A DNA stretch of 64,000 nucleotides, from contig NZ_CP041638.1 in the NCBI RefSeq assembly GCF_007197775.1, positions 682,001 to 746,000 on the forward strand, in the 5' to 3' direction. The position numbers and the translations under genes were made by a program. Below, in pieces: positions 1-64,000 of the stretch; positions within the stretch are counted from its first letter, which is position 1, and each line of letters opens with the position of its first letter. The notes beneath the pieces were generated by a model. The model was not told the DNA's origin and searched no databases. It was given only the letters and a program-made list of their open reading frames with translations. The DNA is from Thalassotalea sp. PS06 (lineage in GTDB: Bacteria; Pseudomonadota; Gammaproteobacteria; Enterobacterales; Alteromonadaceae).

Positions 1-210
1 AACGGTACCAGTATCGTTAACTGTACCGATAAAAAATTGTTGTCAAACACAAAATTAACGGCGCGATTAGGGTAGGTCGTATTATCGATTAACAGGGTAG
101 GCGGTTCAATTGCCATCACTTCACATTGCAGAGCGAAAATTTTTCGCAAATAAGGGAGTTGTTAAGTGATTGATAGTTCTGGCTATTTTTCCAGAGCCTG
201 TTTTAATTCA
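1..210. other. Window edge, no secure gene
   Basis: No gene can be supported with confidence here. A minus-strand reading frame opens at an ATG at 116 and runs off the left edge with 38 residues and no stop (starting MAIEPPTLLIDN). It has no convincing ribosome binding site. A plus-strand frame from base 1 stops at 75. Either could be the end of a gene lying outside the window. Confidence 0.3.
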
Positions 211-456
211 CTATCTGCAAGAATAACCTTCGACTAATTTATCCGCCTGCTGATAGCTTTCGGCAGTTACGTTGTTTAGAAAATCCCTAGCCTGAGGTTG
301 CAGGACGAATGCTGCCGGCGCTTTTTCCTGTAACTTTGCATTGGCAAAGAACTTCGGCCGCTTTTGAACTTCCTGACTTTGCTCAAAAGCGATAGCCGAT
401 AAGGAAAAACTGATAAATAAGCTAACAATTAGATAGGCGAAACAAGGATTCAGCAT
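211..456 (-). CDS. Small secreted protein of unknown function
   Basis: An 81-residue protein of no recognised family. The ATG at 456 is chosen over the one 24 bases upstream because a GGAG motif sits 7 bases before it. The N-terminus is a clear signal peptide (hydrophobic residues about 7-24, with probable cleavage after SAIA). The mature part is short and basic to neutral, with one Cys near the C-terminus. It stands alone, about 80 bp from a transposon-like repeat. Export is inferred; function is unknown. Confidence 0.55.
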   Translation of the reverse strand: MLNPCFAYLIVSLFISFSLSAIAFEQSQEVQKRPKFFANAKLQEKAPAAFVLQPQARDFLNNVTAESYQQADKLVEGYSCR

Positions 457-535
457 CTTCGCTCCAAAATGATGTGGCAATAAAACCTTTATTTTAACCG
501 AATTACACTTTCCTGTTCGGGCAATCGATGCAATT

Positions 536-800
536 ATACCAATCCCATTAAATTATTGCTCACTCAGTGAGAATTTAAAGGCTTTTAGACAAGGCTTTGA
601 TTGCAGAGAATGGTTATTCCATTGTCAAAATCAGTAACGCAGGATAAATGCCTTTAAAACTCACCCGTAGGGAGTTAGTGAGAGGCCCATTTACTGCCCT
701 ATATTTCATTAATATAGAATGACTATATCAACGAAATTTATGTTGTAACTGAACCTCTGCCCTAACTCTGAGTTGTGCACAAACTTAATGGGATTGGTAT
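536..800 (+). repeat. MITE-like element, family A copy 1 (265 bp)
   Basis: A non-coding element ending in inverted repeats of about 15 bp (ATACCAATCCCATTA at the left, its complement at the right) with TA at the borders. Near-identical copies lie at 14690-14964, 27317-27581, 47822-48096 and 53574-53848. It ends 35 bp before the GST-like gene, so it may supply or disturb that gene's promoter. No transposase is encoded. Confidence 0.85.
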
Positions 801-834
801 TATGTGGGGATGTAAACGATTGAGGATTTTACCA

Positions 835-1413
835 ATGGATTTATATGGTTCAACCACATCACCCTTTGTGCGCCGCACCAGGTTGCTGTCAGCTGCAAAA
901 TTAAATAATGCCCTAACTTTTCATGATATGGATATTTTTGATGCAAAAGGCCGGGAGTTACTTACTCGCCATAACCCAACGCTGAAAGTGCCATTTGTTG
1001 TTGATGGTGAGCAGCATATTTACGACTCGCGGGTAGTTTTTCGTTATTTAACTGAAAAATATGCTCTTGAACCATTAACCTGGCCGCAGGAAAATCAATT
1101 GACGCTAATTGATGCTGCCAGTGATTCCTTAGTAGAAATTTTACTGTTAATGCGAAGTGGCATCGACCCATCGCAAAATGCTCTGTTTTTTAATCTGCAA
1201 CGTGAGCGGTTAACGCAAATATTTGCCGAACTGGAAAAGCAGGTTGAGCAGGGCGAGTACGATGATTGGAATTATCCAGCGATTTGTTTGTACTGTTTGA
1301 TTGATTGGGCGATGTTTCGCGAGTTAGTAGACTTCCTGCCTTATCCATCATTGGTCAGATTCCATGATACCCAAAAGCAACGTCCGGATGCGGTTGCTAC
1401 CGACCCCCGATAA
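835..1413 (+). CDS. Glutathione S-transferase family protein
   Basis: A 192-residue protein with a GST layout. The N-terminal thioredoxin-like half (about 1-75) has the entry segment TSPFVRR at 8-14, the cis-proline strand KVPFVV at 51-56 and a DS pair at 64-65 for binding the gamma-glutamyl group. The C-terminal half is helical. The ATG at 835 is chosen because the longer frame from 775 starts inside the upstream repeat element. There is no Cys at the usual bacterial position, so a Ser or Thr near 6-9 would activate the thiol, or the protein may be SspA-like and non-catalytic. The substrate is unknown. Confidence 0.8.
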   Translation: MDLYGSTTSPFVRRTRLLSAAKLNNALTFHDMDIFDAKGRELLTRHNPTLKVPFVVDGEQHIYDSRVVFRYLTEKYALEPLTWPQENQLTLIDAASDSLVEILLLMRSGIDPSQNALFFNLQRERLTQIFAELEKQVEQGEYDDWNYPAICLYCLIDWAMFRELVDFLPYPSLVRFHDTQKQRPDAVATDPR

Positions 1414-1449
1414 AGTAGGGGCGATTACCCCCACTTTTCCAGGTATTGA

Positions 1450-1965
1450 TTAAAACTGGTAGCCAATATTGATTGCTGGCACCAGTTTATCGTCATATTC
1501 AGCATCCCGTGCCACCAAAGCGAAACCAATGGTAAATCCAGGCTCATTAATTCCGTTCATAAAGTACTGATAGCCGAGCCCTATGCCATAGATGGTTTTG
1601 CTTTCCGATTTATATGTACCATTGCTGGTTATTTCAGTACTGCTCTCTACTCCGGCTGTACCGATAAAGGTAGACATCGCATGATGCTTGCTATCAGGGA
1701 TTATCCAGTCGCTGTTTATCCAGCCTATACCAACACCGTATTTGCTGCCATAGGTGGAACTGTACCCGAAATACCCGAGTGATACATATTTAATATCGGT
1801 ATCCGATCTTAGTCCGTAGTTCGCTCCAATACCGCTATACATGGTTCCGTAACCAAGCCCAAGGGTCCAGTCATAGTCTTCGGCGTTTAATTGCGTATTT
1901 GCATAAGATTGAAATGACAATAAAGCCAGGATAACTGCCATTGCGGCAGACTTGATAGTTAACAT
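1450..1965 (-). CDS. Predicted outer-membrane beta-barrel protein
   Basis: A 171-residue protein with a Sec signal peptide (about 1-22, ending SYA) and an aromatic, glycine-rich body of alternating strands (LGLGYG, YGIGLGYQYF) ending in YQF, the terminal aromatic signature of barrels assembled by the BAM complex. The ATG at 1965 has AAGGAAA about 6 bases upstream; an ATG 27 bases earlier lacks this. It probably forms a small 8-stranded barrel. No specific family was recognised. It is convergent with the GST-like gene, 36 bp away. Confidence 0.65.
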   Translation of the reverse strand: MLTIKSAAMAVILALLSFQSYANTQLNAEDYDWTLGLGYGTMYSGIGANYGLRSDTDIKYVSLGYFGYSSTYGSKYGVGIGWINSDWIIPDSKHHAMSTFIGTAGVESSTEITSNGTYKSESKTIYGIGLGYQYFMNGINEPGFTIGFALVARDAEYDDKLVPAINIGYQF

Positions 1966-2120
1966 GAAATTTCCTTTTAAACGAATCCACAACTGTTTTT
2001 GCAGCTTTACAGGTGTCTTTGAGACTCAGCAGTATATCGGAAGTTCAAAGTTAATTATATGATTTGTAAGAGTATATATATGGTTTTTGTGATGTTTAGG
2101 GAGCGTTTTCGAGTGGAAAA

Positions 2121-2144
2121 AAGAGGAAGCATAAGCTTCCTCTT
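2121..2144 (-). terminator. Rho-independent terminator of the DUF2884 gene
   Basis: A perfect 10-bp stem (AAGAGGAAGC with its complement) around a 4-base loop, followed on the minus strand by a run of six Ts. It lies 19 bp after the stop codon of the gene ending at 2163. Confidence 0.85.
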
Positions 2145-2162
2145 AATAGAGTCATATTTGAA

Positions 2163-2972
2163 TTAGTCTTCTACTTCAATCAGGTTGAAGTCTGCAAGTG
2201 CGTCGACGTTACTGGTCAGCTCGTCTTCCAATTCGTTGAGGTCGTGTAAGTCAGCACATAGAGTTTCCGCCTGAGCTCCTAACTCTTCAGCCTGATCTTC
2301 AACAGCCACTTCAATCTCTTCACCCATGCGTTCCATGCGCTCGCCAAAGGCTTCCATTTTTTGCTCGAAATCGCCTTCCTCATCATTCATCGCCTGACCT
2401 ACGGCAATCAGAATATCACCTACTGAGTTGACTACCAGATTTTCAATCTCGCCCTCTAACTCGTCTTCAATAAACTGGTCGATATCATCAAAGTCTTGTT
2501 CAGCAAGGTATACCGAACCGTCTTCAGCATGAAAGCGAGTGCTCACCTTTTCTTTGATTTTCGCAAATGACTGGTTAAGTGATTCTGCGGAACTGCTATC
2601 TTCGCCCGTTAAGCCAGTGGCTACGTGAGATAACGCTGAAAAAGCAATTTCTACCGCATCAAGCGCAATATTGACGACTTTAGGAATTTGCTGGTTTACG
2701 CCACTGGCGTAGTCAGAAACTAGTGCCTGTTGATCATCAGTAAGGTCAATCTGCTTGCCCTTAACGAACAGGTCTTTTTGGTTGTTGATTTGCACTATGG
2801 TGTTATCGTTGTCCAAAAAGCGAATGGTATCGTTTTCAACAACGACGCCGTAATTCATATTGATTGAACAATGATCAGAACTAAAGGTTAGGTGATCCTT
2901 GTCTTCATGAGCATTGGCTGTGCCCAGCAAACATACTGAACCGATCACACTGGCTAACATCAACTTTTTCAT
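2163..2972 (-). CDS. DUF2884 (YggN-like) periplasmic protein
   Basis: A 269-residue protein with a signal peptide (1-21, ending ANA). The mature N-terminus has the DUF2884 pattern of short strands (HCSINMNYGVVV, DTIRFLDN) followed by a long, very acidic helical region with many Glu/Asp pairs. YggN of E. coli is the family example; no biochemical role is established. A good SD (AGGAG) precedes the ATG. It has its own terminator, so it is probably monocistronic. Confidence 0.8.
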   Translation of the reverse strand: MKKLMLASVIGSVCLLGTANAHEDKDHLTFSSDHCSINMNYGVVVENDTIRFLDNDNTIVQINNQKDLFVKGKQIDLTDDQQALVSDYASGVNQQIPKVVNIALDAVEIAFSALSHVATGLTGEDSSSAESLNQSFAKIKEKVSTRFHAEDGSVYLAEQDFDDIDQFIEDELEGEIENLVVNSVGDILIAVGQAMNDEEGDFEQKMEAFGERMERMGEEIEVAVEDQAEELGAQAETLCADLHDLNELEDELTSNVDALADFNLIEVED

Positions 2973-3188
2973 ATTTCACTCCTAAAAATGAATGACGGCG
3001 ATAACACCGAAATTTGTTATTTTCTCTCTGACCATACTTGTTCAGAATTGATAAGTTATCGCTAATAAAGCAAAGCCCTTGCCAGTTTTTAAATATCAAT
3101 AATTACAAGGGCTTGGGCTAAGTTGTGGGTGATGAGTAATTAGCTTTTCAAACAATAGTTAGTGAAAAACACTACTTTTTAGTTAAAA

Positions 3189-4475
3189 CTATGTTGTTGG
3201 TTTTCGTTGTCGTTCAATAACATAGCGGGGAGTGTCACGATAATCGAGCAGGAATCTGCGTACTAAATCCAGGCCTGCATAAGCAATATAGTTTTGGAAA
3301 AAGCGCCGCGGCCCCGGAAAATACAATTCTTGCGCATATTGGGTTTGTATGTCTCCCCAGGCAAGCCAAACCGTACCAACCGGTTTTTCATCGCTGCCGC
3401 CATCAGGACCGGCGATACCGGAAACACTGACACCAACATCGGCGCCAGAAGCGTTCAATGCGCCAATTAACATTTGCCTGACCACAGGTTCACTCACCGC
3501 CCCATGTATTTGCAGAGTCTGTTCACTAACACCAAGTAATTGATGTTTAATTCGATTCGAATAGGTGGTGTATCCGGCTTCAAATACTGCCGATGAGCCG
3601 GCAACCGAGGTGATCGACGCGGCAATCAAACCTCCGGTGCAGGATTCTGCGGTGGTAATAAATTTGCCCTGGGATTTTAGAATATCAATCACCGTTGACG
3701 GTAAATCACCATCGCCCTCACAAACAATGTGTTGAGCAAATAGCGTTTTGAGTTTGTCGGTCCAGTCCTGTAAATCTTGATGATGGGATTGATAATGGGC
3801 GGTGAGTTTTATTTCCAGCAGTGGCTGACTGGCTCTAAACCCTAAGTCGATATGTTCTGGCCAGTCAGTAAATTGCTCATTGATGATTTTTTGCAAACCA
3901 GACTCGCCAATACCGAATACCCTCAGTTTGTTGGTTTTATTACTTAGGCCAGCCGGCATCTTACCTTTGATAATCGGCAAAATGCTTTGCTCAAACATCA
4001 TCTTCATTTCCCTTGGTACACCTGGGGTGCAGATCACCAGGCAATCATTTAAGGTCAATGAAAAACCAGGCGCACTACCAATCGGGTTAGACACAATGTT
4101 GCAACCATCGGGAAGTATGGCCTGCTTGCGATTCGGCTCAGTCAGAGGATATTGGCGGCGATCGCACCAGGCTTGAAGTTCCTGTAAAGCTTGGGGGTGA
4201 ACGCTGAGCTCAACGCCTTTCGACTGTGCCAGCGCTTGCGCGGTTAAATCGTCAACCGTAGGTCCTAGCCCGCCATTGATGATCAATACGTCGGCGCTCG
4301 ATGATAATGCGCTAATTTCATTTACCAACAATTCTAACTCATCGCCGACCGTAACTTTTTTGTGGACTTCTACGCCCAGGTTTTTTAATTGCTGAGCCAT
4401 AAATACCGAATTGGTATCGGTGATATCGCCGCTCATTAACTCATTACCGGTTAATAGCAGTTGCACTTTTAACAT
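3189..4475 (-). CDS. cinA: CinA family protein (nicotinamide-nucleotide amidase)
   Basis: A 428-residue two-domain CinA. The N-terminal MoCF-like domain (about 1-170) contains the TDTNS and GGLGPTVDD motifs and is an ADP-ribose pyrophosphatase or related in characterised members. The C-terminal amidase domain (about 265-415) contains TTAESCTGGLIAASIT and the SGIAGPDGG loop and converts NMN to nicotinate mononucleotide in pyridine nucleotide salvage. Length is normal for the two-domain form. It is transcribed alone on the minus strand; a weak inverted repeat (3072-3081 with 3106-3114) lies downstream. Confidence 0.92.
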   Translation of the reverse strand: MLKVQLLLTGNELMSGDITDTNSVFMAQQLKNLGVEVHKKVTVGDELELLVNEISALSSSADVLIINGGLGPTVDDLTAQALAQSKGVELSVHPQALQELQAWCDRRQYPLTEPNRKQAILPDGCNIVSNPIGSAPGFSLTLNDCLVICTPGVPREMKMMFEQSILPIIKGKMPAGLSNKTNKLRVFGIGESGLQKIINEQFTDWPEHIDLGFRASQPLLEIKLTAHYQSHHQDLQDWTDKLKTLFAQHIVCEGDGDLPSTVIDILKSQGKFITTAESCTGGLIAASITSVAGSSAVFEAGYTTYSNRIKHQLLGVSEQTLQIHGAVSEPVVRQMLIGALNASGADVGVSVSGIAGPDGGSDEKPVGTVWLAWGDIQTQYAQELYFPGPRRFFQNYIAYAGLDLVRRFLLDYRDTPRYVIERQRKPTT

Positions 4476-4674
4476 CGAAAATCCCCAGATTGCATTGTCG
4501 TAGTTTGGCCGTTGTTTTTCCGACCTATTCTGGTCGTTTGCTTATTTATCATAACGGCAATATTTTAATAAAAAATAAAATTTCTTTTAAACCTTTTACA
4601 AACATGGTGCATCTTAACCAACAACTCAATGATGTAAATCGTCATTAATCAACAAATTTTTAAAGGACAGAACA

Positions 4675-5430
4675 ATGAAAAAACTTTCTCTAATCAGCCT
4701 GACGTTGGCAAGCTTAATGACATTTCAGGCCCATGCCGATGCTGACAGAACCGAAGAAAAGACCTTCGATTTAAGCGGAAAAGGCGAGTTGTTGGTTGAT
4801 AACGTTAATGGCAACGTGGAAATCACCGCCTGGGATCAGAATCAGGTAATGGTAAAAGCCATTGTTACTGCCGATGATGAAGACGATTTGGAAAACATCG
4901 AAGTGAAAATGCGTCAAAGCGGCGACCGCATCAGTGTTGAAACTGACTATAAAGAGCGCGGCGGCTGGGGTGGCGGCAATAGCTCAGGTAGCGTTGAATA
5001 CATTATCCAGGTACCGGCAAACATTGATTTAAAAGAAATCGATTTAGTTAACGGTGCGTTGCGAGTTGAAGGGGTTCGCGGTGAACTGAACGCCGATATG
5101 GTAAACGGTTCAATTGAAGCCACAGAGCTGGCCTCTGATGTTGAAGTGGATGCGGTAAATGGCGGTATTGAGCTGACCTTTGCAGATGATGCTAAGAACC
5201 TGGATATTGAAGTAGAAACCGTTAATGGTGGTATTCGCATCTACCTTCCTGAAAACTTTGGTGCCAATATCGACGCCAGTACTGGTAACGGTTCAATCCG
5301 TACCGAGTTCGGCTTAACCGGTGAAAAAGGCAAGTACTATGGTACCGACCTAAATGGTAAATTTGGTGATGGCAGCTCATCACTGGATTTAGAAAGCGTT
5401 AATGGTTCGATTCGAGTCATGAAGAAATAA
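4675..5430 (+). CDS. DUF4097 beta-repeat secreted protein
   Basis: A 251-residue protein with a signal peptide (1-21, ending AHA). The body is a right-handed beta-solenoid-like repeat: the short motif VNGxxxx recurs about seven times (VNGNVEI, VNGALRV, VNGSIEA, VNGGIEL, VNGGIRI, GNGSIRT, VNGSIRV) at 20-25 residue spacing. This is the DUF4097 pattern seen in putative adhesins. A GGGG insert lies near residue 100. It is probably periplasmic or surface-associated. AAAGGA sits before the ATG. The function is not known. Confidence 0.8.
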   Translation: MKKLSLISLTLASLMTFQAHADADRTEEKTFDLSGKGELLVDNVNGNVEITAWDQNQVMVKAIVTADDEDDLENIEVKMRQSGDRISVETDYKERGGWGGGNSSGSVEYIIQVPANIDLKEIDLVNGALRVEGVRGELNADMVNGSIEATELASDVEVDAVNGGIELTFADDAKNLDIEVETVNGGIRIYLPENFGANIDASTGNGSIRTEFGLTGEKGKYYGTDLNGKFGDGSSSLDLESVNGSIRVMKK

Positions 5431-5458
5431 AGCGACTTAATCGACCTCAACGTTGAGC

Positions 5459-5483
5459 AGGGCAGGTAATTATTACTTGCCCT
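5459..5483. terminator. Bidirectional terminator hairpin
   Basis: An 11-bp stem with one G-U pair, of the form AGGGCAGGTAA / TTACTTGCCCT, lies between the convergent DUF4097 and DUF4153 genes. A T-rich stretch follows on the plus strand. Confidence 0.6.
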
Positions 5484-5486
5484 ACT

Positions 5487-7208
5487 TTATTTATTAGGAA
5501 TTTGCATCCTAACATTTCCTAACATCAAATCCTGCCACTCAGGCTCAGTCACACCTAAGTTGTTCTCAGTAATAATTGATTTTATGTCGACTTTGTCTTG
5601 GGAATTTCCAGACTGGTAAATACGATCTACGACCGCACTAATCCACTCATTCTCGTTATTTTTGCGCCAAATTCGTACTTCAATAACCTCTGTTTCTTCT
5701 TTAACGCTGAGGAATTCTTTTTGCTTATCTTTATTCAGATCAATAGCTAACAAATAATACTCTTGCTGGCCAAGTACAAACCAACGATTGGTCTGCTGTT
5801 TATAGAGAGAGGTAGAAAGCGCAGCAGGGAAAATGTCCTTCGCTGGCCAATAGTGCAGATGTTTAACAAACTGCTCCTGCGTTATTTGTTCGCCTTCTTT
5901 ACGCTTAGGTAAATATAGTTTGTTAATTTTCGCGACGAGTTCATTTTGAGAGTCATCAAGGTTACTCTTAAACTCCTGCAGTGCCAGATAACCGGGTCGC
6001 GCCAGGTTCCATTTAAAATAATAGGTATCTAAGTTTTCAATGTCTGATTGATTGGCGGATATTCGTGATATTTGACTGTTAGCGGCGATTTTCTGAAAAT
6101 TCAATATAGGTGTGTTCACAGCCAATAACACGAACAGTATTACAATCCCCATGCGTACATTTATCCATCCTAGAGATTGCAACCAATCATCTTTTTTGCG
6201 AACAATGCCCTGCAGATAACCCAAACAAAAACTGGCTAATAGTGCCCAAATTACCACGCCCCAGCAACGGCCGACACTCCATCCGTATTGGTCGATTCGT
6301 AACCATAAGCCATAAGCGATAATCATACTATAAATGGGTAAAACCGCGACACTAATGTAGATAAAACGATGCCAGAATAGGGGATATGGGTGCTGTTTAC
6401 GGTTTTGATAGACGGCGTTAACAAAAAATAGGGTGACCGCCTGCATGATCAATAGCAGTGTGCTGCCCCGGCCTGTATCCCAAAGCTTTTCCAAGCCTGT
6501 AAATGGCAATGTAATTAAGAACACTAAGGCAACTACCGCCAGCATAGGCAGTAAAAATTTAATGAGGGTTTGCAGGATATTTGCGACGATATCTACGGTT
6601 TTGGATATACGTCTAAATGTAATAATGGCAAATCCGAATGCCATGCAGATCACAGGGATGTTAAACCATGCCTTTTCTAATAATTCGCTGAATACGTCGA
6701 TACCGATGACATGAAATAGTGCTGCGCCCAGGCCTAGTATCCCGTAAAAAATGCCGGTAAATAGTGCCGACTCAACGCCGATTAAGAAATTACGCCATGA
6801 TAGGTCAAATAACTTGTGATAACTAAAATCACTTTTTTCACTCCATAATTGTCCATACATAACCGCTTTAAAAGAAGCGATACCTGTTGTGATCGCCAGG
6901 ATAAAAACCAATCCCGCGGATTCGATTATCTCTATTGGTTTTTGTTGAGTGCCGACAAAAGCGGACGTCATGATAAGGATTGCGCTAAAGCCAATCAGAA
7001 ATTTCGTCAGGCGCTGCCAATTCTGAGGCGTTGCAGCCACGAGAAAAAGGACAGGTATTACTGCGCTTATGCTTACCAAAGGATTAAACCAAACAGGATC
7101 CGTTGCTGGAAATACTTGTTGTTCAAAACTGTAATACAGTAACCACAATATAATTCCTTGTAGCAATGCAATACTTAACGTTATTGCTTTAGGTAGCTGC
7201 TTATCCAT
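5487..7208 (-). CDS. DUF4153 multi-spanning membrane protein
   Basis: A 573-residue inner-membrane protein with about ten hydrophobic helices spread over residues 8-370, then a soluble C-terminal domain (about 375-573) that looks extracytoplasmic. The overall plan and the central helices match DUF4153 proteins. No catalytic motif was seen. It is monocistronic and divergent from the esterase gene, with 132 bp between start codons. Confidence 0.75.
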   Translation of the reverse strand: MDKQLPKAITLSIALLQGIILWLLYYSFEQQVFPATDPVWFNPLVSISAVIPVLFLVAATPQNWQRLTKFLIGFSAILIMTSAFVGTQQKPIEIIESAGLVFILAITTGIASFKAVMYGQLWSEKSDFSYHKLFDLSWRNFLIGVESALFTGIFYGILGLGAALFHVIGIDVFSELLEKAWFNIPVICMAFGFAIITFRRISKTVDIVANILQTLIKFLLPMLAVVALVFLITLPFTGLEKLWDTGRGSTLLLIMQAVTLFFVNAVYQNRKQHPYPLFWHRFIYISVAVLPIYSMIIAYGLWLRIDQYGWSVGRCWGVVIWALLASFCLGYLQGIVRKKDDWLQSLGWINVRMGIVILFVLLAVNTPILNFQKIAANSQISRISANQSDIENLDTYYFKWNLARPGYLALQEFKSNLDDSQNELVAKINKLYLPKRKEGEQITQEQFVKHLHYWPAKDIFPAALSTSLYKQQTNRWFVLGQQEYYLLAIDLNKDKQKEFLSVKEETEVIEVRIWRKNNENEWISAVVDRIYQSGNSQDKVDIKSIITENNLGVTEPEWQDLMLGNVRMQIPNK

Positions 7209-7340
7209 AATTCCGCCTTTTTCTTTTTACCCTACATTAATTAACATGGCAAAAAAATGAAATCTTGATAAGAACCGATTTACCCATGAATTTTATGTGT
7301 ATAATCGGCTTGTTTATTTGCCAATCGCAGGAAGTCGTTA

Positions 7341-8006
7341 ATGAGCGATTTAGTATTACAAACCATTAAGGTTGAACCCAAGCAGCAGGCTTCGGCTTGT
7401 GTTATCTGGTTACATGGCCTTGGCGCTGATGGCCATGATTTTGAACCTATCGTGCCTGAGCTGCGTTTACCACAAGCTCTGCCAATTCGCTTTATCTTTC
7501 CCCATTCACCAAAAATGCCGGTAACCATCAATGGTGGCATGGTGATGCCTGCCTGGTATGACATTCTTGATATGAGTGTTGAACGTAAAGTTGATGTCGC
7601 TCAGTTAACGCAATCCGCAACGGCGGTTCAGGCGTTAGTTGATGAGCAAATTGCATCAGGCATACCGGCAGAACGAATCATTTTGGCGGGCTTTTCACAA
7701 GGCGGTGCCGTTGCCTACCAGGCAGCATTAACCTACCCGAAAACCTTGGGCGGTTTGCTAACCATGTCGACCTATTTCGCGACTAAAGATTCTATCCAAT
7801 TAAATGATGCCAATCGTAATATCGATATTTGCATCATGCACGGTAGCCAGGATCCGGTGGTGAACCCTGTGCTTGGCACCCAGGCAAAATCGGTATTGGA
7901 AACCTTGGGCTTTAATCCGGAATATTATACCTACCCAATGCCACATTCCGTTTGCGCCCCACAGGTCAGAGATATCTCTGACTGGCTACAACAGCGCTTA
8001 AGCTAG
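7341..8006 (+). CDS. Carboxylesterase/phospholipase family alpha/beta hydrolase
   Basis: A 221-residue cytosolic hydrolase of the EstB/acyl-protein thioesterase-like family. The oxyanion segment is LHGLGADG (24-31). The nucleophile is Ser119 in GFSQGG, the acid Asp171 in GSQDPVV and the base His202 in MPHSV, giving a complete triad. Members hydrolyse short-chain esters or acyl-thioesters. The AGGAAG ribosome binding site is close to the ATG. No lipid-binding or export signal is present. Confidence 0.9.
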   Translation: MSDLVLQTIKVEPKQQASACVIWLHGLGADGHDFEPIVPELRLPQALPIRFIFPHSPKMPVTINGGMVMPAWYDILDMSVERKVDVAQLTQSATAVQALVDEQIASGIPAERIILAGFSQGGAVAYQAALTYPKTLGGLLTMSTYFATKDSIQLNDANRNIDICIMHGSQDPVVNPVLGTQAKSVLETLGFNPEYYTYPMPHSVCAPQVRDISDWLQQRLS

Positions 8007-8065
8007 AGTCCACCCAATATTCAATGCTCAGAATTCAAAATGAAGAAAGCACATTGAATTGTCAG

Positions 8066-8157
8066 CAGCGCGAATTCACACTTCGCGCTGTCAGCAGATG
8101 CAGCCCTGCTCGTATCTGTCACCCTGTGAGAACTTTGTTCGCAATTGTCACCTATGA
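8066..8157. repeat. Hairpin plus an isolated relative of the 29-bp repeat
   Basis: 8066-8090 is an inverted repeat with an 8-bp stem (CAGCGCGA / TCGCGCTG) without a T-run, downstream of the esterase gene. 8119-8157 resembles, on the opposite strand, the 29-bp unit tandemly repeated at 58962-59106 (shared words: GAGAACTT, TTCG, AATTGTCACC). This suggests that unit is a dispersed repeat of this genome. Confidence 0.5.
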
Positions 8158-8205
8158 AGGATTTTCATCGCTATAATAAAATCCGTTGAAGATTAAGGAA
8201 TTCCG

Positions 8206-8466
8206 ATGCCCAGAAAATTAACCTATGTCTATAAAGGCGTTCGTAAGGAACTGCCATTTTCCTACTCTCGACATCACGATATCTACGAGGCCGCAGCGGC
8301 TGCAGAGAATGTCGATATCTCAGGTTTTTTGGCGATGGAAGAGCAGGTGCGAATGACCTCAAAAGGTAAACATGCGGTAAAGGATTTTCGTCAGAATGAA
8401 TTTACTCGAATGGGCTTTAGCGACATCAAAATGGTCGTTGATGAAGACGACGCTTCCAGTGATTAA
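8206..8466 (+). CDS. DUF2960-like small protein
   Basis: An 86-residue cytosolic protein that begins with a Lys/Arg-rich strand (KLTYVYKGVRKELPFS), continues with a helix (HHDIYEAAAAAE) and ends in an acidic tail (VDEDDASSD). The start YxYKGVxKxLxF-S-xxRHxDIYEA matches my recollection of DUF2960, a short family of Vibrio/Shewanella/Alteromonas genomes with no known function. Good SD: AAGGAAT. It is followed by a strong terminator. Confidence 0.75.
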   Translation: MPRKLTYVYKGVRKELPFSYSRHHDIYEAAAAAENVDISGFLAMEEQVRMTSKGKHAVKDFRQNEFTRMGFSDIKMVVDEDDASSD

Positions 8467-8475
8467 AATCAAAAA

Positions 8476-8500
8476 AAAAGCGGCTTTCAAAGCCGCTTTT
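8476..8500. terminator. Bidirectional terminator
   Basis: A perfect inverted repeat (AAAAGCGGCTTT / AAAGCCGCTTTT) flanked by A- and T-rich sequence sits between the convergent DUF2960-like gene and the S9 peptidase gene and can serve both. Confidence 0.9.
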
Positions 8501-8516
8501 CAAAAAATAACAATGA

Positions 8517-11417
8517 TTACTCGCTGTAAGCTTCGCCTTTTGTCATCCACTCAGGAGCTGGTGCACCTTTAAGGTAATGATCAAAGTACTGCTTCATTTT
8601 AATGGTGTAATCAACTTTATTCGGATACTTCTTCAGATGATGTGGTTCACCCTCATACTGTAAGAAAATAACCTCTTTACCCAATCGACGCATCGCCAGA
8701 TACATCTCAACACCTTGCTGCCATGGCACGGCATCATCAATATCTCCGAATTGCATTAGCAATGGCGTGTTAATGCGTTCGGCGAAAAATACCGGTGAGT
8801 TTTCAATGTATAGATCGCGACGCTCAAACATGCTGGCGCCAATTCGGCTTTGTCCTTTCTCATACTGGAATTGACGAGCAAGGCCGGTACCGAGGCGAAT
8901 GCCTGAATACGCACTTGTCATGTTAGATACTGGCGCCCCTGAAACAGCGGCGGCAAACATGTCAGTTTCAGTAATTGAAAACAGGGTTTGATAACCACTC
9001 CAGCTATGGCCATGGAGACCAATGGCATCTTTATCAGCAACACCCATATCAATTATCTTTTGAATACCCGGTAAAATGGACTTGTTAGTCGATTGACCAA
9101 CACTGCCGATTTCAAAGTGCACATCCGGTAAGAAAATCGCGTAACCATTTGATGAATAGAATGGGAAGTTCGGTCTGTGATTGACCTTCATCGCATTAAA
9201 TTCATACATGCGTTGTGAGAACAAACGGTAGTAGTAAACAAGTACTGGATAGGTTTGCCCTTCAACATAGTTCGCTGGCTTAATTAACACACCCTGGTGC
9301 GGTTCGCCCATGGTTGATGTCCACTCTACCAGCTCAGCATCACCCCATAAAAACTCGTCTTTTTGCGGGTTTACGTCGGTAAGTTTTCGGGCATCGGAAA
9401 AGTTGTGTTGGCTAACCCAAAGATCCGGAAATTCATTGAAATCTTCACGGGTATAAAGAATCGCATCGGCATCTTCAGCCGTTGCCAGATACTCGAATTT
9501 CTTATCTTCTTCTACCAGCCTTGTCAGCGTATTTGACTCAAGCGCCAATTGATAAAAACCAAAGTTTTTCTTGGCATCGTTGTAGCTGGTTAGTAACAGA
9601 GTTTGTTCTTCATCGAAAAAGTCATGGTCTTGGTCTTCAATATTGATACGAAATTGTCGTTTTTCGACACGCCCCATGTCACAGGTTAAACAGTTTTTAT
9701 CGTCGCCATCCGCTGAGAAAAACCAGATATCAAATTTGTCATAGGCGAAAAAGCCTTCGTCATCTTCCATCCAACCGGCAATACCATAACCAGGAACCTT
9801 AGACGGGTAATCGTGATCTTCGTCGGCAAAACTGACTTGCATACCTTCACTGATATTTTGATGACGGTCTTTACGGCTATCCCAAACCCAGATGTGGCCC
9901 TGGTCGTAATAAGCGACATAACGACCGGATTCACTAACCTTCATATCGTTGTATGAGCTTAACTTTTCTTTGATAAGCTTTGCTTCGCCGTCATCAAGGT
10001 CGACTAAATAAAAGTCGCTGAAAAATCCTTCCCAGGTGCGCAGCTTACGATATTTTAAATCACTGCTGGCAATCATCGCTTGTTCATTTTCCGTTGCACG
10101 AAGATACGGAATATCTTTGCCTGCCAATGGTACAACTTTGTTTTTGCTGACATGGTAAACCGCCTGATAGCTGTGTTTTTTATCGCGGTTGTATTGAAAC
10201 TTTTCATTGGTTTTAATCAACGGATCTTCACCGTGCCAAACCTGAAGGCCACGGTCGCTGGTTAAACGCTCGATATCAAATAGATCGTCTTGTGATTCAA
10301 TTTTTGCCATTTCAGGCTTTTCTGCCGGTAATGATTTAAAACCAAAGAACAGGCGCTCATCGTCCTGACTCCAGACAAGTTTGCTAACTGCAGGAACATA
10401 AGGCGAGGTTAAATCAGGAAGATTTTTATCAAGCTTAACGGTTTTTACTTTGCCTTTTTTGGCATCAAGTAAAGCCAGTTGATGCGAACGACGCTCGGCT
10501 TTTTCGCTAAAGTCACCTTGCAAATAAGCGAGAGTATCGCCTTCTTCATTCCAGCTTAATTGCGTGAAACTGGCGTTTTCTTTGACAACAACAGCCTTGG
10601 CGTCAGCCGCACCTAGCTCAAGCAATTGCAATCCATTGTCTTTTCCATCTTTGCTGGAAAGGCTATAAGCGATAACGGCAAGTTCAGGAGAGAACTTGAA
10701 TTGATCGACGTGTTCAATAACCTGTTGCTCGCCATTGGTAAGATTTACCAGGGTTAACGACTTATTAATCTGCTTTTTATTGAAAAGCTCAGGCGCTTCT
10801 TCATCGGCTGCCTTTTGTTCTGCATTTTCGGCAGATTTTTCTGGGGTTTCTTTATCGCTACCACTATCGATATCCAGGGCCAGGTAATCCTGTTTACCGT
10901 CGCTTTTGTTTTCTTCAGCTTCCGCGTCTTTCTGTTTTTTTTTCTCTTCTTTCTTCTTTAGGGGTTGAGAGAAGGCAAGCCATGGACCGTTGGCATGAAG
11001 TTGAAAATCTTCGACATCGAGAAAGTGATGTTTTTCGCCAGTGACCAGATTAATCACCGTCAGTTCGTTTTTCAGATCTTTACGGGCTTTTTTGCTGACT
11101 TTTTCAAGGGTCAGTAATGCTGGCTTTTGACTAATCGCCACAAACTGAGAATCGTCACTGAAATAACCGGACGTACCGCGCTCCACCTGATAGCGAACAT
11201 CGCTACTTACCGATTGCACATAAAAGGTTGCATCGCCGCGATCTGGCTCGGCACTGTAGCCAAGCCACTTACCATTGTCTGACAAACTCGCATCGTCAAT
11301 GCTGCGAAACTTCATGATGTCGGTGACCGTTAACGGACGTTGCTCATTTTGGGCAACAACACTCGTGGATAATCCAAGAATTAACAGGGCACCGAAAAAT
11401 TGCTTTGATTTGAACAT
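8517..11417 (-). CDS. S9 family (prolyl oligopeptidase-type) secreted peptidase
   Basis: A 966-residue protein with a signal peptide (1-22, ending VVA). Residues about 30-690 form a WD40-like propeller with a Lys/Glu-rich low-complexity insert near 155-200 (KKKEEKKKQK). The C-terminal alpha/beta-hydrolase domain holds Ser807 in GHSWSGY, an Asp in GDIDDAVPW (about 892-895) and His926/927 in EPHHL, so the catalytic triad is complete. It is likely a periplasmic or surface peptidase degrading oligopeptides, as in the dipeptidyl-peptidase/acylaminoacyl-peptidase relatives common in marine heterotrophs. It is monocistronic. Confidence 0.9.
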   Translation of the reverse strand: MFKSKQFFGALLILGLSTSVVAQNEQRPLTVTDIMKFRSIDDASLSDNGKWLGYSAEPDRGDATFYVQSVSSDVRYQVERGTSGYFSDDSQFVAISQKPALLTLEKVSKKARKDLKNELTVINLVTGEKHHFLDVEDFQLHANGPWLAFSQPLKKKEEKKKQKDAEAEENKSDGKQDYLALDIDSGSDKETPEKSAENAEQKAADEEAPELFNKKQINKSLTLVNLTNGEQQVIEHVDQFKFSPELAVIAYSLSSKDGKDNGLQLLELGAADAKAVVVKENASFTQLSWNEEGDTLAYLQGDFSEKAERRSHQLALLDAKKGKVKTVKLDKNLPDLTSPYVPAVSKLVWSQDDERLFFGFKSLPAEKPEMAKIESQDDLFDIERLTSDRGLQVWHGEDPLIKTNEKFQYNRDKKHSYQAVYHVSKNKVVPLAGKDIPYLRATENEQAMIASSDLKYRKLRTWEGFFSDFYLVDLDDGEAKLIKEKLSSYNDMKVSESGRYVAYYDQGHIWVWDSRKDRHQNISEGMQVSFADEDHDYPSKVPGYGIAGWMEDDEGFFAYDKFDIWFFSADGDDKNCLTCDMGRVEKRQFRINIEDQDHDFFDEEQTLLLTSYNDAKKNFGFYQLALESNTLTRLVEEDKKFEYLATAEDADAILYTREDFNEFPDLWVSQHNFSDARKLTDVNPQKDEFLWGDAELVEWTSTMGEPHQGVLIKPANYVEGQTYPVLVYYYRLFSQRMYEFNAMKVNHRPNFPFYSSNGYAIFLPDVHFEIGSVGQSTNKSILPGIQKIIDMGVADKDAIGLHGHSWSGYQTLFSITETDMFAAAVSGAPVSNMTSAYSGIRLGTGLARQFQYEKGQSRIGASMFERRDLYIENSPVFFAERINTPLLMQFGDIDDAVPWQQGVEMYLAMRRLGKEVIFLQYEGEPHHLKKYPNKVDYTIKMKQYFDHYLKGAPAPEWMTKGEAYSE

Positions 11418-11583
11418 AAGCGTGATTTTTAAACCTGTTTTTAGTAGTTTAGCCCCGATTAAACTGGGTTAACCCGGTTAAATCAACTGAAAACGTGCCA
11501 AATGCGGGTTTTTAACGATAAGATGCTGAAAATTTTGTTAAAGTAAGTAGCAATTATCCAGCCAAATGTAATGTGGGTTAACC

Positions 11584-11958
11584 ATGTATGATCGTCAGCA
11601 ATTGCTCGGCGTCTGGCATCGAAGCGAAGATCTGGGCGAAGAGCAATTTAGTGAATTTGCCGAATTGCGTGAAGATGGCACCTTTGTTTTTACCTTCTAC
11701 ACCTATAATCTCGAAGGAAAGTTGTTGTCGCAAATTAGTGAAACTGGCGACTGGGGATTAGTGGGGGATATTCATTTCACCATTACCCATTCGGAAATTG
11801 AACACAGCACAGAATATCCGGCGGATAGAGCCGATCCTGACAACTATCACGCTTATCGGGTGCTGGCGCTTGATGCGCAACAATTTACCTACGAACACAT
11901 TGTTAGCGGCGAAAAATTTACCCTGAAACGAGTTTCGAAATCCGACAACCCTTGCTAA
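11584..11958 (+). CDS. Small lipocalin-like hypothetical protein
   Basis: A 124-residue cytosolic protein without a signal peptide. Its pattern (LLGVWHRSED, ELREDGTFVFTFY, GDWGLVGDIHFTIT, RVLALDAQQFTYEH) looks like the short beta-barrel of lipocalin-like/DUF proteins: a WH start, then alternating strands with a GDW turn. I do not recognise a specific family. It begins a run of small plus-strand genes reaching to 13855. Confidence 0.65.
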   Translation: MYDRQQLLGVWHRSEDLGEEQFSEFAELREDGTFVFTFYTYNLEGKLLSQISETGDWGLVGDIHFTITHSEIEHSTEYPADRADPDNYHAYRVLALDAQQFTYEHIVSGEKFTLKRVSKSDNPC

Positions 11959-12027
11959 GCTAGATAAGTTAGGGTAGTAAAATTATCTAACTCGTTATTT
12001 CATATAAGATTCATAGTAAGGTGCACC

Positions 12028-12378
12028 GTGGCTAGAGATCTTTCTAAATTTCCAACTGACTCCAACGGCAACATGCTTTGGCATATGTTGCAAACCGGAG
12101 ACAATCTGGCAAACCCAAGGGAAATACAATTTTCCGTGATTTTTCCAAGTCAGGAAAAGGCGTTACAATTCGGGCAAATTCTGCTTGAAAACAACCAGAA
12201 ATTGTCGTTTTGTCCGTATCTGGATAACCCGGAACATCCATGGGAAATTACCGCTTATCCGGAAATGCCGGCAAGTTATGACAACATTATTGGCTACCAA
12301 ATGTTGTTAGAAACCCATGCCCGAAAATTTGATGGCATATATGATGGTTGGTATTGTCCACCGCAAAATCTAGATTAG
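12028..12378 (+). CDS. RraB-type ribonuclease E inhibitor domain protein
   Basis: A 116-residue protein consisting essentially of one RraB domain. FPTDSNGNMLW, a GD pair, NPREIQFSVIFPS, the YDNIIGYQMLLETHARKFDG helix and the terminal YDGWYC motif match the short members of that family. E. coli RraB binds RNase E and alters which mRNAs are cleaved. This protein lacks the long acidic tail of E. coli RraB, so inhibition of RNase E is a family-based guess. AAGGTGC lies just upstream of GTG GCT; the frame is read from the GTG at 12028. Confidence 0.72.
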   Translation: MARDLSKFPTDSNGNMLWHMLQTGDNLANPREIQFSVIFPSQEKALQFGQILLENNQKLSFCPYLDNPEHPWEITAYPEMPASYDNIIGYQMLLETHARKFDGIYDGWYCPPQNLD

Positions 12379-12404
12379 GCCCATTCGGTATCGAGAAGTA
12401 GTAA

Positions 12405-12614
12405 ATGGATCTGCAACAACTAAAACAATTAAGCAAACAAACCGCCAAATCGTATAATGACCAAAAAGCCCTGATTAAACGTGTTTTGATGGGCAAGCCC
12501 GCAAAATGTCCAGATTGCCAGCAATCGCTGCAATTTCTGGCATCGAAAGACGACTCTGTCGCTAAGATCTCCTGTGCGAAAGGTTGTACAGATATCGAAC
12601 TGGACTTAAGCTAA
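12405..12614 (+). CDS. Small zinc-ribbon-like protein
   Basis: A 69-residue protein with a basic helical N-terminus and four cysteines arranged CPDC (about 40-43) and CAKGC (about 57-61). This is a typical zinc ribbon, probably structural. It lies 26 bp after the RraB-like gene and 4 bp before the GNAT gene, so the three are probably co-transcribed. No specific family was recognised. Confidence 0.65.
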   Translation: MDLQQLKQLSKQTAKSYNDQKALIKRVLMGKPAKCPDCQQSLQFLASKDDSVAKISCAKGCTDIELDLS

Positions 12615-12618
12615 TTTA

Positions 12619-13236
12619 ATGTCTGAAGTAACCATTGTCCGCGCCAATCCATCCTTAATTGCTGAACAAAGCGAAAAATTAGCCAAGCTCATATACAGCT
12701 CTGGCCCCGTCGCTTTTGATTACGTGTTTGGTGACGGTGAGGGCTTTTTGCAATACAGTGTGGTTAAAGGTCGGAGCCAATTTGGCTATCAAAACCATTA
12801 TGTGGCGCTTATCGATGGCAATATTGTCGGTTCCGTGGCCTGCTTCGATCGTCAGCAATTATTGAAATTGGAAGTCGGCTGTATCCTTGATATGTTGAAC
12901 TATTGTCGCTGGCGTTTTCCTGTTGCCGCCAAACGCGGTCTGGCATTTGAACGAATTTGCCCAAAACCTGCGAAAAACACTCTGTATCTGGCGCATTTGG
13001 GCGTGGATAGCGAGTTTCAGGGCAAAGGCATAGGACAACAGCTTATGGAATTTGTAAACGACCAGGCCAGGGACAAAGGTTATCAATCCGTCACTCTCGA
13101 TGTGGCCCACAGTAATCCGCGTGCAGAGCAGTTATATCTGCGAAAGGGGTTTGAATTAATCGATACCCGAGAATCAAACACAGATCCGATCGTCGGTCAT
13201 AATCGATTGCAAAAATCCTTAGGTTTTAGGTTATAG
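12619..13236 (+). CDS. GNAT family N-acetyltransferase
   Basis: A 205-residue acetyltransferase. The acetyl-CoA site is visible as LAHLGVDSEFQGKGIGQQL, the V-x-x-x-QGKGIG motif A, followed by TLDVAHSNPRAEQLYLRKGFEL, the motif B/C helix in which N-x-R-A-x-x-LY-x-K-x-GF is standard. The N-terminal 100 residues are of unclear fold and likely set substrate choice, which is unknown. It starts 4 bp after the zinc-ribbon gene, indicating translational coupling. Confidence 0.85.
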   Translation: MSEVTIVRANPSLIAEQSEKLAKLIYSSGPVAFDYVFGDGEGFLQYSVVKGRSQFGYQNHYVALIDGNIVGSVACFDRQQLLKLEVGCILDMLNYCRWRFPVAAKRGLAFERICPKPAKNTLYLAHLGVDSEFQGKGIGQQLMEFVNDQARDKGYQSVTLDVAHSNPRAEQLYLRKGFELIDTRESNTDPIVGHNRLQKSLGFRL

Positions 13237-13267
13237 GTTTTAGCTGAATTGAATTGGTGTCTTGTCG

Positions 13268-13855
13268 ATGAATTATCTGGCTCATCTTTTTCTGGCGCAA
13301 AACAACAGCGACTCATTAACGGGAAACCTGATGGGGGACTTTTGTCAGGGACTGGATATCGCCGCACTTCCCGAACCAATCCAGTTAGGTATCGAAAACC
13401 ACCGCAGTATTGACCGATTCACCGATAACCACCTATTGGTACGTGAACTAAAAGGGCATTTACCTAAGGATATGCGCCGTTATTCTGGCATTATTGCGGA
13501 TGTCGTGTTTGATCATTTTCTGGCATTGCACTGGCAGGATTACAGTGAGCAAGCGTTTACTGAATTTCGAACTCAAAGTTATCAGCAGTTGTTAACCAAA
13601 ATCGATTTGATGCCTGAGAGGATGCAAATTATGGTTCAGAGAATGACGAGTCAGGATTGGCTTTCTGGCTATCAGCATCTCAATAATATCGATAGAGCAT
13701 TGAACGGCATTGGTATGCGGATGCGATTTGCAAATCCGCTGCATCGGGCCATTGAACCCGTAAGAGAAAACTACCAGATTTATCAATCAACCTTCGCAGC
13801 ATTTTTTCCTGAGTTGCTCGTTCACGTAGATAAAGTGAATATCGAAGGCGCCTAA
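13268..13855 (+). CDS. acpH: Acyl carrier protein phosphodiesterase
   Basis: A 195-residue AcpH-family protein. MNYLAHLFLA at the start, GNLMGDF, the HRSIDRFTD segment and ADVVFDHFLALHW are hallmark stretches with the metal-binding His/Asp residues. The enzyme removes 4'-phosphopantetheine from holo-ACP. The ATG at 13268 is preferred to a TTG two codons earlier because family members begin MNYLAH. It is the last gene of the small plus-strand cluster and its stop is followed at once by a repeat remnant. Confidence 0.88.
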   Translation: MNYLAHLFLAQNNSDSLTGNLMGDFCQGLDIAALPEPIQLGIENHRSIDRFTDNHLLVRELKGHLPKDMRRYSGIIADVVFDHFLALHWQDYSEQAFTEFRTQSYQQLLTKIDLMPERMQIMVQRMTSQDWLSGYQHLNNIDRALNGIGMRMRFANPLHRAIEPVRENYQIYQSTFAAFFPELLVHVDKVNIEGA

Positions 13856-13857
13856 GT

Positions 13858-13905
13858 ATACCAATCCACATTAATTACTGATCATGCTTTAACCTGGATT
13901 GTTAT
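13858..13905. repeat. Short remnant of MITE-like family B
   Basis: A 48-bp remnant. Its first 27 bases (ATACCAATCCACATTAATTA and on) are the reverse complement of the right end of the 313-bp element at 49920-50232, with one difference. It closes with an imperfect complementary end (GGATTGTTAT). It looks like an internal-deletion derivative. Confidence 0.7.
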
Positions 13906-13932
13906 TGGACACTTTCCTTCACATCCGTTTCG

Positions 13933-14607
13933 TTATAGAAATGTAGCGATATCGTCGATACTTTTCTTCACCAGTGCGTGCTCTGGCACCGTTGCATCTT
14001 CGGCAGGGTAACCGGCAATAATCAGCATATATGGACGTTCGTTATCATCACGTTCACAGACCTTACTCAAAAACGACATAGGCTTTGGCGTATGAGTTAA
14101 GGTCACCAGCCCACTGTGGTGCAGGGCATTTAACAGAAACCCTGTCGCGAGGCCCACGGATTCATGCACATAATAATTGGTACTTTTATCTTCGGCGTGG
14201 ATCCCACCTTTTTTCTGACTAAATACCGCGATTAACCAAGGGGCATGTTCGAGATAAGGTTTTTGCGAATCGGTGCCCAGTGGTTTTAATGCATCTAGCC
14301 ATTCATCTCCTGCGCGTCCCTGATAGAAGCTTTGTTCCAGCGCTTCGGCTTGTTCGCGGATTTGTTTTTTTACCTCAGCCGATTCGATGGCAACAAAATG
14401 CCATGGCTGGTGGTTCGCACCGCTTGGGGCTCTGCCTGCGGCTTTGATGCAGTTTTCAATAACGGCTTTATCTACCGCACGGTCGCTGAATTTACGAATC
14501 GAATGACGTCGCTTGATATCGTTATAGAAGTTCTCAGAACGCTTCAGCATTTCTTCGGGTGAGTATTCAATGTAATCCGATAAAGGAACATTGGCATGGT
14601 CTTTCAT
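13933..14607 (-). CDS. Iodotyrosine deiodinase-like nitroreductase-fold flavoprotein
   Basis: A 224-residue FMN enzyme of the nitroreductase superfamily that reads like iodotyrosine deiodinase rather than a general nitroreductase: VPLSDYIEYSPEEMLKRSENF, RRHSIRKFS, the APSGANHQPWHF loop and GYPAEDATVP all have counterparts in the human enzyme. The substrate-clamping triad of human IYD (Glu157, Tyr161, Lys182) is matched by Glu91, Tyr95 and Lys116 with the same spacing. The family reductively removes halogen from halotyrosines using FMN. The human transmembrane anchor is absent, so it is cytosolic. It is monocistronic and divergent from the MFS gene. Confidence 0.85.
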   Translation of the reverse strand: MKDHANVPLSDYIEYSPEEMLKRSENFYNDIKRRHSIRKFSDRAVDKAVIENCIKAAGRAPSGANHQPWHFVAIESAEVKKQIREQAEALEQSFYQGRAGDEWLDALKPLGTDSQKPYLEHAPWLIAVFSQKKGGIHAEDKSTNYYVHESVGLATGFLLNALHHSGLVTLTHTPKPMSFLSKVCERDDNERPYMLIIAGYPAEDATVPEHALVKKSIDDIATFL

Positions 14608-14689
14608 AAGGGACTCTTTTACTTCTTGTGGTTATTGCCCTAAAGCATACGCATAAGTGAATGGCAGAACAATACATATCAATGTTGGT

Positions 14690-14964
14690 ATACCAATCAC
14701 ACTAAGTTTGTGCACAACTCAGAGTTAGAGCCGAGGTTCATTTGCAACATAGATTTTATTGATATAGTCATTCTATATTAATGAAATATAGGGCAGGAAA
14801 TGGGCCTCTCACTAACTCCCTACGGGTGAGTTTTAAAGGCGTTTATCCTGCGTTACTGATTTTGGCTAATTTTGAAAGTGGAATGACCATTCTCTGCAAT
14901 CAAAGCCTTGTCTAAAAGCCTTTAAATTCTCACTGAGCGAGCAATAATTTAATGTGATTGGTAT
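14690..14964 (-). repeat. MITE-like element, family A copy 2 (275 bp, reversed)
   Basis: The same element as at 536-800 in the opposite orientation, belonging to the 275-bp subtype that carries about 10 extra bases in the middle. It lies between two divergent genes (the deiodinase-like gene and the MFS gene), so it sits inside their promoter region. The ends are ATACCAATCACA and TGTGATTGGTAT-like. Confidence 0.85.
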
Positions 14965-15027
14965 TATTTCCTGTTAATCTTAAGCTCTACCCTTTAGTGT
15001 TTTTGCCCCCATTTCAAAGAGTTTGAT

Positions 15028-16230
15028 ATGACCCAGCCTGCTTCTTCAACTTGGCGAACCCCCTTTGTATTTTTAATCGTTTCTTCTGTCATCATGACAT
15101 TAAGCTTTTCTGGTTGGCAGGCGCTGTTAAACAATTTCACCATTGAAGCGGCAGGATTTACCGGCGCGGAAATCGGTATGCTGCAATCTTTGCGTGAAAT
15201 TCCAGGGTTTCTTGCTTTTACGGCGGTTTTCATACTGTTGGTGATCAAAGAACAACACTTTGCGCTGGTGTCCTTATGTTTATTAACCGTAGGTGTTGCC
15301 ATCACCGGTTTATTTCCGTTCGAATATGGCTTGTACGCGACTACGGTCCTGATGTCGGTGGGCTTTCATTACTTTGAAACCGTAAACCAATCTCTTAGCC
15401 TGCAATGGTTTAGCAAAGAAGAGGCTCCGGCCAAACTTGGTAAACTACTGTCGGTAAAATCCATCGCCGCGCTGGTGGTATACGCCTTTATTTACGTGGC
15501 ATTTGAATACTTCTCGATGCCGTTTGCAACCGCCTATTTGATTCTTGGCGGTCTTGGTTTGGCGCTCACGGCCTGGTTGTGGCTGTATATGCCATTGTTT
15601 CCAGTAAAAGTTGCTCAGCACAAGCATATCGTTCTGCGTAAGCGCTATTCGCTTTACTATTTTCTGACTTTTTTAAGTGGTGCTCGTCGGCAGATATTCG
15701 TGGTATTTGCGGGTTTTATGATGGTGGAAAAGTTCGGTTATTCGGTTGCCGATATCACCTTGTTGTATATGCTGAACCACTTATTGAATATTTATATCGC
15801 ACCGAAAATTGGTGAATGGATTGGCAAAGTTGGCGAGCGCAAAGCCCTGACGATTGAATACGTTGGCCTGATTATTGTCTTTACTGGCTATGGTTTGGTG
15901 GAAAACGCCTATGTGGCAGCAGCGCTGTATGTTATCGACCACATCTTTTTCGCGATGGCGATTGCTATAAAAACCTACTTTCAGAAAATTGCCGACCCGG
16001 CAGATATTGCCTCCAATGCCGGCGTGAGTTTCACTATCAACCATATTGCAGCTGTGATTATCCCTGCATCTTTTGGCCTGATGTGGTTAGTTGAACCTTC
16101 CTGGGTATTTTACAGTGGTGCCGCCATTGCCGCTTGCTCATTGATTGCCAGTCAGTGGGTGAAGATTATTCCTCACCCACATAGCCAAGCGCTTCAACCT
16201 GGCGGAAAACCGGTAACAACAAAAGCGTAA
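15028..16230 (+). CDS. Major facilitator superfamily transporter
   Basis: A 400-residue inner-membrane carrier with about 12 hydrophobic helices and a basic central loop (KHIVLRKRYS, about 195-204) separating two six-helix halves. No signature identifies the substrate. The ATG at 15028 follows GAGTTTG, a weak SD. It is convergent with the aminotransferase gene, 7 bp apart. Confidence 0.85.
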   Translation: MTQPASSTWRTPFVFLIVSSVIMTLSFSGWQALLNNFTIEAAGFTGAEIGMLQSLREIPGFLAFTAVFILLVIKEQHFALVSLCLLTVGVAITGLFPFEYGLYATTVLMSVGFHYFETVNQSLSLQWFSKEEAPAKLGKLLSVKSIAALVVYAFIYVAFEYFSMPFATAYLILGGLGLALTAWLWLYMPLFPVKVAQHKHIVLRKRYSLYYFLTFLSGARRQIFVVFAGFMMVEKFGYSVADITLLYMLNHLLNIYIAPKIGEWIGKVGERKALTIEYVGLIIVFTGYGLVENAYVAAALYVIDHIFFAMAIAIKTYFQKIADPADIASNAGVSFTINHIAAVIIPASFGLMWLVEPSWVFYSGAAIAACSLIASQWVKIIPHPHSQALQPGGKPVTTKA

Positions 16231-16237
16231 TTTGTTG

Positions 16238-17572
16238 TTATGCAAGGGCTCGTATTTGTGCGAGCGCTACATCAATCTCTTTTTCATTATTTAGCAGTGA
16301 AGGGGCAAAACGGGCATAGGTTTTACGATATGGTGTGTTACTCATAATCACGCCTTTGCCATGTAAGGTTTTCACCACCTCTTCCGGGTGCATACCATCG
16401 ACTTCAAAACACACTAAGCCCGATGAAATCTCCGTCGCCATCGGTGTGTGCAGTTTTACATGGGACATTTTTGCCAAACCTTCTTTGGTTTGCGTATTGA
16501 GCTGATGGATACGCTGCTGAACATTGGCTTTACCAAGTTGCTGATGCAGTTTAAAAGCCTCAGGTAATGCCCAGCGATGTTCAAAGGAGTGGAAGCCACC
16601 AGGTGTCATATGTTCGCCAACCGGTACCTTATCCTGGGTAAGGTTACCGAGCCAGACATCGTAAGAGGCGCTAAAGCTTGGAATAACTACCTCGCTGCGC
16701 TGCCAGGCTTGTTCCGTTCCCCATATCACCCCCGTGCCCCTTGGACCAAATATCCATTTATGGGTGCCGGCGATAAAGAAATCACAACCAAGTTTGCTGA
16801 CGTCCTGATCCTCAATGCCAAAGCCATGCACACCATCAACACAAAACAGGATTTGCTCATCTTCGCCCCGGCTTTTGTTAATGTCTTTAATTACATCAGC
16901 CATATCGCTTACTGGCAGTTTTACTCCGGTAGATGAATGTACCCAGGTACAGGCGAATACCCGGGTTTGTGGTTGTATTGATGATTTCAAGCGTTTGCAG
17001 ACATCATCAACACTGACTTCCCAGGCGTTTTCATAAAGATCGATTTGTCGCACTTTAGCACCGGTTCTTTTGGCGCGGTGGGCGAGTGACATATCGGTGG
17101 AATAATGATCATGGGTGGTATGGAGGATTTCTTCGTCTGGATTTAATAACAAGCCGCTGTAAACCAGACCCAGGCCCATGGTGGTGCTATCGGTCAGGGC
17201 TATACATTTCGGGTCGCCGCCCATGTAATCGGCCGCGGATTTGGCGATATCACCATCTATGGTCAGATACTTACTGTGCCAGTAATCGGCAGGATTCTCA
17301 TCAAGGGCTTTACGGTGATAATTAATGGCGTCACTAACCGGTTTTGGATGCGAGGCAAGCAGGAAAGTGGCAAGTTGGATGTAATCCTGGGTTAAAGGGA
17401 ATAAGTCTCTGAGCGCTTTCCAGTCTGCCGGCGATATCGGCTCTGTGCTGGGAAGTCCGCTGTTGCCTTTGCTGCTAGCTGAGTCAGAGGCAAAAGCTAA
17501 GGCTTGTTTTGTGGTAAGAAAGGTTGCGCCCAGACCAAGGCCCAGACGGTTTAAGAATTGACGTCGTAACAT
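16238..17572 (-). CDS. Class V aminotransferase with Tat-like signal (isopenicillin-N epimerase-like)
   Basis: A 444-residue PLP enzyme of the class V aminotransferase/isopenicillin-N epimerase-like group. The N-terminus, MLRRQFLNRLGLGLGATFL, has a twin-arginine pattern ahead of a hydrophobic stretch, and ALA near residue 26 suggests cleavage. The PLP-binding lysine is in GTHKWIFGPRGTG (about 270). Export of a PLP enzyme through Tat is consistent with folding before translocation. The substrate is not deducible; the family includes racemases, epimerases and desulfurases. It is monocistronic. Confidence 0.8.
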   Translation of the reverse strand: MLRRQFLNRLGLGLGATFLTTKQALAFASDSASSKGNSGLPSTEPISPADWKALRDLFPLTQDYIQLATFLLASHPKPVSDAINYHRKALDENPADYWHSKYLTIDGDIAKSAADYMGGDPKCIALTDSTTMGLGLVYSGLLLNPDEEILHTTHDHYSTDMSLAHRAKRTGAKVRQIDLYENAWEVSVDDVCKRLKSSIQPQTRVFACTWVHSSTGVKLPVSDMADVIKDINKSRGEDEQILFCVDGVHGFGIEDQDVSKLGCDFFIAGTHKWIFGPRGTGVIWGTEQAWQRSEVVIPSFSASYDVWLGNLTQDKVPVGEHMTPGGFHSFEHRWALPEAFKLHQQLGKANVQQRIHQLNTQTKEGLAKMSHVKLHTPMATEISSGLVCFEVDGMHPEEVVKTLHGKGVIMSNTPYRKTYARFAPSLLNNEKEIDVALAQIRALA

Positions 17573-17922
17573 GAGCTCCCCCGCTCAGTATTCAGGTGCT
17601 TGGGTAAGTATAGGTTAGAACAGACTGCAGACAGCAGCATTCAGAAAAAGCCTACTTGCCAGGATCTGACCCCAATGGCCTGTCCAAGAGCAAGTTGGCC
17701 GAACGGGAGAGCAACTTCGTCATTTCTAGCCTCGACTGGAAATCAAGAGCGGTAAGAGCGGCTGCCGTTTAACGAATTTGGGAAATTCGCCACTCAGCAA
17801 CTAGGAAAAGCGTTTAATTGCTGAGTGTTTTGAGTAAACAGCAGATCATGGGTTCAGAGCCATTTTTATGGAAAGCTAAAAATGCGTCCGACCCCGAAGA
17901 GCAAGTTGGCTGACCCCAAAAC
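17573..17922. other. Intergenic region with degenerate repeat fragments
   Basis: About 350 bp without a gene. It contains a palindromic unit of the REP-like type seen near 43.5 kb (CGTCATTTCTAG with CTGGAAATC, around 17720-17745) and the phrase GAAGAGCAAGTTGGCTGACC just before the purL terminator, which recurs in related form just before the serA terminator. It was probably built from dispersed repeats. Confidence 0.5.
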
Positions 17923-17950
17923 AAAAAAAGCGCCGAAAGGCGCTTTTTTT
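17923..17950 (-). terminator. purL terminator
   Basis: A perfect 12-bp stem (AAAAAAAGCGCC / GGCGCTTTTTTT) with a 4-base GAAA loop as read on the plus strand, 20 bp after the purL stop. The minus-strand T-run is built into the stem. Confidence 0.92.
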
Positions 17951-17970
17951 AACGTCAGTTTGGCGGCGGC

Positions 17971-20900
17971 TTAGCCAACAAATTTTCTGGCGTTGCGGAA
18001 CATGCGGACCCAAGGTGAGTCTTCCTGCCACTCATCTGGATGCCATGAGTTAGCAACGGTTCTGAATACTCGCTCAGGGTGAGGCATCATAATGGTTACG
18101 CGACCATCGGTTGTGGTTAACGAGGTGATACCGTCCGGAGAACCATTCGGGTTCGAAGGATAGGTTTCGGTAACCTGACCGTAGTTGTCGACATAACGCA
18201 TTGCTACTGTGCCAGAGTCGTTGGCGTTTGCAATGGCATCATCAGATGCAAATTCTGCGCGACCTTCACCGTGTGATACCGCGATTGGCATACGTGAACC
18301 TTCCATATCTTTAAAGAAGATTGACGGGCTTTCCTGAATCTCTACCAACGAGAAACGTGCTTCAAAACGCTCAGATCTATTCTGCACGAAACGCGGCCAT
18401 GCATCAGAACCCGGGATAATCTCATGTAGGTTCGACAGCATCTGACAACCATTACACACACCTAATGAGAAGGTATCTTCACGGTGGAAGAAGGTTTTGA
18501 ACATCTCGCGGGCTTTGTCGTTGAATAAAATTGACTTCGCCCAACCTTCACCAGCACCTAGTACGTCACCGTAAGAGAAACCACCACAGGCAACAAGGCC
18601 TTTAAAGTCGGCCAAATCAACGCGGCCAGCTAATACATCTGACATGTGAACGTCGACAGTGATAAAGCCTGCGCGATCAAATGCCGCTGCCATTTCAACA
18701 TGCGAGTTAACACCTTGCTCACGTAAAATGGCAACTTTCGGATTGCTTTCATCTTCGGCGTCTGCAGCAATGTGACCGGCAACGATATCTTCGTTGATGT
18801 CAAAAGTCAGGTGTACGTTAAGACCCGGATCTTCGGTATCGAACTTAAGCATGTGCTCTTGCTCGGCACACTCTGGGTTATCACGTAACGATTGCATCTT
18901 GTACGTAGTATTTGCCCAGGTAGTACGGAAGTGAGTACGAGTGTTGGTTAGTACTTCTTTACCGTCACGGCTAAAGCGAATTTGATCGTCATTGTTTAAG
19001 CGACCAATATCAGCGCAGTATTCTAAGATGCCGTGCTCTTCGAAGATGGCATGGATTGCATCAACATCTGACTCACGGATTTGAATCACCGCGCCCAGCT
19101 CTTCGTGGAATAGAACGCTTAAGTCATCACCGGCAAGTTTGCTGATATCAATATCAACACCAGTGTGACCGGCAAATGCCATTTCCGCGACAGCAGTGAA
19201 TAAACCACCGTCTGAACGGTCATGGTATGCAAGCAGTTTTTGTTCACGAACCAAATGCTGAATGGCGTTGAAGAAACCTTTCAGAACTTGTGGATCGTCA
19301 ACATCAGGTGTTTGTGTACCCAGTTGCTTGTAAACCTGTGCCAGACACGAACCACCTAAACGGTTCTTACCGCCAGACAAATCGATAGCAACGATACGTG
19401 AATCGCCTTTATCAGTACGAAGCTGAGGAGTTACCGTTTTGCGAATGTCTTCTACACGGCCAAAGGCAGTGATAATCAATGAAAGTGGTGCAGTAACGGC
19501 TTTATCAGCGCCGCTCTCGTCCTGCCACTTAGTCTTCATTGACATCGAGTCTTTACCAACAGGGATGGTCAAGCCTAAGGCTGGACATAACTCTTCACCA
19601 ACGGCTTTTACGGCTTCGTAAAGGCCGGCATCTTCACCTGGATGACCAGCTGCAGCCATCCAGTTTGCAGAAAGCTTGATACGGTTTAAATCACCGATAT
19701 CGGCACTGGCGATGTTGGTTAGAGATTCTGCTACCGCTAAGCGTGCAGAGGCGCCATAGTTAAGCAAAGCAACTGGCGTGCGCTCACCCATGGACATAGC
19801 TTCACCATGGTAGCTATCAAGGGCAGCCGCGGTAACCGCACAATCTGCCACTGGTACCTGCCAGGGACCAACCATCTGATCACGATTAACCATACCGGTT
19901 ACGGTGCGATCACCAATGGTGATAAGGAAGGTTTTCTCAGCAACCGTTGGCAAGCTTAAAATACGATCCGCTGCATCGTTTAAATCAACGTCTGCAAGTG
20001 ATAAGTCTTTACCGGTTTCGCTTTTGCTTTCTACCTGACGGTGCATCTTCGGCGGCTTACCAAGCAATAAATCAAGTGACAAATCGATTGGCGTATTCTT
20101 ATCCGCGTCATCAGCAAAATGTTCGTCAGTAAGGGTTAGATGTTCTTCTTCAGTGGCATAGCCGACAACGGCGAATGGGGCACGCTCGCGATCACAGATG
20201 GCTTTAAACTCATCCATGCGCTCTGGTGCTACTGCTAATACATAACGTTCCTGAGATTCGTTACACCAGATTTCCAGTGGTGACATGCTACGCTCATCGT
20301 TTGGTACATTGCGCAGCTCAAATTTACCACCACGGCCAGCATCAGCGACCAGCTCTGGGAATGCATTAGAAAGGCCACCAGCACCCACATCGTGGATAAA
20401 CAGAATTGGGTTGTCATCACCCAACTGCCAACAGCGGTCGATAACTTCCTGACAACGACGCTCCATTTCTGGGTTTTCACGTTGTACAGAAGCAAAGTCT
20501 AAATCTTCGTTTGACTGACCTGAAGCCATGGAGGAAGCCGCGCCGCCACCAAGACCAATGTTCATTGCCGGGCCACCTAATGCAATCAGGCTGGCACCAA
20601 CTACGATTTCACCTTTTTGCACGTGCTCTTCACGGATATTACCTAAACCACCAGCAAGCATGATTGGCTTGTGGTAACCACGAACTTCTTCACCATTGAA
20701 CGAGTGAACCTGTTCTTCGTAGGTACGGAAGTAACCAAGGATATTCGGGCGACCAAATTCGTTGTTAAACGCAGCGCCACCTAATGGACCTTCGATCATA
20801 ATATCCAGTGCCGATACGATACGACCGGGCTTGCCAAAATCGGTTTCCCATGGCTGTTCAAAACCTGGAATGCGAAGGTTCGATACGGTAAAACCAACCA

Positions 20901-21894
20901 GACCCGCTTTTGGCTTAGAACCAATACCGGTAGCACCTTCATCACGAATTTCACCACCAGAACCGGTAGCAGCACCTGGGTAAGGTGAGATAGCCGTTGG
21001 GTGGTTGTGGGTTTCAACCTTCATCAGGATATGAATGTCTTCCTGAGTGTATTCGTATTCTTTGCTAACCGGGTTCGGGAAGAAACGGCCGGCTTCAGAA
21101 CCTGTCATAACCGCAGCGTTATCTTTATAAGCACTTAACACGTAATCGCTGTTTTGCTCATAGGTGTTTTTAATCATTTTGAATAATGATTTTGGCTGCG
21201 CTTCGCCGTCGATGGTCCAGTCGGCGTTAAAAATCTTATGACGACAGTGTTCCGAATTTGCCTGGGCAAACATATACAATTCGATGTCGTTCGGATTGCG
21301 GCCAAGCTTAGTGAAATTATCCACTAAGTAGTCGATTTCATCGTCCGCTAAGGCCAGGCCTAAATCGATATTGGCGGTCGCTAGCGCTTCACGGCCACCA
21401 CCAATGATGTCAACCGAGGTTAGAGAACCCGGTTCAGCGCTGGCAAATAAAGATTCAACTTGTTCAAATTTACTAAATACCACTTCCATCATGCGATCGT
21501 GGAACAAAGCCGTTAACGCATTGGTTTGTTCAGCCGTTAATGCTTCGCTGGTTTCTACGTAGTAGGCGATACCACGTTCAAGTCGGATTATTTTATCTAA
21601 GCCACAGTTGTGTGCGATGTCGGTAGATTTGGAGGACCAGGGGGAGATGGTGCCGGGGCGGGGAGTGACGAGGAATAATGTACCTTGAGGTTCGTGTTCT
21701 TCGATTGTCGGCCCGTAGGTCAGCAGCTTTTCAAGTTTGCTGAGCTCATCGCTGGTCAACGCCGCACTGTTGTGCGAGAAGTGCATAAACTCTGCGTAAA
21801 CGTCTTTAACGGGCAGGTTCAATTGCGCACATTGCGCCAGGAGCTTTTTTATTCTGAAATCGGATAACGCCGGAGCGCCGCGTAGGATTTCCAT
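17971..21894 (-). CDS. purL: Phosphoribosylformylglycinamidine synthase, single-chain PurL
   Basis: A 1307-residue enzyme of the fourth step of de novo purine synthesis: FGAR + ATP + glutamine to FGAM. In order it has an N-terminal PurS-like domain (about 1-150), the linker, two AIRS-type synthetase halves (about 200-1000; [22 protein letters not shown] near 290, [12 protein letters not shown] near 890) and a C-terminal class I glutaminase (about 1045-1307) with the nucleophile in GVCNGCQML and the HPERVFR histidine. The length matches the large gammaproteobacterial form. It is monocistronic with its own terminator and divergent from mltF. Confidence 0.97.
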
Positions 21895-22045
21895 AAACTA
21901 AATACCATGGTTAGATTGAAGGGGTAATTTTGGTGCGCATTATAGAAGAAAAGATGACCTTTGATAAGACAAAAACGGCCTGAGAACAAACAAATTCGAA
22001 AAAGTACTGTAAAATTTTGATAATTCACGACACAATAAAATTGTT

Positions 22046-23425
22046 ATGAAAAATTTTATCCTTATCGCTCAATATCTTCGTATCGCTTTGATCTCCGTTC
22101 TGGTTATGTCTCTTAGTGCCTGTAGCGATCCACAAAAGCCCAGCTCGTTAAAACAAATTCTCGAACGCAAAACCCTGCGCGTCGGTACCTTGCATGGCCC
22201 TGGAAACTATTATCGCAAAGGTTCAAATGAAGCCGGTTTTGAATATGAGCTGGCGCAAAAATACAGTGAGTATCTGGGGATAGAATTGCAAATGGTTTCG
22301 GTACATAACCTCAGCGATTTAATCTCTAAATTGGATAAAGGCCAGGTGGATGTTATTGCCGCTGGCATTACCGTTACCAAAGAAAGACAACAACACTATC
22401 GCTTCGCGCCAGGCTATGGCCAGGTTTCTCAGGAACTGGTGTTTAAACAGGGCGGAAAGTGGCCGCAATCCATCAACGAAATTGATGGCGATTTTGTGGT
22501 GATGAAAGATTCATCCCATGCTCAGAATCTGGTGCAGCTAAAAAAACTACAACCTAACCTGAGCTGGCAGGAAACCGACAAGCACGATAGCGAAGAGTTA
22601 TTAAGAGCGGTTGTTGAAGGTGACATCGATTTCACCGTCGTTGATTCAAATACCTTAGCGTTAAACCAGCAACACTATCCGCAGCTCAGCGTTGCCTTTA
22701 CCATTCAAAAAGCGCAGCCCATTGCCTGGATGCTCAGTCAGGAGGCGGATGACGCTTTTCTTTCATCGTTGATTGAGTTCTTCGGCGAGGTTCATCATAA
22801 CGGTACCTTGCTTACCCTGACGCAAAAATATTATACCGATGCCATCAGCATAGCCGGCATTGATAACAGTGGTTTTATCAACGCTGCGAAAGTTAAATTA
22901 CCGCAGTTCGAATCCATGTTTCGTCGTCATGCCGAAGGCATGGATTGGCGTTTATTGGCAGCTATTTCGTATCAGGAATCACAGTGGCAACCAACAGCAA
23001 GATCACACACTGGCGGGCGCGGCATTATGATGCTGGATAAGAAAACCGCCAGACAGCTGGATGTTCACTCACGTTTGGATGCCGAGCAAAGTATTCGTGG
23101 TTCTGCTAAATTATTTCAGCAAATGTTTTCGCGCATTCCACACCGTATCAGTAACCCTGATCGCCAGTGGTTTGCACTAGCCGCATACAATATCGGCTGG
23201 GGACACCTTGATGATGCCAGACTGTTAACGGAAGAACGTGGTGGTGACCCGGATCGATGGCTAGATGTCAAAGAAACCTTACCGTTATTGAAACAGCGCA
23301 AGTACTATCAGGACGCCAAATTTGGTTATGTTCGCGGTGATGAGCCGGTGCGCTATGTTGAGAATATTCGCGCTTATTACGACACCTTAGTGCATTTAGA
23401 CGACGAAAATCTGCATCAAAATTAA
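22046..23425 (+). CDS. mltF: Membrane-bound lytic murein transglycosylase F
   Basis: A 459-residue MltF. The lipobox LSAC (23-26) predicts an outer-membrane lipoprotein. A periplasmic solute-binding-protein-like domain (about 40-265) starts LRVGTLHGP. The C-terminal SLT domain (about 285-440) has the catalytic Glu in AISYQESQW, then GGRGIMML and AAYNIGWGHL. It cleaves the MurNAc-GlcNAc bond with 1,6-anhydro formation. The layout and the position beside purL match other gammaproteobacteria. Confidence 0.95.
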   Translation: MKNFILIAQYLRIALISVLVMSLSACSDPQKPSSLKQILERKTLRVGTLHGPGNYYRKGSNEAGFEYELAQKYSEYLGIELQMVSVHNLSDLISKLDKGQVDVIAAGITVTKERQQHYRFAPGYGQVSQELVFKQGGKWPQSINEIDGDFVVMKDSSHAQNLVQLKKLQPNLSWQETDKHDSEELLRAVVEGDIDFTVVDSNTLALNQQHYPQLSVAFTIQKAQPIAWMLSQEADDAFLSSLIEFFGEVHHNGTLLTLTQKYYTDAISIAGIDNSGFINAAKVKLPQFESMFRRHAEGMDWRLLAAISYQESQWQPTARSHTGGRGIMMLDKKTARQLDVHSRLDAEQSIRGSAKLFQQMFSRIPHRISNPDRQWFALAAYNIGWGHLDDARLLTEERGGDPDRWLDVKETLPLLKQRKYYQDAKFGYVRGDEPVRYVENIRAYYDTLVHLDDENLHQN

Positions 23426-23553
23426 TAAAATCTGGTGCAGTTTAAGATTATGAAAAGAAAAGAATTAACGCTTATTTTCCGGTTTTTCTCCGAAGCCTGA
23501 AATCAGCAATAGACAACTTAGTAACAAAAGTGTCATATTGGTTTTGTATACTT

Positions 23554-23664
23554 ATACCAATCAACATCAATTTCTGAACACTTAGCAAATTTTTGTGATG
23601 GTATATTTCACTATTCAATTCAATGAATATGATTGATACAAAGCTGAGTGGACTAAATTGGTAT
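23554..23664. repeat. Degenerate MITE-like family B element (111 bp)
   Basis: The left end (ATACCAATCAACATCAATT, then a CACTTAGCAAA stretch) aligns with the reverse complement of the right end of the 49920-50232 element (ATGCCAATCCACATTAATT, CATTCAGCAAA). The right end is TTGGTAT. It is an internally shortened, diverged copy that ends 9 bp before the ribosome binding site of the next small gene. Confidence 0.6.
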
Positions 23665-23682
23665 TGGGAAACGGAGGTTGTC

Positions 23683-23805
23683 ATGAAAAGAAAAGCGTTA
23701 AGAGCTAACCATCGACGTCGTCAGGCCCGTTCAACCCATCGTAAAGTCAATGCTCGTTACCGGGTGTTCTTTCGGGTCGTACTACAAAATCAGGAAGGTA
23801 ACTAG
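23683..23805 (+). CDS. Very basic 40-residue protein, unknown
   Basis: A 40-residue ORF with a strong SD (GGAGG, 23673-23677) five bases before the ATG. It is very rich in Arg/Lys/His (MKRKALRANHRRRQARS...), giving a strongly positive charge, like small ribosome- or nucleic-acid-associated proteins. The longer frame from 23623 is rejected because it begins in repeat sequence. No family was recognised. A weak hairpin with a T-run (about 23841-23862) may end transcription. Confidence 0.55.
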   Translation: MKRKALRANHRRRQARSTHRKVNARYRVFFRVVLQNQEGN

Positions 23806-23874
23806 ACTTAGCACTAGTCTTCTGGTCAGTTCCATCAGGTCTTTCGACCAAATTTTTAATCACAAGTCTTAGTG

Positions 23875-24381
23875 CTAGCGTTGAGAACGCTTCGCTAACT
23901 TTTGTTGTTTTTTCTCGTCACGACGTTTCTTAAAAAATGCCGAGAGATTAGCAGAGCATTCCTCACCTAAAACACCAGATGTAACCTCAAGCTGGTGATT
24001 CAATTTTTCCGATTGGGTTAAATTAAATACACTGCCACAAGAACCGGTTTTTAAATCACTGGCCCCAAACACCAATCGTTTGATTCGACTATGAACCAAC
24101 AAGCCGGCGCACATCGGGCAAGGCTCCAGAGTGACATACAAGGTACAATCGAGCATTCGATAGTTATTCAAAACCTCGCCGGCTGCGCGGATCGCCTGCA
24201 TTTCAGCATGAGCGGACGGATCGTTCAAGGTAATGCTCTGGTTACAGCCTCGGGCGATTATTTCACCTTGATGCACAAGCACAGCACCCACAGGAATTTC
24301 CCCAAATTCGGCAGCACGTTCGGCTTCCTCCATGGCGGCACGCATAAACGCTTGATCCTGGGCTAATGTCTCTTGGGTCAT
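23875..24381 (-). CDS. tadA: tRNA-specific adenosine deaminase TadA
   Basis: A 168-residue deaminase that converts A34 to inosine in tRNA-Arg(ACG). Zinc ligands and the proton shuttle are visible: His58 and Glu60 in SAHAEMQ, Cys88 and Cys91 in EPCPMC. The C-terminus is lysine/arginine-rich (KKRRDEKKQQK), as is common in TadA. Its position between mltF and hemW genes fits the Alteromonadales arrangement. Confidence 0.96.
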   Translation of the reverse strand: MTQETLAQDQAFMRAAMEEAERAAEFGEIPVGAVLVHQGEIIARGCNQSITLNDPSAHAEMQAIRAAGEVLNNYRMLDCTLYVTLEPCPMCAGLLVHSRIKRLVFGASDLKTGSCGSVFNLTQSEKLNHQLEVTSGVLGEECSANLSAFFKKRRDEKKQQKLAKRSQR

Positions 24382-24599
24382 GAATAATCTCGTAAATTGG
24401 TAAATTTAACTAATAATTGGTCGAAGTTGGTTAATTCTACTTCACTTTCGTTTTATCGTATATTTGTCTGATAGCGCTAATCTTCTGGTTTAACGCCATT
24501 TTTCGCAAATAAATCGGCATTGGTCTGCTTATTGCTTATTCTATAGTAGTCAATTAACTTAATCTAAAATTCAGTTTCGAAGAGGGGAAGAAAAGCAAG

Positions 24600-24818
24600 A
24601 TGAGCGTATTTAATTTTGTCATTATTATCGTGGTTTGTTCGTTGATTTATGAATATTTCAATCAACGTCAGAAATTACAGCACAATAGTAAGCATTCAAA
24701 AAAACAACATGATGAATTGATGAATGAGATTGGCGAGCTGAAAACACGGGTTGAGACTCTTGAAAAAATCGTAACCGACAAAGGCTACGATTTAAAAAGC
24801 GAAATCGATAATTTATAA
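24600..24818 (+). CDS. PspB-like small membrane protein
   Basis: A 72-residue protein: one transmembrane helix (about 4-20, FNFVIIIVVCSLIYEYF) and a coiled-coil C-terminal part ending ETLEKIVTDKGYDLKSEI. The LE-x-IV-TDKGYDL-x-xEI ending is the one seen in phage-shock-protein-B-like small proteins of Alteromonadales. There is no pspA or pspC nearby, so a role in the envelope stress response is only suggested by family. SD: GGGGAAG. The last 6 bases overlap the convergent hemW 3' end. Confidence 0.7.
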   Translation: MSVFNFVIIIVVCSLIYEYFNQRQKLQHNSKHSKKQHDELMNEIGELKTRVETLEKIVTDKGYDLKSEIDNL

Positions 24819-25958
24819 GAACAACGACAGTAAATCGTTTAAATATCGGTGCCCTTGTGGGGTGACCTGAAAGTGATTATTCCTGGCCTCCAGCAGCCCT
24901 TTGCCGCAGGCCTGTTGAAGGGCGTCATCGATGCTGTCTGCGCCTAATCCCGTAGCCTGTTGATAGTCTGACAGGCTAAAAGGTTTGAATAAGCGCAGGC
25001 GATTCATCATGTATTCAAATGGGCGCTCCGCTTCCGCTACCTGATGCCAATGATCCAACGCCGATCGTCCAGGCTCTAAATAACCTTTCGGGTGTTTTAT
25101 TTTCACCGTGCGATGAATCGTTTGCCCGTTAATATCGGTTATCTTACCGTGGGCACCACAACCTATTCCCAGATAATCACCGTTCTGCCAGTAATTTAAA
25201 TTGTGACGGCTTTGAAACGCTTCACCTTTGCTGAACGCCGATATCTCATATTGCTGATAGCCAGCACTTGCCAGCAGTTCAAACCCTGCCTCCTGTATAT
25301 CCCAGAGAATTTCATCTTCCGGTAACGTCGGGGGTTTTGAATAAAACGCGGTATTCGGTTCAATGGTCAACTGATACCAGGACAGATGCTGAGGATTCAG
25401 GTTGATGGCCTGACGCAAATCATCCATCGCCGCAGTAACGCTTTGTTGCTCCAGACCGTGCATTAAGTCCAGGTTAAAACTGCGAATACCCGCTTGATGG
25501 GCTAATTCGGCGGCACGAATTGCTTGGTTAGTATCGTGAATGCGGCCAAGTTTTATCAGCTTGTCAGAAGCAAAGCTCTGCACGCCAATGGACAGACGGT
25601 TTACACCGGCAGCGGCAAAACCTTTAAATTTATCTGCTTCAACCGTGCCAGGGTTTGCTTCTAAAGTTATCTCGGTATCAGCGCTAATGGTTAATCGTTT
25701 ACCAACACCTTCGAGTATGTCGCCAATAGCTTTTGCTGAGAACAGGCTAGGGGTGCCGCCACCGATAAATATTGAATGTAATGGCCGGTTTAGTTTAAAG
25801 CGCTCGATATCATCATCGAGATCTTTTAGCAGCGCCCTAACATAGGCGGGCTCATCAATATCCTGCTTCAAGGCATGGGAATTAAAATCACAATACGGAC
25901 ATTTTTGCACACACCAGGGAATATGGATGTACAAAGACAGAGGTTGAACAGCTAGCAC
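24813..25958 (-). CDS. hemW: HemW, radical SAM heme chaperone
   Basis: A 381-residue radical SAM protein with the HemW cluster motif CVQKCPYC (Cys16, Cys20, Cys23), the SAM-binding GGGTPSLF (about 66-73) and the C-terminal HemN_C region. This group was long annotated as coproporphyrinogen oxidase but binds heme and acts as a heme-trafficking chaperone. The extra Cys typical of true HemN (CxxxCxxCxC) is absent. It is preceded by rdgB by 6 bp on the same strand: a cotranscribed pair. Confidence 0.94.
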   Translation of the reverse strand: MLAVQPLSLYIHIPWCVQKCPYCDFNSHALKQDIDEPAYVRALLKDLDDDIERFKLNRPLHSIFIGGGTPSLFSAKAIGDILEGVGKRLTISADTEITLEANPGTVEADKFKGFAAAGVNRLSIGVQSFASDKLIKLGRIHDTNQAIRAAELAHQAGIRSFNLDLMHGLEQQSVTAAMDDLRQAINLNPQHLSWYQLTIEPNTAFYSKPPTLPEDEILWDIQEAGFELLASAGYQQYEISAFSKGEAFQSRHNLNYWQNGDYLGIGCGAHGKITDINGQTIHRTVKIKHPKGYLEPGRSALDHWHQVAEAERPFEYMMNRLRLFKPFSLSDYQQATGLGADSIDDALQQACGKGLLEARNNHFQVTPQGHRYLNDLLSLFL

Positions 25959-25964
25959 GAATGA

Positions 25965-26567
25965 TTAATCCAGATGTTTAAAATGGCTCAAAAGTTGTTT
26001 AAGGGCTTTACCACGATGACTCAACTGGTTTTTAACCGCACGGGGCAATTCTGCTGAGGTACATTTGTGCGCATCCACCCAGAACAGCGGATCATAGCCA
26101 AAGCCTTCATCGCCTTGAGGCTCGGTGACTATGCTGCCTTCCCAGGTTCCCTGACAAATAACTGGGGTAGGGTCATCGGCATGGCGCATATAAACCAATA
26201 CGCATTGAAAACGAGCACTTCGCTGATTTTCAGGAGCGATTTCCATCGCTTGCATCAGTTTTTCATTATTGGCAGCATCGTTGCCGGCTTCTCCTGCGTA
26301 GCGTGCCGAATAAATACCGGGTTGGCCTTTAAGAAAATCGACTTCCAGGCCGGAATCATCAGCGATAGCAGGCAGACCTGTGCATTTCGCTGCATGACGG
26401 GCTTTAATGATGGCATTTTCAACAAAGGTTGTACCGGTTTCTGGCACATCCGGTACGTCAAAGTCACTTTGCGGAAGCACTTCAATATGGTGCTCTGCCA
26501 AAAGTTCTGAAAGCTCGTTAACTTTGCCCGGGTTACCGGTGGCTAATACCAAAGACTGTTTCATCAT
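25965..26567 (-). CDS. rdgB: Non-canonical purine NTP pyrophosphatase RdgB
   Basis: A 200-residue HAM1/RdgB enzyme that hydrolyses dITP/ITP/XTP to the monophosphate and keeps these bases out of DNA. Motifs: LATGNPGKVNEL at the start, AIADDSGLEVDFL, GIYSARYAG, EGFGYDPLFW and the terminal SHRGKAL. The ATG at 26567 is chosen since family members start just before LVLATGN; an ORF start 51 bases upstream adds an unlikely extension. It overlaps nothing and lies 6 bp ahead of hemW. Confidence 0.95.
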   Translation of the reverse strand: MMKQSLVLATGNPGKVNELSELLAEHHIEVLPQSDFDVPDVPETGTTFVENAIIKARHAAKCTGLPAIADDSGLEVDFLKGQPGIYSARYAGEAGNDAANNEKLMQAMEIAPENQRSARFQCVLVYMRHADDPTPVICQGTWEGSIVTEPQGDEGFGYDPLFWVDAHKCTSAELPRAVKNQLSHRGKALKQLLSHFKHLD

Positions 26568-26668
26568 TGTGTTCCGTGAATAAGGCTTAGATACTAAAAA
26601 TGCGGCATCATACCGCATTTTCGGGATTATACCGAGACTAATTACCGTCAGCTATCAATAAGCCCGGC

Positions 26669-27112
26669 TTACTCTTCAACATAAAATTTTTGGGTGAACT
26701 TAAGACGTTGTTCATCGCCTTTGTTGTTAATGAGAATATCAAAGCGATAGGTTTCATCATTTGGATAGTCGACAGTGGCAAGGTAATAGATGGCACCGCC
26801 TTCGGATACTTTCGTGAATTCGAGATTAAAGGACTGGCCCACCAGGTTAGTAGCGGTACCGGAAATACCCACATTCAGAGGTTTCTTGTCTTCATCGGTG
26901 GTATCCAGAGCGACAATATTCACCAGGCCACGATATCGGCTTCGCTCGATTTTATAGCTTTGTGCCACTTCAGGTGTCAAAAAGGAGGTGGGTATGCCAA
27001 TGTAGTGGACTTCCATATCGCCCAGTTGCTTAACGTATCTTTCCTGTTGTTGCGCAGAGGCAGTACTCATAAATACAAGACATGTAACTAACAATAACCA
27101 AGGCTTAAACAT
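26669..27112 (-). CDS. DUF4426 secreted protein
   Basis: A 147-residue protein with a signal peptide (1-20, ending ASA) and a small beta-sandwich-like mature domain (YVKQLGDMEVHYIGIPTSFLTPEVA start, VNIVALD, VGISGTATNLVGQ). This is the DUF4426 family regularly found beside rdgB/hemW in Alteromonadales and Vibrio. It lies upstream of rdgB on the same strand and is likely in its operon. No biochemical function is known. Confidence 0.82.
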   Translation of the reverse strand: MFKPWLLLVTCLVFMSTASAQQQERYVKQLGDMEVHYIGIPTSFLTPEVAQSYKIERSRYRGLVNIVALDTTDEDKKPLNVGISGTATNLVGQSFNLEFTKVSEGGAIYYLATVDYPNDETYRFDILINNKGDEQRLKFTQKFYVEE

Positions 27113-27294
27113 ATTTATTTCCAGCTCATCAAAACTAAATTAATTATAACAGCAATCGGGCATTGCGAATTATCGAATCGGCAGCTTAAAAACCAAGCCC
27201 TGATACCAGACGGTAAAAACGACATCGACCGAGGATTGCCTGAACATTCAAATATGTTACTGATTTTATGCTGAATTTGATATGGGTAAATAAA

Positions 27295-27316
27295 AAACGC
27301 CCGGAGCAGGGCGTTT
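27295..27316 (-). terminator. Minus-strand terminator, probably of the yggT operon
   Basis: Eight-bp stem AAACGCCC / GGGCGTTT with a 6-base loop and, read on the minus strand, a T6 tract. It is separated from the yggT stop by the family A element at 27317-27581, which abuts the stem exactly. The element therefore appears to have been inserted between yggT and its terminator. Confidence 0.85.
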
Positions 27317-27581
27317 ATACCAATCCCATTAAATTATTGCTCACTCAGTGAGAATTTAAAGGCTTTTAGACAAGGCTTTGATTGCAGAGAATGGTTATTC
27401 CATTGTCAAAATCAATAACGCAGAATAAATGCCTTTAAAACTCACCCGTAGGGAGTTAGTGAGAGGCCCATTTACTGCCCTATATTTCATTAATATAGAA
27501 TGACTATATCAATAAAATCTATGTTGTAACTGAACCTCGGCCCTAACTCTGAGTGGTGCACAAACTTAGTGGGATTGGTAT
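27317..27581 (+). repeat. MITE-like element, family A copy 3 (265 bp)
   Basis: Almost identical to the copy at 536-800, in the same orientation, with TIRs ATACCAATCCCATTA and TGGGATTGGTAT. It lies between the yggT stop and the terminator at 27295-27316. High identity between the copies suggests recent spread. Confidence 0.85.
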
Positions 27582-27618
27582 TAGTTTTGATGACATTTTC
27601 AGGTGCTGCGGTTCGTTG

Positions 27619-28167
27619 CTAAAGCACTCGCCAAATTGGCAAGGCGCCGCCAATAAACAGGTTGAGGAAATTTAACGCCACCAAAGCAATTAACACTGAC
27701 AGGTCCAGGCCCCCCATATCCGGTAAAACTCGGCGAATTGGGTTGAGTAACGGCTGAGTCAATTGGTGGAAAACGAATTGTACCGGATTGCCTTGTTGTA
27801 CCACCCAACTCATCAGAGCCATTAAAATCATTACCCAAAAAATCAGATAGCCAGCCTGTTTGATCGTGTACAAAAGTCCGATGAACGCGAATGATAGCCA
27901 ATCGATCGGCGCACCATTAACCGCGGAAAGTACCAGGAACTTAGCAGTGCCGAAGATAATTGCAACGACAATAGTGGCGACATCAATGCCCCCGAATCCC
28001 GGAATGATACGTCGGAAAGGGTTAACGACCGGTGCTGTTACTTTAACCACAAACTGGCTGAAAGGATTGTAAAAATCCGCTCGAGCAGCCTGCAGCCAAA
28101 CACGCAGTAACAGTAGTAATACATAGGTATCAAATAGGAAATTTAGCAGAAAATTTACCGCTTCCAT
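27619..28167 (-). CDS. yggT: YggT family membrane protein
   Basis: A 182-residue protein of two tandem YggT repeats, each a pair of transmembrane helices followed by NP-[FI]-RR-[IV]-[IL]-P (NPFRRIIPGFGG about 50; NPIRRVLPDMGG about 141). E. coli YggT has been linked to osmotic shock tolerance, and relatives include the YlmG/CCB3 cytochrome assembly proteins. It follows proC (53 bp) in the same transcript. The yggU gene that often comes next is not present; a repeat element is there instead. Confidence 0.93.
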   Translation of the reverse strand: MEAVNFLLNFLFDTYVLLLLLRVWLQAARADFYNPFSQFVVKVTAPVVNPFRRIIPGFGGIDVATIVVAIIFGTAKFLVLSAVNGAPIDWLSFAFIGLLYTIKQAGYLIFWVMILMALMSWVVQQGNPVQFVFHQLTQPLLNPIRRVLPDMGGLDLSVLIALVALNFLNLFIGGALPIWRVL

Positions 28168-28220
28168 CGATTCTCCAAATTTTATTAATTTTTAATAATT
28201 TTCAAGTAAGTATAGCGTTT

Positions 28221-29051
28221 TTACGAGTTTGCTTTTGCCATTTCTATGGCTCTGTCTTTTGCTGCCTGCATCGCTTTGTCGACCAGTTCTGCAAGGCCAC
28301 CTTCGGCGAATGTCGTCAATGCCTGCTGCGTCGTGCCACCCTTAGAGGTAACATTTTCACGCAAGGTGGCAATATCATCATTGCTGTTGTTAACTACCAT
28401 CTGGGCGGCACCAAGTGCGGTTTGCTGCACCAGGGCGCGAGCCTGTTCGGGTGTAAACCCCAGCGCCATCGCTTTGCTTTGCATCGCTTCCATAAAGGCA
28501 AAGAAATAAGCGGGTCCTGAGCCTGATACGGCAATTAAATCGTCGATGCTGGCTTCCGTTGGCAGCCATTGCACTATACCGACGCTGGCCATTAGCTTAT
28601 CGGCTTGCTGTTTTTGTTTCTCGCTGACTTCAGCTGAGGCAAACATACCGCTAACCCCAAGACCTAATTGCGAAGGCGTATTTGGCATACAGCGAATGAC
28701 CGGCGCAGCAAAGCCTAATGCGGTTTGCATTGGCTTAATATCAACGCCAGCGGCAACACTAACAAAGCACTTGTCTGCCAAATCTACCGACGCTGCCAAA
28801 TGCTGACATACCTGTTGAATAAGATGGGGCTTAACCGCTAAAACTACAAGGTCTGCATGCTTACATGCCTGAACATTATCCTGAGTGGTTTGAATGCCAT
28901 AGTCCGCTTCGAGGGCTTTTAACTTGGGCGTACTTGGATTCGCGGCAATGATATTTTCCGCCGGGTAACCTTTGGCCACAAGGCCTGCAATAATAGCGTG
29001 ACTCATATTGCCGGCGCCGATGAAAGCGATTGTCGATTCTGTGTTTGTCAT
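28221..29051 (-). CDS. proC: Pyrroline-5-carboxylate reductase
   Basis: A 276-residue enzyme of the last step of proline synthesis (P5C + NAD(P)H to proline). N-terminal Rossmann motif IAFIGAGNMSHAII (about 8-21), the AVKPH segment and the C-terminal helical oligomerisation domain with SGSGPAYFFAFMEAM and TSKGGTTQQAL, the substrate-binding signature. Family length is normal. It lies in the yggS-proC-yggT unit. Confidence 0.96.
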   Translation of the reverse strand: MTNTESTIAFIGAGNMSHAIIAGLVAKGYPAENIIAANPSTPKLKALEADYGIQTTQDNVQACKHADLVVLAVKPHLIQQVCQHLAASVDLADKCFVSVAAGVDIKPMQTALGFAAPVIRCMPNTPSQLGLGVSGMFASAEVSEKQKQQADKLMASVGIVQWLPTEASIDDLIAVSGSGPAYFFAFMEAMQSKAMALGFTPEQARALVQQTALGAAQMVVNNSNDDIATLRENVTSKGGTTQQALTTFAEGGLAELVDKAMQAAKDRAIEMAKANS

Positions 29052-29095
29052 ATAAGTTCCAAAAAGTCGCGAGAGAGATATTGAATGGTTAGCGT

Positions 29096-29782
29096 TTAAT
29101 CGCGCTTGCCAAAAATCGCGGTACCGATGCGCACCATAGTGGAACCACTGGCTATTGCTTCTGGCATATCATTACTCATTCCCATCGATAAGGTGTCCAC
29201 ATCAGGATAGCGTTGTTGTAATTGCTGATACAAGCTAAACAGGCTGTTAAAGCGATGTAAACGTTGCTCGGAATCATCGGTTTTCTCAGGGATTGCCATA
29301 ATGCCTCGTAAACGTAAGTGTTTACAATTGTTGATAAAATCTGCAAGAGCGGAAATATCATCCTGATTAACACCGGATTTACTTTGCTCACCACTAATAT
29401 TCACTTGTAAACAAACGTTCAGGGGGGTAATGTTAGGAGCACGTTGTTCATTTAGGCGTTTGGCGATTTTTTCCCGGTCAACACTGTGGACCCAGGAAAA
29501 GTTTTCGGCAATCAGGCGGGTTTTATTGGCCTGTATCGGGCCGATAAAGTGCCAGATTAACTCGGGGTTATGGGCAAGTTGCTGAATTTTTTCCACAGCT
29601 TCCTGAACATAGTTTTCACCGAAATGACGCTGACCTGCGTCAATAGCCTGTTGAATTAACTGCGCTGATTTTGTTTTGCTGACCGCCAGAAGAGTTACTC
29701 GTTGTGGGTCTCTGTTTGCCTGGTTACAGGCATCATTGATTTGCTTCTGTACCTGCGTCAGCTTGGTCGCAACTTCTGTCAT
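29096..29782 (-). CDS. yggS: YggS family pyridoxal phosphate homeostasis protein
   Basis: A 228-residue single-domain PLP-binding protein. The PLP lysine is Lys36 in LLAVSKTKSA. HFGENYVQEA and WHFIGPIQANKT (family form IGxxQxNK) and SMGMSNDMPEAI are hallmark segments. It has no enzymatic activity in characterised members but controls free PLP and amino-acid balance. It is divergent from pilT with only 42 bp between starts, so the promoters overlap. It is followed by proC. Confidence 0.95.
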   Translation of the reverse strand: MTEVATKLTQVQKQINDACNQANRDPQRVTLLAVSKTKSAQLIQQAIDAGQRHFGENYVQEAVEKIQQLAHNPELIWHFIGPIQANKTRLIAENFSWVHSVDREKIAKRLNEQRAPNITPLNVCLQVNISGEQSKSGVNQDDISALADFINNCKHLRLRGIMAIPEKTDDSEQRLHRFNSLFSLYQQLQQRYPDVDTLSMGMSNDMPEAIASGSTMVRIGTAIFGKRD

Positions 29783-29824
29783 GTTTTATTTCTTTATAAT
29801 AATGATTATAAGTTAAGGGAATGT

Positions 29825-30868
29825 ATGGATATTACCGAACTATTAGCATTTAGTGTCGAACATAATGCATCCGATTTACATCTATCTACAGGCATGCCCC
29901 CCGCCATTCGAGTAGACGGTGATGTACGTAAAGTTAACGTACCCGCCCTTGAAGATAAAGACGTCAACGCGCTGGTTTACGATATTATGACCGATCGCCA
30001 GCGAAAAGAATACGAAGAAAATTTGGAAGTGGATTTCTCCTTTGAAGTGCCAAACCTGGCGCGTTTCAGGGTAAATGCATTCAACCAGAATCGTGGGCCT
30101 GCTGCGGTATTCCGTACCATTCCAAGTGAAATATTATCTTTGGACCAATTAGGGTGTCCGGATATTTTCCGTTCTATTTCCGAAAATCCTCGTGGCCTGG
30201 TGCTGGTTACAGGACCGACTGGTTCTGGTAAATCAACAACGCTGGCGGCGATGGTCGATTACATTAATGACACCAAACGTCATCACATTTTAACCATCGA
30301 AGATCCAATCGAATTTGTGCATCCAAACAAGCAATGTTTGATTAACCAACGTGAAGTTCATCGGGATACCCTGAGCTTTAACAACGCTCTGCGTTCAGCA
30401 CTTCGTGAAGATCCAGATGTAATTCTGGTTGGTGAGATGCGTGACCTTGAAACCATTCGCCTGGCAATGACCGCAGCAGAAACCGGTCACTTGGTTTTTG
30501 GCACCTTGCACACCACCTCCGCACCGAAAACCATTGACCGTATTATCGATGTATTCCCAGCTGCGGAAAAAGATATGGTGCGTTCAATGCTTTCTGAATC
30601 GTTACGCGCAGTAATTTCGCAAACGCTGATCAAGAAAGTGGGTGGTGGTCGAGTTGCTGCTCATGAAATTATGATTGGTGTTCCAGCGATTCGTAATTTG
30701 ATTCGTGAAGATAAGATTGCACAAATGTACTCGGCGATTCAGACCGGTATGCAACATGGTATGCAAACGATGGATCAGTGTCTGCAGGACTTATTGAGCC
30801 GTGGTGTGATTTCCCGCGAGGATGCAATGTCTAAAGCCGCCGATAAAAATCAGTTTAAAGTTTACTAA
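29825..30868 (+). CDS. pilT: Type IV pilus retraction ATPase PilT
   Basis: A 347-residue hexameric ATPase of the GspE/PilT family that powers pilus depolymerisation for twitching motility. N-terminal PAS-like domain, Walker A GPTGSGKST at 130-138, Asp box/Walker B region near VILVGEMRDLETI (about 200-212), His box HLVFGTLHTTSA, and the C-terminal AIRNLIRE motif diagnostic of PilT. The ATG at 29825 gives the standard MDITELL start; a longer frame reaches back into yggS and is rejected. Confidence 0.97.
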   Translation: MDITELLAFSVEHNASDLHLSTGMPPAIRVDGDVRKVNVPALEDKDVNALVYDIMTDRQRKEYEENLEVDFSFEVPNLARFRVNAFNQNRGPAAVFRTIPSEILSLDQLGCPDIFRSISENPRGLVLVTGPTGSGKSTTLAAMVDYINDTKRHHILTIEDPIEFVHPNKQCLINQREVHRDTLSFNNALRSALREDPDVILVGEMRDLETIRLAMTAAETGHLVFGTLHTTSAPKTIDRIIDVFPAAEKDMVRSMLSESLRAVISQTLIKKVGGGRVAAHEIMIGVPAIRNLIREDKIAQMYSAIQTGMQHGMQTMDQCLQDLLSRGVISREDAMSKAADKNQFKVY

Positions 30869-30882
30869 TCAGGGAATCGATA

Positions 30883-32004
30883 ATGTATTTTCATCAATTA
30901 CTGCAAACCATGATTGAAAAGGATGGTTCCGATTTATTCATTACCGTAAACCTGCCACCAAGTGCAAAAATCAATGGTGAATTAACACCGATTGATGACC
31001 AGGTGATGAACTATGGTTCTGCACTTGAGCTTGTTGAAGGTTCAATGAATGAAAAGCAGTTGAAGGAATATGAAGAAACCAAAGAGTGTAACTATGCGAT
31101 AGCGGTTGATGGTATTGGCCGTTTTCGTATCTCAGCATTCTGGCAACGAGAAATGCCGGGGATGGTTATCCGTCGTATCGTTACCGAAATTCCTGATGTA
31201 GATAAGCTTGGTTTACCACAGGTCCTAAAAGATGTGGTGATGTCAAAGCGCGGTCTGGTGTTATTCGTAGGTGGTACCGGTACCGGTAAATCAACCTCGA
31301 TGGCATCTTTGATTGGTTATCGAAACCGTAATGCCCGTGGCCACATTCTTACTATCGAGGATCCGGTAGAATTTGTTCACGAGCACGGTAAGTCAATGAT
31401 CACCCAACGGGAAGTAGGGATGGATACTGAGTCGTTTGACGCGGCACTGAAAAGTTCCCTACGTCAGGCACCTGACGTTATCCTGATTGGTGAAATCCGT
31501 TCTCAGGAGATCATGGAGCATGCCCTGAGTTTCGCAGAAACTGGTCATTTGTGTATTGCTACACTCCACGCCAACAACGCTAACCAGGCGATAGACCGTA
31601 TTATGCACCTGGTACCAGCTGAGCAGCATGGTAAGTTGTTATTCGACTTAGCATTAAACCTGCGCGGTATCATCGCTCAACAACTGGTGCCAACGCGTGA
31701 CGGTAATGGCCGGGCTGCGGCTATCGAGATCCTTTTAAATTCTCCTTATATCGCTGAATTGATTAAGAAGGGTGAAGTAGGGGATATCAAAGAGGTGATG
31801 GCAAAATCTCGTGAGCTGGGTATGCAAACCTTTGACCAGGCATTATTTGACCTGTATGAGGCGGGCAAAATCAGTTACACCGATGCGTTGCATCATGCCG
31901 ATTCACCGAACGATCTGCGTTTGATGATCAAACTTCGCTCTAACGAGCAGACCGGTATGGGCGGACTTAAAGGCGCCACCCTTGATGGCCTTGACGACGA
32001 TTAA
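30883..32004 (+). CDS. pilU: PilT-dependent retraction ATPase PilU
   Basis: A 373-residue paralogue of PilT. Walker A GGTGTGKST at 130-138, VILIGEIRSQEIM as Walker B region, HLCIATLHANNANQ as His box. The C-terminal PYIAELIKKGEV replaces the PilT AIRNLIRE motif, which identifies it as PilU. PilU assists PilT in forceful retraction. It lies 14 bp after pilT, clearly the same operon, and is followed by a strong terminator. The pilin and assembly genes are not in the window. Confidence 0.96.
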   Translation: MYFHQLLQTMIEKDGSDLFITVNLPPSAKINGELTPIDDQVMNYGSALELVEGSMNEKQLKEYEETKECNYAIAVDGIGRFRISAFWQREMPGMVIRRIVTEIPDVDKLGLPQVLKDVVMSKRGLVLFVGGTGTGKSTSMASLIGYRNRNARGHILTIEDPVEFVHEHGKSMITQREVGMDTESFDAALKSSLRQAPDVILIGEIRSQEIMEHALSFAETGHLCIATLHANNANQAIDRIMHLVPAEQHGKLLFDLALNLRGIIAQQLVPTRDGNGRAAAIEILLNSPYIAELIKKGEVGDIKEVMAKSRELGMQTFDQALFDLYEAGKISYTDALHHADSPNDLRLMIKLRSNEQTGMGGLKGATLDGLDDD

Positions 32005-32021
32005 TTGTCAGCTAAGAAACC

Positions 32022-32053
32022 AAAAAAGGCAGAGCTAACGCTCTGCCTTTTTT
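32022..32053. terminator. Bidirectional terminator between pilU and metK
   Basis: A 13-bp stem (AAAAAAGGCAGAG / CTCTGCCTTTTTT) with a 6-base loop lies between convergent genes. Confidence 0.93.
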
Positions 32054-32072
32054 ACAATAACCTTCAGGAAAT

Positions 32073-33263
32073 TTAATCCAAACCCGCCGCTTTACGCAAT
32101 GCGTCCGCTTTGTCAGTTTTTTCCCAGCTAAATGCGGTAAAGGTATCTTCACCCACGGTCATCTCATACGGCTCACGACCAAAGTGTCCGTATGCTGCAG
32201 TTTGCTGATACATAGGGTGCAGCAAATCAAGCATCTTGGTAATGCCGTATGGGCGTAAATCAAAGTGCTCTCGTACCAATTCCACCAGTGTTTCTTCGCT
32301 AACTTTACCGGTACCGAAAGTTTCAATGGCAATGGAAGTTGGCTCGGCAACACCGATAGCATAAGAAACCTGAATTTCACAACGGTCGGCAAGACCAGCA
32401 GCAACAATATTCTTTGCTACGTAACGGCCAGCATAAGCTGCACTGCGGTCTACTTTCGATGGATCTTTACCAGAGAATGCACCACCACCGTGACGTGCCA
32501 TACCACCATAAGTATCAACAATGATCTTACGGCCAGTAAGGCCACAATCACCAACGGGACCACCGATAACAAATCGGCCTGTCGGGTTAATATGGTACTT
32601 AGTGTCTTCGGTCAAAAGCTCTGCCGGCAGCGTATGCTTAATGATGTTTTCCATCACCGCATCAAACAGATCCTGTTGCTTGATATCCGGATTGTGCTGT
32701 GTAGACAGAACAACGGTATCGATAGCAATTGGCTTGCCATCTTCGTAAACGAAAGTTACCTGAGATTTCGCATCTGGACGCAACCAAGGCAAGATACCTG
32801 ACTTACGAGCTTCCGCCTGACGCTCAACCAAACGGTGAGAGTAATAGAGCGGAGCCGGCATTAACGATTCGGTTTCATTGGTGGCATAGCCAAACATCAG
32901 ACCCTGGTCGCCAGCGCCCTGATCTTCAGGCTTAGCGCGATCAACACCCTGAGCGATTTCAGGAGATTGCTGACCAATCAGGTTCATAATACCGCAGGTT
33001 TCACCATCGAAGCCTACATCGGATGAAGTGTAACCAATATCGCAGATTACCTGACGGGTGATTTTCTCTAAATCAACCCAGGCTTCGGTGGTAACTTCAC
33101 CGGAAATGATTGCGACACCAGTTTTAACCATAGTTTCACAAGCAACACGAGCGTGCTTGTCCTGGGCGATAATTGCATCCAGTACGGCATCGGAAATCTG
33201 GTCTGCGATTTTATCTGGGTGGCCTTCAGAAACTGATTCTGAAGTAAAGTATTGCTTTGCCAT
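32073..33263 (-). CDS. metK: S-adenosylmethionine synthetase
   Basis: A 396-residue MetK forming SAM from methionine and ATP. Signatures: [17 protein letters not shown] (active-site His and Asp), [12 protein letters not shown] and [16 protein letters not shown] (P-loop-like GGGAFSGKD), all intact. Two tandem MetJ boxes lie 134 bp upstream of the start. It is monocistronic, convergent with pilU. Confidence 0.97.
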
Positions 33264-33396
33264 AACGCCTCTGTAATAAAAATAAAGTCAGTCGTGGTAT
33301 TACTCGCAACGACTCTCCAGCTTTGCTGTAAAAAGCATATGCCAGAATCAACATAGTGCGAATTCTACCTGCTCAAAGTTTATAAATCTACTTTTT

Positions 33397-33412
33397 TACG
33401 TCTAGACGTCTA
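33397..33412 (-). promoter_or_regulatory. Tandem MetJ operator of metK
   Basis: Two adjacent met boxes, TTACGTCT and AGACGTCT; the second is the exact consensus 8-mer and the first has two mismatches. On the minus strand they lie 12-27 bp upstream of a TATAAA (33380-33385), so bound MetJ-SAM would cover the -35 region of metK. MetJ itself is outside the window. Confidence 0.85.
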
Positions 33413-33571
33413 AATTGGATTAGTCGAAAATCAACTCTGGCCGACATCTGCGATGTCAGCAGAATTAACACATCATCTCGAGATTACTGGATATCTTCCC
33501 TAACACACTGTAAATACATCTGATTTCATTCAGGCATAGATCATGCTTGATATACCCACTTATGGCTCGCG

Positions 33572-33600
33572 TTGGTAAAACGCTTGTTTCTCGCTATAGT
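33572..33600 (+). promoter_or_regulatory. Sigma-70 promoter of the 29-residue ORF
   Basis: TTGGTA (33572-33577) and TATAGT (33595-33600) with the ideal 17-bp spacer, about 60 bp upstream of the small ORF at 33660. It is the clearest unassigned promoter in this part of the window. Confidence 0.6.
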
Positions 33601-33659
33601 CTCGCAGTGGTTAGTTGTAGCGCATTTCCTTTGTGACGTTAACAAACAAGGAGTAACCC

Positions 33660-33749
33660 ATGCCGTTAAAATATCGAATATTCATTAAGTACCTTTTACC
33701 GTTTAGCATTCTACTTTTGTCTATTTACACGCAATCAACGATAAGCTAG
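33660..33749 (+). CDS. Candidate 29-residue membrane peptide
   Basis: A short ORF of 29 codons plus TAG with AAGGAG six bases before the ATG and a good promoter upstream. The peptide starts MPLKYRIFIKYLLPFS and continues hydrophobic (ILLLSIY), so it looks like a single-pass membrane peptide with a basic N-terminus, or an uncleaved signal-like sequence. A GC-rich hairpin at 33777-33791 follows the stop. It could be a free small protein or a leader ORF for rsmE, 145 bp downstream. No family was recognised. Confidence 0.5.
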   Translation: MPLKYRIFIKYLLPFSILLLSIYTQSTIS

Positions 33750-33776
33750 CAAACAAGCGTTACGGATAAACTTCCT

Positions 33777-33791
33777 GGGGCACGGAGCCCC
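33777..33791 (+). other. Small GC-rich hairpin after the 29-residue ORF
   Basis: Five-bp GGGGC / GCCCC stem with a 5-base loop and no T-run. It may protect an mRNA 3' end or weaken read-through into rsmE. Evidence is limited to the inverted repeat. Confidence 0.35.
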
Positions 33792-33894
33792 TCATCACCA
33801 CCGACTTTGCAACGTAACCTTGCAACAATCTGACTTTTATTTTGTTTTTCCGTACAATGCAGGCAGTTTAATTACCTTCATTTATAATTTTGCG

Positions 33895-34647
33895 ATGACA
33901 CCAAAAACACGAATCTATCTGCCTGGCACATACGCAACCGGTGAAAACCTTGAGCTATCGGAAGAAGCTTTTGGTCACGTTGTCAGGGTATTGCGATTAA
34001 TCCAGGGTGATGCCATTAGTGTATTTAATGGCGATGGTTTTGATTACCTGGCCAGACTAACCGAGGTAGCCAAAAAAAGAGCGCGTATCGAGATTGTCGA
34101 TAAATCGGAAGTTGCTAATGAATCGCCGTTAGATTTGCACTTAGGTCAGGTGATATCCCGGGGCGATCGCATGGACTTTACCTTACAAAAGTCGGTTGAG
34201 CTTGGTGTTCGCTCAATAACGCCATTATTTAGCGAGCGTTGTGGGGTTAAACTGAGCGGCGAGCGTTTACAAAAGCGCGTAGCGCAATGGCAGAAAATCG
34301 TCATCTCCGCCTGCGAGCAGTCCGGCCGTGCCTATGTTCCTAAGGTAAATGATGCGATAGAGCTGGACACCTTTTTGGCTCAATCAACGCAAGCTTTGAA
34401 GCTAAACCTGCACCCGCGTGCAGAGCATTCCATCATGACACTGCCGATGGCAGATTTGGCTGAACAACACCAAAGCAAAGTACGATTATTGATTGGCCCT
34501 GAGGGCGGCTTATCTACCGAGGAGATTGATAAGGCTAACACCCTGGGGTACACCGAAGTGTTACTAGGGCCACGGGTATTGAGAACGGAAACCGCAGCGT
34601 TAACTGCAATTACTGCTCTACAGTGTCGCTTCGGTGATTTACAATAA
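33895..34647 (+). CDS. rsmE: 16S rRNA m3U1498 methyltransferase RsmE
   Basis: A 250-residue SPOUT-class enzyme that methylates U1498 of 16S rRNA. An N-terminal PUA-like domain (RIYLPGTY... HVVRVLRLIQGD) is followed by the knotted SAM-binding domain with RGDRMDFTLQKSVELGV, IGPEGGLS and LGPRVLRTETAALTAI (all RsmE signatures). The ATG at 33895 gives the usual MTPxxRIYLP start although no strong SD precedes it; a longer TTG start at 33820 is possible but not needed. It is followed by gshB. Confidence 0.94.
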   Translation: MTPKTRIYLPGTYATGENLELSEEAFGHVVRVLRLIQGDAISVFNGDGFDYLARLTEVAKKRARIEIVDKSEVANESPLDLHLGQVISRGDRMDFTLQKSVELGVRSITPLFSERCGVKLSGERLQKRVAQWQKIVISACEQSGRAYVPKVNDAIELDTFLAQSTQALKLNLHPRAEHSIMTLPMADLAEQHQSKVRLLIGPEGGLSTEEIDKANTLGYTEVLLGPRVLRTETAALTAITALQCRFGDLQ

Positions 34648-34737
34648 GCTATTAACTTGTTGAAATTACTTAACTAGAATAGCAAACACAATTCCGGCTC
34701 GATGAGCCCTTATGGCATTAAAATTCAGGAAATTCAG

Positions 34738-35700
34738 ATGACGATTAAACTTGGCGTAGTAATGGATCCGATAACCACGGTGAAAATTGCCAAAGACTCC
34801 AGCATGGCGATGATGCTTGAAGCGCAAAAGCGTGGTTACGAACTGCATTATATGGAAATGGATGATCTGTATTTAACACAGGGCGAAGCCAGGGCGACGA
34901 CCAAAACCCTGACGGTATTTGACGATGCCAACAAATGGTATGAATTTCATAACGAGCAGGATATTGCCCTGAAGGAACTTGATGCCGTTATTATGCGTAA
35001 AGATCCGCCGTTTGATACTGAATATATTTATGCAACTTACATTCTTGAACGTGCGGAGATTGAAGGTACTCTGATTGTTAATAAGCCTCAGAGCCTTCGC
35101 GATTGTAACGAAAAATTATTTACTGCCTGGTTCCCTGAATTAACAGCGGCAACCCTTGTTACCCGAAAGAGTCAGCAGATCCGAGACTTTCATAAGCAGT
35201 ATCAAGACGTTATCGTAAAACCTCTTGATGGCATGGGAGGGTCGTCAATTTTCCGAATGAAAAGTGACGAAGCCAATGTTGGTGTAATCATTGAAACTTT
35301 AACTGCACATGGTAGCCAGTATGCTATGATCCAAGAGTACATGCCTGAGATTGTGGATGGCGATAAGCGCATTCTAATCGTTAATGGCGAGCCCATGCCG
35401 TACTGTCTGGCGCGCATTCCTGCCCAAGGAGAAACCCGAGGTAATTTGGCTGCAGGTGGACGTGGTGAAGCGCGACCATTGTCAGCGAGTGATCGCTTAA
35501 TTGCCGAAACCATAGCCCCAGAGCTGAAAAAACGTGGTTTGTATTTTGTTGGTCTTGACGTTATTGGTGATAAAGTCACTGAAATCAATGTTACCAGCCC
35601 AACCTGTATTCGTGAAATTGAAGCGGCATACCCAATTAATATCAGTGGTAAATTGATGGATGCTATTGAAGAAAACATCAACCAGAATACGCCTCAATAA
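34738..35700 (+). CDS. gshB: Glutathione synthetase
   Basis: A 320-residue ATP-grasp enzyme joining gamma-glutamylcysteine and glycine. It has the GshB_N domain (KLGVVMDPI start), the MRKDPPFDTEYIY motif, the ATP-grasp lysine in VIVKPLDGMGGSSIF and C-terminal GLDVIGDKVTEINVTSPT. The ATG at 34738 is preferred over one 36 bases earlier because AGGAAATTC lies in front of it and the family starts at MTIKLGVVMD. Same strand as rsmE and yqgE in the conserved order. Confidence 0.96.
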   Translation: MTIKLGVVMDPITTVKIAKDSSMAMMLEAQKRGYELHYMEMDDLYLTQGEARATTKTLTVFDDANKWYEFHNEQDIALKELDAVIMRKDPPFDTEYIYATYILERAEIEGTLIVNKPQSLRDCNEKLFTAWFPELTAATLVTRKSQQIRDFHKQYQDVIVKPLDGMGGSSIFRMKSDEANVGVIIETLTAHGSQYAMIQEYMPEIVDGDKRILIVNGEPMPYCLARIPAQGETRGNLAAGGRGEARPLSASDRLIAETIAPELKKRGLYFVGLDVIGDKVTEINVTSPTCIREIEAAYPINISGKLMDAIEENINQNTPQ

Positions 35701-35762
35701 CAACAACAAACGCAAAGCCAGCTAACCGCTGGCTTCCTGGTCCTCAGAATAGGAAGAGTTGC

Positions 35763-36317
35763 GTGCAAAGTTTAGAAAACCAGTTGTTGATAGCCATGCC
35801 TAGTTTAAATGATCCGTACTTTACTAAGACGGTGACCTACATCTGCGAGCATAATGATAACGGCGCGATGGGCCTGGTCATAAATATTCCCGTTCGTATC
35901 ACCCTTAAAGAATTGTTAAAACAAATCGATACAGAGCACCCGCTACAGGATATCAGTAATCAAAGAGTGTTGGCTGGCGGCCCGGTTTCACCCGACCGTG
36001 GCTTTGTATTGCATAGCAGTCAGTCCGGATGGCATTCGTCGATGCCACTGCATGATGACATCATGATCACCACCTCGAAAGATATTCTCCAGTCACTAGG
36101 CACTGAAAAAGCACCTGACCAGTTTATAGTTGCCTTAGGGTATGCAGGCTGGTCAGCAGGTCAGTTAGAGCAGGAATTGCAGCAAAACTCCTGGCTGAAT
36201 ACGGATGCCGACAAACAAATTTTGTTTGAAACCCCAATTGAGTTGCGCTGGCAGCGCGCCGCTGAAAAGCTGGGTATCGACCTAGGCCATTTATCCAGCG
36301 AAGTGGGGCACGCATAA
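35763..36317 (+). CDS. yqgE: YqgE/AlgH family protein (UPF0301)
   Basis: A 184-residue protein that begins with GTG after AGGAAGAG. QNQLLIAMP-like start (ENQLLIAMPSLNDPYF), HNDNGAMGLVINIP, GGPVSPDRGFVLH and LGYAGWSAGQLEQEL are family hallmarks. Structures are known; biochemical function is not settled (AlgH of Pseudomonas was linked to alginate regulation). A possible hairpin (35715-35735) lies between gshB and this gene. It is followed by a terminator. Confidence 0.93.
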   Translation: MQSLENQLLIAMPSLNDPYFTKTVTYICEHNDNGAMGLVINIPVRITLKELLKQIDTEHPLQDISNQRVLAGGPVSPDRGFVLHSSQSGWHSSMPLHDDIMITTSKDILQSLGTEKAPDQFIVALGYAGWSAGQLEQELQQNSWLNTDADKQILFETPIELRWQRAAEKLGIDLGHLSSEVGHA

Positions 36318-36351
36318 ACTTTCAGTTATCCCCTAACTTGAACAACCCAGG

Positions 36352-36377
36352 AGGCCGATGAATCATCGGCCTTTTTC
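36352..36377 (+). terminator. Terminator after yqgE
   Basis: Nine-bp stem AGGCCGATG / CATCGGCCT with a 3-base loop and a T5 run, 35 bp after the yqgE stop. Confidence 0.9.
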
Positions 36378-36417
36378 GTTCGCCAGCAATCCTATTTGTT
36401 AATGACTCATTAGAGTT

Positions 36418-36519
36418 GTCTGTTTAAGGTTGGTGTCTATTTAAGGTGGGTGTCTGTTTAAGGTGAGTGTCTATTTAAGGTGGGTGTCTGTTTAAGGTGG
36501 GTGTCTATTTAAGGTGGGT
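36418..36519. repeat. 17-bp tandem repeat, six units
   Basis: Six head-to-tail copies of a 17-bp unit (GTCTATTTAAGGTGGGT) in which the fifth base alternates G/A between neighbouring copies, so the higher-order period is 34 bp. It lies between the yqgE terminator and yqgF, 76 bp upstream of the yqgF start. Confidence 0.95.
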
Positions 36520-36594
36520 GTCTCAATAAAAGGCTTTGGCTTGTGAAAAGGGTGGGTTCCTTTTACACTTGCCTTTTTCTTTGGAGATTTAGTT

Positions 36595-37029
36595 TTGCCC
36601 GCATCTATTGGTTCTCGCACTGCCCTTGGTTTTGACTTTGGTACCCGTCATATCGGTATTGCCTATGGGCAGGAGATAACCGGTAGCGCCAGGCCATTAA
36701 AAGCGATTAAGGCAAAAGATGGAGTACCCAATTTTGATTTAATCGAAGCTCTTATCAAAGAGTGGCAGCCGGATATTCTTATAATTGGCCTGCCTTTGAA
36801 TATGGACGGCACCGAGCAACCATTCACTGCTCGCGCCAAGAAGTTTGCCAATCGCTTACACGGCCGTTTTGGCTTGCCGGTAGAAATGCAGGATGAGCGT
36901 TTAACCACAGCTGATGCAAAACAAAGCCTGTTTAATCAGGGTGGTTATCGGAATCTGCAAAAAGATAATATTGATTGCCAGTCCGCGGTGGTTATTCTTG
37001 AAAGCTGGTTTGAGAGTCAATACAGCTAG
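36595..37029 (+). CDS. yqgF: Holliday junction resolvase-like RuvX/YqgF
   Basis: A 144-residue RNase H-fold protein. [14 protein letters not shown] holds the first acidic residue, [14 protein letters not shown] follows and [10 protein letters not shown] carries the second. In E. coli this protein takes part in pre-16S rRNA 5' processing; resolvase activity is inferred from structure. The start is TTG, 8 bases after GGAG. Usually it is tightly linked to yqgE; here they are split by a terminator and a 17-bp repeat array. Confidence 0.93.
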
Positions 37030-37033
37030 TTAA

Positions 37034-38968
37034 CTAAGTACTACTAACTTCGCCAATCCCAGGTGCTTTAGCATCTACTTTCACCGAATTGTCGCTAGCG
37101 TCGCTATTGCCATCAACAATCAGCTTATGCCCATCCTTATGACAATCCACTTGCATCCGGGCTTCACAACTTGCCAACAACGAATAGATGGTTTCTTTAC
37201 GTTCGCTTAAATCGACCAACATGCTGGTGGTGTGATACGGGAAGCGATAGGTAAGGAACATTCTTGGGTTTAACGTATCGATGGTTTTTATAATTTTGCT
37301 GTGCAGCAACATTAGCGTATGCATATTGGTATTCGGTAATAGCATGACCAGCATATCGCCCTTATAGCGGCCTATTAATGCACCATGTGGCGCATTGTCT
37401 TGAAGAATTTCCGTAGTTCTTTCAATCAACCAATCGGTTAAGGTGTGTCCACTGCGATAGTTAATTTCCGATAACTGATCCAGCTGTAAACACAGTAGCG
37501 TGGCGTTATGCTGCTGTTGTTGTAACTCCTGCCACTTTATAGAGAAATGCTTTAATAAATTGGCGCGATGAAAAACCTTGGTTAATGGATCAAGTTGTAA
37601 TTTATCTAACAACGCGTTGCGAGAGCTGCGAATACCAAACACACTCAGCATCAAACCAGCAATTACGATACCACCCAGAGCGATGTAACCGATACTGATA
37701 AGGTTTTGCTGGCTTAGTGCATCAATCTCACGATTAACAATTTTCAGTTGCGAATGCTGTTTTGCCAGGTGATCACTTAGCTCGGTTATCAGCTGCTTAT
37801 TCTTATCTAGCTCAAATTCTAAGTGTTTGCGCACCGATTCCTGGGCACGTTGTTGTAGGTAATGATTATGCTGGCGCTCAAGTTGATCCGCCATATACAC
37901 GTATACCTGCTCGGGCGTACCTTTTGATCGTGCCAGTTTTGTGGCAACTTTAGACGCCTCGTAAAGGCCATGATTAACCCTGAACTGGCTCGCATATTCC
38001 ATAGCTTTAACGCTAAACTCCCAGGCGCGCTCGGTATCACCCGTATGATAAAAACTCACCGCCAAATGGGCATAAAACTCCGCCTTATTCATCGGGTAAT
38101 TGCCTTTTTCTACTGACGATAAACGAGGTGCCAGGTTGTCGATTACCCAAGCATAATTGCCTTCGCGAACCTGCAGTTCGGCCATATCCGCCATCACCCC
38201 TTCAACGATAATCGTCTCGCCAATGTCTTTACAGAAATTCATCGTTGAGTGGTAAAGCACGTCATCTGGAGAAGTTGAATTTAAACCAATTAAGGCACTG
38301 AGCTTATGGGAAAACACCAGGCATTGTTGGCGTTCCGTCAGGTGACGATTGGTTAAACGGCCGAGGTACTCCAGAGCTTGTTTATGTGCCCCTAATTGAT
38401 TATGAAAGTAACCAATCCCCATTAAGGTTTTGGTATAAAGCTCAGGCTCGATTTGCGGATGTGGCAATAAGCCAAGAATATCGTTGAGTTGATCAACCGC
38501 GAGCTGATGATCGCGTTGTAAGAGGTGCAAATTCATGATGTAACTCAATGCCTGAAGGCGGATGTTTACATCATCACTTTTTTTTAATTTTTGATAGGCT
38601 TCTAAAGAGTCCTGATACTTACCTTCAAGAATCAGACGATAGGCTTGAAGGTGATCATAGTGAGCCTTTTCCTGTTCACTCAGGCTTCGATTTTTTAAGA
38701 TCTCAAGTAACGTAGCGCTCAGTTCAATGTCGGTGGAGCGTACCTGCGTTGCTTCATCAAGCAGGTCTTTGTTTTGCCATGCACGATAATCCGGCGCAGC
38801 ATCATGAGCCGATACAGACACTGCAATGAAAAAGCTCATAACCATAACCGGGAGAGGTAAAATCCCCTTTACAACCCTTAAAACTCCTTGGGAAATTGGG
38901 CGTCGACTTAATTTCCTTGTCCTGGCCAACAATACGTCTGTAATCTGTTGTTTAGGCATCTTCAGCAT
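37034..38968 (-). CDS. TPR sensor with transmembrane helix and degenerate GGDEF domain (paralogue 2)
   Basis: A 644-residue protein: signal/anchor (about 36-54), helical TPR-like region (about 60-380), coiled coil (380-420), transmembrane helix (about 423-447, LISIGYIALGGIVIAG) and a C-terminal domain that starts LDPLTKVFHR as in diguanylate cyclases. The catalytic loop reads GRYKGDML at 533-540 where active enzymes have GGDEF/GGEEF, so cyclase activity is not expected. The first 17 bp overlap the end of the preceding gene, its apparent paralogue, implying coupling. It is the last gene of the putative borosin operon; signalling or scaffold function is an inference. Confidence 0.82.
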   Translation of the reverse strand: MLKMPKQQITDVLLARTRKLSRRPISQGVLRVVKGILPLPVMVMSFFIAVSVSAHDAAPDYRAWQNKDLLDEATQVRSTDIELSATLLEILKNRSLSEQEKAHYDHLQAYRLILEGKYQDSLEAYQKLKKSDDVNIRLQALSYIMNLHLLQRDHQLAVDQLNDILGLLPHPQIEPELYTKTLMGIGYFHNQLGAHKQALEYLGRLTNRHLTERQQCLVFSHKLSALIGLNSTSPDDVLYHSTMNFCKDIGETIIVEGVMADMAELQVREGNYAWVIDNLAPRLSSVEKGNYPMNKAEFYAHLAVSFYHTGDTERAWEFSVKAMEYASQFRVNHGLYEASKVATKLARSKGTPEQVYVYMADQLERQHNHYLQQRAQESVRKHLEFELDKNKQLITELSDHLAKQHSQLKIVNREIDALSQQNLISIGYIALGGIVIAGLMLSVFGIRSSRNALLDKLQLDPLTKVFHRANLLKHFSIKWQELQQQQHNATLLCLQLDQLSEINYRSGHTLTDWLIERTTEILQDNAPHGALIGRYKGDMLVMLLPNTNMHTLMLLHSKIIKTIDTLNPRMFLTYRFPYHTTSMLVDLSERKETIYSLLASCEARMQVDCHKDGHKLIVDGNSDASDNSVKVDAKAPGIGEVSST

Positions 38969-41300
38969 CCGCTACCTCCATACATTGATGGTTTCCAGTG
39001 CCAGGATGATCCTGCTTAAACAAGGATGCTGACTGGTTATCCCGATAGTTCGGGCTTTCAATAATGGGGTGCGGGCAAAACGCTATATCCTGCTCATTAG
39101 CCTTTTTCTTCGCCGTTACCGTGTGCAGGGCGGCAATCAGATCCATCATGATATAGCGGAAACGATGACCACTATTGTCACTATGAGTCACACCAATTTC
39201 GACGTTTTCTCTGGCTAGATGCAGGCTTAATCTTTTGTGCAGCGCATTGGCCAATGCCAGGGTCTGCTCTTTGTCGGTATCGCTCAAGAGCAGGGTAAAC
39301 TTGCTGTAACTGGTTCTGGCCAATAAAAACGATTTTTTCGATTCACGATACTCGCCATCTTTAAATAGGGCAAAGTACAGCATCTTAAGTTTACTGAAAA
39401 AATCAGGCGCACAGGGCCAAGGCTCAGGTTGATTTGTACCAAGGGTTTTATTGACCAGTTCGGCTGTGACAGAAACGGTTTCTTGCATCATTAACTGGTT
39501 CTGGTATTCCAACAAGCGGTGTTTTGAAAAGTTCGCCTGCTCGCTCGTTTTCGTTTCCGAAGCAGTAGATTCAGGTTGCTTATTTACCGAGAAATTACCT
39601 TCACTGCCCGATTCATTAATGGCACGATATTCACCTTGAAGTTCGTTATCCGATACCGGTATCAAAGACTCTTGCGTTGCCGGAATACGAATCACAATGG
39701 CACCCACCTTGCTTTGGTGGTTGTGCCATTTGGGAAGGTTTAATTCTGCAAGCGTTACAAAGCTTTCCCGGGATAGGGCACCGCTGACGCTATCTAGCAG
39801 CTGTTGCTTCTTCAATGGTCCCAAAATGCGCAAGTAACGTCGCATATAGACGTACAACACCAGTATTATCACGGCGATGGCGAACAATAAAAATTGCACT
39901 GCGACACGATTTTGGACGCTATCTTGCAGAGCTAAGTGCGCTTCCTGCTGCTTTTCGTTAGCTTGTAACAAGCTTTGTTTAAGCTCGAGACGTTTGGATT
40001 CGTCTAAAAGTTGTGCTAGACGAATTTGCTCTCTAGCTTGAGCTTTAGCGATTTCCTTATTTAGAGTAAATTCGAGATGACGTTGATAATGGTCTAAAAA
40101 ATATTGCGCCTTTTCGATATTATCTTGACTTTTAAAGTAGTCTGCTAAGACTTTGTAACTGGTAGCCACCCAACGACTGTTATAGTTTTTGGTTTCTAAC
40201 CTTTCCAACTCTTCAATCAAAAGTTGAGAATGGACCTTAGATTTTTCGTAATCATTCGTTCGCCAATGATACTCTAGTAAGGTTCTCTGATTATCGAGAT
40301 AATGAAATTGATTACCGACGATAATTGCTTGGTACTGGTCAAGTAGCTTGCCAACTTGTTCAACCATACCATTGTCTAGATAGTATTTTGAAGCTTCCAA
40401 AAGTACTGCATTAAACAACAAGTGTTCATTAGCTTCTAAACACCTAAATTCACCTTCGTGAAAGCTTGTGCTTATAGCATTCTTTCGGCCAAATCCTATA
40501 GTGTTGATCAATCGATGCATTGATAAAATACAACGATCTCGAGGAGAGAGCCGTACATATTTTACCTGCGACAAAACTTTCGAGGCGAGCGAGAATTCAC
40601 CAACGTGATTGTAAAAATATCCCAGTGTTAGCAGGCCCTGATTTTTGAGATCGCCCTCTTGAAAACCAGATAACGTTTCTCTCACTTTTTGCTGGTATTC
40701 AACTGCTAGCGCGTAATTTTCAGTGATGATACCTACATTTAATAAGTTGTAATGAGCTCTCAACCGCACTTGAACATTGGTATGATTAGACAATTCGCGA
40801 TGAAGTGAAATTGCTAATTTTGTATCTTTTAGCAATATCGCTCGATGTGCTTTAAAGTACTTTAGTTCTGTATCGTTAATTGGAGTTAGGGAGAGATCTG
40901 TCCGAGCTACGAATTCATCGATTAGCTGAACTAAATTAATAAAGCGCGGTAAATATTGGGTACGTATACTTTCGATACCGTCAATTGATATCGATAATTC
41001 ACGATTAAAGCGAAGCCGTTCGGGTTCAGTTAGAGATGTCTTATTTCTCCAGGATTGAATCCAGATTTCGATATTTGTTAAGTTTTGCTCCGAACTAATT
41101 GATTTTTCTTCAAGGTTTACTTTGTTAGCGCTTGTAGCGGCAACAACTTGCAATGAAATGGTGCTAAAGCCAACAACAATACAAGTTAGATAAAGTGAGG
41201 GAAATAAAGTTAGAGGCTTAGAAGTAAAGTCGCGCAGTGTCTTATACAAATTTGCTATTGCATAAGTTATCGTTTCATTTTTGTATGTGTAATATGACAC
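38952..41300 (-). CDS. TPR sensor with transmembrane helix and degenerate GGDEF domain (paralogue 1)
   Basis: A 782-residue protein with the same plan as the 644-residue neighbour: N-terminal hydrophobic anchor (about 33-54), periplasmic TPR-like helices (about 75-430), coiled coil, transmembrane helix (about 484-505) and a C-terminal region with the remnant LDSVSGALSRESF of the GGDEF-domain start. No GGDEF, RxxD or other catalytic motif is left, and a polar insert (about 560-620) interrupts the fold. The N-terminal part looks more AT-rich by eye than its neighbours. It begins 23 bp after the precursor-like gene and overlaps the next gene by 17 bp. Confidence 0.8.
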   Translation of the reverse strand: MSYYTYKNETITYAIANLYKTLRDFTSKPLTLFPSLYLTCIVVGFSTISLQVVAATSANKVNLEEKSISSEQNLTNIEIWIQSWRNKTSLTEPERLRFNRELSISIDGIESIRTQYLPRFINLVQLIDEFVARTDLSLTPINDTELKYFKAHRAILLKDTKLAISLHRELSNHTNVQVRLRAHYNLLNVGIITENYALAVEYQQKVRETLSGFQEGDLKNQGLLTLGYFYNHVGEFSLASKVLSQVKYVRLSPRDRCILSMHRLINTIGFGRKNAISTSFHEGEFRCLEANEHLLFNAVLLEASKYYLDNGMVEQVGKLLDQYQAIIVGNQFHYLDNQRTLLEYHWRTNDYEKSKVHSQLLIEELERLETKNYNSRWVATSYKVLADYFKSQDNIEKAQYFLDHYQRHLEFTLNKEIAKAQAREQIRLAQLLDESKRLELKQSLLQANEKQQEAHLALQDSVQNRVAVQFLLFAIAVIILVLYVYMRRYLRILGPLKKQQLLDSVSGALSRESFVTLAELNLPKWHNHQSKVGAIVIRIPATQESLIPVSDNELQGEYRAINESGSEGNFSVNKQPESTASETKTSEQANFSKHRLLEYQNQLMMQETVSVTAELVNKTLGTNQPEPWPCAPDFFSKLKMLYFALFKDGEYRESKKSFLLARTSYSKFTLLLSDTDKEQTLALANALHKRLSLHLARENVEIGVTHSDNSGHRFRYIMMDLIAALHTVTAKKKANEQDIAFCPHPIIESPNYRDNQSASLFKQDHPGTGNHQCMEVADAEDA

Positions 41301-41323
41301 GGCGCTGAGTTTTTATTTAATTC

Positions 41324-41590
41324 TTAAACGGCAACTGCTTGGCTAGGTTGCTGCGGTTCATCTTCATTTTCATCAGGACTATCTTCATCATCTTCGATAA
41401 TGATGCCACAGACAATTGGGGACAGATTCATTAGAGTTTCGAGCGCATTGGCATCACCTTCTAGAATGGCTTTTTGCGTAACTTCTGAAAGCTCCAAATC
41501 TTGCATTTGCTGTTTTAGGTTTTCCAAAGTGTGGTCGGAAAGGTTGGCATCTTCACCTAAACGCTCTAATAACTGGATGACATTTGACAT
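41324..41590 (-). CDS. Putative borosin-type RiPP precursor (SonA-like)
   Basis: An 88-residue acidic protein; the ATG at 41590 follows GGGGAAA, better than an ATG 30 bases earlier. Residues 1-54 look like the helical borosin-binding leader of SonA: MSNVIQLLERLGEDANL has Leu11-Gly12, Asp14-Ala15 and Leu17 at the same positions as I recall for SonA, and AILEGDANALETL (41-53) matches its second helix. Then comes a short hydrophobic stretch (Ser57-Pro-Ile-Val-Cys-Gly-Ile-Ile-Ile65), a plausible N-methylated core, and a tail of Asp/Glu/Pro/Gln. SonM-like methyltransferase lies just upstream. The assignment is by pattern; methylation is not shown by sequence. Confidence 0.75.
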   Translation of the reverse strand: MSNVIQLLERLGEDANLSDHTLENLKQQMQDLELSEVTQKAILEGDANALETLMNLSPIVCGIIIEDDEDSPDENEDEPQQPSQAVAV

Positions 41591-42019
41591 AGGATTTCCC
41601 CTTTTTGTTATTGTTAACAAACACTTATGTGTTCCATGTTGATGTTATTGTTGATGTTTTTATGGTGTAAAACGATAACCTTCGTTTTGCCACAAAGACT
41701 TATATTCCCACTATCGATTGCAAGTTAAAAGCCCAAATATGTTTTTTTTAACGACTTTGCATATTTCGCTGTGAATGTGGATTAAGTGTTAATCAATACT
41801 TCAGAAATTCGCTGATAAATTAGATAGTTATTCAACAACCTTGAAACTATTTTAATTAGAATAATTATCTACATAATCACATTATTTTCAGAATAATCAA
41901 TGATAATTTTATCCTTGAAAACGTACTGATATAAACTTAAGAAAAAGTACTTTGTTTACAGAAAGTTACAATTGCAAAACTTTTGTACCAGTTTGTAGCA
42001 GTTTTTCAATCAAGGTGAC
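41591..42019 (-). other. AT-rich leader between methyltransferase and precursor genes
   Basis: About 430 bp without an ORF, strongly AT-rich with A/T runs, unlike the flanking genes. It contains a short duplicated word (AACATCAACAAT-like, read on the minus strand) close to the precursor start. No factor-independent terminator and no convincing -35/-10 pair were found. It probably holds a separate promoter and a long 5' UTR for the precursor, possibly H-NS-type silenced DNA. Confidence 0.5.
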
Positions 42020-42820
42020 TTAACCGCAATTCTGCAGCGAAATTGCATCCAGTTGCGCTAACTTTGCGCGTATTTCCTTATTAGCTTTTAGCTTTGCCGA
42101 TGGTGGCAATAACATGGTTGTTATTTGCGAGGTTGCCGTTACTGGGAATTCCCCGAGCTTTATCTGAGTAATGCGAGTGGATTCAATGGCAAGGGTCTGG
42201 GCTTCATATAAGGTTATTTGGTGATCCAGTGGGTAATATTCACTCAGTACATCGACCAACAATTGTTTATATGGAGTCGAGGTTGTAAATTGATAGTCAC
42301 TATCGCCGAGAATGCCGACCTGCCAGAGGATCAGGTAGGCGCTGTTATCTACAGGGCGGTGGTTACGAATAAACTGGCTGGCTTCAAAACTGGCACATCC
42401 TCGTTGTCCAGGATCAACGCCACAGTCTGCTAATAAACAATCATCGGCGGAAATACCCGGTAGCATTTGTGCTTGATAGCCTTCTTCTCTGGCTTGTTCA
42501 ATGGCCCAGTGTGGCGGTGAGGCGAATATTCCCGGGTGTCCATAAAAAGCGCCAACGACGTTTTTACCATCTCGCACCGCCTTCAGCATTGCCTCGACCA
42601 TTTCCTTGTAGGTTTGTTTGCGGGGTTTACCTTTTTGGTAATACTGCTGTAAATCATGGACGTTTGGATTCATTTCACTCAGCCAAAGGCGGGCGAGACT
42701 AGAGTTCATCGCGCTAAATACGATATCAGCCTGTTCGATATGCTTGCGGGCGTTCGGGGTTAAATGTGCTCCGAGAGTAATACCCGTTCCCACACAAGTT
42801 AAACTGCCTTTTTTATTCAT
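42020..42820 (-). CDS. Tetrapyrrole-methylase-family borosin N-methyltransferase (SonM-like)
   Basis: A 266-residue SAM enzyme of the TP-methylase fold. SLTCVGTGITLGAHLT (6-21) and AFYGHPGIFA (91-100) are the SAM-site loops; LPGISADDCLLADCGVDPG (110-128) and SFEASQF (134-140) follow as in SonM of Shewanella. Tyr61, Arg67 and Tyr71 keep the Y-x5-R-x3-Y spacing of the OphMA catalytic residues Tyr66/Arg72/Tyr76. There is no cobalamin or siroheme pathway gene nearby, and a SonA-like precursor gene follows. Inferred function: iterative alpha-N-methylation of the peptide backbone. SD: AAGGAAGTAGT. Confidence 0.85.
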   Translation of the reverse strand: MNKKGSLTCVGTGITLGAHLTPNARKHIEQADIVFSAMNSSLARLWLSEMNPNVHDLQQYYQKGKPRKQTYKEMVEAMLKAVRDGKNVVGAFYGHPGIFASPPHWAIEQAREEGYQAQMLPGISADDCLLADCGVDPGQRGCASFEASQFIRNHRPVDNSAYLILWQVGILGDSDYQFTTSTPYKQLLVDVLSEYYPLDHQITLYEAQTLAIESTRITQIKLGEFPVTATSQITTMLLPPSAKLKANKEIRAKLAQLDAISLQNCG

Positions 42821-42842
42821 ACTACTTCCTTATTGAAAACGA

Positions 42843-43415
42843 TTAAGCTGAAGCTTTTTGATTCTTGCTTTGAGGTGTTGACTGGCATCGAGGTACGATG
42901 ATCCAGTCGGTTTCTGAAACCTGAATTCGATGAAAAGGCAGGTTCTCCACAAGTTTTTTTGACGCGGTATTATCTGCTTCATATCGGCACAGAATTTCGT
43001 CGACCTGCAACGTTGAAAATGCGTGTGTAATCAGGTGATTGAGAATCTCCTGGCCATAACCTGCTCTGTGGTATTTGGCGTGCAAATGAATTCCTGCTTC
43101 AACGGCTTTACATTGTTTCGCCCAGATAAGCGCACAAACACCGATAGCATGACTAGAATCTTTTTCGATGATCTTAAATTGCAGTAACTTACCGTGACTA
43201 TGGTTTCTGCAAATGTACTTAAATAGCTTGCTGATTTTTTCAGGCGACTTTACACCACCGATATGGCGACAAGTGTCCAGGCACAGATACAGGTTATGGT
43301 AAAAGCTTCTGTCATCCTTACTCGCGGCATTTAGCGGTTGGAAAATTAATCTGGCACTAGGTGGTGGTGTCAGGCTGATATCCGCATCGATTGTGGGGGC
43401 TGATACATCTTCCAT
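42843..43415 (-). CDS. GNAT (RimJ/RimL-type) N-acetyltransferase
   Basis: A 190-residue acetyltransferase. ARLIFQPLNAASKDD opens the RimJ/L-like fold, and AGIHLHAKYHRAGYGQEILNHLITHAF carries the acetyl-CoA motif (R-x-G-Y-G). NTASKKLVENLPFHRI is the usual second signature (NxxSxK-x-x-E-x-xxF). It is 22 bp upstream of the methyltransferase gene, so probably the first gene of the same transcript; it could modify the borosin product or be unrelated. No SD is visible before the ATG at 43415; three 19-bp repeats lie directly upstream instead. Confidence 0.78.
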   Translation of the reverse strand: MEDVSAPTIDADISLTPPPSARLIFQPLNAASKDDRSFYHNLYLCLDTCRHIGGVKSPEKISKLFKYICRNHSHGKLLQFKIIEKDSSHAIGVCALIWAKQCKAVEAGIHLHAKYHRAGYGQEILNHLITHAFSTLQVDEILCRYEADNTASKKLVENLPFHRIQVSETDWIIVPRCQSTPQSKNQKASA

Positions 43416-43418
43416 ATG

Positions 43419-43475
43419 GATTCAAAAACACGTCATGGATTCAATTACACGTAATGGGTTTAATACTTCGTAATG
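43419..43475. repeat. Three 19-bp imperfect direct repeats upstream of the GNAT gene
   Basis: Units at 43419-43437, 43438-43456 and 43457-43475 share GATTCAA-x-x-ACACGT-x-ATG in the plus-strand reading, with the last unit more diverged. They end 3 bp from the GNAT start codon, where an SD would be expected. They could be regulator sites or a simple tandem expansion. Confidence 0.7.
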
Positions 43476-43526
43476 GATGATTCAGCTTGCTATGAATTGG
43501 AAGGGGAGTCAACTGAGCTGTTCGTC

Positions 43527-43650
43527 ATTTCCAGCTACGACTGGAAATTATAGCTTTGTAGTTCGAGCTGCGCCGCAGAGCAGATTTGTTCCCGAAGGCC
43601 AGTTTCTCCCCCAGCGGGAAGAACCGTCATTTCCAGCTATGACTGGAAAT
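43527..43650. repeat. Two REP-like palindromic units
   Basis: ATTTCCAG - 6 bases - CTGGAAAT occurs at 43527-43548 and again at 43629-43650, each preceded by CGTC and followed by ATAGCTTTG. A relative lies near 17720, and the CCGG-type relatives are at 55.9-56.1 kb. The spacing between the two copies is 102 bp. This is typical of dispersed extragenic palindromes. Confidence 0.75.
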
Positions 43651-43705
43651 CATAGCTTTGTTTGTTGGCTTGTCCGAAGAGCAATTTTGGCTGTCCCTGA
43701 AAACA

Positions 43706-43730
43706 AAAAAAGGACCTGCAGGTCCTTTTT
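43706..43730 (-). terminator. serA terminator
   Basis: Perfect 10-bp stem AAAAAGGACC / GGTCCTTTTT with a 4-base loop, 16 bp after the serA stop on the minus strand, T-run included in the stem. Confidence 0.9.
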
Positions 43731-43746
43731 GTAGCATTTCTTAAAA

Positions 43747-44976
43747 CTAGTGAATTAATCGGGCGCGGATGGTGCCTTCAATTGCCTTTAATTCTTTCAA
43801 GGCGGTGTCACTGTCTTTGGAATCCAGGTCGATAACCACATAACCGATTTTGTCGTCGGTTTGCAGGTACTGTGAAGCGATGTTAATGCCGCGGTCTGCA
43901 AACGCCTGGTTGATCTGAGTTAACACACCCGGGCGGTTATGGTGGATATGGAATAAACGGGAACGATCGACGTTTGCTGGTAGCGATACTTCCGGGAAGT
44001 TAACTGCAGAAACCGTAGAACCATTGTCTGAGTATTTAATGATTTTGCTGGCAACTTCAATGCCGATGTTTTCCTGAGCTTCCTGAGTACTGCCACCAAT
44101 ATGAGGCGTCAGGATAACGTTATCGAATTCACGAAGCGGTGAGATGAACTCATCGTCGTTCGATTTTGGCTCAACCGGGAATACGTCGATAGCAGCGCCT
44201 CCCACCTTTTTGCTTTTCACCGCTGCTGCCAGGGCATCGATATCCACCACAGTACCGCGAGAAGCATTAATGAAAATAACGCCATCTTTCATCTGTGCAA
44301 ATTGCTCAGTGCTGATCATATCCTGAGTGTCGACGGTTTCTGGTACATGTAATGAAACCACATCGGCACAATTAAGCAGTTCTTTCAGGCTGCGGCACGG
44401 GCTGGCATTTCCTAACGGTAATTTAGTTTCGATATCGTAAAACTTTACTCGCATACCTAAGTGCTCAGCGAGAATACCTAGTTGTGTACCGATATGACCG
44501 TAACCAATGATACCTAAGGTTTTGCCGCGGGCTTCAACAGAACCCGCTGCCGATTTTAACCATTCGCCACGGTGGGCAAGAGCGCTTTTTTCCGGAACGC
44601 CACGAAATAGTAATAACAATTCGCCAATGACCAGCTCAGCAACAGAACGGGTGTTGGAAAATGGCGCGTTGAATACCGGAATACCACGAATTTGCGCGGC
44701 CGCTAAATCCACCTGGTTAGTACCAATACAGAAGCAGCCGATCGCCGCCAGTTTTTTCGCATGGCTTAATACGTCGTCCGACAATTGCGTCCGTGAACGA
44801 ATACCTACAAAGTGCACATTGGCGATCTTTTCTTTCAGCTCTTCGTCTGGCAATGAGCTTTTCAGATATTCAATGTTGCTATAACCGTTGTCTTTTAACG
44901 TTTCTACGGCACTTGGGTGCACGCCTTCAAGCAATAAAATACGAATTTTATCTTTGTGCAGCGATTGTCGGGTCAT
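43747..44976 (-). CDS. serA: D-3-phosphoglycerate dehydrogenase
   Basis: A 409-residue enzyme that opens the serine pathway by oxidising 3-phosphoglycerate with NAD. NAD-binding motif LGIIGYGHIGTQLG (about 153-166), the catalytic Arg in INASRGTVVD, the Glu region of DVFPVEPKS and the His of LTPHIGGST. The C-terminal ACT domain (about 335-409, FHIHHNRPGVL) is the serine feedback site, as in the E. coli type. Next upstream is rpiA, same strand, in the conserved order. Confidence 0.97.
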   Translation of the reverse strand: MTRQSLHKDKIRILLLEGVHPSAVETLKDNGYSNIEYLKSSLPDEELKEKIANVHFVGIRSRTQLSDDVLSHAKKLAAIGCFCIGTNQVDLAAAQIRGIPVFNAPFSNTRSVAELVIGELLLLFRGVPEKSALAHRGEWLKSAAGSVEARGKTLGIIGYGHIGTQLGILAEHLGMRVKFYDIETKLPLGNASPCRSLKELLNCADVVSLHVPETVDTQDMISTEQFAQMKDGVIFINASRGTVVDIDALAAAVKSKKVGGAAIDVFPVEPKSNDDEFISPLREFDNVILTPHIGGSTQEAQENIGIEVASKIIKYSDNGSTVSAVNFPEVSLPANVDRSRLFHIHHNRPGVLTQINQAFADRGINIASQYLQTDDKIGYVVIDLDSKDSDTALKELKAIEGTIRARLIH

Positions 44977-45126
44977 GGGTACTAACTCTGTTAATAATAC
45001 TGTTTGGATGGCTAGACAGCTAAACTACCATATAGAGTGAAAACTCAAAAGTGTTTTTTACGCTTTCTCTCTATGTTGTCTGAACAAGGCTTGTTAATTG
45101 CTGAAAAACTGTTTTATGCAATCACG

Positions 45127-45783
45127 TTATGCAAATACTTTGGCGCCTTGCTCGGTACCAAGAATCAAGACATCAGCGCCGCGGTCGGCGAAAAGCCCAT
45201 TGGTAACCACACCGACAATGGCATTGATTTTTGCTTCAAGCTCTACCGGGTTAAGAATTTCCATATTATGAACATCAAGAATGACGTTACCGTTGTCAGT
45301 AACCACACCTTCACGGTAAACAGGATCGCCGCCAAGTTTCACCAGTTCGCGGGCAACATAACTGCGTGCCATTGGAATCACTTCGACGGGAAGTGGGAAA
45401 TTTCCTAAGACCCCAACCTGTTTGCTGGCATCAGCAATACAAACGAATTTTTTCGCAACCGCGGCAACGATTTTTTCACGGGTTAACGCCGCACCACCGC
45501 CTTTGATCATATGCATGTGTTCGGTGATCTCATCAGCGCCATCGATATACACGTCAAGAACATCAACGTGGTTTAAATCGAATACGTCAATGCCATGGGC
45601 TTTTAGTTTTTCGGTCGATGCTTCTGAGCTAGATACGGCGCCCTCAATGTCATTTTTCATGGTCGCCAGTGCATCGATAAAGAAATTGACCGTAGACCCC
45701 GTCCCGACGCCAACAATACTGCCTGGTGTTACATAAGCGAGAGCAGCCTCGGCAGCTGCTTTTTTCATTTCATCTTGAGTCAT
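45127..45783 (-). CDS. rpiA: Ribose-5-phosphate isomerase A
   Basis: A 218-residue RpiA interconverting ribose-5-phosphate and ribulose-5-phosphate in the pentose phosphate pathway. [16 protein letters not shown] (substrate phosphate loop), DGADEI (catalytic Asp), [11 protein letters not shown] (catalytic Glu and Lys) and the terminal [15 protein letters not shown] are all present. Standard length. It lies 150 bp upstream of serA. Confidence 0.97.
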
Positions 45784-46296
45784 TTTGTTTCCTTATTCGA
45801 CGCGATGCCGGGATTATAGCGTGAACGTTTGTGGTTTGTCGCCTTAACGACGGGACAAATTATAAGCACCTATCGAAATAACTTAGACATAACTTAAGGC
45901 GATTTGATAGATGAAAAACTGTCTGTCGTAATTATTTCTTCGGGTTGCATTGAGATGCGAGAGAGAGGAATTTGAGGCAATTTCATTGGTTTCTCATAAT
46001 TTTCAAAAGTATTTTCGTAACTCATTGATTGTCATTGTATTACATATAAATAAATAGGCTAATCCTCAGCTTTTCCTCAGGTTTTTTGGGCGTTAACGCT
46101 ATTTAATTAGGGGTGTTTTGAGACAAGTACATCGATTTACAAGACAACAACCTGTGGCATTGGCCCGGTGTATCCTAATCGGAAACTTTGAGATTGATGG
46201 CAGTTGTCAAAGCCTGAAAGCAAATATCTGATATTTACTGCGAATGGAGAAAAGGGCTTTTGAGGTAAATACGGATTTAGTAGCAAGGAGAGAGTT
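45784..46296. other. Long intergenic region before the DUF3718 pair
   Basis: About 510 bp between divergent rpiA and the first DUF3718 gene. No gene with a credible start is visible; the minus-strand ORF at 46137-46349 overlaps the DUF3718 start and looks like a shadow. AT-rich around 46010-46070. It presumably carries the promoters of both flanking genes. Confidence 0.5.
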
Positions 46297-46683
46297 ATGA
46301 AAATATTAACGTCAATGGTAACGGCTGGGTTTTTAATTGCATCAGCCAATACTCAGGCTCTGGAGTACCGATTTGTGGCAACTGACAATTCACCAGCAAC
46401 GCGAGCGTGTGTGTCTGCAGCAAGTGACGACGTAAGCGAATTGAAGAAAACCGTAAATCGTTCATTCAATAGCAATGCAGATTTGATGAGTTTGACTGTT
46501 TTATGTAATGACCAGGATATTAATGCGTTTGCCCATGCATATGGTGCGGTTGAAACTGGCAACTATTTGAATCGGGTGGTACCAAGAAAAATGAGAATTG
46601 ATGACTCAGTAGAAATTATCGATGTCAGTGCTTATGTTCCTAATGTAGAGGGGGGCGTTACTATCTACGTGGCAGGAAAGTAA
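46297..46683 (+). CDS. DUF3718 secreted protein, copy 1
   Basis: A 128-residue exported protein; signal peptide 1-22 (ending TQA). Mature domain with two conserved cysteines (ACVSAAS and LCNDQDINAFAH), the FVATDNS start and the NYLNRV segment characteristic of DUF3718. The two Cys could form a disulfide. Strong SD AAGGAGAG. A paralogue follows 51 bp downstream, so a tandem duplication. Function unknown; periplasmic location inferred. Confidence 0.82.
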   Translation: MKILTSMVTAGFLIASANTQALEYRFVATDNSPATRACVSAASDDVSELKKTVNRSFNSNADLMSLTVLCNDQDINAFAHAYGAVETGNYLNRVVPRKMRIDDSVEIIDVSAYVPNVEGGVTIYVAGK

Positions 46684-46734
46684 ATTACCCTCATCGTAGG
46701 TTAACAAGGTGAAGTATTTACCCAGGAGTTTGTT

Positions 46735-47124
46735 ATGAGAAATGTTATTTCAATGGTCATAGGTGCCGCTCTTGCGCTAGGTTTAGCAACCAGCCAGGCC
46801 GCAGAGTATGAGTTTATTGCTGCCGATAATTCCGTGGAAACTAAAACATGTGTTTACGCAGCAGCGGATGATTTACAGGGATTGAAAAAACAAGTGCGAC
46901 GTTCTTACGATAATAATGTTCGTTATATGAGCCAGCTGCTTAGGTGCAATGACCAGGATATCAATACGTTTGCACACACCTACGGCGCTGAAGGCACTGC
47001 AGGTTATTTGAATAATAGGGTATCAGCAGCATACCGGGTTGATGAGTCAATAGAAATCATTGATGTCAGCAAAGCTGATTCAACAAACCAAGGAAAGGTT
47101 ACTGTTTATGTGATGAGTAAATAG
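46735..47124 (+). CDS. DUF3718 secreted protein, copy 2
   Basis: A 129-residue paralogue of the preceding gene: signal peptide 1-22 (ending SQA), FIAADNS, TCVYAAADDLQGLKKQVRRSY, the LRCNDQDINTFAH block and GYLNNRV in the same places. Both cysteines are retained. SD CAGGAG. Same operon as copy 1, ended by the terminator at 47162-47200. Confidence 0.82.
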   Translation: MRNVISMVIGAALALGLATSQAAEYEFIAADNSVETKTCVYAAADDLQGLKKQVRRSYDNNVRYMSQLLRCNDQDINTFAHTYGAEGTAGYLNNRVSAAYRVDESIEIIDVSKADSTNQGKVTVYVMSK

Positions 47125-47161
47125 TGCCCGCCTTATTGTAGCCGTTATCTCAACAAACCTA

Positions 47162-47200
47162 AAAATGTCGTTGCCTTTAACCTGACAGCGGCATTTTTTT
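47162..47200 (+). terminator. Terminator after the DUF3718 pair
   Basis: Twelve-bp stem (AAAATGTCGTTG with CAGCGGCATTTT, two G-U pairs) and a T7 tract. It may also act for fau on the other strand, which ends at 47217. Confidence 0.8.
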
Positions 47201-47216
47201 AGACCAGCGTTATTGG

Positions 47217-47780
47217 TCAAACAGCGATGATTTTTTTTAGCGGAATGTCCCAGGGTTGTGGTTTTAAGCTTTCAACTTGCTGACACTTGTGAGCAACGCC
47301 GATAGCCTTGTCTTGTAAAGCAGGGTTAGACGCTAAGGTTCTATCGTAATAACCGCCGCCCATCCCTAACCGGTTGCCGTTTATATCAAAACCCACCAAA
47401 GGTGTTACCAGTAAATCAATTTGCTGCGTTGGGATGACTTTGCCAACGTCTAATTGCGGTTCCTTTAACTGGTAGCGATTGGTGATCATTGGTGTATTTT
47501 TGTCGTATTGCAGAAATAACAAATGCCCCTTGCTAAACGGGTGCAACACCGGCACGCAAACCTGAATATGGCTTTCATCGCACCAGGTAAAAAACGGGGC
47601 TAAATCGATTTCCCCATTGGCCGCGATATAGCCTGCAACCCTAGTGATGTTTTTTGTCCGGCAGTATGATTGCAGTGATAAAGAAAGTTGTTCTGCCGCT
47701 AGGGATTGCTCTGTTAACGACAGTGCCTTGCGTTTTTGTTTGAGCTCGTTGCGAAGCGAAAAATAATCGAATTCTTTCAT
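47217..47780 (-). CDS. fau: 5-formyltetrahydrofolate cyclo-ligase
   Basis: A 187-residue enzyme (YgfA) that converts 5-formyl-THF to 5,10-methenyl-THF with ATP. RNELKQKRKALS (N-terminal ATP/substrate lysine region), VAGYIAANGEIDL, and GFDINGNRLGMGGGYYDRTL, the strongest family motif, are intact. Usually directly downstream of the 6S RNA gene; here an outer-membrane-protein gene and repeats separate them by about 1.6 kb. Confidence 0.95.
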   Translation of the reverse strand: MKEFDYFSLRNELKQKRKALSLTEQSLAAEQLSLSLQSYCRTKNITRVAGYIAANGEIDLAPFFTWCDESHIQVCVPVLHPFSKGHLLFLQYDKNTPMITNRYQLKEPQLDVGKVIPTQQIDLLVTPLVGFDINGNRLGMGGGYYDRTLASNPALQDKAIGVAHKCQQVESLKPQPWDIPLKKIIAV

Positions 47781-47821
47781 CAGGTTAAATAAAAAAGAGC
47801 CAGAAACATTCTGACCCTATT

Positions 47822-48096
47822 ATACCAATCACATTAAATTATTGCCCACTCCGTGAGAATTTAAAGGCTTTTAGGCAAGGCTTTGATTGCAGAGAATGGT
47901 TATTCCATTTTCAAAATGAGCCAAAATCAGTAATGCAGCACAAACGCCTTTAAAACTCACCCGTAGGGAGTTTACCAGAGGCCCATTTACGGCCCTATAT
48001 TTCATTAATATAGAATGACTATATCAATAAAATCTATGTTGTAAATGAACCTCTGCCCTAACTCTGAGTTGTGCACAAACTCAGTGTGATTGGTAT
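47822..48096 (+). repeat. MITE-like element, family A copy 4 (275 bp)
   Basis: Begins ATACCAATCACATTAAATT and ends in the complement. It carries the extra GAGCCAAAAT block that defines the 275-bp subtype. It lies between the starts of fau and the stop of the outer membrane protein gene, both on the minus strand. Confidence 0.85.
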
Positions 48097-48123
48097 TATG
48101 TTTGAAATGCGTTAGATTGCAAT

Positions 48124-48873
48124 TTAGAAATGGAATTCGATTCCGGCAAAGGCGCCATCAAACTGGGCGTCTACATACATATTGTCTAAATCCTGGATAT
48201 CAAATTTCATCGTACGGTAACCAAGACGAATATCAAGATCGACAATGATGTTGTCTACAAATGAGTATTTCAAACCGGCCATGGCGTCATAGACATTATG
48301 GTCGTCAAAACCAATCCAGGAACCCTCGGCGAATACATCAAGATCAGTACCTAAAATGCCAACTTCAGTGGCCAGGTAAACCATAGGGATAACACCGTTG
48401 TAGTCAACGGTCTCTTCGGTGAAAATTGGATTCGGATCGTTGGCACTTACCGAAACTGAGTATTCAGCGTACTTAAAGTTCAGACCGAAATCGATGCTGA
48501 AAATTGAATTATCGAATAGCTCGTAATACATGATTACGTCAAGGTGGTCTAATTCCGCATCAACCAGCGTATCGCCGTTATATACTCTGTCGCCGAATGC
48601 AAAATCTTCGACATCAGCCATACCCATGGTATCTAATTCATTCTGACGTAGTTTCAGGTTAGGTAGTAAAGGGATTGGATGTTCTAATGCTGCCCAGTAA
48701 CTGGACTTTTTATCATCCTCCAATTCAAAGGCTTGTAATTGCTCGGAGCTTCCAAAGCTACCTTCTGCTTCCATATCCCAAACCTGACCACCAATGTAAA
48801 CACCGGCGATAGTATCGGCCTGGGCGAAAAACGAACTGAGGGCTAACGTTGTTGCTAAGGCGAGTTTTTTCAT
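48124..48873 (-). CDS. Outer membrane protein (TIGR04219-like)
   Basis: A 249-residue barrel protein; signal peptide 1-19 (ending AQA). The body has alternating strands ending in FHF with the terminal Phe. GVYIGGQVWDME at the N-terminus and GLKYSFVDNIIVDLDIRLGYR near the end match the short gammaproteobacterial family TIGR04219 as I recall it. The ATG at 48873 starts MKKLALAT; the longer frame to 49158 reads through the 158-bp direct repeats and is rejected. It sits in the segment that separates 6S RNA from fau. Confidence 0.75.
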   Translation of the reverse strand: MKKLALATTLALSSFFAQADTIAGVYIGGQVWDMEAEGSFGSSEQLQAFELEDDKKSSYWAALEHPIPLLPNLKLRQNELDTMGMADVEDFAFGDRVYNGDTLVDAELDHLDVIMYYELFDNSIFSIDFGLNFKYAEYSVSVSANDPNPIFTEETVDYNGVIPMVYLATEVGILGTDLDVFAEGSWIGFDDHNVYDAMAGLKYSFVDNIIVDLDIRLGYRTMKFDIQDLDNMYVDAQFDGAFAGIEFHF

Positions 48874-49000
48874 GACTTTACTTCTTTTGGTTATTGTTAT
48901 CTTTATCAAGATAGGACTACAGCCACACATTAACTCAATTTGAAAAAAAAATGTAGAGGAGATGTAAAAAAAGCGTAGAGAAGTTATGGAGGTGACCACG

Positions 49001-49342
49001 GTGTATACGGTGTCAGCTTGAAATGAAAAGCTTTCAAGCGGTGTCAACGAAGAGCCTTGGTTTTTGTCACCGAAGCGAATAGGGCAAGCAACGCCTGGCA
49101 ATTTCGCGTAACTCGTCACCTTTTCGAAATCTAGGATTTTGAAAATGACACCAGACACTAGGTTTGATTCATTAGGTGACTCGGGTGTCTACGGTGTCAG
49201 CTTGAAATGAAAAGCTTTCAAGCGGTGTCAACGAAACGCCTTGGTTTTTGTCACCGAAGCGAATAGGGCAAGTAACGCCTGGCAATTTCGCGTAACTCGT
49301 TACCTTTTCGAAATCTAGGATTTTGAAAATGACACCAGACAC
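49001..49342. repeat. 158-bp direct repeat, two copies
   Basis: 49001-49158 and 49185-49342 are near-identical (few substitutions), offset by 184 bp, and each ends GACACCAGACAC. Each also contains inner inverted words (GAAAAGCTTTCAAG). A third fragment (GGTGTCTGTCACCGAA..) follows at about 49350. No coding role is seen. Confidence 0.85.
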
Positions 49343-49409
49343 CGTTTTCTGGTGTCTGTCACCGAAACGAATATAGAAAACAATGTAAAATACATTCGTT
49401 TGAAAAGAA

Positions 49410-49592
49410 GGGTTCCCCGAAATGCCGGCACCAACGTCAGCCCTTGAACAACCGTGTGTTCAAGGCGGAGGTTGCGCGCTTGCCTTAGGCTTCCCGGTAC
49501 GAGCCGGGCTTGCTCAATAGCAACCGATAAACCCCCTTAAGTAGAAATTATCGGCTCAGGGACATAGTTGATATCAAACATCCCAGGGAACA
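49410..49592 (-). ncRNA. ssrS: 6S RNA
   Basis: About 183 nt on the minus strand. The conserved 5' block (GTCCCTGAGCCGATAATTTC), the central bulge flanks, the GCCTTGAACA...GGTTGTTCAAGGG hairpin near the 3' half and the closing stem between the 5' TTCCCTGGGATGT and 3' GGCATTTCGGGGAACC are all recognisable against E. coli 6S RNA. It binds sigma-70 holoenzyme and represses many promoters in stationary phase. Ends are estimated from the closing stem to within a few bases. Confidence 0.92.
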
Positions 49593-49601
49593 ATACATCT
49601 A

Positions 49602-49607
49602 AGTATA
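49602..49607 (-). promoter_or_regulatory. -10 element of the 6S RNA promoter
   Basis: TATACT on the minus strand, about 9 bases before the estimated RNA 5' end. No good -35 was seen at the standard distance. Confidence 0.55.
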
Positions 49608-49919
49608 CAAAACATCGAACAGGATGGCCTGTATAAATTTGTAGTCAAGGGTGAAAAATCGTGGTGAGAGGTGAATAAATGTAGCGAGCATATCATAGTG
49701 TATTGGTGTTCCTTGTATGTAATTAAACCACATACAATCGACAAAAAATGTACTCTCACCACGAGCAGGAAATGTCTTGCTTTATCAGCAAAAACAGCCC
49801 CTTCGACAGATCGGGTGCACTTTAACGCAGAGCGTTGTTCGACGCAATACGATTTTTACATTGCAACGAAAAAGATCGTAATAAAACATAACTTAAAAGG
49901 ATAACGGAGAAAAATTGCT
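49608..49919. other. Region upstream of 6S RNA without a gene
   Basis: About 310 bp. In most gammaproteobacteria zapA lies here, on the strand of ssrS. The short frames on either strand at 49574-49904 do not resemble ZapA or anything recognisable. An inverted word pair (GTGGTGAGAG at 49660-49669; CTCTCACCACGAG at 49753-49765) brackets part of the region. Confidence 0.5.
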
Positions 49920-50232
49920 ATGCCAATCCTGTTAAATTGGGAGTAACTCAGAATGTCAGCCGAGGGTTTTATGGCAGGGATGCTTGTATATTACGGCCGT
50001 CTGGAGCCGGGAGAAGTGTGTACAAGGCCTCGATATTTAGGCATGGTCATTCCATTTTAAATAGCGAGTACGCATGATAAAGGCGTCTCGGGTATTCCCT
50101 TATGGGAAATGGCAATGTGCTCCTGTATTGTCACCTTACCCTGCTTTCCTCTACGCAGATATGAATATACGACCGATCCAATTTAGCGTTTCGAAGTTTG
50201 CTGAATGATCAGTAATTAATGTGGATTGGCAT
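49920..50232. repeat. MITE-like element, family B (313 bp)
   Basis: Perfect 10-bp terminal inverted repeats ATGCCAATCC and GGATTGGCAT. Non-coding interior. Derivatives of it are recognisable at 13858-13905, 23554-23664 and 62739-62774. The terminal motif CCAATC is shared with family A, suggesting a common mobilising transposase. Confidence 0.8.
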
Positions 50233-50330
50233 AAATATTCTATTCTTAATAATGATTATTTTAGGGGAAACTGGTTTAGGTTTTACTGCAGTGGTAGGAT
50301 ACCTTTATTCCACATATTTAATGACGTGCC

Positions 50331-50897
50331 ATGACATTAACTAAGCAAATTACATTTACTCAACTCCAGGCTTTTTTAGGCGGCGAAAACCTGCAAACCC
50401 ATGCTTCGGAAATACACGGTTTCCTAACCGGTATTTTATGCGCAGGACACTCTCATGAAAACAGCGATTACATGCCACTTCTTGAAGATTTTTTTAACAA
50501 TGGGGAGCACCTGTCAAAAGCTACTGAACGGCAGATGACGGTGCTGTTCGGTGAAATCGTACAATCGATTATTGATGAAAATTTCAGTTTCCAACTTTTA
50601 TTGCCGGACGATGAAGAATCCATTATTGAACGTGGCCAGGCAATCAGCTTATGGGTACAGGGGTTTAATCTTGGATTTGGCTTAAAGCAAAAACAAAGCA
50701 GCAGCTATTCGGAAGATGTGCAGGAAATCATCCGTGACTTTGCTGACATCGCCAATTTGTCCAACGACCTTGAAGAAGACGAAGAAACCGAAGAAGCCTA
50801 TTTTGAAATTCTTGAGTATGTTCGTATTTCATCTCTATTGTGTTTCGCTGAACTGGGAGACAAACCTGCTACCGAAACGCCAAAAATTCTGCATTAA
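50331..50897 (+). CDS. ygfB: YgfB family protein (UPF0149)
   Basis: A 188-residue acidic helical protein of UPF0149: HASEIHGFLTGILCAG near the N-terminus, ISLWVQGFNLGFGL in the middle and EETEEAYFEILEYVRISSLL at the C-terminus are the family's key segments. In Pseudomonas YgfB has been linked to repression of alpA/ampDh3; the general function is open. First gene of the ygfB-pepP-ubiH-ubiI operon; 62 bp to the pepP start. Confidence 0.93.
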   Translation: MTLTKQITFTQLQAFLGGENLQTHASEIHGFLTGILCAGHSHENSDYMPLLEDFFNNGEHLSKATERQMTVLFGEIVQSIIDENFSFQLLLPDDEESIIERGQAISLWVQGFNLGFGLKQKQSSSYSEDVQEIIRDFADIANLSNDLEEDEETEEAYFEILEYVRISSLLCFAELGDKPATETPKILH

Positions 50898-50959
50898 TTC
50901 CTTCTAACTCCCAGGGCTTGAAATTGTTATCAGGTTCTGCACCAGAAATCATAACGCTT

Positions 50960-52324
50960 ATGAACAAAACTCACATCGATTTGACCGAATATCAACAACG
51001 TCGAAACCGTTTGCTAGCGCAAATGCCTGCAAATTCAGTGGCACTCATTCCCGCTGCCAAAGAAGTTACCCGTTCCCGGGATACCGAATTTTTATTCTGC
51101 CAGGATAAAGACTTTTTCTACCTAAGTGGCTTTCATGAGCCAGACGCCTTATTGGTATTGGTAAAAGGCGACGCTTCTGATACCGCAGAACAGGTTGCGG
51201 CCAATGTCGACGTGAACGAAAGTATTTTATTCTGCCGCGATAAAGATCCGCAGGCGGAAGTCTGGCAAGGTCGTCGCGTCGGCCCGGAAGCTGCACAAGA
51301 CGAATATGGGTTGCAACACACATACGGATTATCAGAACTGGAACAGGTTCTGCCAATGTATATCAATGCTCAACAGTCGCTGTTCTTTGCCCAAGGCCAG
51401 GATAAGACCTTTGATGAGATGATTTTTGCGATTCTCGATATCCTCAGAAATGGCGTCAAACAAGGCTTTTCTGCGCCCGCTAGTTTGCACGATATTCGTC
51501 CGATGCTTGCTGAGATGCGTCTGATCAAATCAGATGCTGAGTTAGACATTATGCGCAGCGCCAATGAAATTTCTGGCAATGCCCATCAGCGAGCGATGAA
51601 ATTTACCAAACCGGGTAAATTTGAATATCAGGTGGAAGCGGAAATTCTCCACGAATTTGCCAGCAATGGCGCCCGAACAGCCGCTTATGGCTCGATTGTC
51701 GGTGGCGGCGAAAATGCCACAATCCTGCATTACACGGATAACCAGGATGTATTGCTTGATGGTGAGTTACTATTGATTGACGCCGGCGCTGAGCTTTGTG
51801 GCTATGCCGCCGATATCACTCGTACGTTCCCAGTAAATGGCAAGTTCAGTGATGAACAGGCAGCGCTTTATAATCTGGTATTGGAATCCCAGTTAGCTGC
51901 TATCGCCACCATTAAACCGGGCAGTAATTTTGCCATTGCTAACGATGCCGCCAATGAGGTGTTGACCAGAGGTTTGCATCAGCTTGGTATCTTATCCGGT
52001 GATATTGATGAGTTGGTTGCCGAAAATGCCTGTAAGCAGTATTTCATTCATGGGCTTGGCCACTGGCTGGGGCTGGATGTGCATGATGTTGGCGATTATC
52101 AGATGGATGAAAACCGTCGCCAGTTACGTAGCTTTGAACCGGGTATGGTTATGACCATTGAACCGGGCTTATATATCGATGCAGAAGCCGATGTTGAAGA
52201 GCGCTGGAAAGGTATCGGGATTCGTATTGAAGATAATATTCTGGTAACGGCAAATGGCCATGAGAATCTGACGGTAAATGCACCAAAAACGATTGCCGAA
52301 ATTGAATCGCTAATGGCTGGTTAA
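50960..52324 (+). CDS. pepP: Xaa-Pro aminopeptidase PepP
   Basis: A 454-residue metalloaminopeptidase that removes N-terminal residues ahead of proline. An N-terminal creatinase-like domain (LIPAAKEVTRSRDTEF) is followed by the pita-bread catalytic domain with di-Mn ligands in IDAGAELCGYAADITRTFP (two Asp), HGLGHWLGLDVHDVG (His), TIEPGLYI (Glu) and GIRIEDNILV (Glu). The ATG at 50960 gives the usual start; a TTG start 42 bases earlier is rejected. Confidence 0.95.
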   Translation: MNKTHIDLTEYQQRRNRLLAQMPANSVALIPAAKEVTRSRDTEFLFCQDKDFFYLSGFHEPDALLVLVKGDASDTAEQVAANVDVNESILFCRDKDPQAEVWQGRRVGPEAAQDEYGLQHTYGLSELEQVLPMYINAQQSLFFAQGQDKTFDEMIFAILDILRNGVKQGFSAPASLHDIRPMLAEMRLIKSDAELDIMRSANEISGNAHQRAMKFTKPGKFEYQVEAEILHEFASNGARTAAYGSIVGGGENATILHYTDNQDVLLDGELLLIDAGAELCGYAADITRTFPVNGKFSDEQAALYNLVLESQLAAIATIKPGSNFAIANDAANEVLTRGLHQLGILSGDIDELVAENACKQYFIHGLGHWLGLDVHDVGDYQMDENRRQLRSFEPGMVMTIEPGLYIDAEADVEERWKGIGIRIEDNILVTANGHENLTVNAPKTIAEIESLMAG

Positions 52325-52365
52325 GCGCTCATTTTATGCGCCTAACGGACAGGTAAACCGACAAG

Positions 52366-53574
52366 ATGACAAACACTAAGACACATTACGACATCATTAT
52401 TTCCGGCGGCGGATTGACCGGCGCGGCGATGGCGCTGTCGTTGTTTTCAAAGTCTTGCAAACCGCTTCGTATCGCCATTGTTGACTCTGCGGATAAACAA
52501 CAGGCTAGCGGCGGCTTTGATGAGCGGGTCATCGCCCTGTCTTATGGAAGCGCTGAATATTTGCAGCAACTTGGCGCATGGACCAACCTTAAAAACGATG
52601 CTTGTGCGATCAAAAATATCCATGTTTCTGACCGCAGTTATTATGGTAAAGCGCGAATTGACAGTCAGGATTACCAACTCGATGCGTTGGGGTATGTGGC
52701 GCCGCTACAATCGATTGCCAGCAGTCTTTATGCGCAGTTGCAGGTGTCTGTGAGCAAAGATTCGGTTATCGACGAATACTTCGCCAATGGTATTGAAAGC
52801 ATTGACTGGCAGCGCAATCAGGTGAATGTTGAATTACAACAGGGGCTGCAGCTTTCTGCCGAGCTATTACTTGCCTGCGATGGCGGCCACTCGAAATGTC
52901 GGCAATTAGCAAAGATAGACACGCAAAGCAAAGACTATGGTCAGGTGGCGATTGTCGCAAACGTAAAAACCGCGTTGCCGCATCAACATAAAGCATTTGA
53001 ACGCTTCAGTGAAACCGGGCCGATAGCTATGCTGCCGATGACCGACAACCGTTGTTCGCTGGTCTGGACCTTATCGCCACAGCAGGCGCAAGATCATATG
53101 GCGTTAACCGATGAAGAGTTCGCCGACACTTTACAAGCCGCTTTTGGTGATTGGTTGGGACCATTTACGAAAATCGGCAAACGCCAGAGTTTTGGGCTAA
53201 AACTGGTTCATGCTAAGCAAATCACTCAACATCGTATGGCCTTATTGGGCAACGCCTGCCATACCTTGCACCCCATTGCCGGGCAGGGTTTTAATCTATC
53301 GATTCGCGATGTTGCTTGTATGTCATCACTGGTGAGTCAGGCGTTAAAAAATGGCGAAGACTTGGGTGAGTTCGCACTGTTAAATGCCTACCAACAACAG
53401 CGAATGAGTGATCAAAAGGCCATCATTCAATTAACCGACGCTTTGGTACACTGTTTTTCTAATCACTATCTGCCGCTGGTTATTGGTCGAAATATTGGCC
53501 TCAAAGCATTAAATTATATGGCTGGGATAAAAGCATCCCTTGCCAATACGACGATGGGGCATATTGGAAGCTAA
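52366..53574 (+). CDS. ubiH: 2-octaprenyl-6-methoxyphenol hydroxylase UbiH
   Basis: A 402-residue FAD monooxygenase of ubiquinone synthesis. FAD motif IISGGGLTGAAMAL near the start, GFDERVIALS, VHVSDR-like IHVSDRSYYGKA, and the second FAD motif LGNACHTLHPIAGQGFNLSIRD as in E. coli UbiH. It follows pepP by 41 bp. The TAA stop ends with the first base of the family A element that follows, so the element was inserted at the very end of the gene. Confidence 0.94.
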   Translation: MTNTKTHYDIIISGGGLTGAAMALSLFSKSCKPLRIAIVDSADKQQASGGFDERVIALSYGSAEYLQQLGAWTNLKNDACAIKNIHVSDRSYYGKARIDSQDYQLDALGYVAPLQSIASSLYAQLQVSVSKDSVIDEYFANGIESIDWQRNQVNVELQQGLQLSAELLLACDGGHSKCRQLAKIDTQSKDYGQVAIVANVKTALPHQHKAFERFSETGPIAMLPMTDNRCSLVWTLSPQQAQDHMALTDEEFADTLQAAFGDWLGPFTKIGKRQSFGLKLVHAKQITQHRMALLGNACHTLHPIAGQGFNLSIRDVACMSSLVSQALKNGEDLGEFALLNAYQQQRMSDQKAIIQLTDALVHCFSNHYLPLVIGRNIGLKALNYMAGIKASLANTTMGHIGS

Positions 53575-53848
53575 TACCAATCACACTAAGTTTGTGCACA
53601 ATTCAGAGTTAGGGCAGAGGTTCAGTTACAACATAGATTTTATTGATATAGTCATCCTATATTAATGAAATATAGGGCCGTAAATGGGCCTCTGATAAAC
53701 TCCCTACGGGTGAGTTTTAAAGGCGTTTATACTGCGTTACTGATTTTGGTTAATTTTGAAAATGGAACGACCATTCTCTGCAATCAAAGCCTTGCTTAAA
53801 AGCCTTTAATTTCTCACTGAGTGGGCAATAATTTAATGTGATTGGTAT
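53574..53848 (-). repeat. MITE-like element, family A copy 5 (275 bp, reversed)
   Basis: Starts at the last base of the ubiH stop codon and ends 22 bp before ubiI, so the element makes up nearly all of the ubiH-ubiI spacer. Reversed relative to the copy at 536-800, 275-bp subtype. Any co-transcription of the two ubi genes must read through it. Confidence 0.85.
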
Positions 53849-53870
53849 ATATAGGACGTTTCGTTAATCG

Positions 53871-55070
53871 ATGAAAAGATATGATATTGCAATTGTAGGT
53901 GGTGGCATTGTCGGGCTGGCAGCAGCGCTGGCAATATGCGGCCGTACCCGATTGCAGGTGGTAGTGATTGAACCACAACCTTTGCCGGAAAAGAGCGAAA
54001 CCCCGAAGCTTCGGGTTAGCGCCATTAATGCCGCAAGTCAGGAATTTTTTGGCGAACTTGGTGTTTGGCAAGCAATGCAACAGCAACGCCTGCAAGGTTA
54101 TCAGCAGATGCATGTCTGGGATAAAGATGGACCTGGTTTGCTGACCTTTGCAGAAGATGGTAATACCGAAGATCTTGGCTGGATCATTGAAAATGATGTG
54201 GTGCGCCGGGCGTTATATGAAAGAGCCGAGCAGCAATCTGGCATCGATATTATCACCCAGCCGCTCAGTAATATCGCCGTTGGTGACAGTGAAGTGTTTT
54301 TAAGCTTTGAGCAGCAGGTTCCGGTTCTGGCAAGGCTGGTCATTGCCGCAGATGGCGGCAACTCCTGGGTGCGTCGGCAATTAAAGTTACCGATGACCTT
54401 TCGTGATTACGATCATCAAGCCCTGGTCGCGACCGTTAACGTAGAAAAACACCATGACAATACTGCCTGGCAGGTGTTTTTAGATTCAGGCCCACTGGCA
54501 CTGTTGCCGCTTTATGATCCCGCATTATGTTCCATTGTCTGGTCGGCACCGCCCGAGAAGGTTGAATACTTAAAAGCACTTAGCGAAACCGAATTTAATA
54601 AAGCCATTACCGGAGTGACCGATGGCAAGCTGGGGTTAGTAACCTTGCAATCGGAGCGGTTAAGCTTTCCTTTGAAAATGCAATTAGTCGATAACTTTGT
54701 GCAGCAAAAAGTCGTTCTGATTGGCGATGCGGCGCATACCATTCATCCGCTGGCAGGGCAGGGGGTAAATCTTGGCCTTCAGGACGCCAAAGCCTTAGCT
54801 AAAACTTTAGAGATGGTGTTTTCTACCCAAAACCCCGAGCAGGTGTTTTCACAAGCGAAAAGCCAGAGTCTGCTGAATAAAAAACTTGGCGAATTTTCCC
54901 GTTTTCGCAAAGCTGAAGCAACACAAATGGTCGTTGCCATGGCGTCAATTAAGCAGGGGTTTGCGGTGCAACAAAAGCTCCCTAAGTTTATTCGCGGCCT
55001 GGGCATGCGCGCTTTGAATAACCTGCCGCTGTTAAAACAACAGTTGGTGAAAAAAGCGATGGGGAAATAG
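53871..55070 (+). CDS. ubiI: 2-octaprenylphenol hydroxylase UbiI (VisC)
   Basis: A 399-residue flavin monooxygenase, paralogue of UbiH, hydroxylating C5 of the ubiquinone ring. FAD motif IAIVGGGIVGLAAALA, SAINAASQEFF, the WIIENDVVRRAL stretch and the FAD motif VVLIGDAAHTIHPLAGQGVNLGLQD match UbiI/VisC. No strong SD is seen before the ATG (TTTCGTTAATCG). Normally close after ubiH. Confidence 0.92.
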   Translation: MKRYDIAIVGGGIVGLAAALAICGRTRLQVVVIEPQPLPEKSETPKLRVSAINAASQEFFGELGVWQAMQQQRLQGYQQMHVWDKDGPGLLTFAEDGNTEDLGWIIENDVVRRALYERAEQQSGIDIITQPLSNIAVGDSEVFLSFEQQVPVLARLVIAADGGNSWVRRQLKLPMTFRDYDHQALVATVNVEKHHDNTAWQVFLDSGPLALLPLYDPALCSIVWSAPPEKVEYLKALSETEFNKAITGVTDGKLGLVTLQSERLSFPLKMQLVDNFVQQKVVLIGDAAHTIHPLAGQGVNLGLQDAKALAKTLEMVFSTQNPEQVFSQAKSQSLLNKKLGEFSRFRKAEATQMVVAMASIKQGFAVQQKLPKFIRGLGMRALNNLPLLKQQLVKKAMGK

Positions 55071-55106
55071 TTAAGTGGCGATGCTTACGCATCGCCACTG
55101 TTATAA

Positions 55107-55778
55107 GAGGTAAGCTTCGCTGGTGGAGAAAATACTTCCTAGCGTCGTATTTTAGGTGGAGTCTGACGATGTTTAGAACCACCTTCAAACCACAGCTACT
55201 GTTTAAGAGGTAAGCTTCGCTGGTGGAGAAAATACTTCCTAGCGTCGTATTTTAGGTGGAGTCTGACGATGTTTAGAACCACCTTCAAACCACAGCTACT
55301 GTTTAAGAGGTAAGCTTCGCTGGTTGAGAAAATACTTCCTAGCGTCGTATTTTGGGTGGAGTCTGACGATGTTTAGAACCACCTTCAAACCACAGCTACT
55401 GTTTAAGAGGTAAGCGTCGCTGGTGGAGAAAATACTTCCTAGCGTCGTATTTTAGGTGGAGTCTGACGATGTTTAGAACCACCTTCAAACCTCAGCTACT
55501 GTTTAAGAGGTAAGCGTCGCTGGTGGAGAAAATACTCCCGAGCGTCGTATTTTGGGTGGAGTCTGACGATGTTTAGAACCACCTTCAAACCACAGCTACT
55601 GTTTAAGAGGTAAGCGTCGCTGGTGGAGAAAATACTTCCTAGCGTCGTATTTTAGGTGGAGTCTGACGATGTTTAGAACCACCTTCAAACCTCAGCTACT
55701 GTTTAAGAGGTAAGCGTCGCTGGTGGAGAAAATACTTCCTAGCGTCGTATTTTGGGTGGATTCTGACGATGTTTAGAA
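55107..55778. repeat. 100-bp tandem repeat array, about 6.7 units
   Basis: Head-to-tail units of exactly 100 bp beginning at 55107, 55207, 55307, 55407, 55507, 55607 and 55707 (the last is partial), each starting GAGGTAAGC-TTCGCTGGTGG. Only 1-5 substitutions separate the units. Each contains AGGTGG and CCACCT as an inverted pair about 20 bases apart. No ORF spans the array. It lies after ubiI. Confidence 0.95.
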
Positions 55779-56070
55779 ACTTCCTTTGAAGCGCCGCTTC
55801 AAATCCACCCTCGAATCACTAATGATTCGACTCCACCTTTGACGGTTTACGTCAACTCCACCTTCTAATCACTTCAACGTCAATCCGGTCCCTTACCCTA
55901 GAGCGTCATTCCGGTCCCCGAACCGGAATCTATGTTTCCAGTATGAGATACCGGACGACTCCGGTATGACGATGTCAGGTTTCAGCGTCATTCGGTCTTC
56001 GAACCCAAGCGCGTCATTCCGGTGTGACGAAGTTAGAGTTTAACGTCATTCCGGTCTCCGAACCGGAATC
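55779..56070. repeat. Mosaic of short palindromic repeats
   Basis: Intergenic DNA with several units of the form CGTCATTCCGGTC-TCCGAACCGGAATCT (about 55903, 56043) and shortened versions (55985, 56010). The CCGGT..ACCGG core can form hairpins. Also contains short self-complementary words (GAATCACTAATGATTC). No gene. Confidence 0.7.
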
Positions 56071-56096
56071 TAAGTGCCGACATTGCAATACCAAAA

Positions 56097-56116
56097 AGCC
56101 CGTCAGTGACGGGCCT
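56097..56116 (-). terminator. folE terminator
   Basis: Stem AGCCCGTC / GACGGGCC-type with a 3-base loop and T5 on the minus strand, 28 bp past the folE stop. Confidence 0.85.
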
Positions 56117-56144
56117 TGGATATTAGCTGTGGACGTCGTAAAAG

Positions 56145-56888
56145 TTAAGAGCTTAAAAACTCCGCGCGAGAAGCGGGGTTTGATTTGAAGCAGCCACCAA
56201 GTGAGGTAGTTGTTGTGCTAGAGGTGCTATCCATAACGCCGCGAGATTTTACGCAGTAATGCACAGCGCTAATGGTTACCGCAACATGTTCCGTATCAAG
56301 CAGGGTTTGTAACGCCACCAGAATCTGCTGGGTTAAACGCTCCTGAACCTGCGGGCGCTGTGAGAAAAAGCGAACAATACGGTTAATCTTCGATAAACCT
56401 ATGATGGTTTTGTTGGGGATGTACGCTACCTTCGCAAACCCATCGATGGTCACAAAGTGGTGCTCGCAGGTACTGGTGACATTAATATCACTAACAGCAA
56501 TCATTTCATCGTTGCCCATCTTGTTTTCAATCAGGGTGATTTTCGGGAAATTACTGTAATTAAGGCCCGAGAAGATTTCTTTGAGGTACATTTTGGCAAT
56601 GCGTTTCGGTGTTTCCTGCAAGCTGTCATCGCGGCGATCAAGGCCAAGAATGTCGAGTACTTCAACAAATGCTGATTCGAGTCTGACCAGCTTTTCTTCA
56701 TCAGTTAATTGAAAGGCTTTACTGCTTTCGCTCGGTACCGAAACTGGTGTTTCAATTCCTGTCTCAAGCAGTGCTTTGCGAACCCTGGCGGCCTCAGCGC
56801 TGATGTTCTCACCGATGCCAGAGCCGGCAGCGTTTTCATCATGCTTCGAAACAACCGAAAGGGGCTTTTTCAACGAACCTGATTTCAT
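56145..56888 (-). CDS. folE: GTP cyclohydrolase I FolE
   Basis: A 247-residue enzyme forming dihydroneopterin triphosphate from GTP. From about residue 30 it follows E. coli FolE almost block by block: [47 protein letters not shown] (zinc Cys and His), [22 protein letters not shown], and HYCVKSRGV (second zinc Cys). The N-terminal 25-30 residues are an extension relative to E. coli, with Ser/Lys-rich sequence; an internal start is possible but lacks an SD. It is downstream of folX and folM. Confidence 0.95.
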
Positions 56889-56942
56889 ACTTATCTCTCT
56901 TTTCAGTGGTTGATAGTGACATTTGTAGTTTATTTACCGCTG

Positions 56943-57665
56943 TTAAACGACGTTCCTGCCACCATCTAAGTGTAGGGTACGGCCGGTCATATAGACACTC
57001 TGCAGTAAATAGTCGACAGTGGCGATGCCTTCCTGCCATCCCGGTTCTATTTGCATCGCTGACTTTTTCAAAGTCTTCAGGCGATAGGTTTGATCGTCGT
57101 AATCGTTAAACTTAAGTAGCGCCGGTGCGATACTATTTACCTTCACATCGGGTGCAAGCAAACTGGCAAATGACAGCGTCATGTTGGCCAGAGCCGCTTT
57201 ACTGGCTGCATAAGCCATATGCTTTTTGCTTCCTGTGTCTACGATGTAATCAGTCATGTGGATCAAGTCGGCACACTGGCCGAGCTCGGTTTTACTTGCC
57301 TTAAGCAGTGGTGTCAGGCGATGTGTAAGCTGATAGGGAGCCTGTACATGTACCTGCAGCATTCGAGCTAAGGTTTCAGCAGGTGGCAAATCGTTGTTGT
57401 CAGGTAACCAGTCCGAGGCGTTGTGTACTAGCGCGCGAACATTGCTGCAGTGTTTTTCGATATGAGCGGCAAAACCATGTATATCCTCATCGCTTTGAAA
57501 GTCAGCCTGAAAGCAGTTTACACCGAATTCCCGTAGCTCGTCGATTTGTGGACGATGACTACGGTAGCTGACATATACCTGGAAACCTTTTTGTTGGTAG
57601 GCTTTCGCCAAATGAAAACCGAAACGCTTGCCGGCGCCGGTTATAATCATGTTAGGAGTTGTCAT
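56943..57665 (-). CDS. folM: Dihydromonapterin reductase FolM
   Basis: A 240-residue short-chain dehydrogenase. GAGKRFGFHLAKAY as the TGxxxRxG-type nucleotide loop, YAASKAALANMTLSFA with the catalytic Tyr and Lys, VHNASDW as the NAG-equivalent, and the C-terminal GRTLHLDGGRNVV. FolM reduces dihydromonapterin (and dihydrofolate weakly) to the tetrahydro form. It begins 1 bp after the folX stop, so is translationally coupled. Good support from context with folX and folE. Confidence 0.92.
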   Translation of the reverse strand: MTTPNMIITGAGKRFGFHLAKAYQQKGFQVYVSYRSHRPQIDELREFGVNCFQADFQSDEDIHGFAAHIEKHCSNVRALVHNASDWLPDNNDLPPAETLARMLQVHVQAPYQLTHRLTPLLKASKTELGQCADLIHMTDYIVDTGSKKHMAYAASKAALANMTLSFASLLAPDVKVNSIAPALLKFNDYDDQTYRLKTLKKSAMQIEPGWQEGIATVDYLLQSVYMTGRTLHLDGGRNVV

Positions 57666-57666
57666 G

Positions 57667-58074
57667 TTAGCCTGCTCGTTTGCCTGTTAGGGTAAGGGAA
57701 ACTGAATCGGCGAAGCGCAGCGCATGAGGCTTTTCTACCTGCACGGTCGCGTGACTGACAATTGGCGCCTCCATAGTGATTTCCAACAAATCGGCGGTGA
57801 GTTTTTCCAACAGCTTGAAATGACCATCTTCTACGTGGGCGATCATTTTCTTGGTGATGGTTTTATAGTTTAACGCCTGAGCTTCTTCGTCGGACTCACA
57901 GGCATTGCTGGCAGGATAATAGATTTGCGCATTGATCACGATGTCCTGCTGCTTGGTGAGCTCTTCCGGATTGAAACCTATGTAGGTTCGCAATCTCAAA
58001 TTAATAATGTCGATGCGTGCTTCTGTCATTTCAAAATCAGGATTCGCCGGGTTGATATTGTGCACAGTATTCAT
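57667..58074 (-). CDS. folX: Dihydroneopterin triphosphate 2'-epimerase FolX
   Basis: A 135-residue FolB-fold protein. EARIDIINLRLRTYIGFNPEELTKQQD, with the Glu and Tyr seen in FolX, LNYKTITKKMIAHVE and KPHALRFADSVSLTLTGKR. FolX epimerises dihydroneopterin triphosphate toward monapterin. First gene of folX-folM-folE, which together make tetrahydromonapterin, the pterin cofactor of phenylalanine hydroxylase in Pseudomonas. FolB is an alternative but the folM neighbour favours FolX. Confidence 0.9.
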   Translation of the reverse strand: MNTVHNINPANPDFEMTEARIDIINLRLRTYIGFNPEELTKQQDIVINAQIYYPASNACESDEEAQALNYKTITKKMIAHVEDGHFKLLEKLTADLLEITMEAPIVSHATVQVEKPHALRFADSVSLTLTGKRAG

Positions 58075-58207
58075 AAATTTCCCTTGTTTTTAAAATCAGT
58101 ATAACAATCAGTCACTCAAAGCGACATACTATCGCTAAACTAGAGCGTTGTACGAAACGTATAGGGGGTGAAGTTCAATTTTTTGTAGCGCAATTAAAAT
58201 CCTTGTG

Positions 58208-58241
58208 TATAATGCGTGGAAGTTTAGACGTCTAAACGTCT
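58208..58241 (+). promoter_or_regulatory. Promoter -10 and tandem MetJ boxes before the GAF-domain gene
   Basis: TATAAT at 58208-58213, preceded by a poor -35 (TTGTAG, 19-bp spacer). Two adjacent met boxes lie at 58226-58233 (AGACGTCT, exact consensus) and 58234-58241 (AAACGTCT, one mismatch). They cover the expected start site and early transcribed region, so MetJ-SAM should block initiation. Confidence 0.85.
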
Positions 58242-58259
58242 TTTTGTTTCGGAGTTACC

Positions 58260-58907
58260 ATGCGCTTGTTTGATATTTTATCTGTTCTTTATGAACCTAT
58301 TAATGAATTAGATAATCACGACCATTTATTAAGTTACATTCAGCCTGAGTTGAATCCTGATGGCAGTTGTCCAATTTATAAAGTGGAAGGAGATCGTTAT
58401 GACCTGCGTCAATACGCAGAAGATGCAACACAGCTAAAGAATCTGGTCGATTTGTTGGCGCGTTTAAATCGTCTGGTTCGCTGGATTCACCTGCAAACCG
58501 ACGTTGCCTGGTTTGGTATTTATCTGCGTCATGGCGATAAGCTGGTCAAATACGTGTATAACGGCGAGATGTCAAAAGCCGAATTTCCGATTTCTGAAGA
58601 GTATCTGCAAAAATCGATTAACACCCGGGTGATCATGGAAAAACAGCATTACTACATCCCCGATGTTGAGAACCATGATGGCCCTTATTATCGCTGCGAT
58701 GCCAAGGTGAAATCCGAACTTTGTTGCCCAATTTTCGCTGCCAATGGTCAGGTGATTGGTATTTTTGATAGTGAAGATCATCGTAAACGTTTCTTCGATG
58801 ACAAAATTGAATTTATCGGCCAAAAGGTGAAAAAAGCCATCGAAATTTTCTTAGAAGACCATCCGTATATTACTCAGTCGAGTAACTTTAAAGCGCAAAT
58901 CGGTTAA
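58260..58907 (+). CDS. GAF-domain protein related to free methionine-(R)-sulfoxide reductase
   Basis: A 215-residue protein with one GAF domain (about 60-200). DVAWFGIYL (81-89) and the YYRCDAKVKSELCCPIF segment (143-159) with IGIFDSEDHRKRF following are laid out as in fRMsr/YebR, where the Cys of the HIACDxxxxSEI motif is catalytic. Here Cys146 takes that place and Cys155/Cys156 are extra; the upstream resolving Cys of YebR (GVCG) is missing. MetJ boxes in the promoter tie it to methionine. Free Met-R-sulfoxide reduction or methionine sensing is inferred. Confidence 0.75.
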   Translation: MRLFDILSVLYEPINELDNHDHLLSYIQPELNPDGSCPIYKVEGDRYDLRQYAEDATQLKNLVDLLARLNRLVRWIHLQTDVAWFGIYLRHGDKLVKYVYNGEMSKAEFPISEEYLQKSINTRVIMEKQHYYIPDVENHDGPYYRCDAKVKSELCCPIFAANGQVIGIFDSEDHRKRFFDDKIEFIGQKVKKAIEIFLEDHPYITQSSNFKAQIG

Positions 58908-58961
58908 GCTTAAACGCCCTGCATCTGCAGGGACGTTTGTCATTTGGTGACAGACTTCGTC

Positions 58962-59106
58962 AGGGTGACAATTCGAACTGAAGTTTTCATAGGGTGACAA
59001 TTCGAACTGAAGTTCTCATAGGGTGTCAATTCGAACGGAAGTTCTCATAGGGTGACAATTCGAACTGAAGTTTTCATAGGGTGACAATTCGAACGGAAGT
59101 TCTCAT
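58962..59106. repeat. 29-bp tandem repeat, five units
   Basis: Five head-to-tail units of 29 bp (AGGGTGACAATTCGAACTGA then AGTTTTCAT) with one to three differences each. No spacers, so not CRISPR. A single diverged unit occurs at 8119-8157 on the other strand. It lies between convergent genes (GAF and glgA). Confidence 0.92.
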
Positions 59107-59173
59107 AAGCTGACAGATTCGATATTAAATCCGAATCAGGGTGACAGTATTCACGTTAAGTTTAAAGCTCTTG

Positions 59174-59221
59174 CTTGACACCTTGACACCTTGACACCTT
59201 GACACCTTGACACCTTGACAC
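59174..59221. repeat. 8-bp microsatellite, six units
   Basis: CTTGACAC repeated six times without change, ending 3 bp from the glgA stop codon. A candidate for slipped-strand length variation but outside any coding frame. Confidence 0.95.
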
Positions 59222-59224
59222 CTT

Positions 59225-60862
59225 TTAGCCTCTATACAACCTCTCCAAATACGCCTTGATACTATCCTGCCATAAAAAACGTTGCTTGCTTGAAAAGGCG
59301 CGCATTTCCTTCCAGTCTTTTGGTTGCTCACTAAATACTTTCAATGCCTCAGCAAAACAGGCGATTAATGCCTGACATTGTTTGTCCACATCTTTGCCAT
59401 GGAAGGTGTAACCCGACTTATTGTTGATGACGGTATCGTGCAAGCCACCGATATCATGCACCAGGCATGGTTGACCGGAGCGAAGTGCCAACATCTGGCT
59501 GATACCGCAAGGTTCAAATGAACTTGGCATCAAGAATAAATCGCCACCTTCAAATAAATACTTGGGCAGCACGTGATCATATCCATTGATGAACAGCAGG
59601 TTATTATTGCGGTGCATTGCTTGCGTCACCTGATCTTCAAGCTCGGGATCGCCGGAACCAAGAATGATCATGCGGCCATGTCTACTTGCCAAATTCTGTA
59701 ACAAAATATCCAGCACATTTTCCATATCTATTGGGTGCAGCAATAACGCAACCTTCTGGCTAGTCAATCGGCCAATACTGGTAACCAGAGGGCCAGTAAA
59801 TTCCTGTTCTTGCCAACTGGCAAGGCGCTGGAGGGCAACTAAATGTGCCGAATGCACGAAATGATGGCTGGCTTGCCAGCGATCAACTACCGCTGCGATT
59901 TTCTCATATACAACCTGGTCAAAATGCGATGCCGGAATTGCGGTTTCCGGTCTGGCATTTAACATTGGCGCATAATCATAGTCGCAACCATTTAAGATGC
60001 CATGTAAACGCCCCTGTTGTTCTGCCCGTTGCAAATCCAGATGCAATCCTTCTCCGCCAATAAACCCTTGTTGTGGATTCGATGGCAGAATCACTTCTTT
60101 GGCATAGGTTGGTGACACCACATGAATGGCGTCGCAATAATTGATGGCGGCTCGGGTAGGGTTAAAACAATTTGGGTATCTGGGATCGCAGACCTTAGTT
60201 TCGTCGATGATTAAGTTTGGAAACCAGGCTTTTAAGCTGGAATCATCGCCATCGAGAGGGCGAATTCCCTGCAGGGCGAGATTATGGATAGAGTAGACCG
60301 AGCGAAGCTGTTTTACCGGTTCAAACTTATCAACAAAAGCGGCTAAGGTCGGGATCAGACCGCAATGCCAATCGTGCAAATGAATGACATCAAACTGGCG
60401 TTGCCAAAAGCCGCTTAATAGTTCACAAACCGCAGCACAAAATAACGCGAACTTATTAGCATCACTGGCAAACGGACGATCGGCGCCATCGTCAACATAA
60501 ATTTTGCCGCGGCCATGGCTATAAAACTGTGGGTGTTCGAGAACCCAATGGGTGACACCGGGAATTGATGTTGCGCTTGGGTCTTGAGTTAATTCAATGC
60601 GGTGCAATTCAACCAATTCGATCTGACCACGAAAGCTGACATTGATCTGACGGATCAGCGTTGATTTTTGATGTTGCGTATGGATGCCGTAACCCGGGGT
60701 AATGACATCGGCTTGCAGTCCTTGTTCGACGCTGAATTTCGGGACATCACGAATAACGTCACCAATACCACCGACCTTACCAGCGATTAACGCATCGTTT
60801 TCTGAAGCAATGTGTAATATGCTACTTGGCTTTGATTGTTGTTTTTGTTTATTGCTGCTCAT
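59225..60862 (-). CDS. glgA: Glycogen synthase GlgA
   Basis: A 545-residue GT5 glycosyltransferase adding glucose from ADP-glucose to alpha-1,4-glucan. KVGGIGDVIRDVP (29-41) is the K-x-G-G ADP-glucose motif; HLHDWHCGLIPTL, VSPTYAKEV, and the C-terminal PSSFEPCGISQMLALRSGQP with the catalytic Glu region are all present. It is about 65 residues longer than E. coli GlgA, mostly from loops in the N-terminal half. glgC is 115 bp upstream. Confidence 0.93.
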   Translation of the reverse strand: MSSNKQKQQSKPSSILHIASENDALIAGKVGGIGDVIRDVPKFSVEQGLQADVITPGYGIHTQHQKSTLIRQINVSFRGQIELVELHRIELTQDPSATSIPGVTHWVLEHPQFYSHGRGKIYVDDGADRPFASDANKFALFCAAVCELLSGFWQRQFDVIHLHDWHCGLIPTLAAFVDKFEPVKQLRSVYSIHNLALQGIRPLDGDDSSLKAWFPNLIIDETKVCDPRYPNCFNPTRAAINYCDAIHVVSPTYAKEVILPSNPQQGFIGGEGLHLDLQRAEQQGRLHGILNGCDYDYAPMLNARPETAIPASHFDQVVYEKIAAVVDRWQASHHFVHSAHLVALQRLASWQEQEFTGPLVTSIGRLTSQKVALLLHPIDMENVLDILLQNLASRHGRMIILGSGDPELEDQVTQAMHRNNNLLFINGYDHVLPKYLFEGGDLFLMPSSFEPCGISQMLALRSGQPCLVHDIGGLHDTVINNKSGYTFHGKDVDKQCQALIACFAEALKVFSEQPKDWKEMRAFSSKQRFLWQDSIKAYLERLYRG

Positions 60863-60933
60863 TGTTATTACGCACAGGCCCAGTGAAACGGGCCTCAGTT
60901 TACGGGTAATTGATTAGGGATACCACAGGCGCT

Positions 60934-60978
60934 ATGCCAATCACACTAAGTTGTGCACAAACTTAGTGTGATTGGTAT
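60934..60978. repeat. Minimal MITE-derived hairpin overlapping the glgC stop
   Basis: 45 bp consisting only of the two ends of family A joined: a perfect 15-bp stem (CCAATCACACTAAGT / ACTTAGTGTGATTGG) around a TGTGCACAA loop. The right end coincides with the first base of the glgC TAA on the minus strand. It may now act as a terminator or mRNA-stabilising hairpin for glgC. Confidence 0.8.
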
Positions 60979-62279
60979 TATTCAATCGATTCTGATTGTG
61001 CGGCCTGCACCGCTTGTTTCGCCAGATACTCAGCGATCATGTCCCGGGTTATTAATACAATGCCCTTGTCGGTAACCCGAAAGCCATTAGCTTTGTCCTG
61101 CTCGTGATCTTTACCTATCACCAGGTTTTCAGGAATTTGCACATTGCGGTCAATAATCGCTTTATGGATTTGGCAATTGCGACCGATAATAGCTCCCGGA
61201 AGTACCACACTCTCTTCGATATAACAGTATGAGCTAACCCGGACTTTATTGAATAACAGTGAACGTTTAATGGTAGAACCAGAGACGATAACCCCACCGG
61301 CAACCGTTGAGTTGATGGCGATACCGCGACGTTTATCTTCATCAAATACAAATTTTGCTGGCGCAGTTTGTTCCTGATAGGTCCAGATTGGCCAATCCTC
61401 ATCATACATATTCAATTGCGGATCGAGCTCAACCAGTTCCATGTTGGCTTCCCAGAATGAATCTAAGGTACCGACATCGCGCCAGTAAGGTTGTTTCTCG
61501 TTGTCAGGATCTCTAAATGGGTAGGCGTAGACCTGATGAGATTTAATAATGCTGGGGATAATGTCGTGGCCAAAGTCGCCACTGGAATTATCCTTCTCAT
61601 CATCTACCTGCAACTGTTCAAATAAAAATTCAGTATTAAATACGTAGTTACCCATTGATGCCAGGCAGTATCCCGGCTTGCCAGGGATTTCCGAGGGTTT
61701 CTCAGGCTTTTCATCAAAGCGCAGAACCTTATGGTTCTCATCTACCGTCATTACCCCAAACGCTCCGGCGGCTTCTTCAACCGGTACTTCGATACAACAA
61801 ACCGTCATATCCGCGCCCTGGGCTACGTGCTTAGCGATTAACGGACCATAGTCCATTCGATAAACGTGATCACCGGATAAGATCATTACATATTTGGGCA
61901 ATTCATGGCGGATAATGTCGATATTCTGAAATACCGCATTGGCGGTGCCTCGGTACCATTCGTCACCGTAACGCTGTGATGCCGGTAATATTTCCACTGA
62001 TTCCCCTAGTTCTTTTTTAAAGTGACTCCAGGCGCGATTAATATGCCGGATCAGTGAGTGCGACTTATATTGAGTCGCAATACCCACCCGACGAATACCA
62101 GAGTTAATACAGTTAGATAGTGGGAAATCGATGATACGGAATTTACCACCAAAAAATACCGCGGGCTTGGCACGCCATTGCGTTAACTCGTGAAGTCTGG
62201 AGCCGCGGCCTCCGGCAAGAACTAAGGCGTAGGTGTCCCGGGTTAGGTTAGAGATGTGACGATTGGTTTTATTCGGCAT
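60978..62279 (-). CDS. glgC: Glucose-1-phosphate adenylyltransferase GlgC
   Basis: A 433-residue enzyme that makes ADP-glucose from glucose-1-phosphate and ATP, the committed step of bacterial glycogen synthesis. [13 protein letters not shown] (nucleotide loop), [31 protein letters not shown] (metal Asp), and a C-terminal left-handed beta-helix with [15 protein letters not shown] repeats. All substrate motifs are intact. Upstream of glgA on the same strand; the CBM48 gene precedes it by 142 bp. Confidence 0.96.
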
Positions 62280-62372
62280 TTATTTATTCCTGTGCGCAAT
62301 TCCTTGTTAGAGCGCTCAGACAAATACAGCATCACTTTGAATGAGGCGAGCCTCGAAAGGCTGGGACTTAAT

Positions 62373-62402
62373 ATACCAATCAGCTAAAAAGCTGATTGGT
62401 AT
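62373..62402. repeat. Short hairpin with family-A-like ends
   Basis: A 13-bp perfect stem (ATACCAATCAGCT / AGCTGATTGGTAT) with a 4-base A loop. The outer 8 bases equal the MITE ends, so it could be a minimal remnant, or a simple hairpin between the CBM48 gene and glgC. No T-run. Confidence 0.65.
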
Positions 62403-62421
62403 TACTGCAGATTAGCATTGA

Positions 62422-62718
62422 TTATGCGTGGGTTACAACGACGCTGTTGTCACTGCCAAATTCATTGGGTAAGTAGGAATCAGCGGCATAATCATTTTCC
62501 CACTCGGATTCGTTAAGTAAATAACGGAAGTGGAAGCTTTGATCTTTAGGCAGGCGCACTTTGGTTCTGAAGGCATTCGCTTTTTTACTAAACTTCATTG
62601 CGACCGGCTGCCAGTCAGTGAACTCACCAACTAAGGCCACGGAAGTGACGTCGGGGCGAGCGAACTCAAAAGTGACTTCTGTTTCATCTTTAGTTTTAAA
62701 AAAACGCTTGGTTAACAT
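62422..62718 (-). CDS. Stand-alone CBM48/isoamylase N-terminal domain protein
   Basis: A 98-residue protein consisting of one CBM48-type glycogen-binding domain: VTFEFARPDVTSVALVGEF, TDWQPVAMKF, KLPKDQ-like VRLPKDQSFHFRYLLN, and WENDYAADSYLPNEFG (the usual N-D-x-x-A-D). This is also seen as AMPK-beta-like domains. It has no catalytic domain. The ATG at 62718 follows AAGGAGCTAGTA, far better than one 27 bases earlier. It sits upstream of glgC and glgA, so it probably binds glycogen and may help target the enzymes. Confidence 0.82.
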   Translation of the reverse strand: MLTKRFFKTKDETEVTFEFARPDVTSVALVGEFTDWQPVAMKFSKKANAFRTKVRLPKDQSFHFRYLLNESEWENDYAADSYLPNEFGSDNSVVVTHA

Positions 62719-62738
62719 TACTAGCTCCTTGGACGAGT

Positions 62739-62774
62739 ATGCCATTCCTGTTAATAAATTAAACGAATTGGCAT
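62739..62774. repeat. Minimal family B remnant
   Basis: ATGCCATTCCTGTTAA at the left resembles the left end of the 49920 element (ATGCCAATCCTGTTAA, one change) and the right end is AATTGGCAT. About 36 bp in all. It lies 20 bp upstream of the CBM48 gene start. Confidence 0.55.
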
Positions 62775-63091
62775 TATTGTTATGTTATTAATTTCCCCTG
62801 GAATGGTCGGATCACTGCGTTTTTGCTCGACTATCTGGCATAAAACTGTGCAATATTCCTTGGCTTTGCACAATGTTAAAGCAAAGTACTCGCAAATCCG
62901 CCGGAATTTTCAGGTTCACAAAAAATTGTGCAAGAAACATTCCCGAGTGGGGCAAACAGTGCTCTGACCTTTCAACCAAAAACGGCCATGGTCTTCCATT
63001 GAGAAACAATAACTTTAGCGGAGAAAATGTGATTTAGCACATTCAGCATAGAAAGATGAGGTGTCGTTTTGATGGTGCTTTTATGGTTATT
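62775..63091. other. Intergenic region upstream of the glycogen genes
   Basis: About 320 bp with no credible gene. It contains inverted word pairs such as TTGTGCAA and TGCACAAT near 62850-62935. It presumably contains the promoter of CBM48-glgC-glgA; I could not assign one. Confidence 0.4.
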
Positions 63092-64000
63092 TTATGGCGA
63101 ATTTGTGACCGGAAGCTCAACCACAAAACAAACGCCGCTGCCGTCTTCAAGATTATGGGCATTAATGCTGCCTCGGTGATGATCGACAATCAGGCGGCTG
63201 ATGTACAGGCCGATACCCAGGTGTGAGGTGTCATTGTTGACGCCACGCAAGGAAACCATGGCATCAAAAATATTCTGACTCATATCCTCTGGCAAACTAG
63301 AGCCAAAGTTAGTGACGCGGATTCTGGCAATTCTCTTATCAAGCTCCAGGTCGATAACGATGGGCTCGTTAGCAGCACTAAAGTCCACGGCATTAGATAC
63401 TAGTTTATCGAGCAACTGCGCCAGATGATCATCACTACCGGTTATGTTCACCGGCTGTTCATGGATATTCACGGTAAAAGCGTGGTTTGGATAAATTTGC
63501 TGATAACCATAACTGCAACCTTGAACTAATTTGGCTAAATCGAAGGTGATTAATTCGCACGACTGCAATGCTTGCTCTAGCTGTGTGGCTTCGCTCATGG
63601 TTTGTAGCATGGTATTTAAGCGCTCAATTCCCTGATGGGCGCGGGTCAGATAGCGCTGTTGGGTATCACTGGTGGCATGATGATTTAAATTCTCCAGTGA
63701 TGATCGCACCAATGCCACCGGCGTTTTCAGCTCGTGGGACAAACGCGATGACATGGTTTGTAAGTAGTTATTGTATTGGCCAAGTTGACTGAGAATATTG
63801 GCAAAACTTCGTGATAAGTCACCGATTTCATCTTTGGCAGGCAGGCGCGATAACGGCTGAATAATCCGGCCTTGTTCATCCACCACAGCTTCTGTGGCAT
63901 TGCGTAGGCGGCGAATTCTCAATGAGATGCGCAACGCGTAAAACAATAACGCGGCAACGGAAATGTAGATCATCAACGAAGTGATCACGACGCCCTCGAT
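63092..64000 (-). CDS. Sensor histidine kinase, C-terminal part (cut by window edge)
   Basis: 298 or more residues, open at the right edge (the frame continues without a start beyond base 64000). Transmembrane helix (ITSLMIYISVAALLFYAL), HAMP-like linker with LRNATEAVVDEQGRI, HisKA box SRLSHELKTPVALVRSSLENL (phospho-His), N-box LDKLVSNAVDFSA and G-boxes SHLGIGLYISRLIVDHHRG. The SSRLSHELKTPVALVRSSLENL segment resembles the dedicated sortase-system kinase of marine Proteobacteria (PdsS), but this depends on the missing N-terminus. No sortase gene is in view. Confidence 0.85.
   Translation of the reverse strand: MEGVVITSLMIYISVAALLFYALRISLRIRRLRNATEAVVDEQGRIIQPLSRLPAKDEIGDLSRSFANILSQLGQYNNYLQTMSSRLSHELKTPVALVRSSLENLNHHATSDTQQRYLTRAHQGIERLNTMLQTMSEATQLEQALQSCELITFDLAKLVQGCSYGYQQIYPNHAFTVNIHEQPVNITGSDDHLAQLLDKLVSNAVDFSAANEPIVIDLELDKRIARIRVTNFGSSLPEDMSQNIFDAMVSLRGVNNDTSHLGIGLYISRLIVDHHRGSINAHNLEDGSGVCFVVELPVTNSP

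Follow-up and report, generated by a model that had tools for sequence, protein, structure and literature searches.

A cassette of five open reading frames (ORFs) in a marine bacterium, Thalassotalea sp. PS06, in which a putative peptide methyltransferase and its candidate precursor lie beside an acetyltransferase and two membrane proteins, raises the question of what the peptide is for and what its neighbours have to do with it. The window, a 64,000-nucleotide stretch of the genome that was analysed as a whole, carries the cassette entirely on its minus strand in the order GNAT acetyltransferase, methyltransferase (MT), precursor, MP1 and MP2, each gene at the place stated in a preliminary description made from the sequence. 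The spacing is 22 nt between GNAT and MT, 429 nt between MT and precursor and 23 nt between precursor and MP1, while MP1 and MP2 share 17 nt. The reading developed here, to which we give an even chance, is that the locus is a split-borosin cassette acting as a peptide–receptor module, in which an exported TPR receptor, whose outputs are interchangeable, would have the methylated peptide as its ligand.

An Rfam scan of positions 36900-44000 returned nothing at the gathering score. Promoter-like sites (13, with 15.7 expected) and terminator-like sites (7, with 6.6 expected) are about as numerous as expected, so that they do not support any transcription units. A dispersed repeat of 37 bases that looks palindromic has two copies, 95% alike, at 43523-43559 and 43625-43661; a 187-base query around the second copy has 57 matches in the genome including itself, and at C1:1322530-1323859 copies of the repeat form a row about 107 bases apart. 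Two adjoining ORFs of 128 and 129 residues (46297-46683 and 46735-47124) look by eye like tandem paralogues with a signal-peptide-like start.

The methyltransferase and its precursor peptide

The MT (266 residues; 42020..42820) matches 25 distinct PDB sequences, led by SonM and its variants (PDB entry 7ltc, E = 3.6e-72; 49% identity to SonM) and followed by fungal OphMA-type enzymes (E = 3e-56 and weaker). Tyr61, Arg67 and Tyr71, to which the preliminary description had drawn attention, are indeed present and, together with Tyr93, align with Tyr58, Arg67, Tyr71 and Tyr93 of SonM; according to the mutant data of PMC8429565, the substitutions Y58F, R67K, Y71F and Y93F lower the efficiency of SonM about 14-fold, 97-fold, 98-fold and 1.6-fold, respectively. 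A census of 295 genomes of the order to which the window belongs yielded 107 MTs (match at E ≤ 1e-20) in 71 genomes, and the residues at these four positions are identical in 107/107. A discrete enzyme of the SonM/OphMA type carrying the substrate-positioning Tyr/Arg/Tyr residues supports assignment as a split-borosin backbone N-methyltransferase. Tetrapyrrole (cobalamin or siroheme) methylation was considered as an alternative function and rejected: no NCBIfam cut-off of those pathways is reached, their best equivalogs scoring 24.3 and 23.5 bits against cut-offs of 391 and 163, and the best model overall, YabN, gives 45.9 bits against a cut-off of 525.

The precursor gene (41324..41590) encodes 88 residues when read from its ATG; the frame is also open from an earlier TTG start at 41620. 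As a single sequence compared with the PDB it matched SonA at E values of 0.26-0.88 only, and nine homologues besides itself were found. A profile built from 23 precursors (A4) was more telling: against 177,635 PDB sequences it gave seven matches at E ≤ 1, all of them SonA (E = 1.4e-6 to 1.2e-5), the aligned stretch covering roughly residues 1-56 (41423..41590). A separately encoded precursor with a borosin-binding leader domain is what this alignment describes, and it supports the earlier suggestion that the ORF is a SonA-like precursor of the MT. TAL-effector matches of the precursor, with E values down to 2.2e-12, were rejected as an identity because, in the alignments shown, the score adds up from numerous repeat matches worth about 1-5 bits apiece.

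Residues 57-88 (41327..41422) follow the aligned leader and comprise a presumed core (SPIVCGIII), taken to begin at residue 57, and an acidic C-terminal tail; many precursors of relatives likewise have a hydrophobic, often cysteine-containing stretch and an acidic tail. By analogy with SonM/SonA, the peptide is probably methylated on its backbone. In the census, a precursor was found by profile for 81 of the 107 MTs, and for 20 of the 22 MTs that have a TPR neighbour without a precursor match a small same-strand ORF lies in the gap, most of these ORFs being leader-like by eye and some not (for example that of L198). The loci L042, L051 and L077 carry several precursors apiece, with five matches in L042; in both L051 and L077, one precursor shows by eye two cysteine-containing, core-like stretches.

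A probable tailoring acetyltransferase of acidic-tail precursors

The first gene of the cassette, ACETYLTRANSFERASE (GNAT), encodes an N-acetyltransferase of 190 residues (42843..43415; Pfam Acetyltransf_3, E = 4.1e-17). A GNAT gene lies within 1.5 kb of 37 of the 107 census MTs and, among the 81 MTs with a precursor found by profile, accompanies 37 of the 41 whose precursor has an acidic tail and none of the other 40. An acidic tail was counted as at least eight Asp or Glu residues in the last 30, a threshold set after viewing the sequences; because of this, and because the two groups are largely two clades, a Fisher p value for the association would not be fair as a probability. The GNAT belongs to the acidic-tail class of precursors and is probably a tailoring enzyme of them. 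When counted anywhere in the locus, it occurs in 48 of the 80 relatives kept for comparison (described below), and none was found in L006, the locus of the closest relative.

A TPR protein beside nearly every methyltransferase

The preliminary description had presented the partners of MT and precursor as new and, as far as its author knew, undescribed as a system; these partners are not peculiar to this locus. A scan of named genomes gave 384 relatives, of which the best 80 were kept, among them loci from Thalassotalea, Shewanella, Paraglaciecola, Rhodanobacter, Dyella, Arenimonas and others; being the most similar relatives, they are a biased sample. An ORF of the TPR-GGDEF family lies near the MT in all 80 by map reading, and in 78 with a match of 300-1200 residues, the ORF being cut by a contig end in L044 and L065. 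The census locus nearest SonM/SonA has it too: at L150, an MT 92.5% identical to SonM and a SonA-like precursor are followed just downstream by a TPR-GGDEF gene (596 residues). A precursor match of 50-250 residues is found in 73 of the 80 loci, or 76 when longer ORFs are counted, and none in L017, L023, L070 and L074.

The census extends this to the order (103 stretches examined, with four MT matches falling inside a neighbour's stretch). An ORF matching the TPR profile (E ≤ 1e-3) lies within 3.5 kb of 102 of the 107 MTs, 101 times on the same strand, the five MTs without one being those of L109, L195, L203, L204 and L207. As a control for this linkage the count was reversed, with up to six candidates scored per genome: 105 of 118 TPR matches at E ≤ 1e-40 are within 7 kb of an MT, where about 0.6% would be expected by chance, and among the weaker matches listed (E from 1e-20 to 1e-39) 7 of 20 are. 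Of the 13 strong matches away from any MT, 12 are in genomes with an MT elsewhere, and no precursor was found beside the orphan TPR genes (19 orphan loci, L209-L227). What had been described as new partners are near-constant partners of the MT in the order, and roles first read from adjacency are strengthened, the TPR protein being tied to the MT across the order and the GNAT to one precursor type.

The receptor gene trails the precursor closely: with ORFs taken from their first possible starts, the median gap is 5 nt, and it does not exceed 60 nt in 69 of 80 cases. Among the 80 loci kept, five (L037, L042, L046, L080 and L083) have a second receptor with its own adjoining precursor; at L081 the second receptor is a 75-residue fragment only. 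At least eight other kept loci (L006, L007, L008, L010, L033, L040, L061 and L082) have two or more receptors and one precursor match. When 2269 ORFs of at least 100 residues from 183 loci were clustered, no exporter or protease family recurred with the cassette, and no other flanking family occurred in more than 23 of the 183 loci, the third largest (23 loci) being wholly on the opposite strand.

In a survey of the phylum, 15 of 398 genomes had an MT match, 11 of them in the order of the window; of the new loci, the three from the same class all have a precursor and a TPR-GGDEF gene. L229:3457-6981 belongs to another class, with a fused MT protein of 1174 residues and no TPR match, adjoining P450-like and other biosynthesis-like ORFs (labelled by eye). 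At L228:6384-9015, which extends L109, a GNAT, an MT and two near-identical precursors are followed by a GGDEF remnant of 42 residues only, and the receptor seems to have been lost there.

Co-divergence of the peptide with its partners

Pairwise distances were compared over 131 loci, two of 133 sets having been dropped as duplicates. With MT distance taken into account, the distance between TPR domains correlates with that between precursor cores (r = 0.40) and between leaders (r = 0.38); the corresponding values for MT given TPR are lower (0.11 for the core and 0.19 for the leader), and those for GGDEF given MT are 0.33 and 0.10. Within MT clusters defined at three cuts, r is 0.61, 0.52 and 0.46 for core and TPR and 0.36, 0.48 and 0.47 for core and GGDEF, all combinations being significant (p = 0.001-0.003; 999 permutations); at the loosest cut the core–GGDEF correlation is not weaker than the core–TPR one. 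Since the alignment has 367 TPR columns as opposed to 175 GGDEF columns, which favours TPR, it is not claimed that the TPR domain rather than the GGDEF domain is the contact.

Output domains and what they may say of the peptide

Sorted by output, the partners of the 107 MTs comprise 69 with a GGDEF domain, 17 with a histidine kinase and 16 with TPR alone, five MTs having no TPR neighbour. Pfam models run on 17 of the TPR proteins found two with GGDEF, four with TPR alone and 11 with kinase domains, with or without receiver or Hpt domains; within the kinase class, L188 has HATPase only and L123, at a contig end, HisKA only, and the Pfam TPR models found no match in the L122 and L123 proteins. 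Parsimony places six output changes on the MT tree (FastTree, midpoint-rooted, with low support for some branches), one of them due to L171, a TPR-only case that looks like a split TPR-GGDEF gene.

The motif is GGEEF in 69 of the 76 GGDEF-class proteins of the census, the other seven being the two in the window, L119 (GGEEI), L184, L185, L190 and L197. In an alignment of 93 copies, to which 76 of the 80 kept loci contribute 91 and the window the other two, it reads GGEEF in 79, GADEF in five, GGDEF in three and GATEF in one, is not covered in one and is degenerate in four, which are the two of the window and the two of L006. An N-terminal hydrophobic segment is present in 73 of 76 GGDEF-class, 16 of 16 kinase-class and 30 of 30 TPR-only proteins; a stricter hydropathy cut found it within 60 residues in 65 of the 93 proteins of the first set, whose ORF starts are uncertain. 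Judged from hydropathy, the TPR domain would lie outside the cytoplasm. A cysteine pair in the TPR domain is found in 76 of 76 GGDEF-class, 28 of 30 TPR-only and 2 of 16 kinase-class proteins; since 14 of the 16 kinase-class proteins lack it, their TPR may be only generically alike, and some TPR proteins in the class may have a different origin. Four tandem TPR-only genes adjoin one MT at L172:2143-6947.

A near-constant exported sensor with a swapped or missing output suggests, without proving it, that the peptide is a signal. The TPR-only proteins, which have no output and mostly (26 of 30) no transmembrane helix after residue 250, fit a carrier equally well: the exported TPR protein may be a periplasmic carrier or adaptor that directs the methylated peptide toward a housekeeping protease or exporter, with the GGDEF or kinase only adjusting supply. 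This explanation, which we consider rather doubtful, is favoured by the 16 of 107 MTs whose neighbours are TPR-only proteins that carry a signal-like segment (the L171 case being perhaps a split gene), by the tandem set of L172 and by the want of a recurring dedicated protease or exporter at the loci, and the tight spacing of precursor and TPR genes and their co-divergence suit physical contact of any kind. However, TPR proteins fused repeatedly to a GGDEF or histidine kinase output have the layout usual for sensors, and GGEEF is retained in 79 of the 91 cassette copies as well as in most GGDEF-class proteins of the census.

Regulators commonly sit in biosynthetic clusters, and TPR-GGDEF proteins are sensors by architecture. 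The TPR-GGDEF and TPR-kinase proteins could on these grounds sense something else, controlling production of an ordinary secreted natural product without binding the peptide, and the correlation of GGDEF distance with core distance is also in keeping with this. We regard it as unlikely: the receptor trails the precursor at very short distance and is duplicated together with it in five loci, and the core co-diverges more with the TPR domain than with the MT.

The candidate receptors of the window

The genome to which the window belongs has two full-length members of the cassette TPR family, MP1 (782 residues; 38952..41300) and MP2 (644 residues; 37034..38968; Pfam GGDEF, E = 7.7e-19). Each has an N-terminal hydrophobic segment, a TPR superhelix (MP1 residues 63-416, 40053..41114; MP2 residues 58-380, 37829..38797), a transmembrane helix and a degenerate GGDEF-like domain (MP1 about residues 501-743, 39072..39800; MP2 residues 458-620, 37109..37597). 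In the predicted models (mean pLDDT 78.0 and pTM 0.52 for MP1; 82.6 and 0.56 for MP2), the TPR parts of both match the peptide-binding superhelices of Rap, NprR and APPBP2, and that of MP2 also AimR; APC subunits are matched by both and LGN additionally by MP1. As LGN, APC subunits and APPBP2 are among the matches, these speak for the fold without proving pheromone binding. The C-terminal parts of both models match GGDEF domains, and the GG[DE]EF active site is replaced by SYSKF in MP1 and KGDML in MP2, which bears out the 'degenerate GGDEF' of the preliminary description. Because the active site is lost in both, MP1 and MP2 are more likely to be non-catalytic signalling proteins of the GGDEF fold. 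Since GADEF or GGDEF copies occur at two other Thalassotalea loci, L007 and L008, the motif was perhaps lost stepwise in this lineage.

Cys216 and Cys246 of MP2, which correspond to Cys257 and Cys287 of MP1, are the sole columns without variation in a TPR alignment of 24 rows; the predicted structure places them in adjacent helices, where they could form a disulphide. Between the window and L006, MP2 is 64% identical in its TPR domain and 62% in its GGDEF-like domain (pN/pS 0.30 and 0.28); the synonymous sites are saturated (pS 0.78-0.86 per gene), so no dN/dS ratio is claimed and selection on MP1 and MP2 is hinted at weakly. That the two are decaying receptor copies, adjacent without function in a lineage that has lost the pathway output, is very improbable: in its favour, the window and L006 alike have lost both GGDEF sites, and MP1 is only 39% identical to its L006 counterpart; against it, two species keep both ORFs intact, MP2 is conserved to the extent just given, the cysteine pair is present in all four copies and the motif is degenerate in another family too (L184, L185, L190 and L197).

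A possible mechanism

In the peptide–receptor reading, the MT would bind the leader domain of the precursor and N-methylate backbone amides in the C-terminal core, as SonM does with SonA, and the GNAT would probably acetylate peptides of the acidic-tail class. The trimmed peptide would leave the cytoplasm by a route encoded elsewhere than the locus and bind to the TPR superhelix that the adjacent receptor would expose outside it. Through a single transmembrane helix the receptor would then pass its state to an output in the cytoplasm, a GGEEF domain in most relatives and otherwise a histidine kinase or nothing. The points in favour are the identity of MT and precursor, the MT–TPR linkage, the variety of outputs, the precursor–TPR spacing, the paired duplications, the N-terminal hydrophobic segment and cysteine pair of the TPR proteins, the core–TPR co-divergence, the low recurrence of all other flanking families and the likeness to peptide-bound Rap, NprR and AimR. 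On the other side stand the missing exporter or protease family, the TPR-only proteins without output, the lower count of N-terminal segments at the stricter hydropathy cut, the weaker TPR matches mostly away from an MT, the saturated synonymous sites against L006, the multi-receptor loci with one precursor, the 13 TPR orphans, the 5/107 MTs without TPR, the core–GGDEF correlation, the kinase class mostly lacking the cysteine pair and the generic TPR fold matches.

A wider proposal, held tentatively and at less than even confidence, is that the split borosins of Gammaproteobacteria are backbone-N-methylated signals, each with a dedicated exported TPR receptor whose outputs (c-di-GMP synthesis, two-component phosphorylation or a non-catalytic GGDEF domain) are interchangeable; they would be a RiPP-based Gram-negative counterpart to the Gram-positive pheromone receptors built on TPR, but would work at the outer face of the inner membrane. 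A receptor gene fixed beside the precursor turns the purpose of the peptide into a question that can be tested by binding and deletion. If the receptor reading is true, c-di-GMP sensors gain a defined peptide ligand, and the lineage of the window, with two receptors lacking the GGDEF active site, poses the case of a receptor role without making c-di-GMP.

Comparison with known systems

Overall, the interpretation given in the preliminary description is partly supported. An MT with a separate precursor is not new in kind, and what the census adds is the near-constancy of the TPR partner. The GGDEF link has already been published, at least in part, since the one legend of PMC11395268 that concerns it (a 2024 paper; Fig. 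1, on bacterial borosin types) names a 'GGDEF-sequence-containing domain' among the architectures. That legend likewise has a class with a separate MT and a BBD-core precursor; TPR, kinase and acetyltransferase are absent from the legend, whereas the window has TPR and GNAT. Miller et al. describe the Shewanella cluster as small and conserved, with GGDEF, TPR and GNAT absent from the main text, and the part of PMC11285071 that summarises borosin types IV-X does so without receptors. A literature search, within whose scope subscription papers mostly did not fall, found nothing joining borosin with diguanylate or tetratricopeptide, and likewise for shewanellamide; the TPR partner may already be in print, and its novelty is provisional.

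The closest known system is the type IV split borosin SonM/SonA of Shewanella oneidensis (PMC8429565), which likewise has a separate MT with the Tyr/Arg/Tyr/Tyr residues and a separate precursor with a leader domain. The window differs from it in an MT of 49% identity, in the cysteine-containing presumed core and acidic tail of its precursor, and in the addition of a GNAT gene and a pair of receptors that lack the GGDEF active site. Membrane diguanylate cyclases share the GGDEF fold with MP1 and MP2, in both of which the active-site motif is lost. The RRNPP receptors (Rap, NprR and AimR) share the TPR superhelix, a likeness of fold only at about 4-15% identity; they are cytoplasmic, as stated in PMC4147580, whereas MP1 and MP2 have, by hydropathy, an N-terminal hydrophobic segment and one transmembrane helix after the TPR domain, followed by the GGDEF-like domain.
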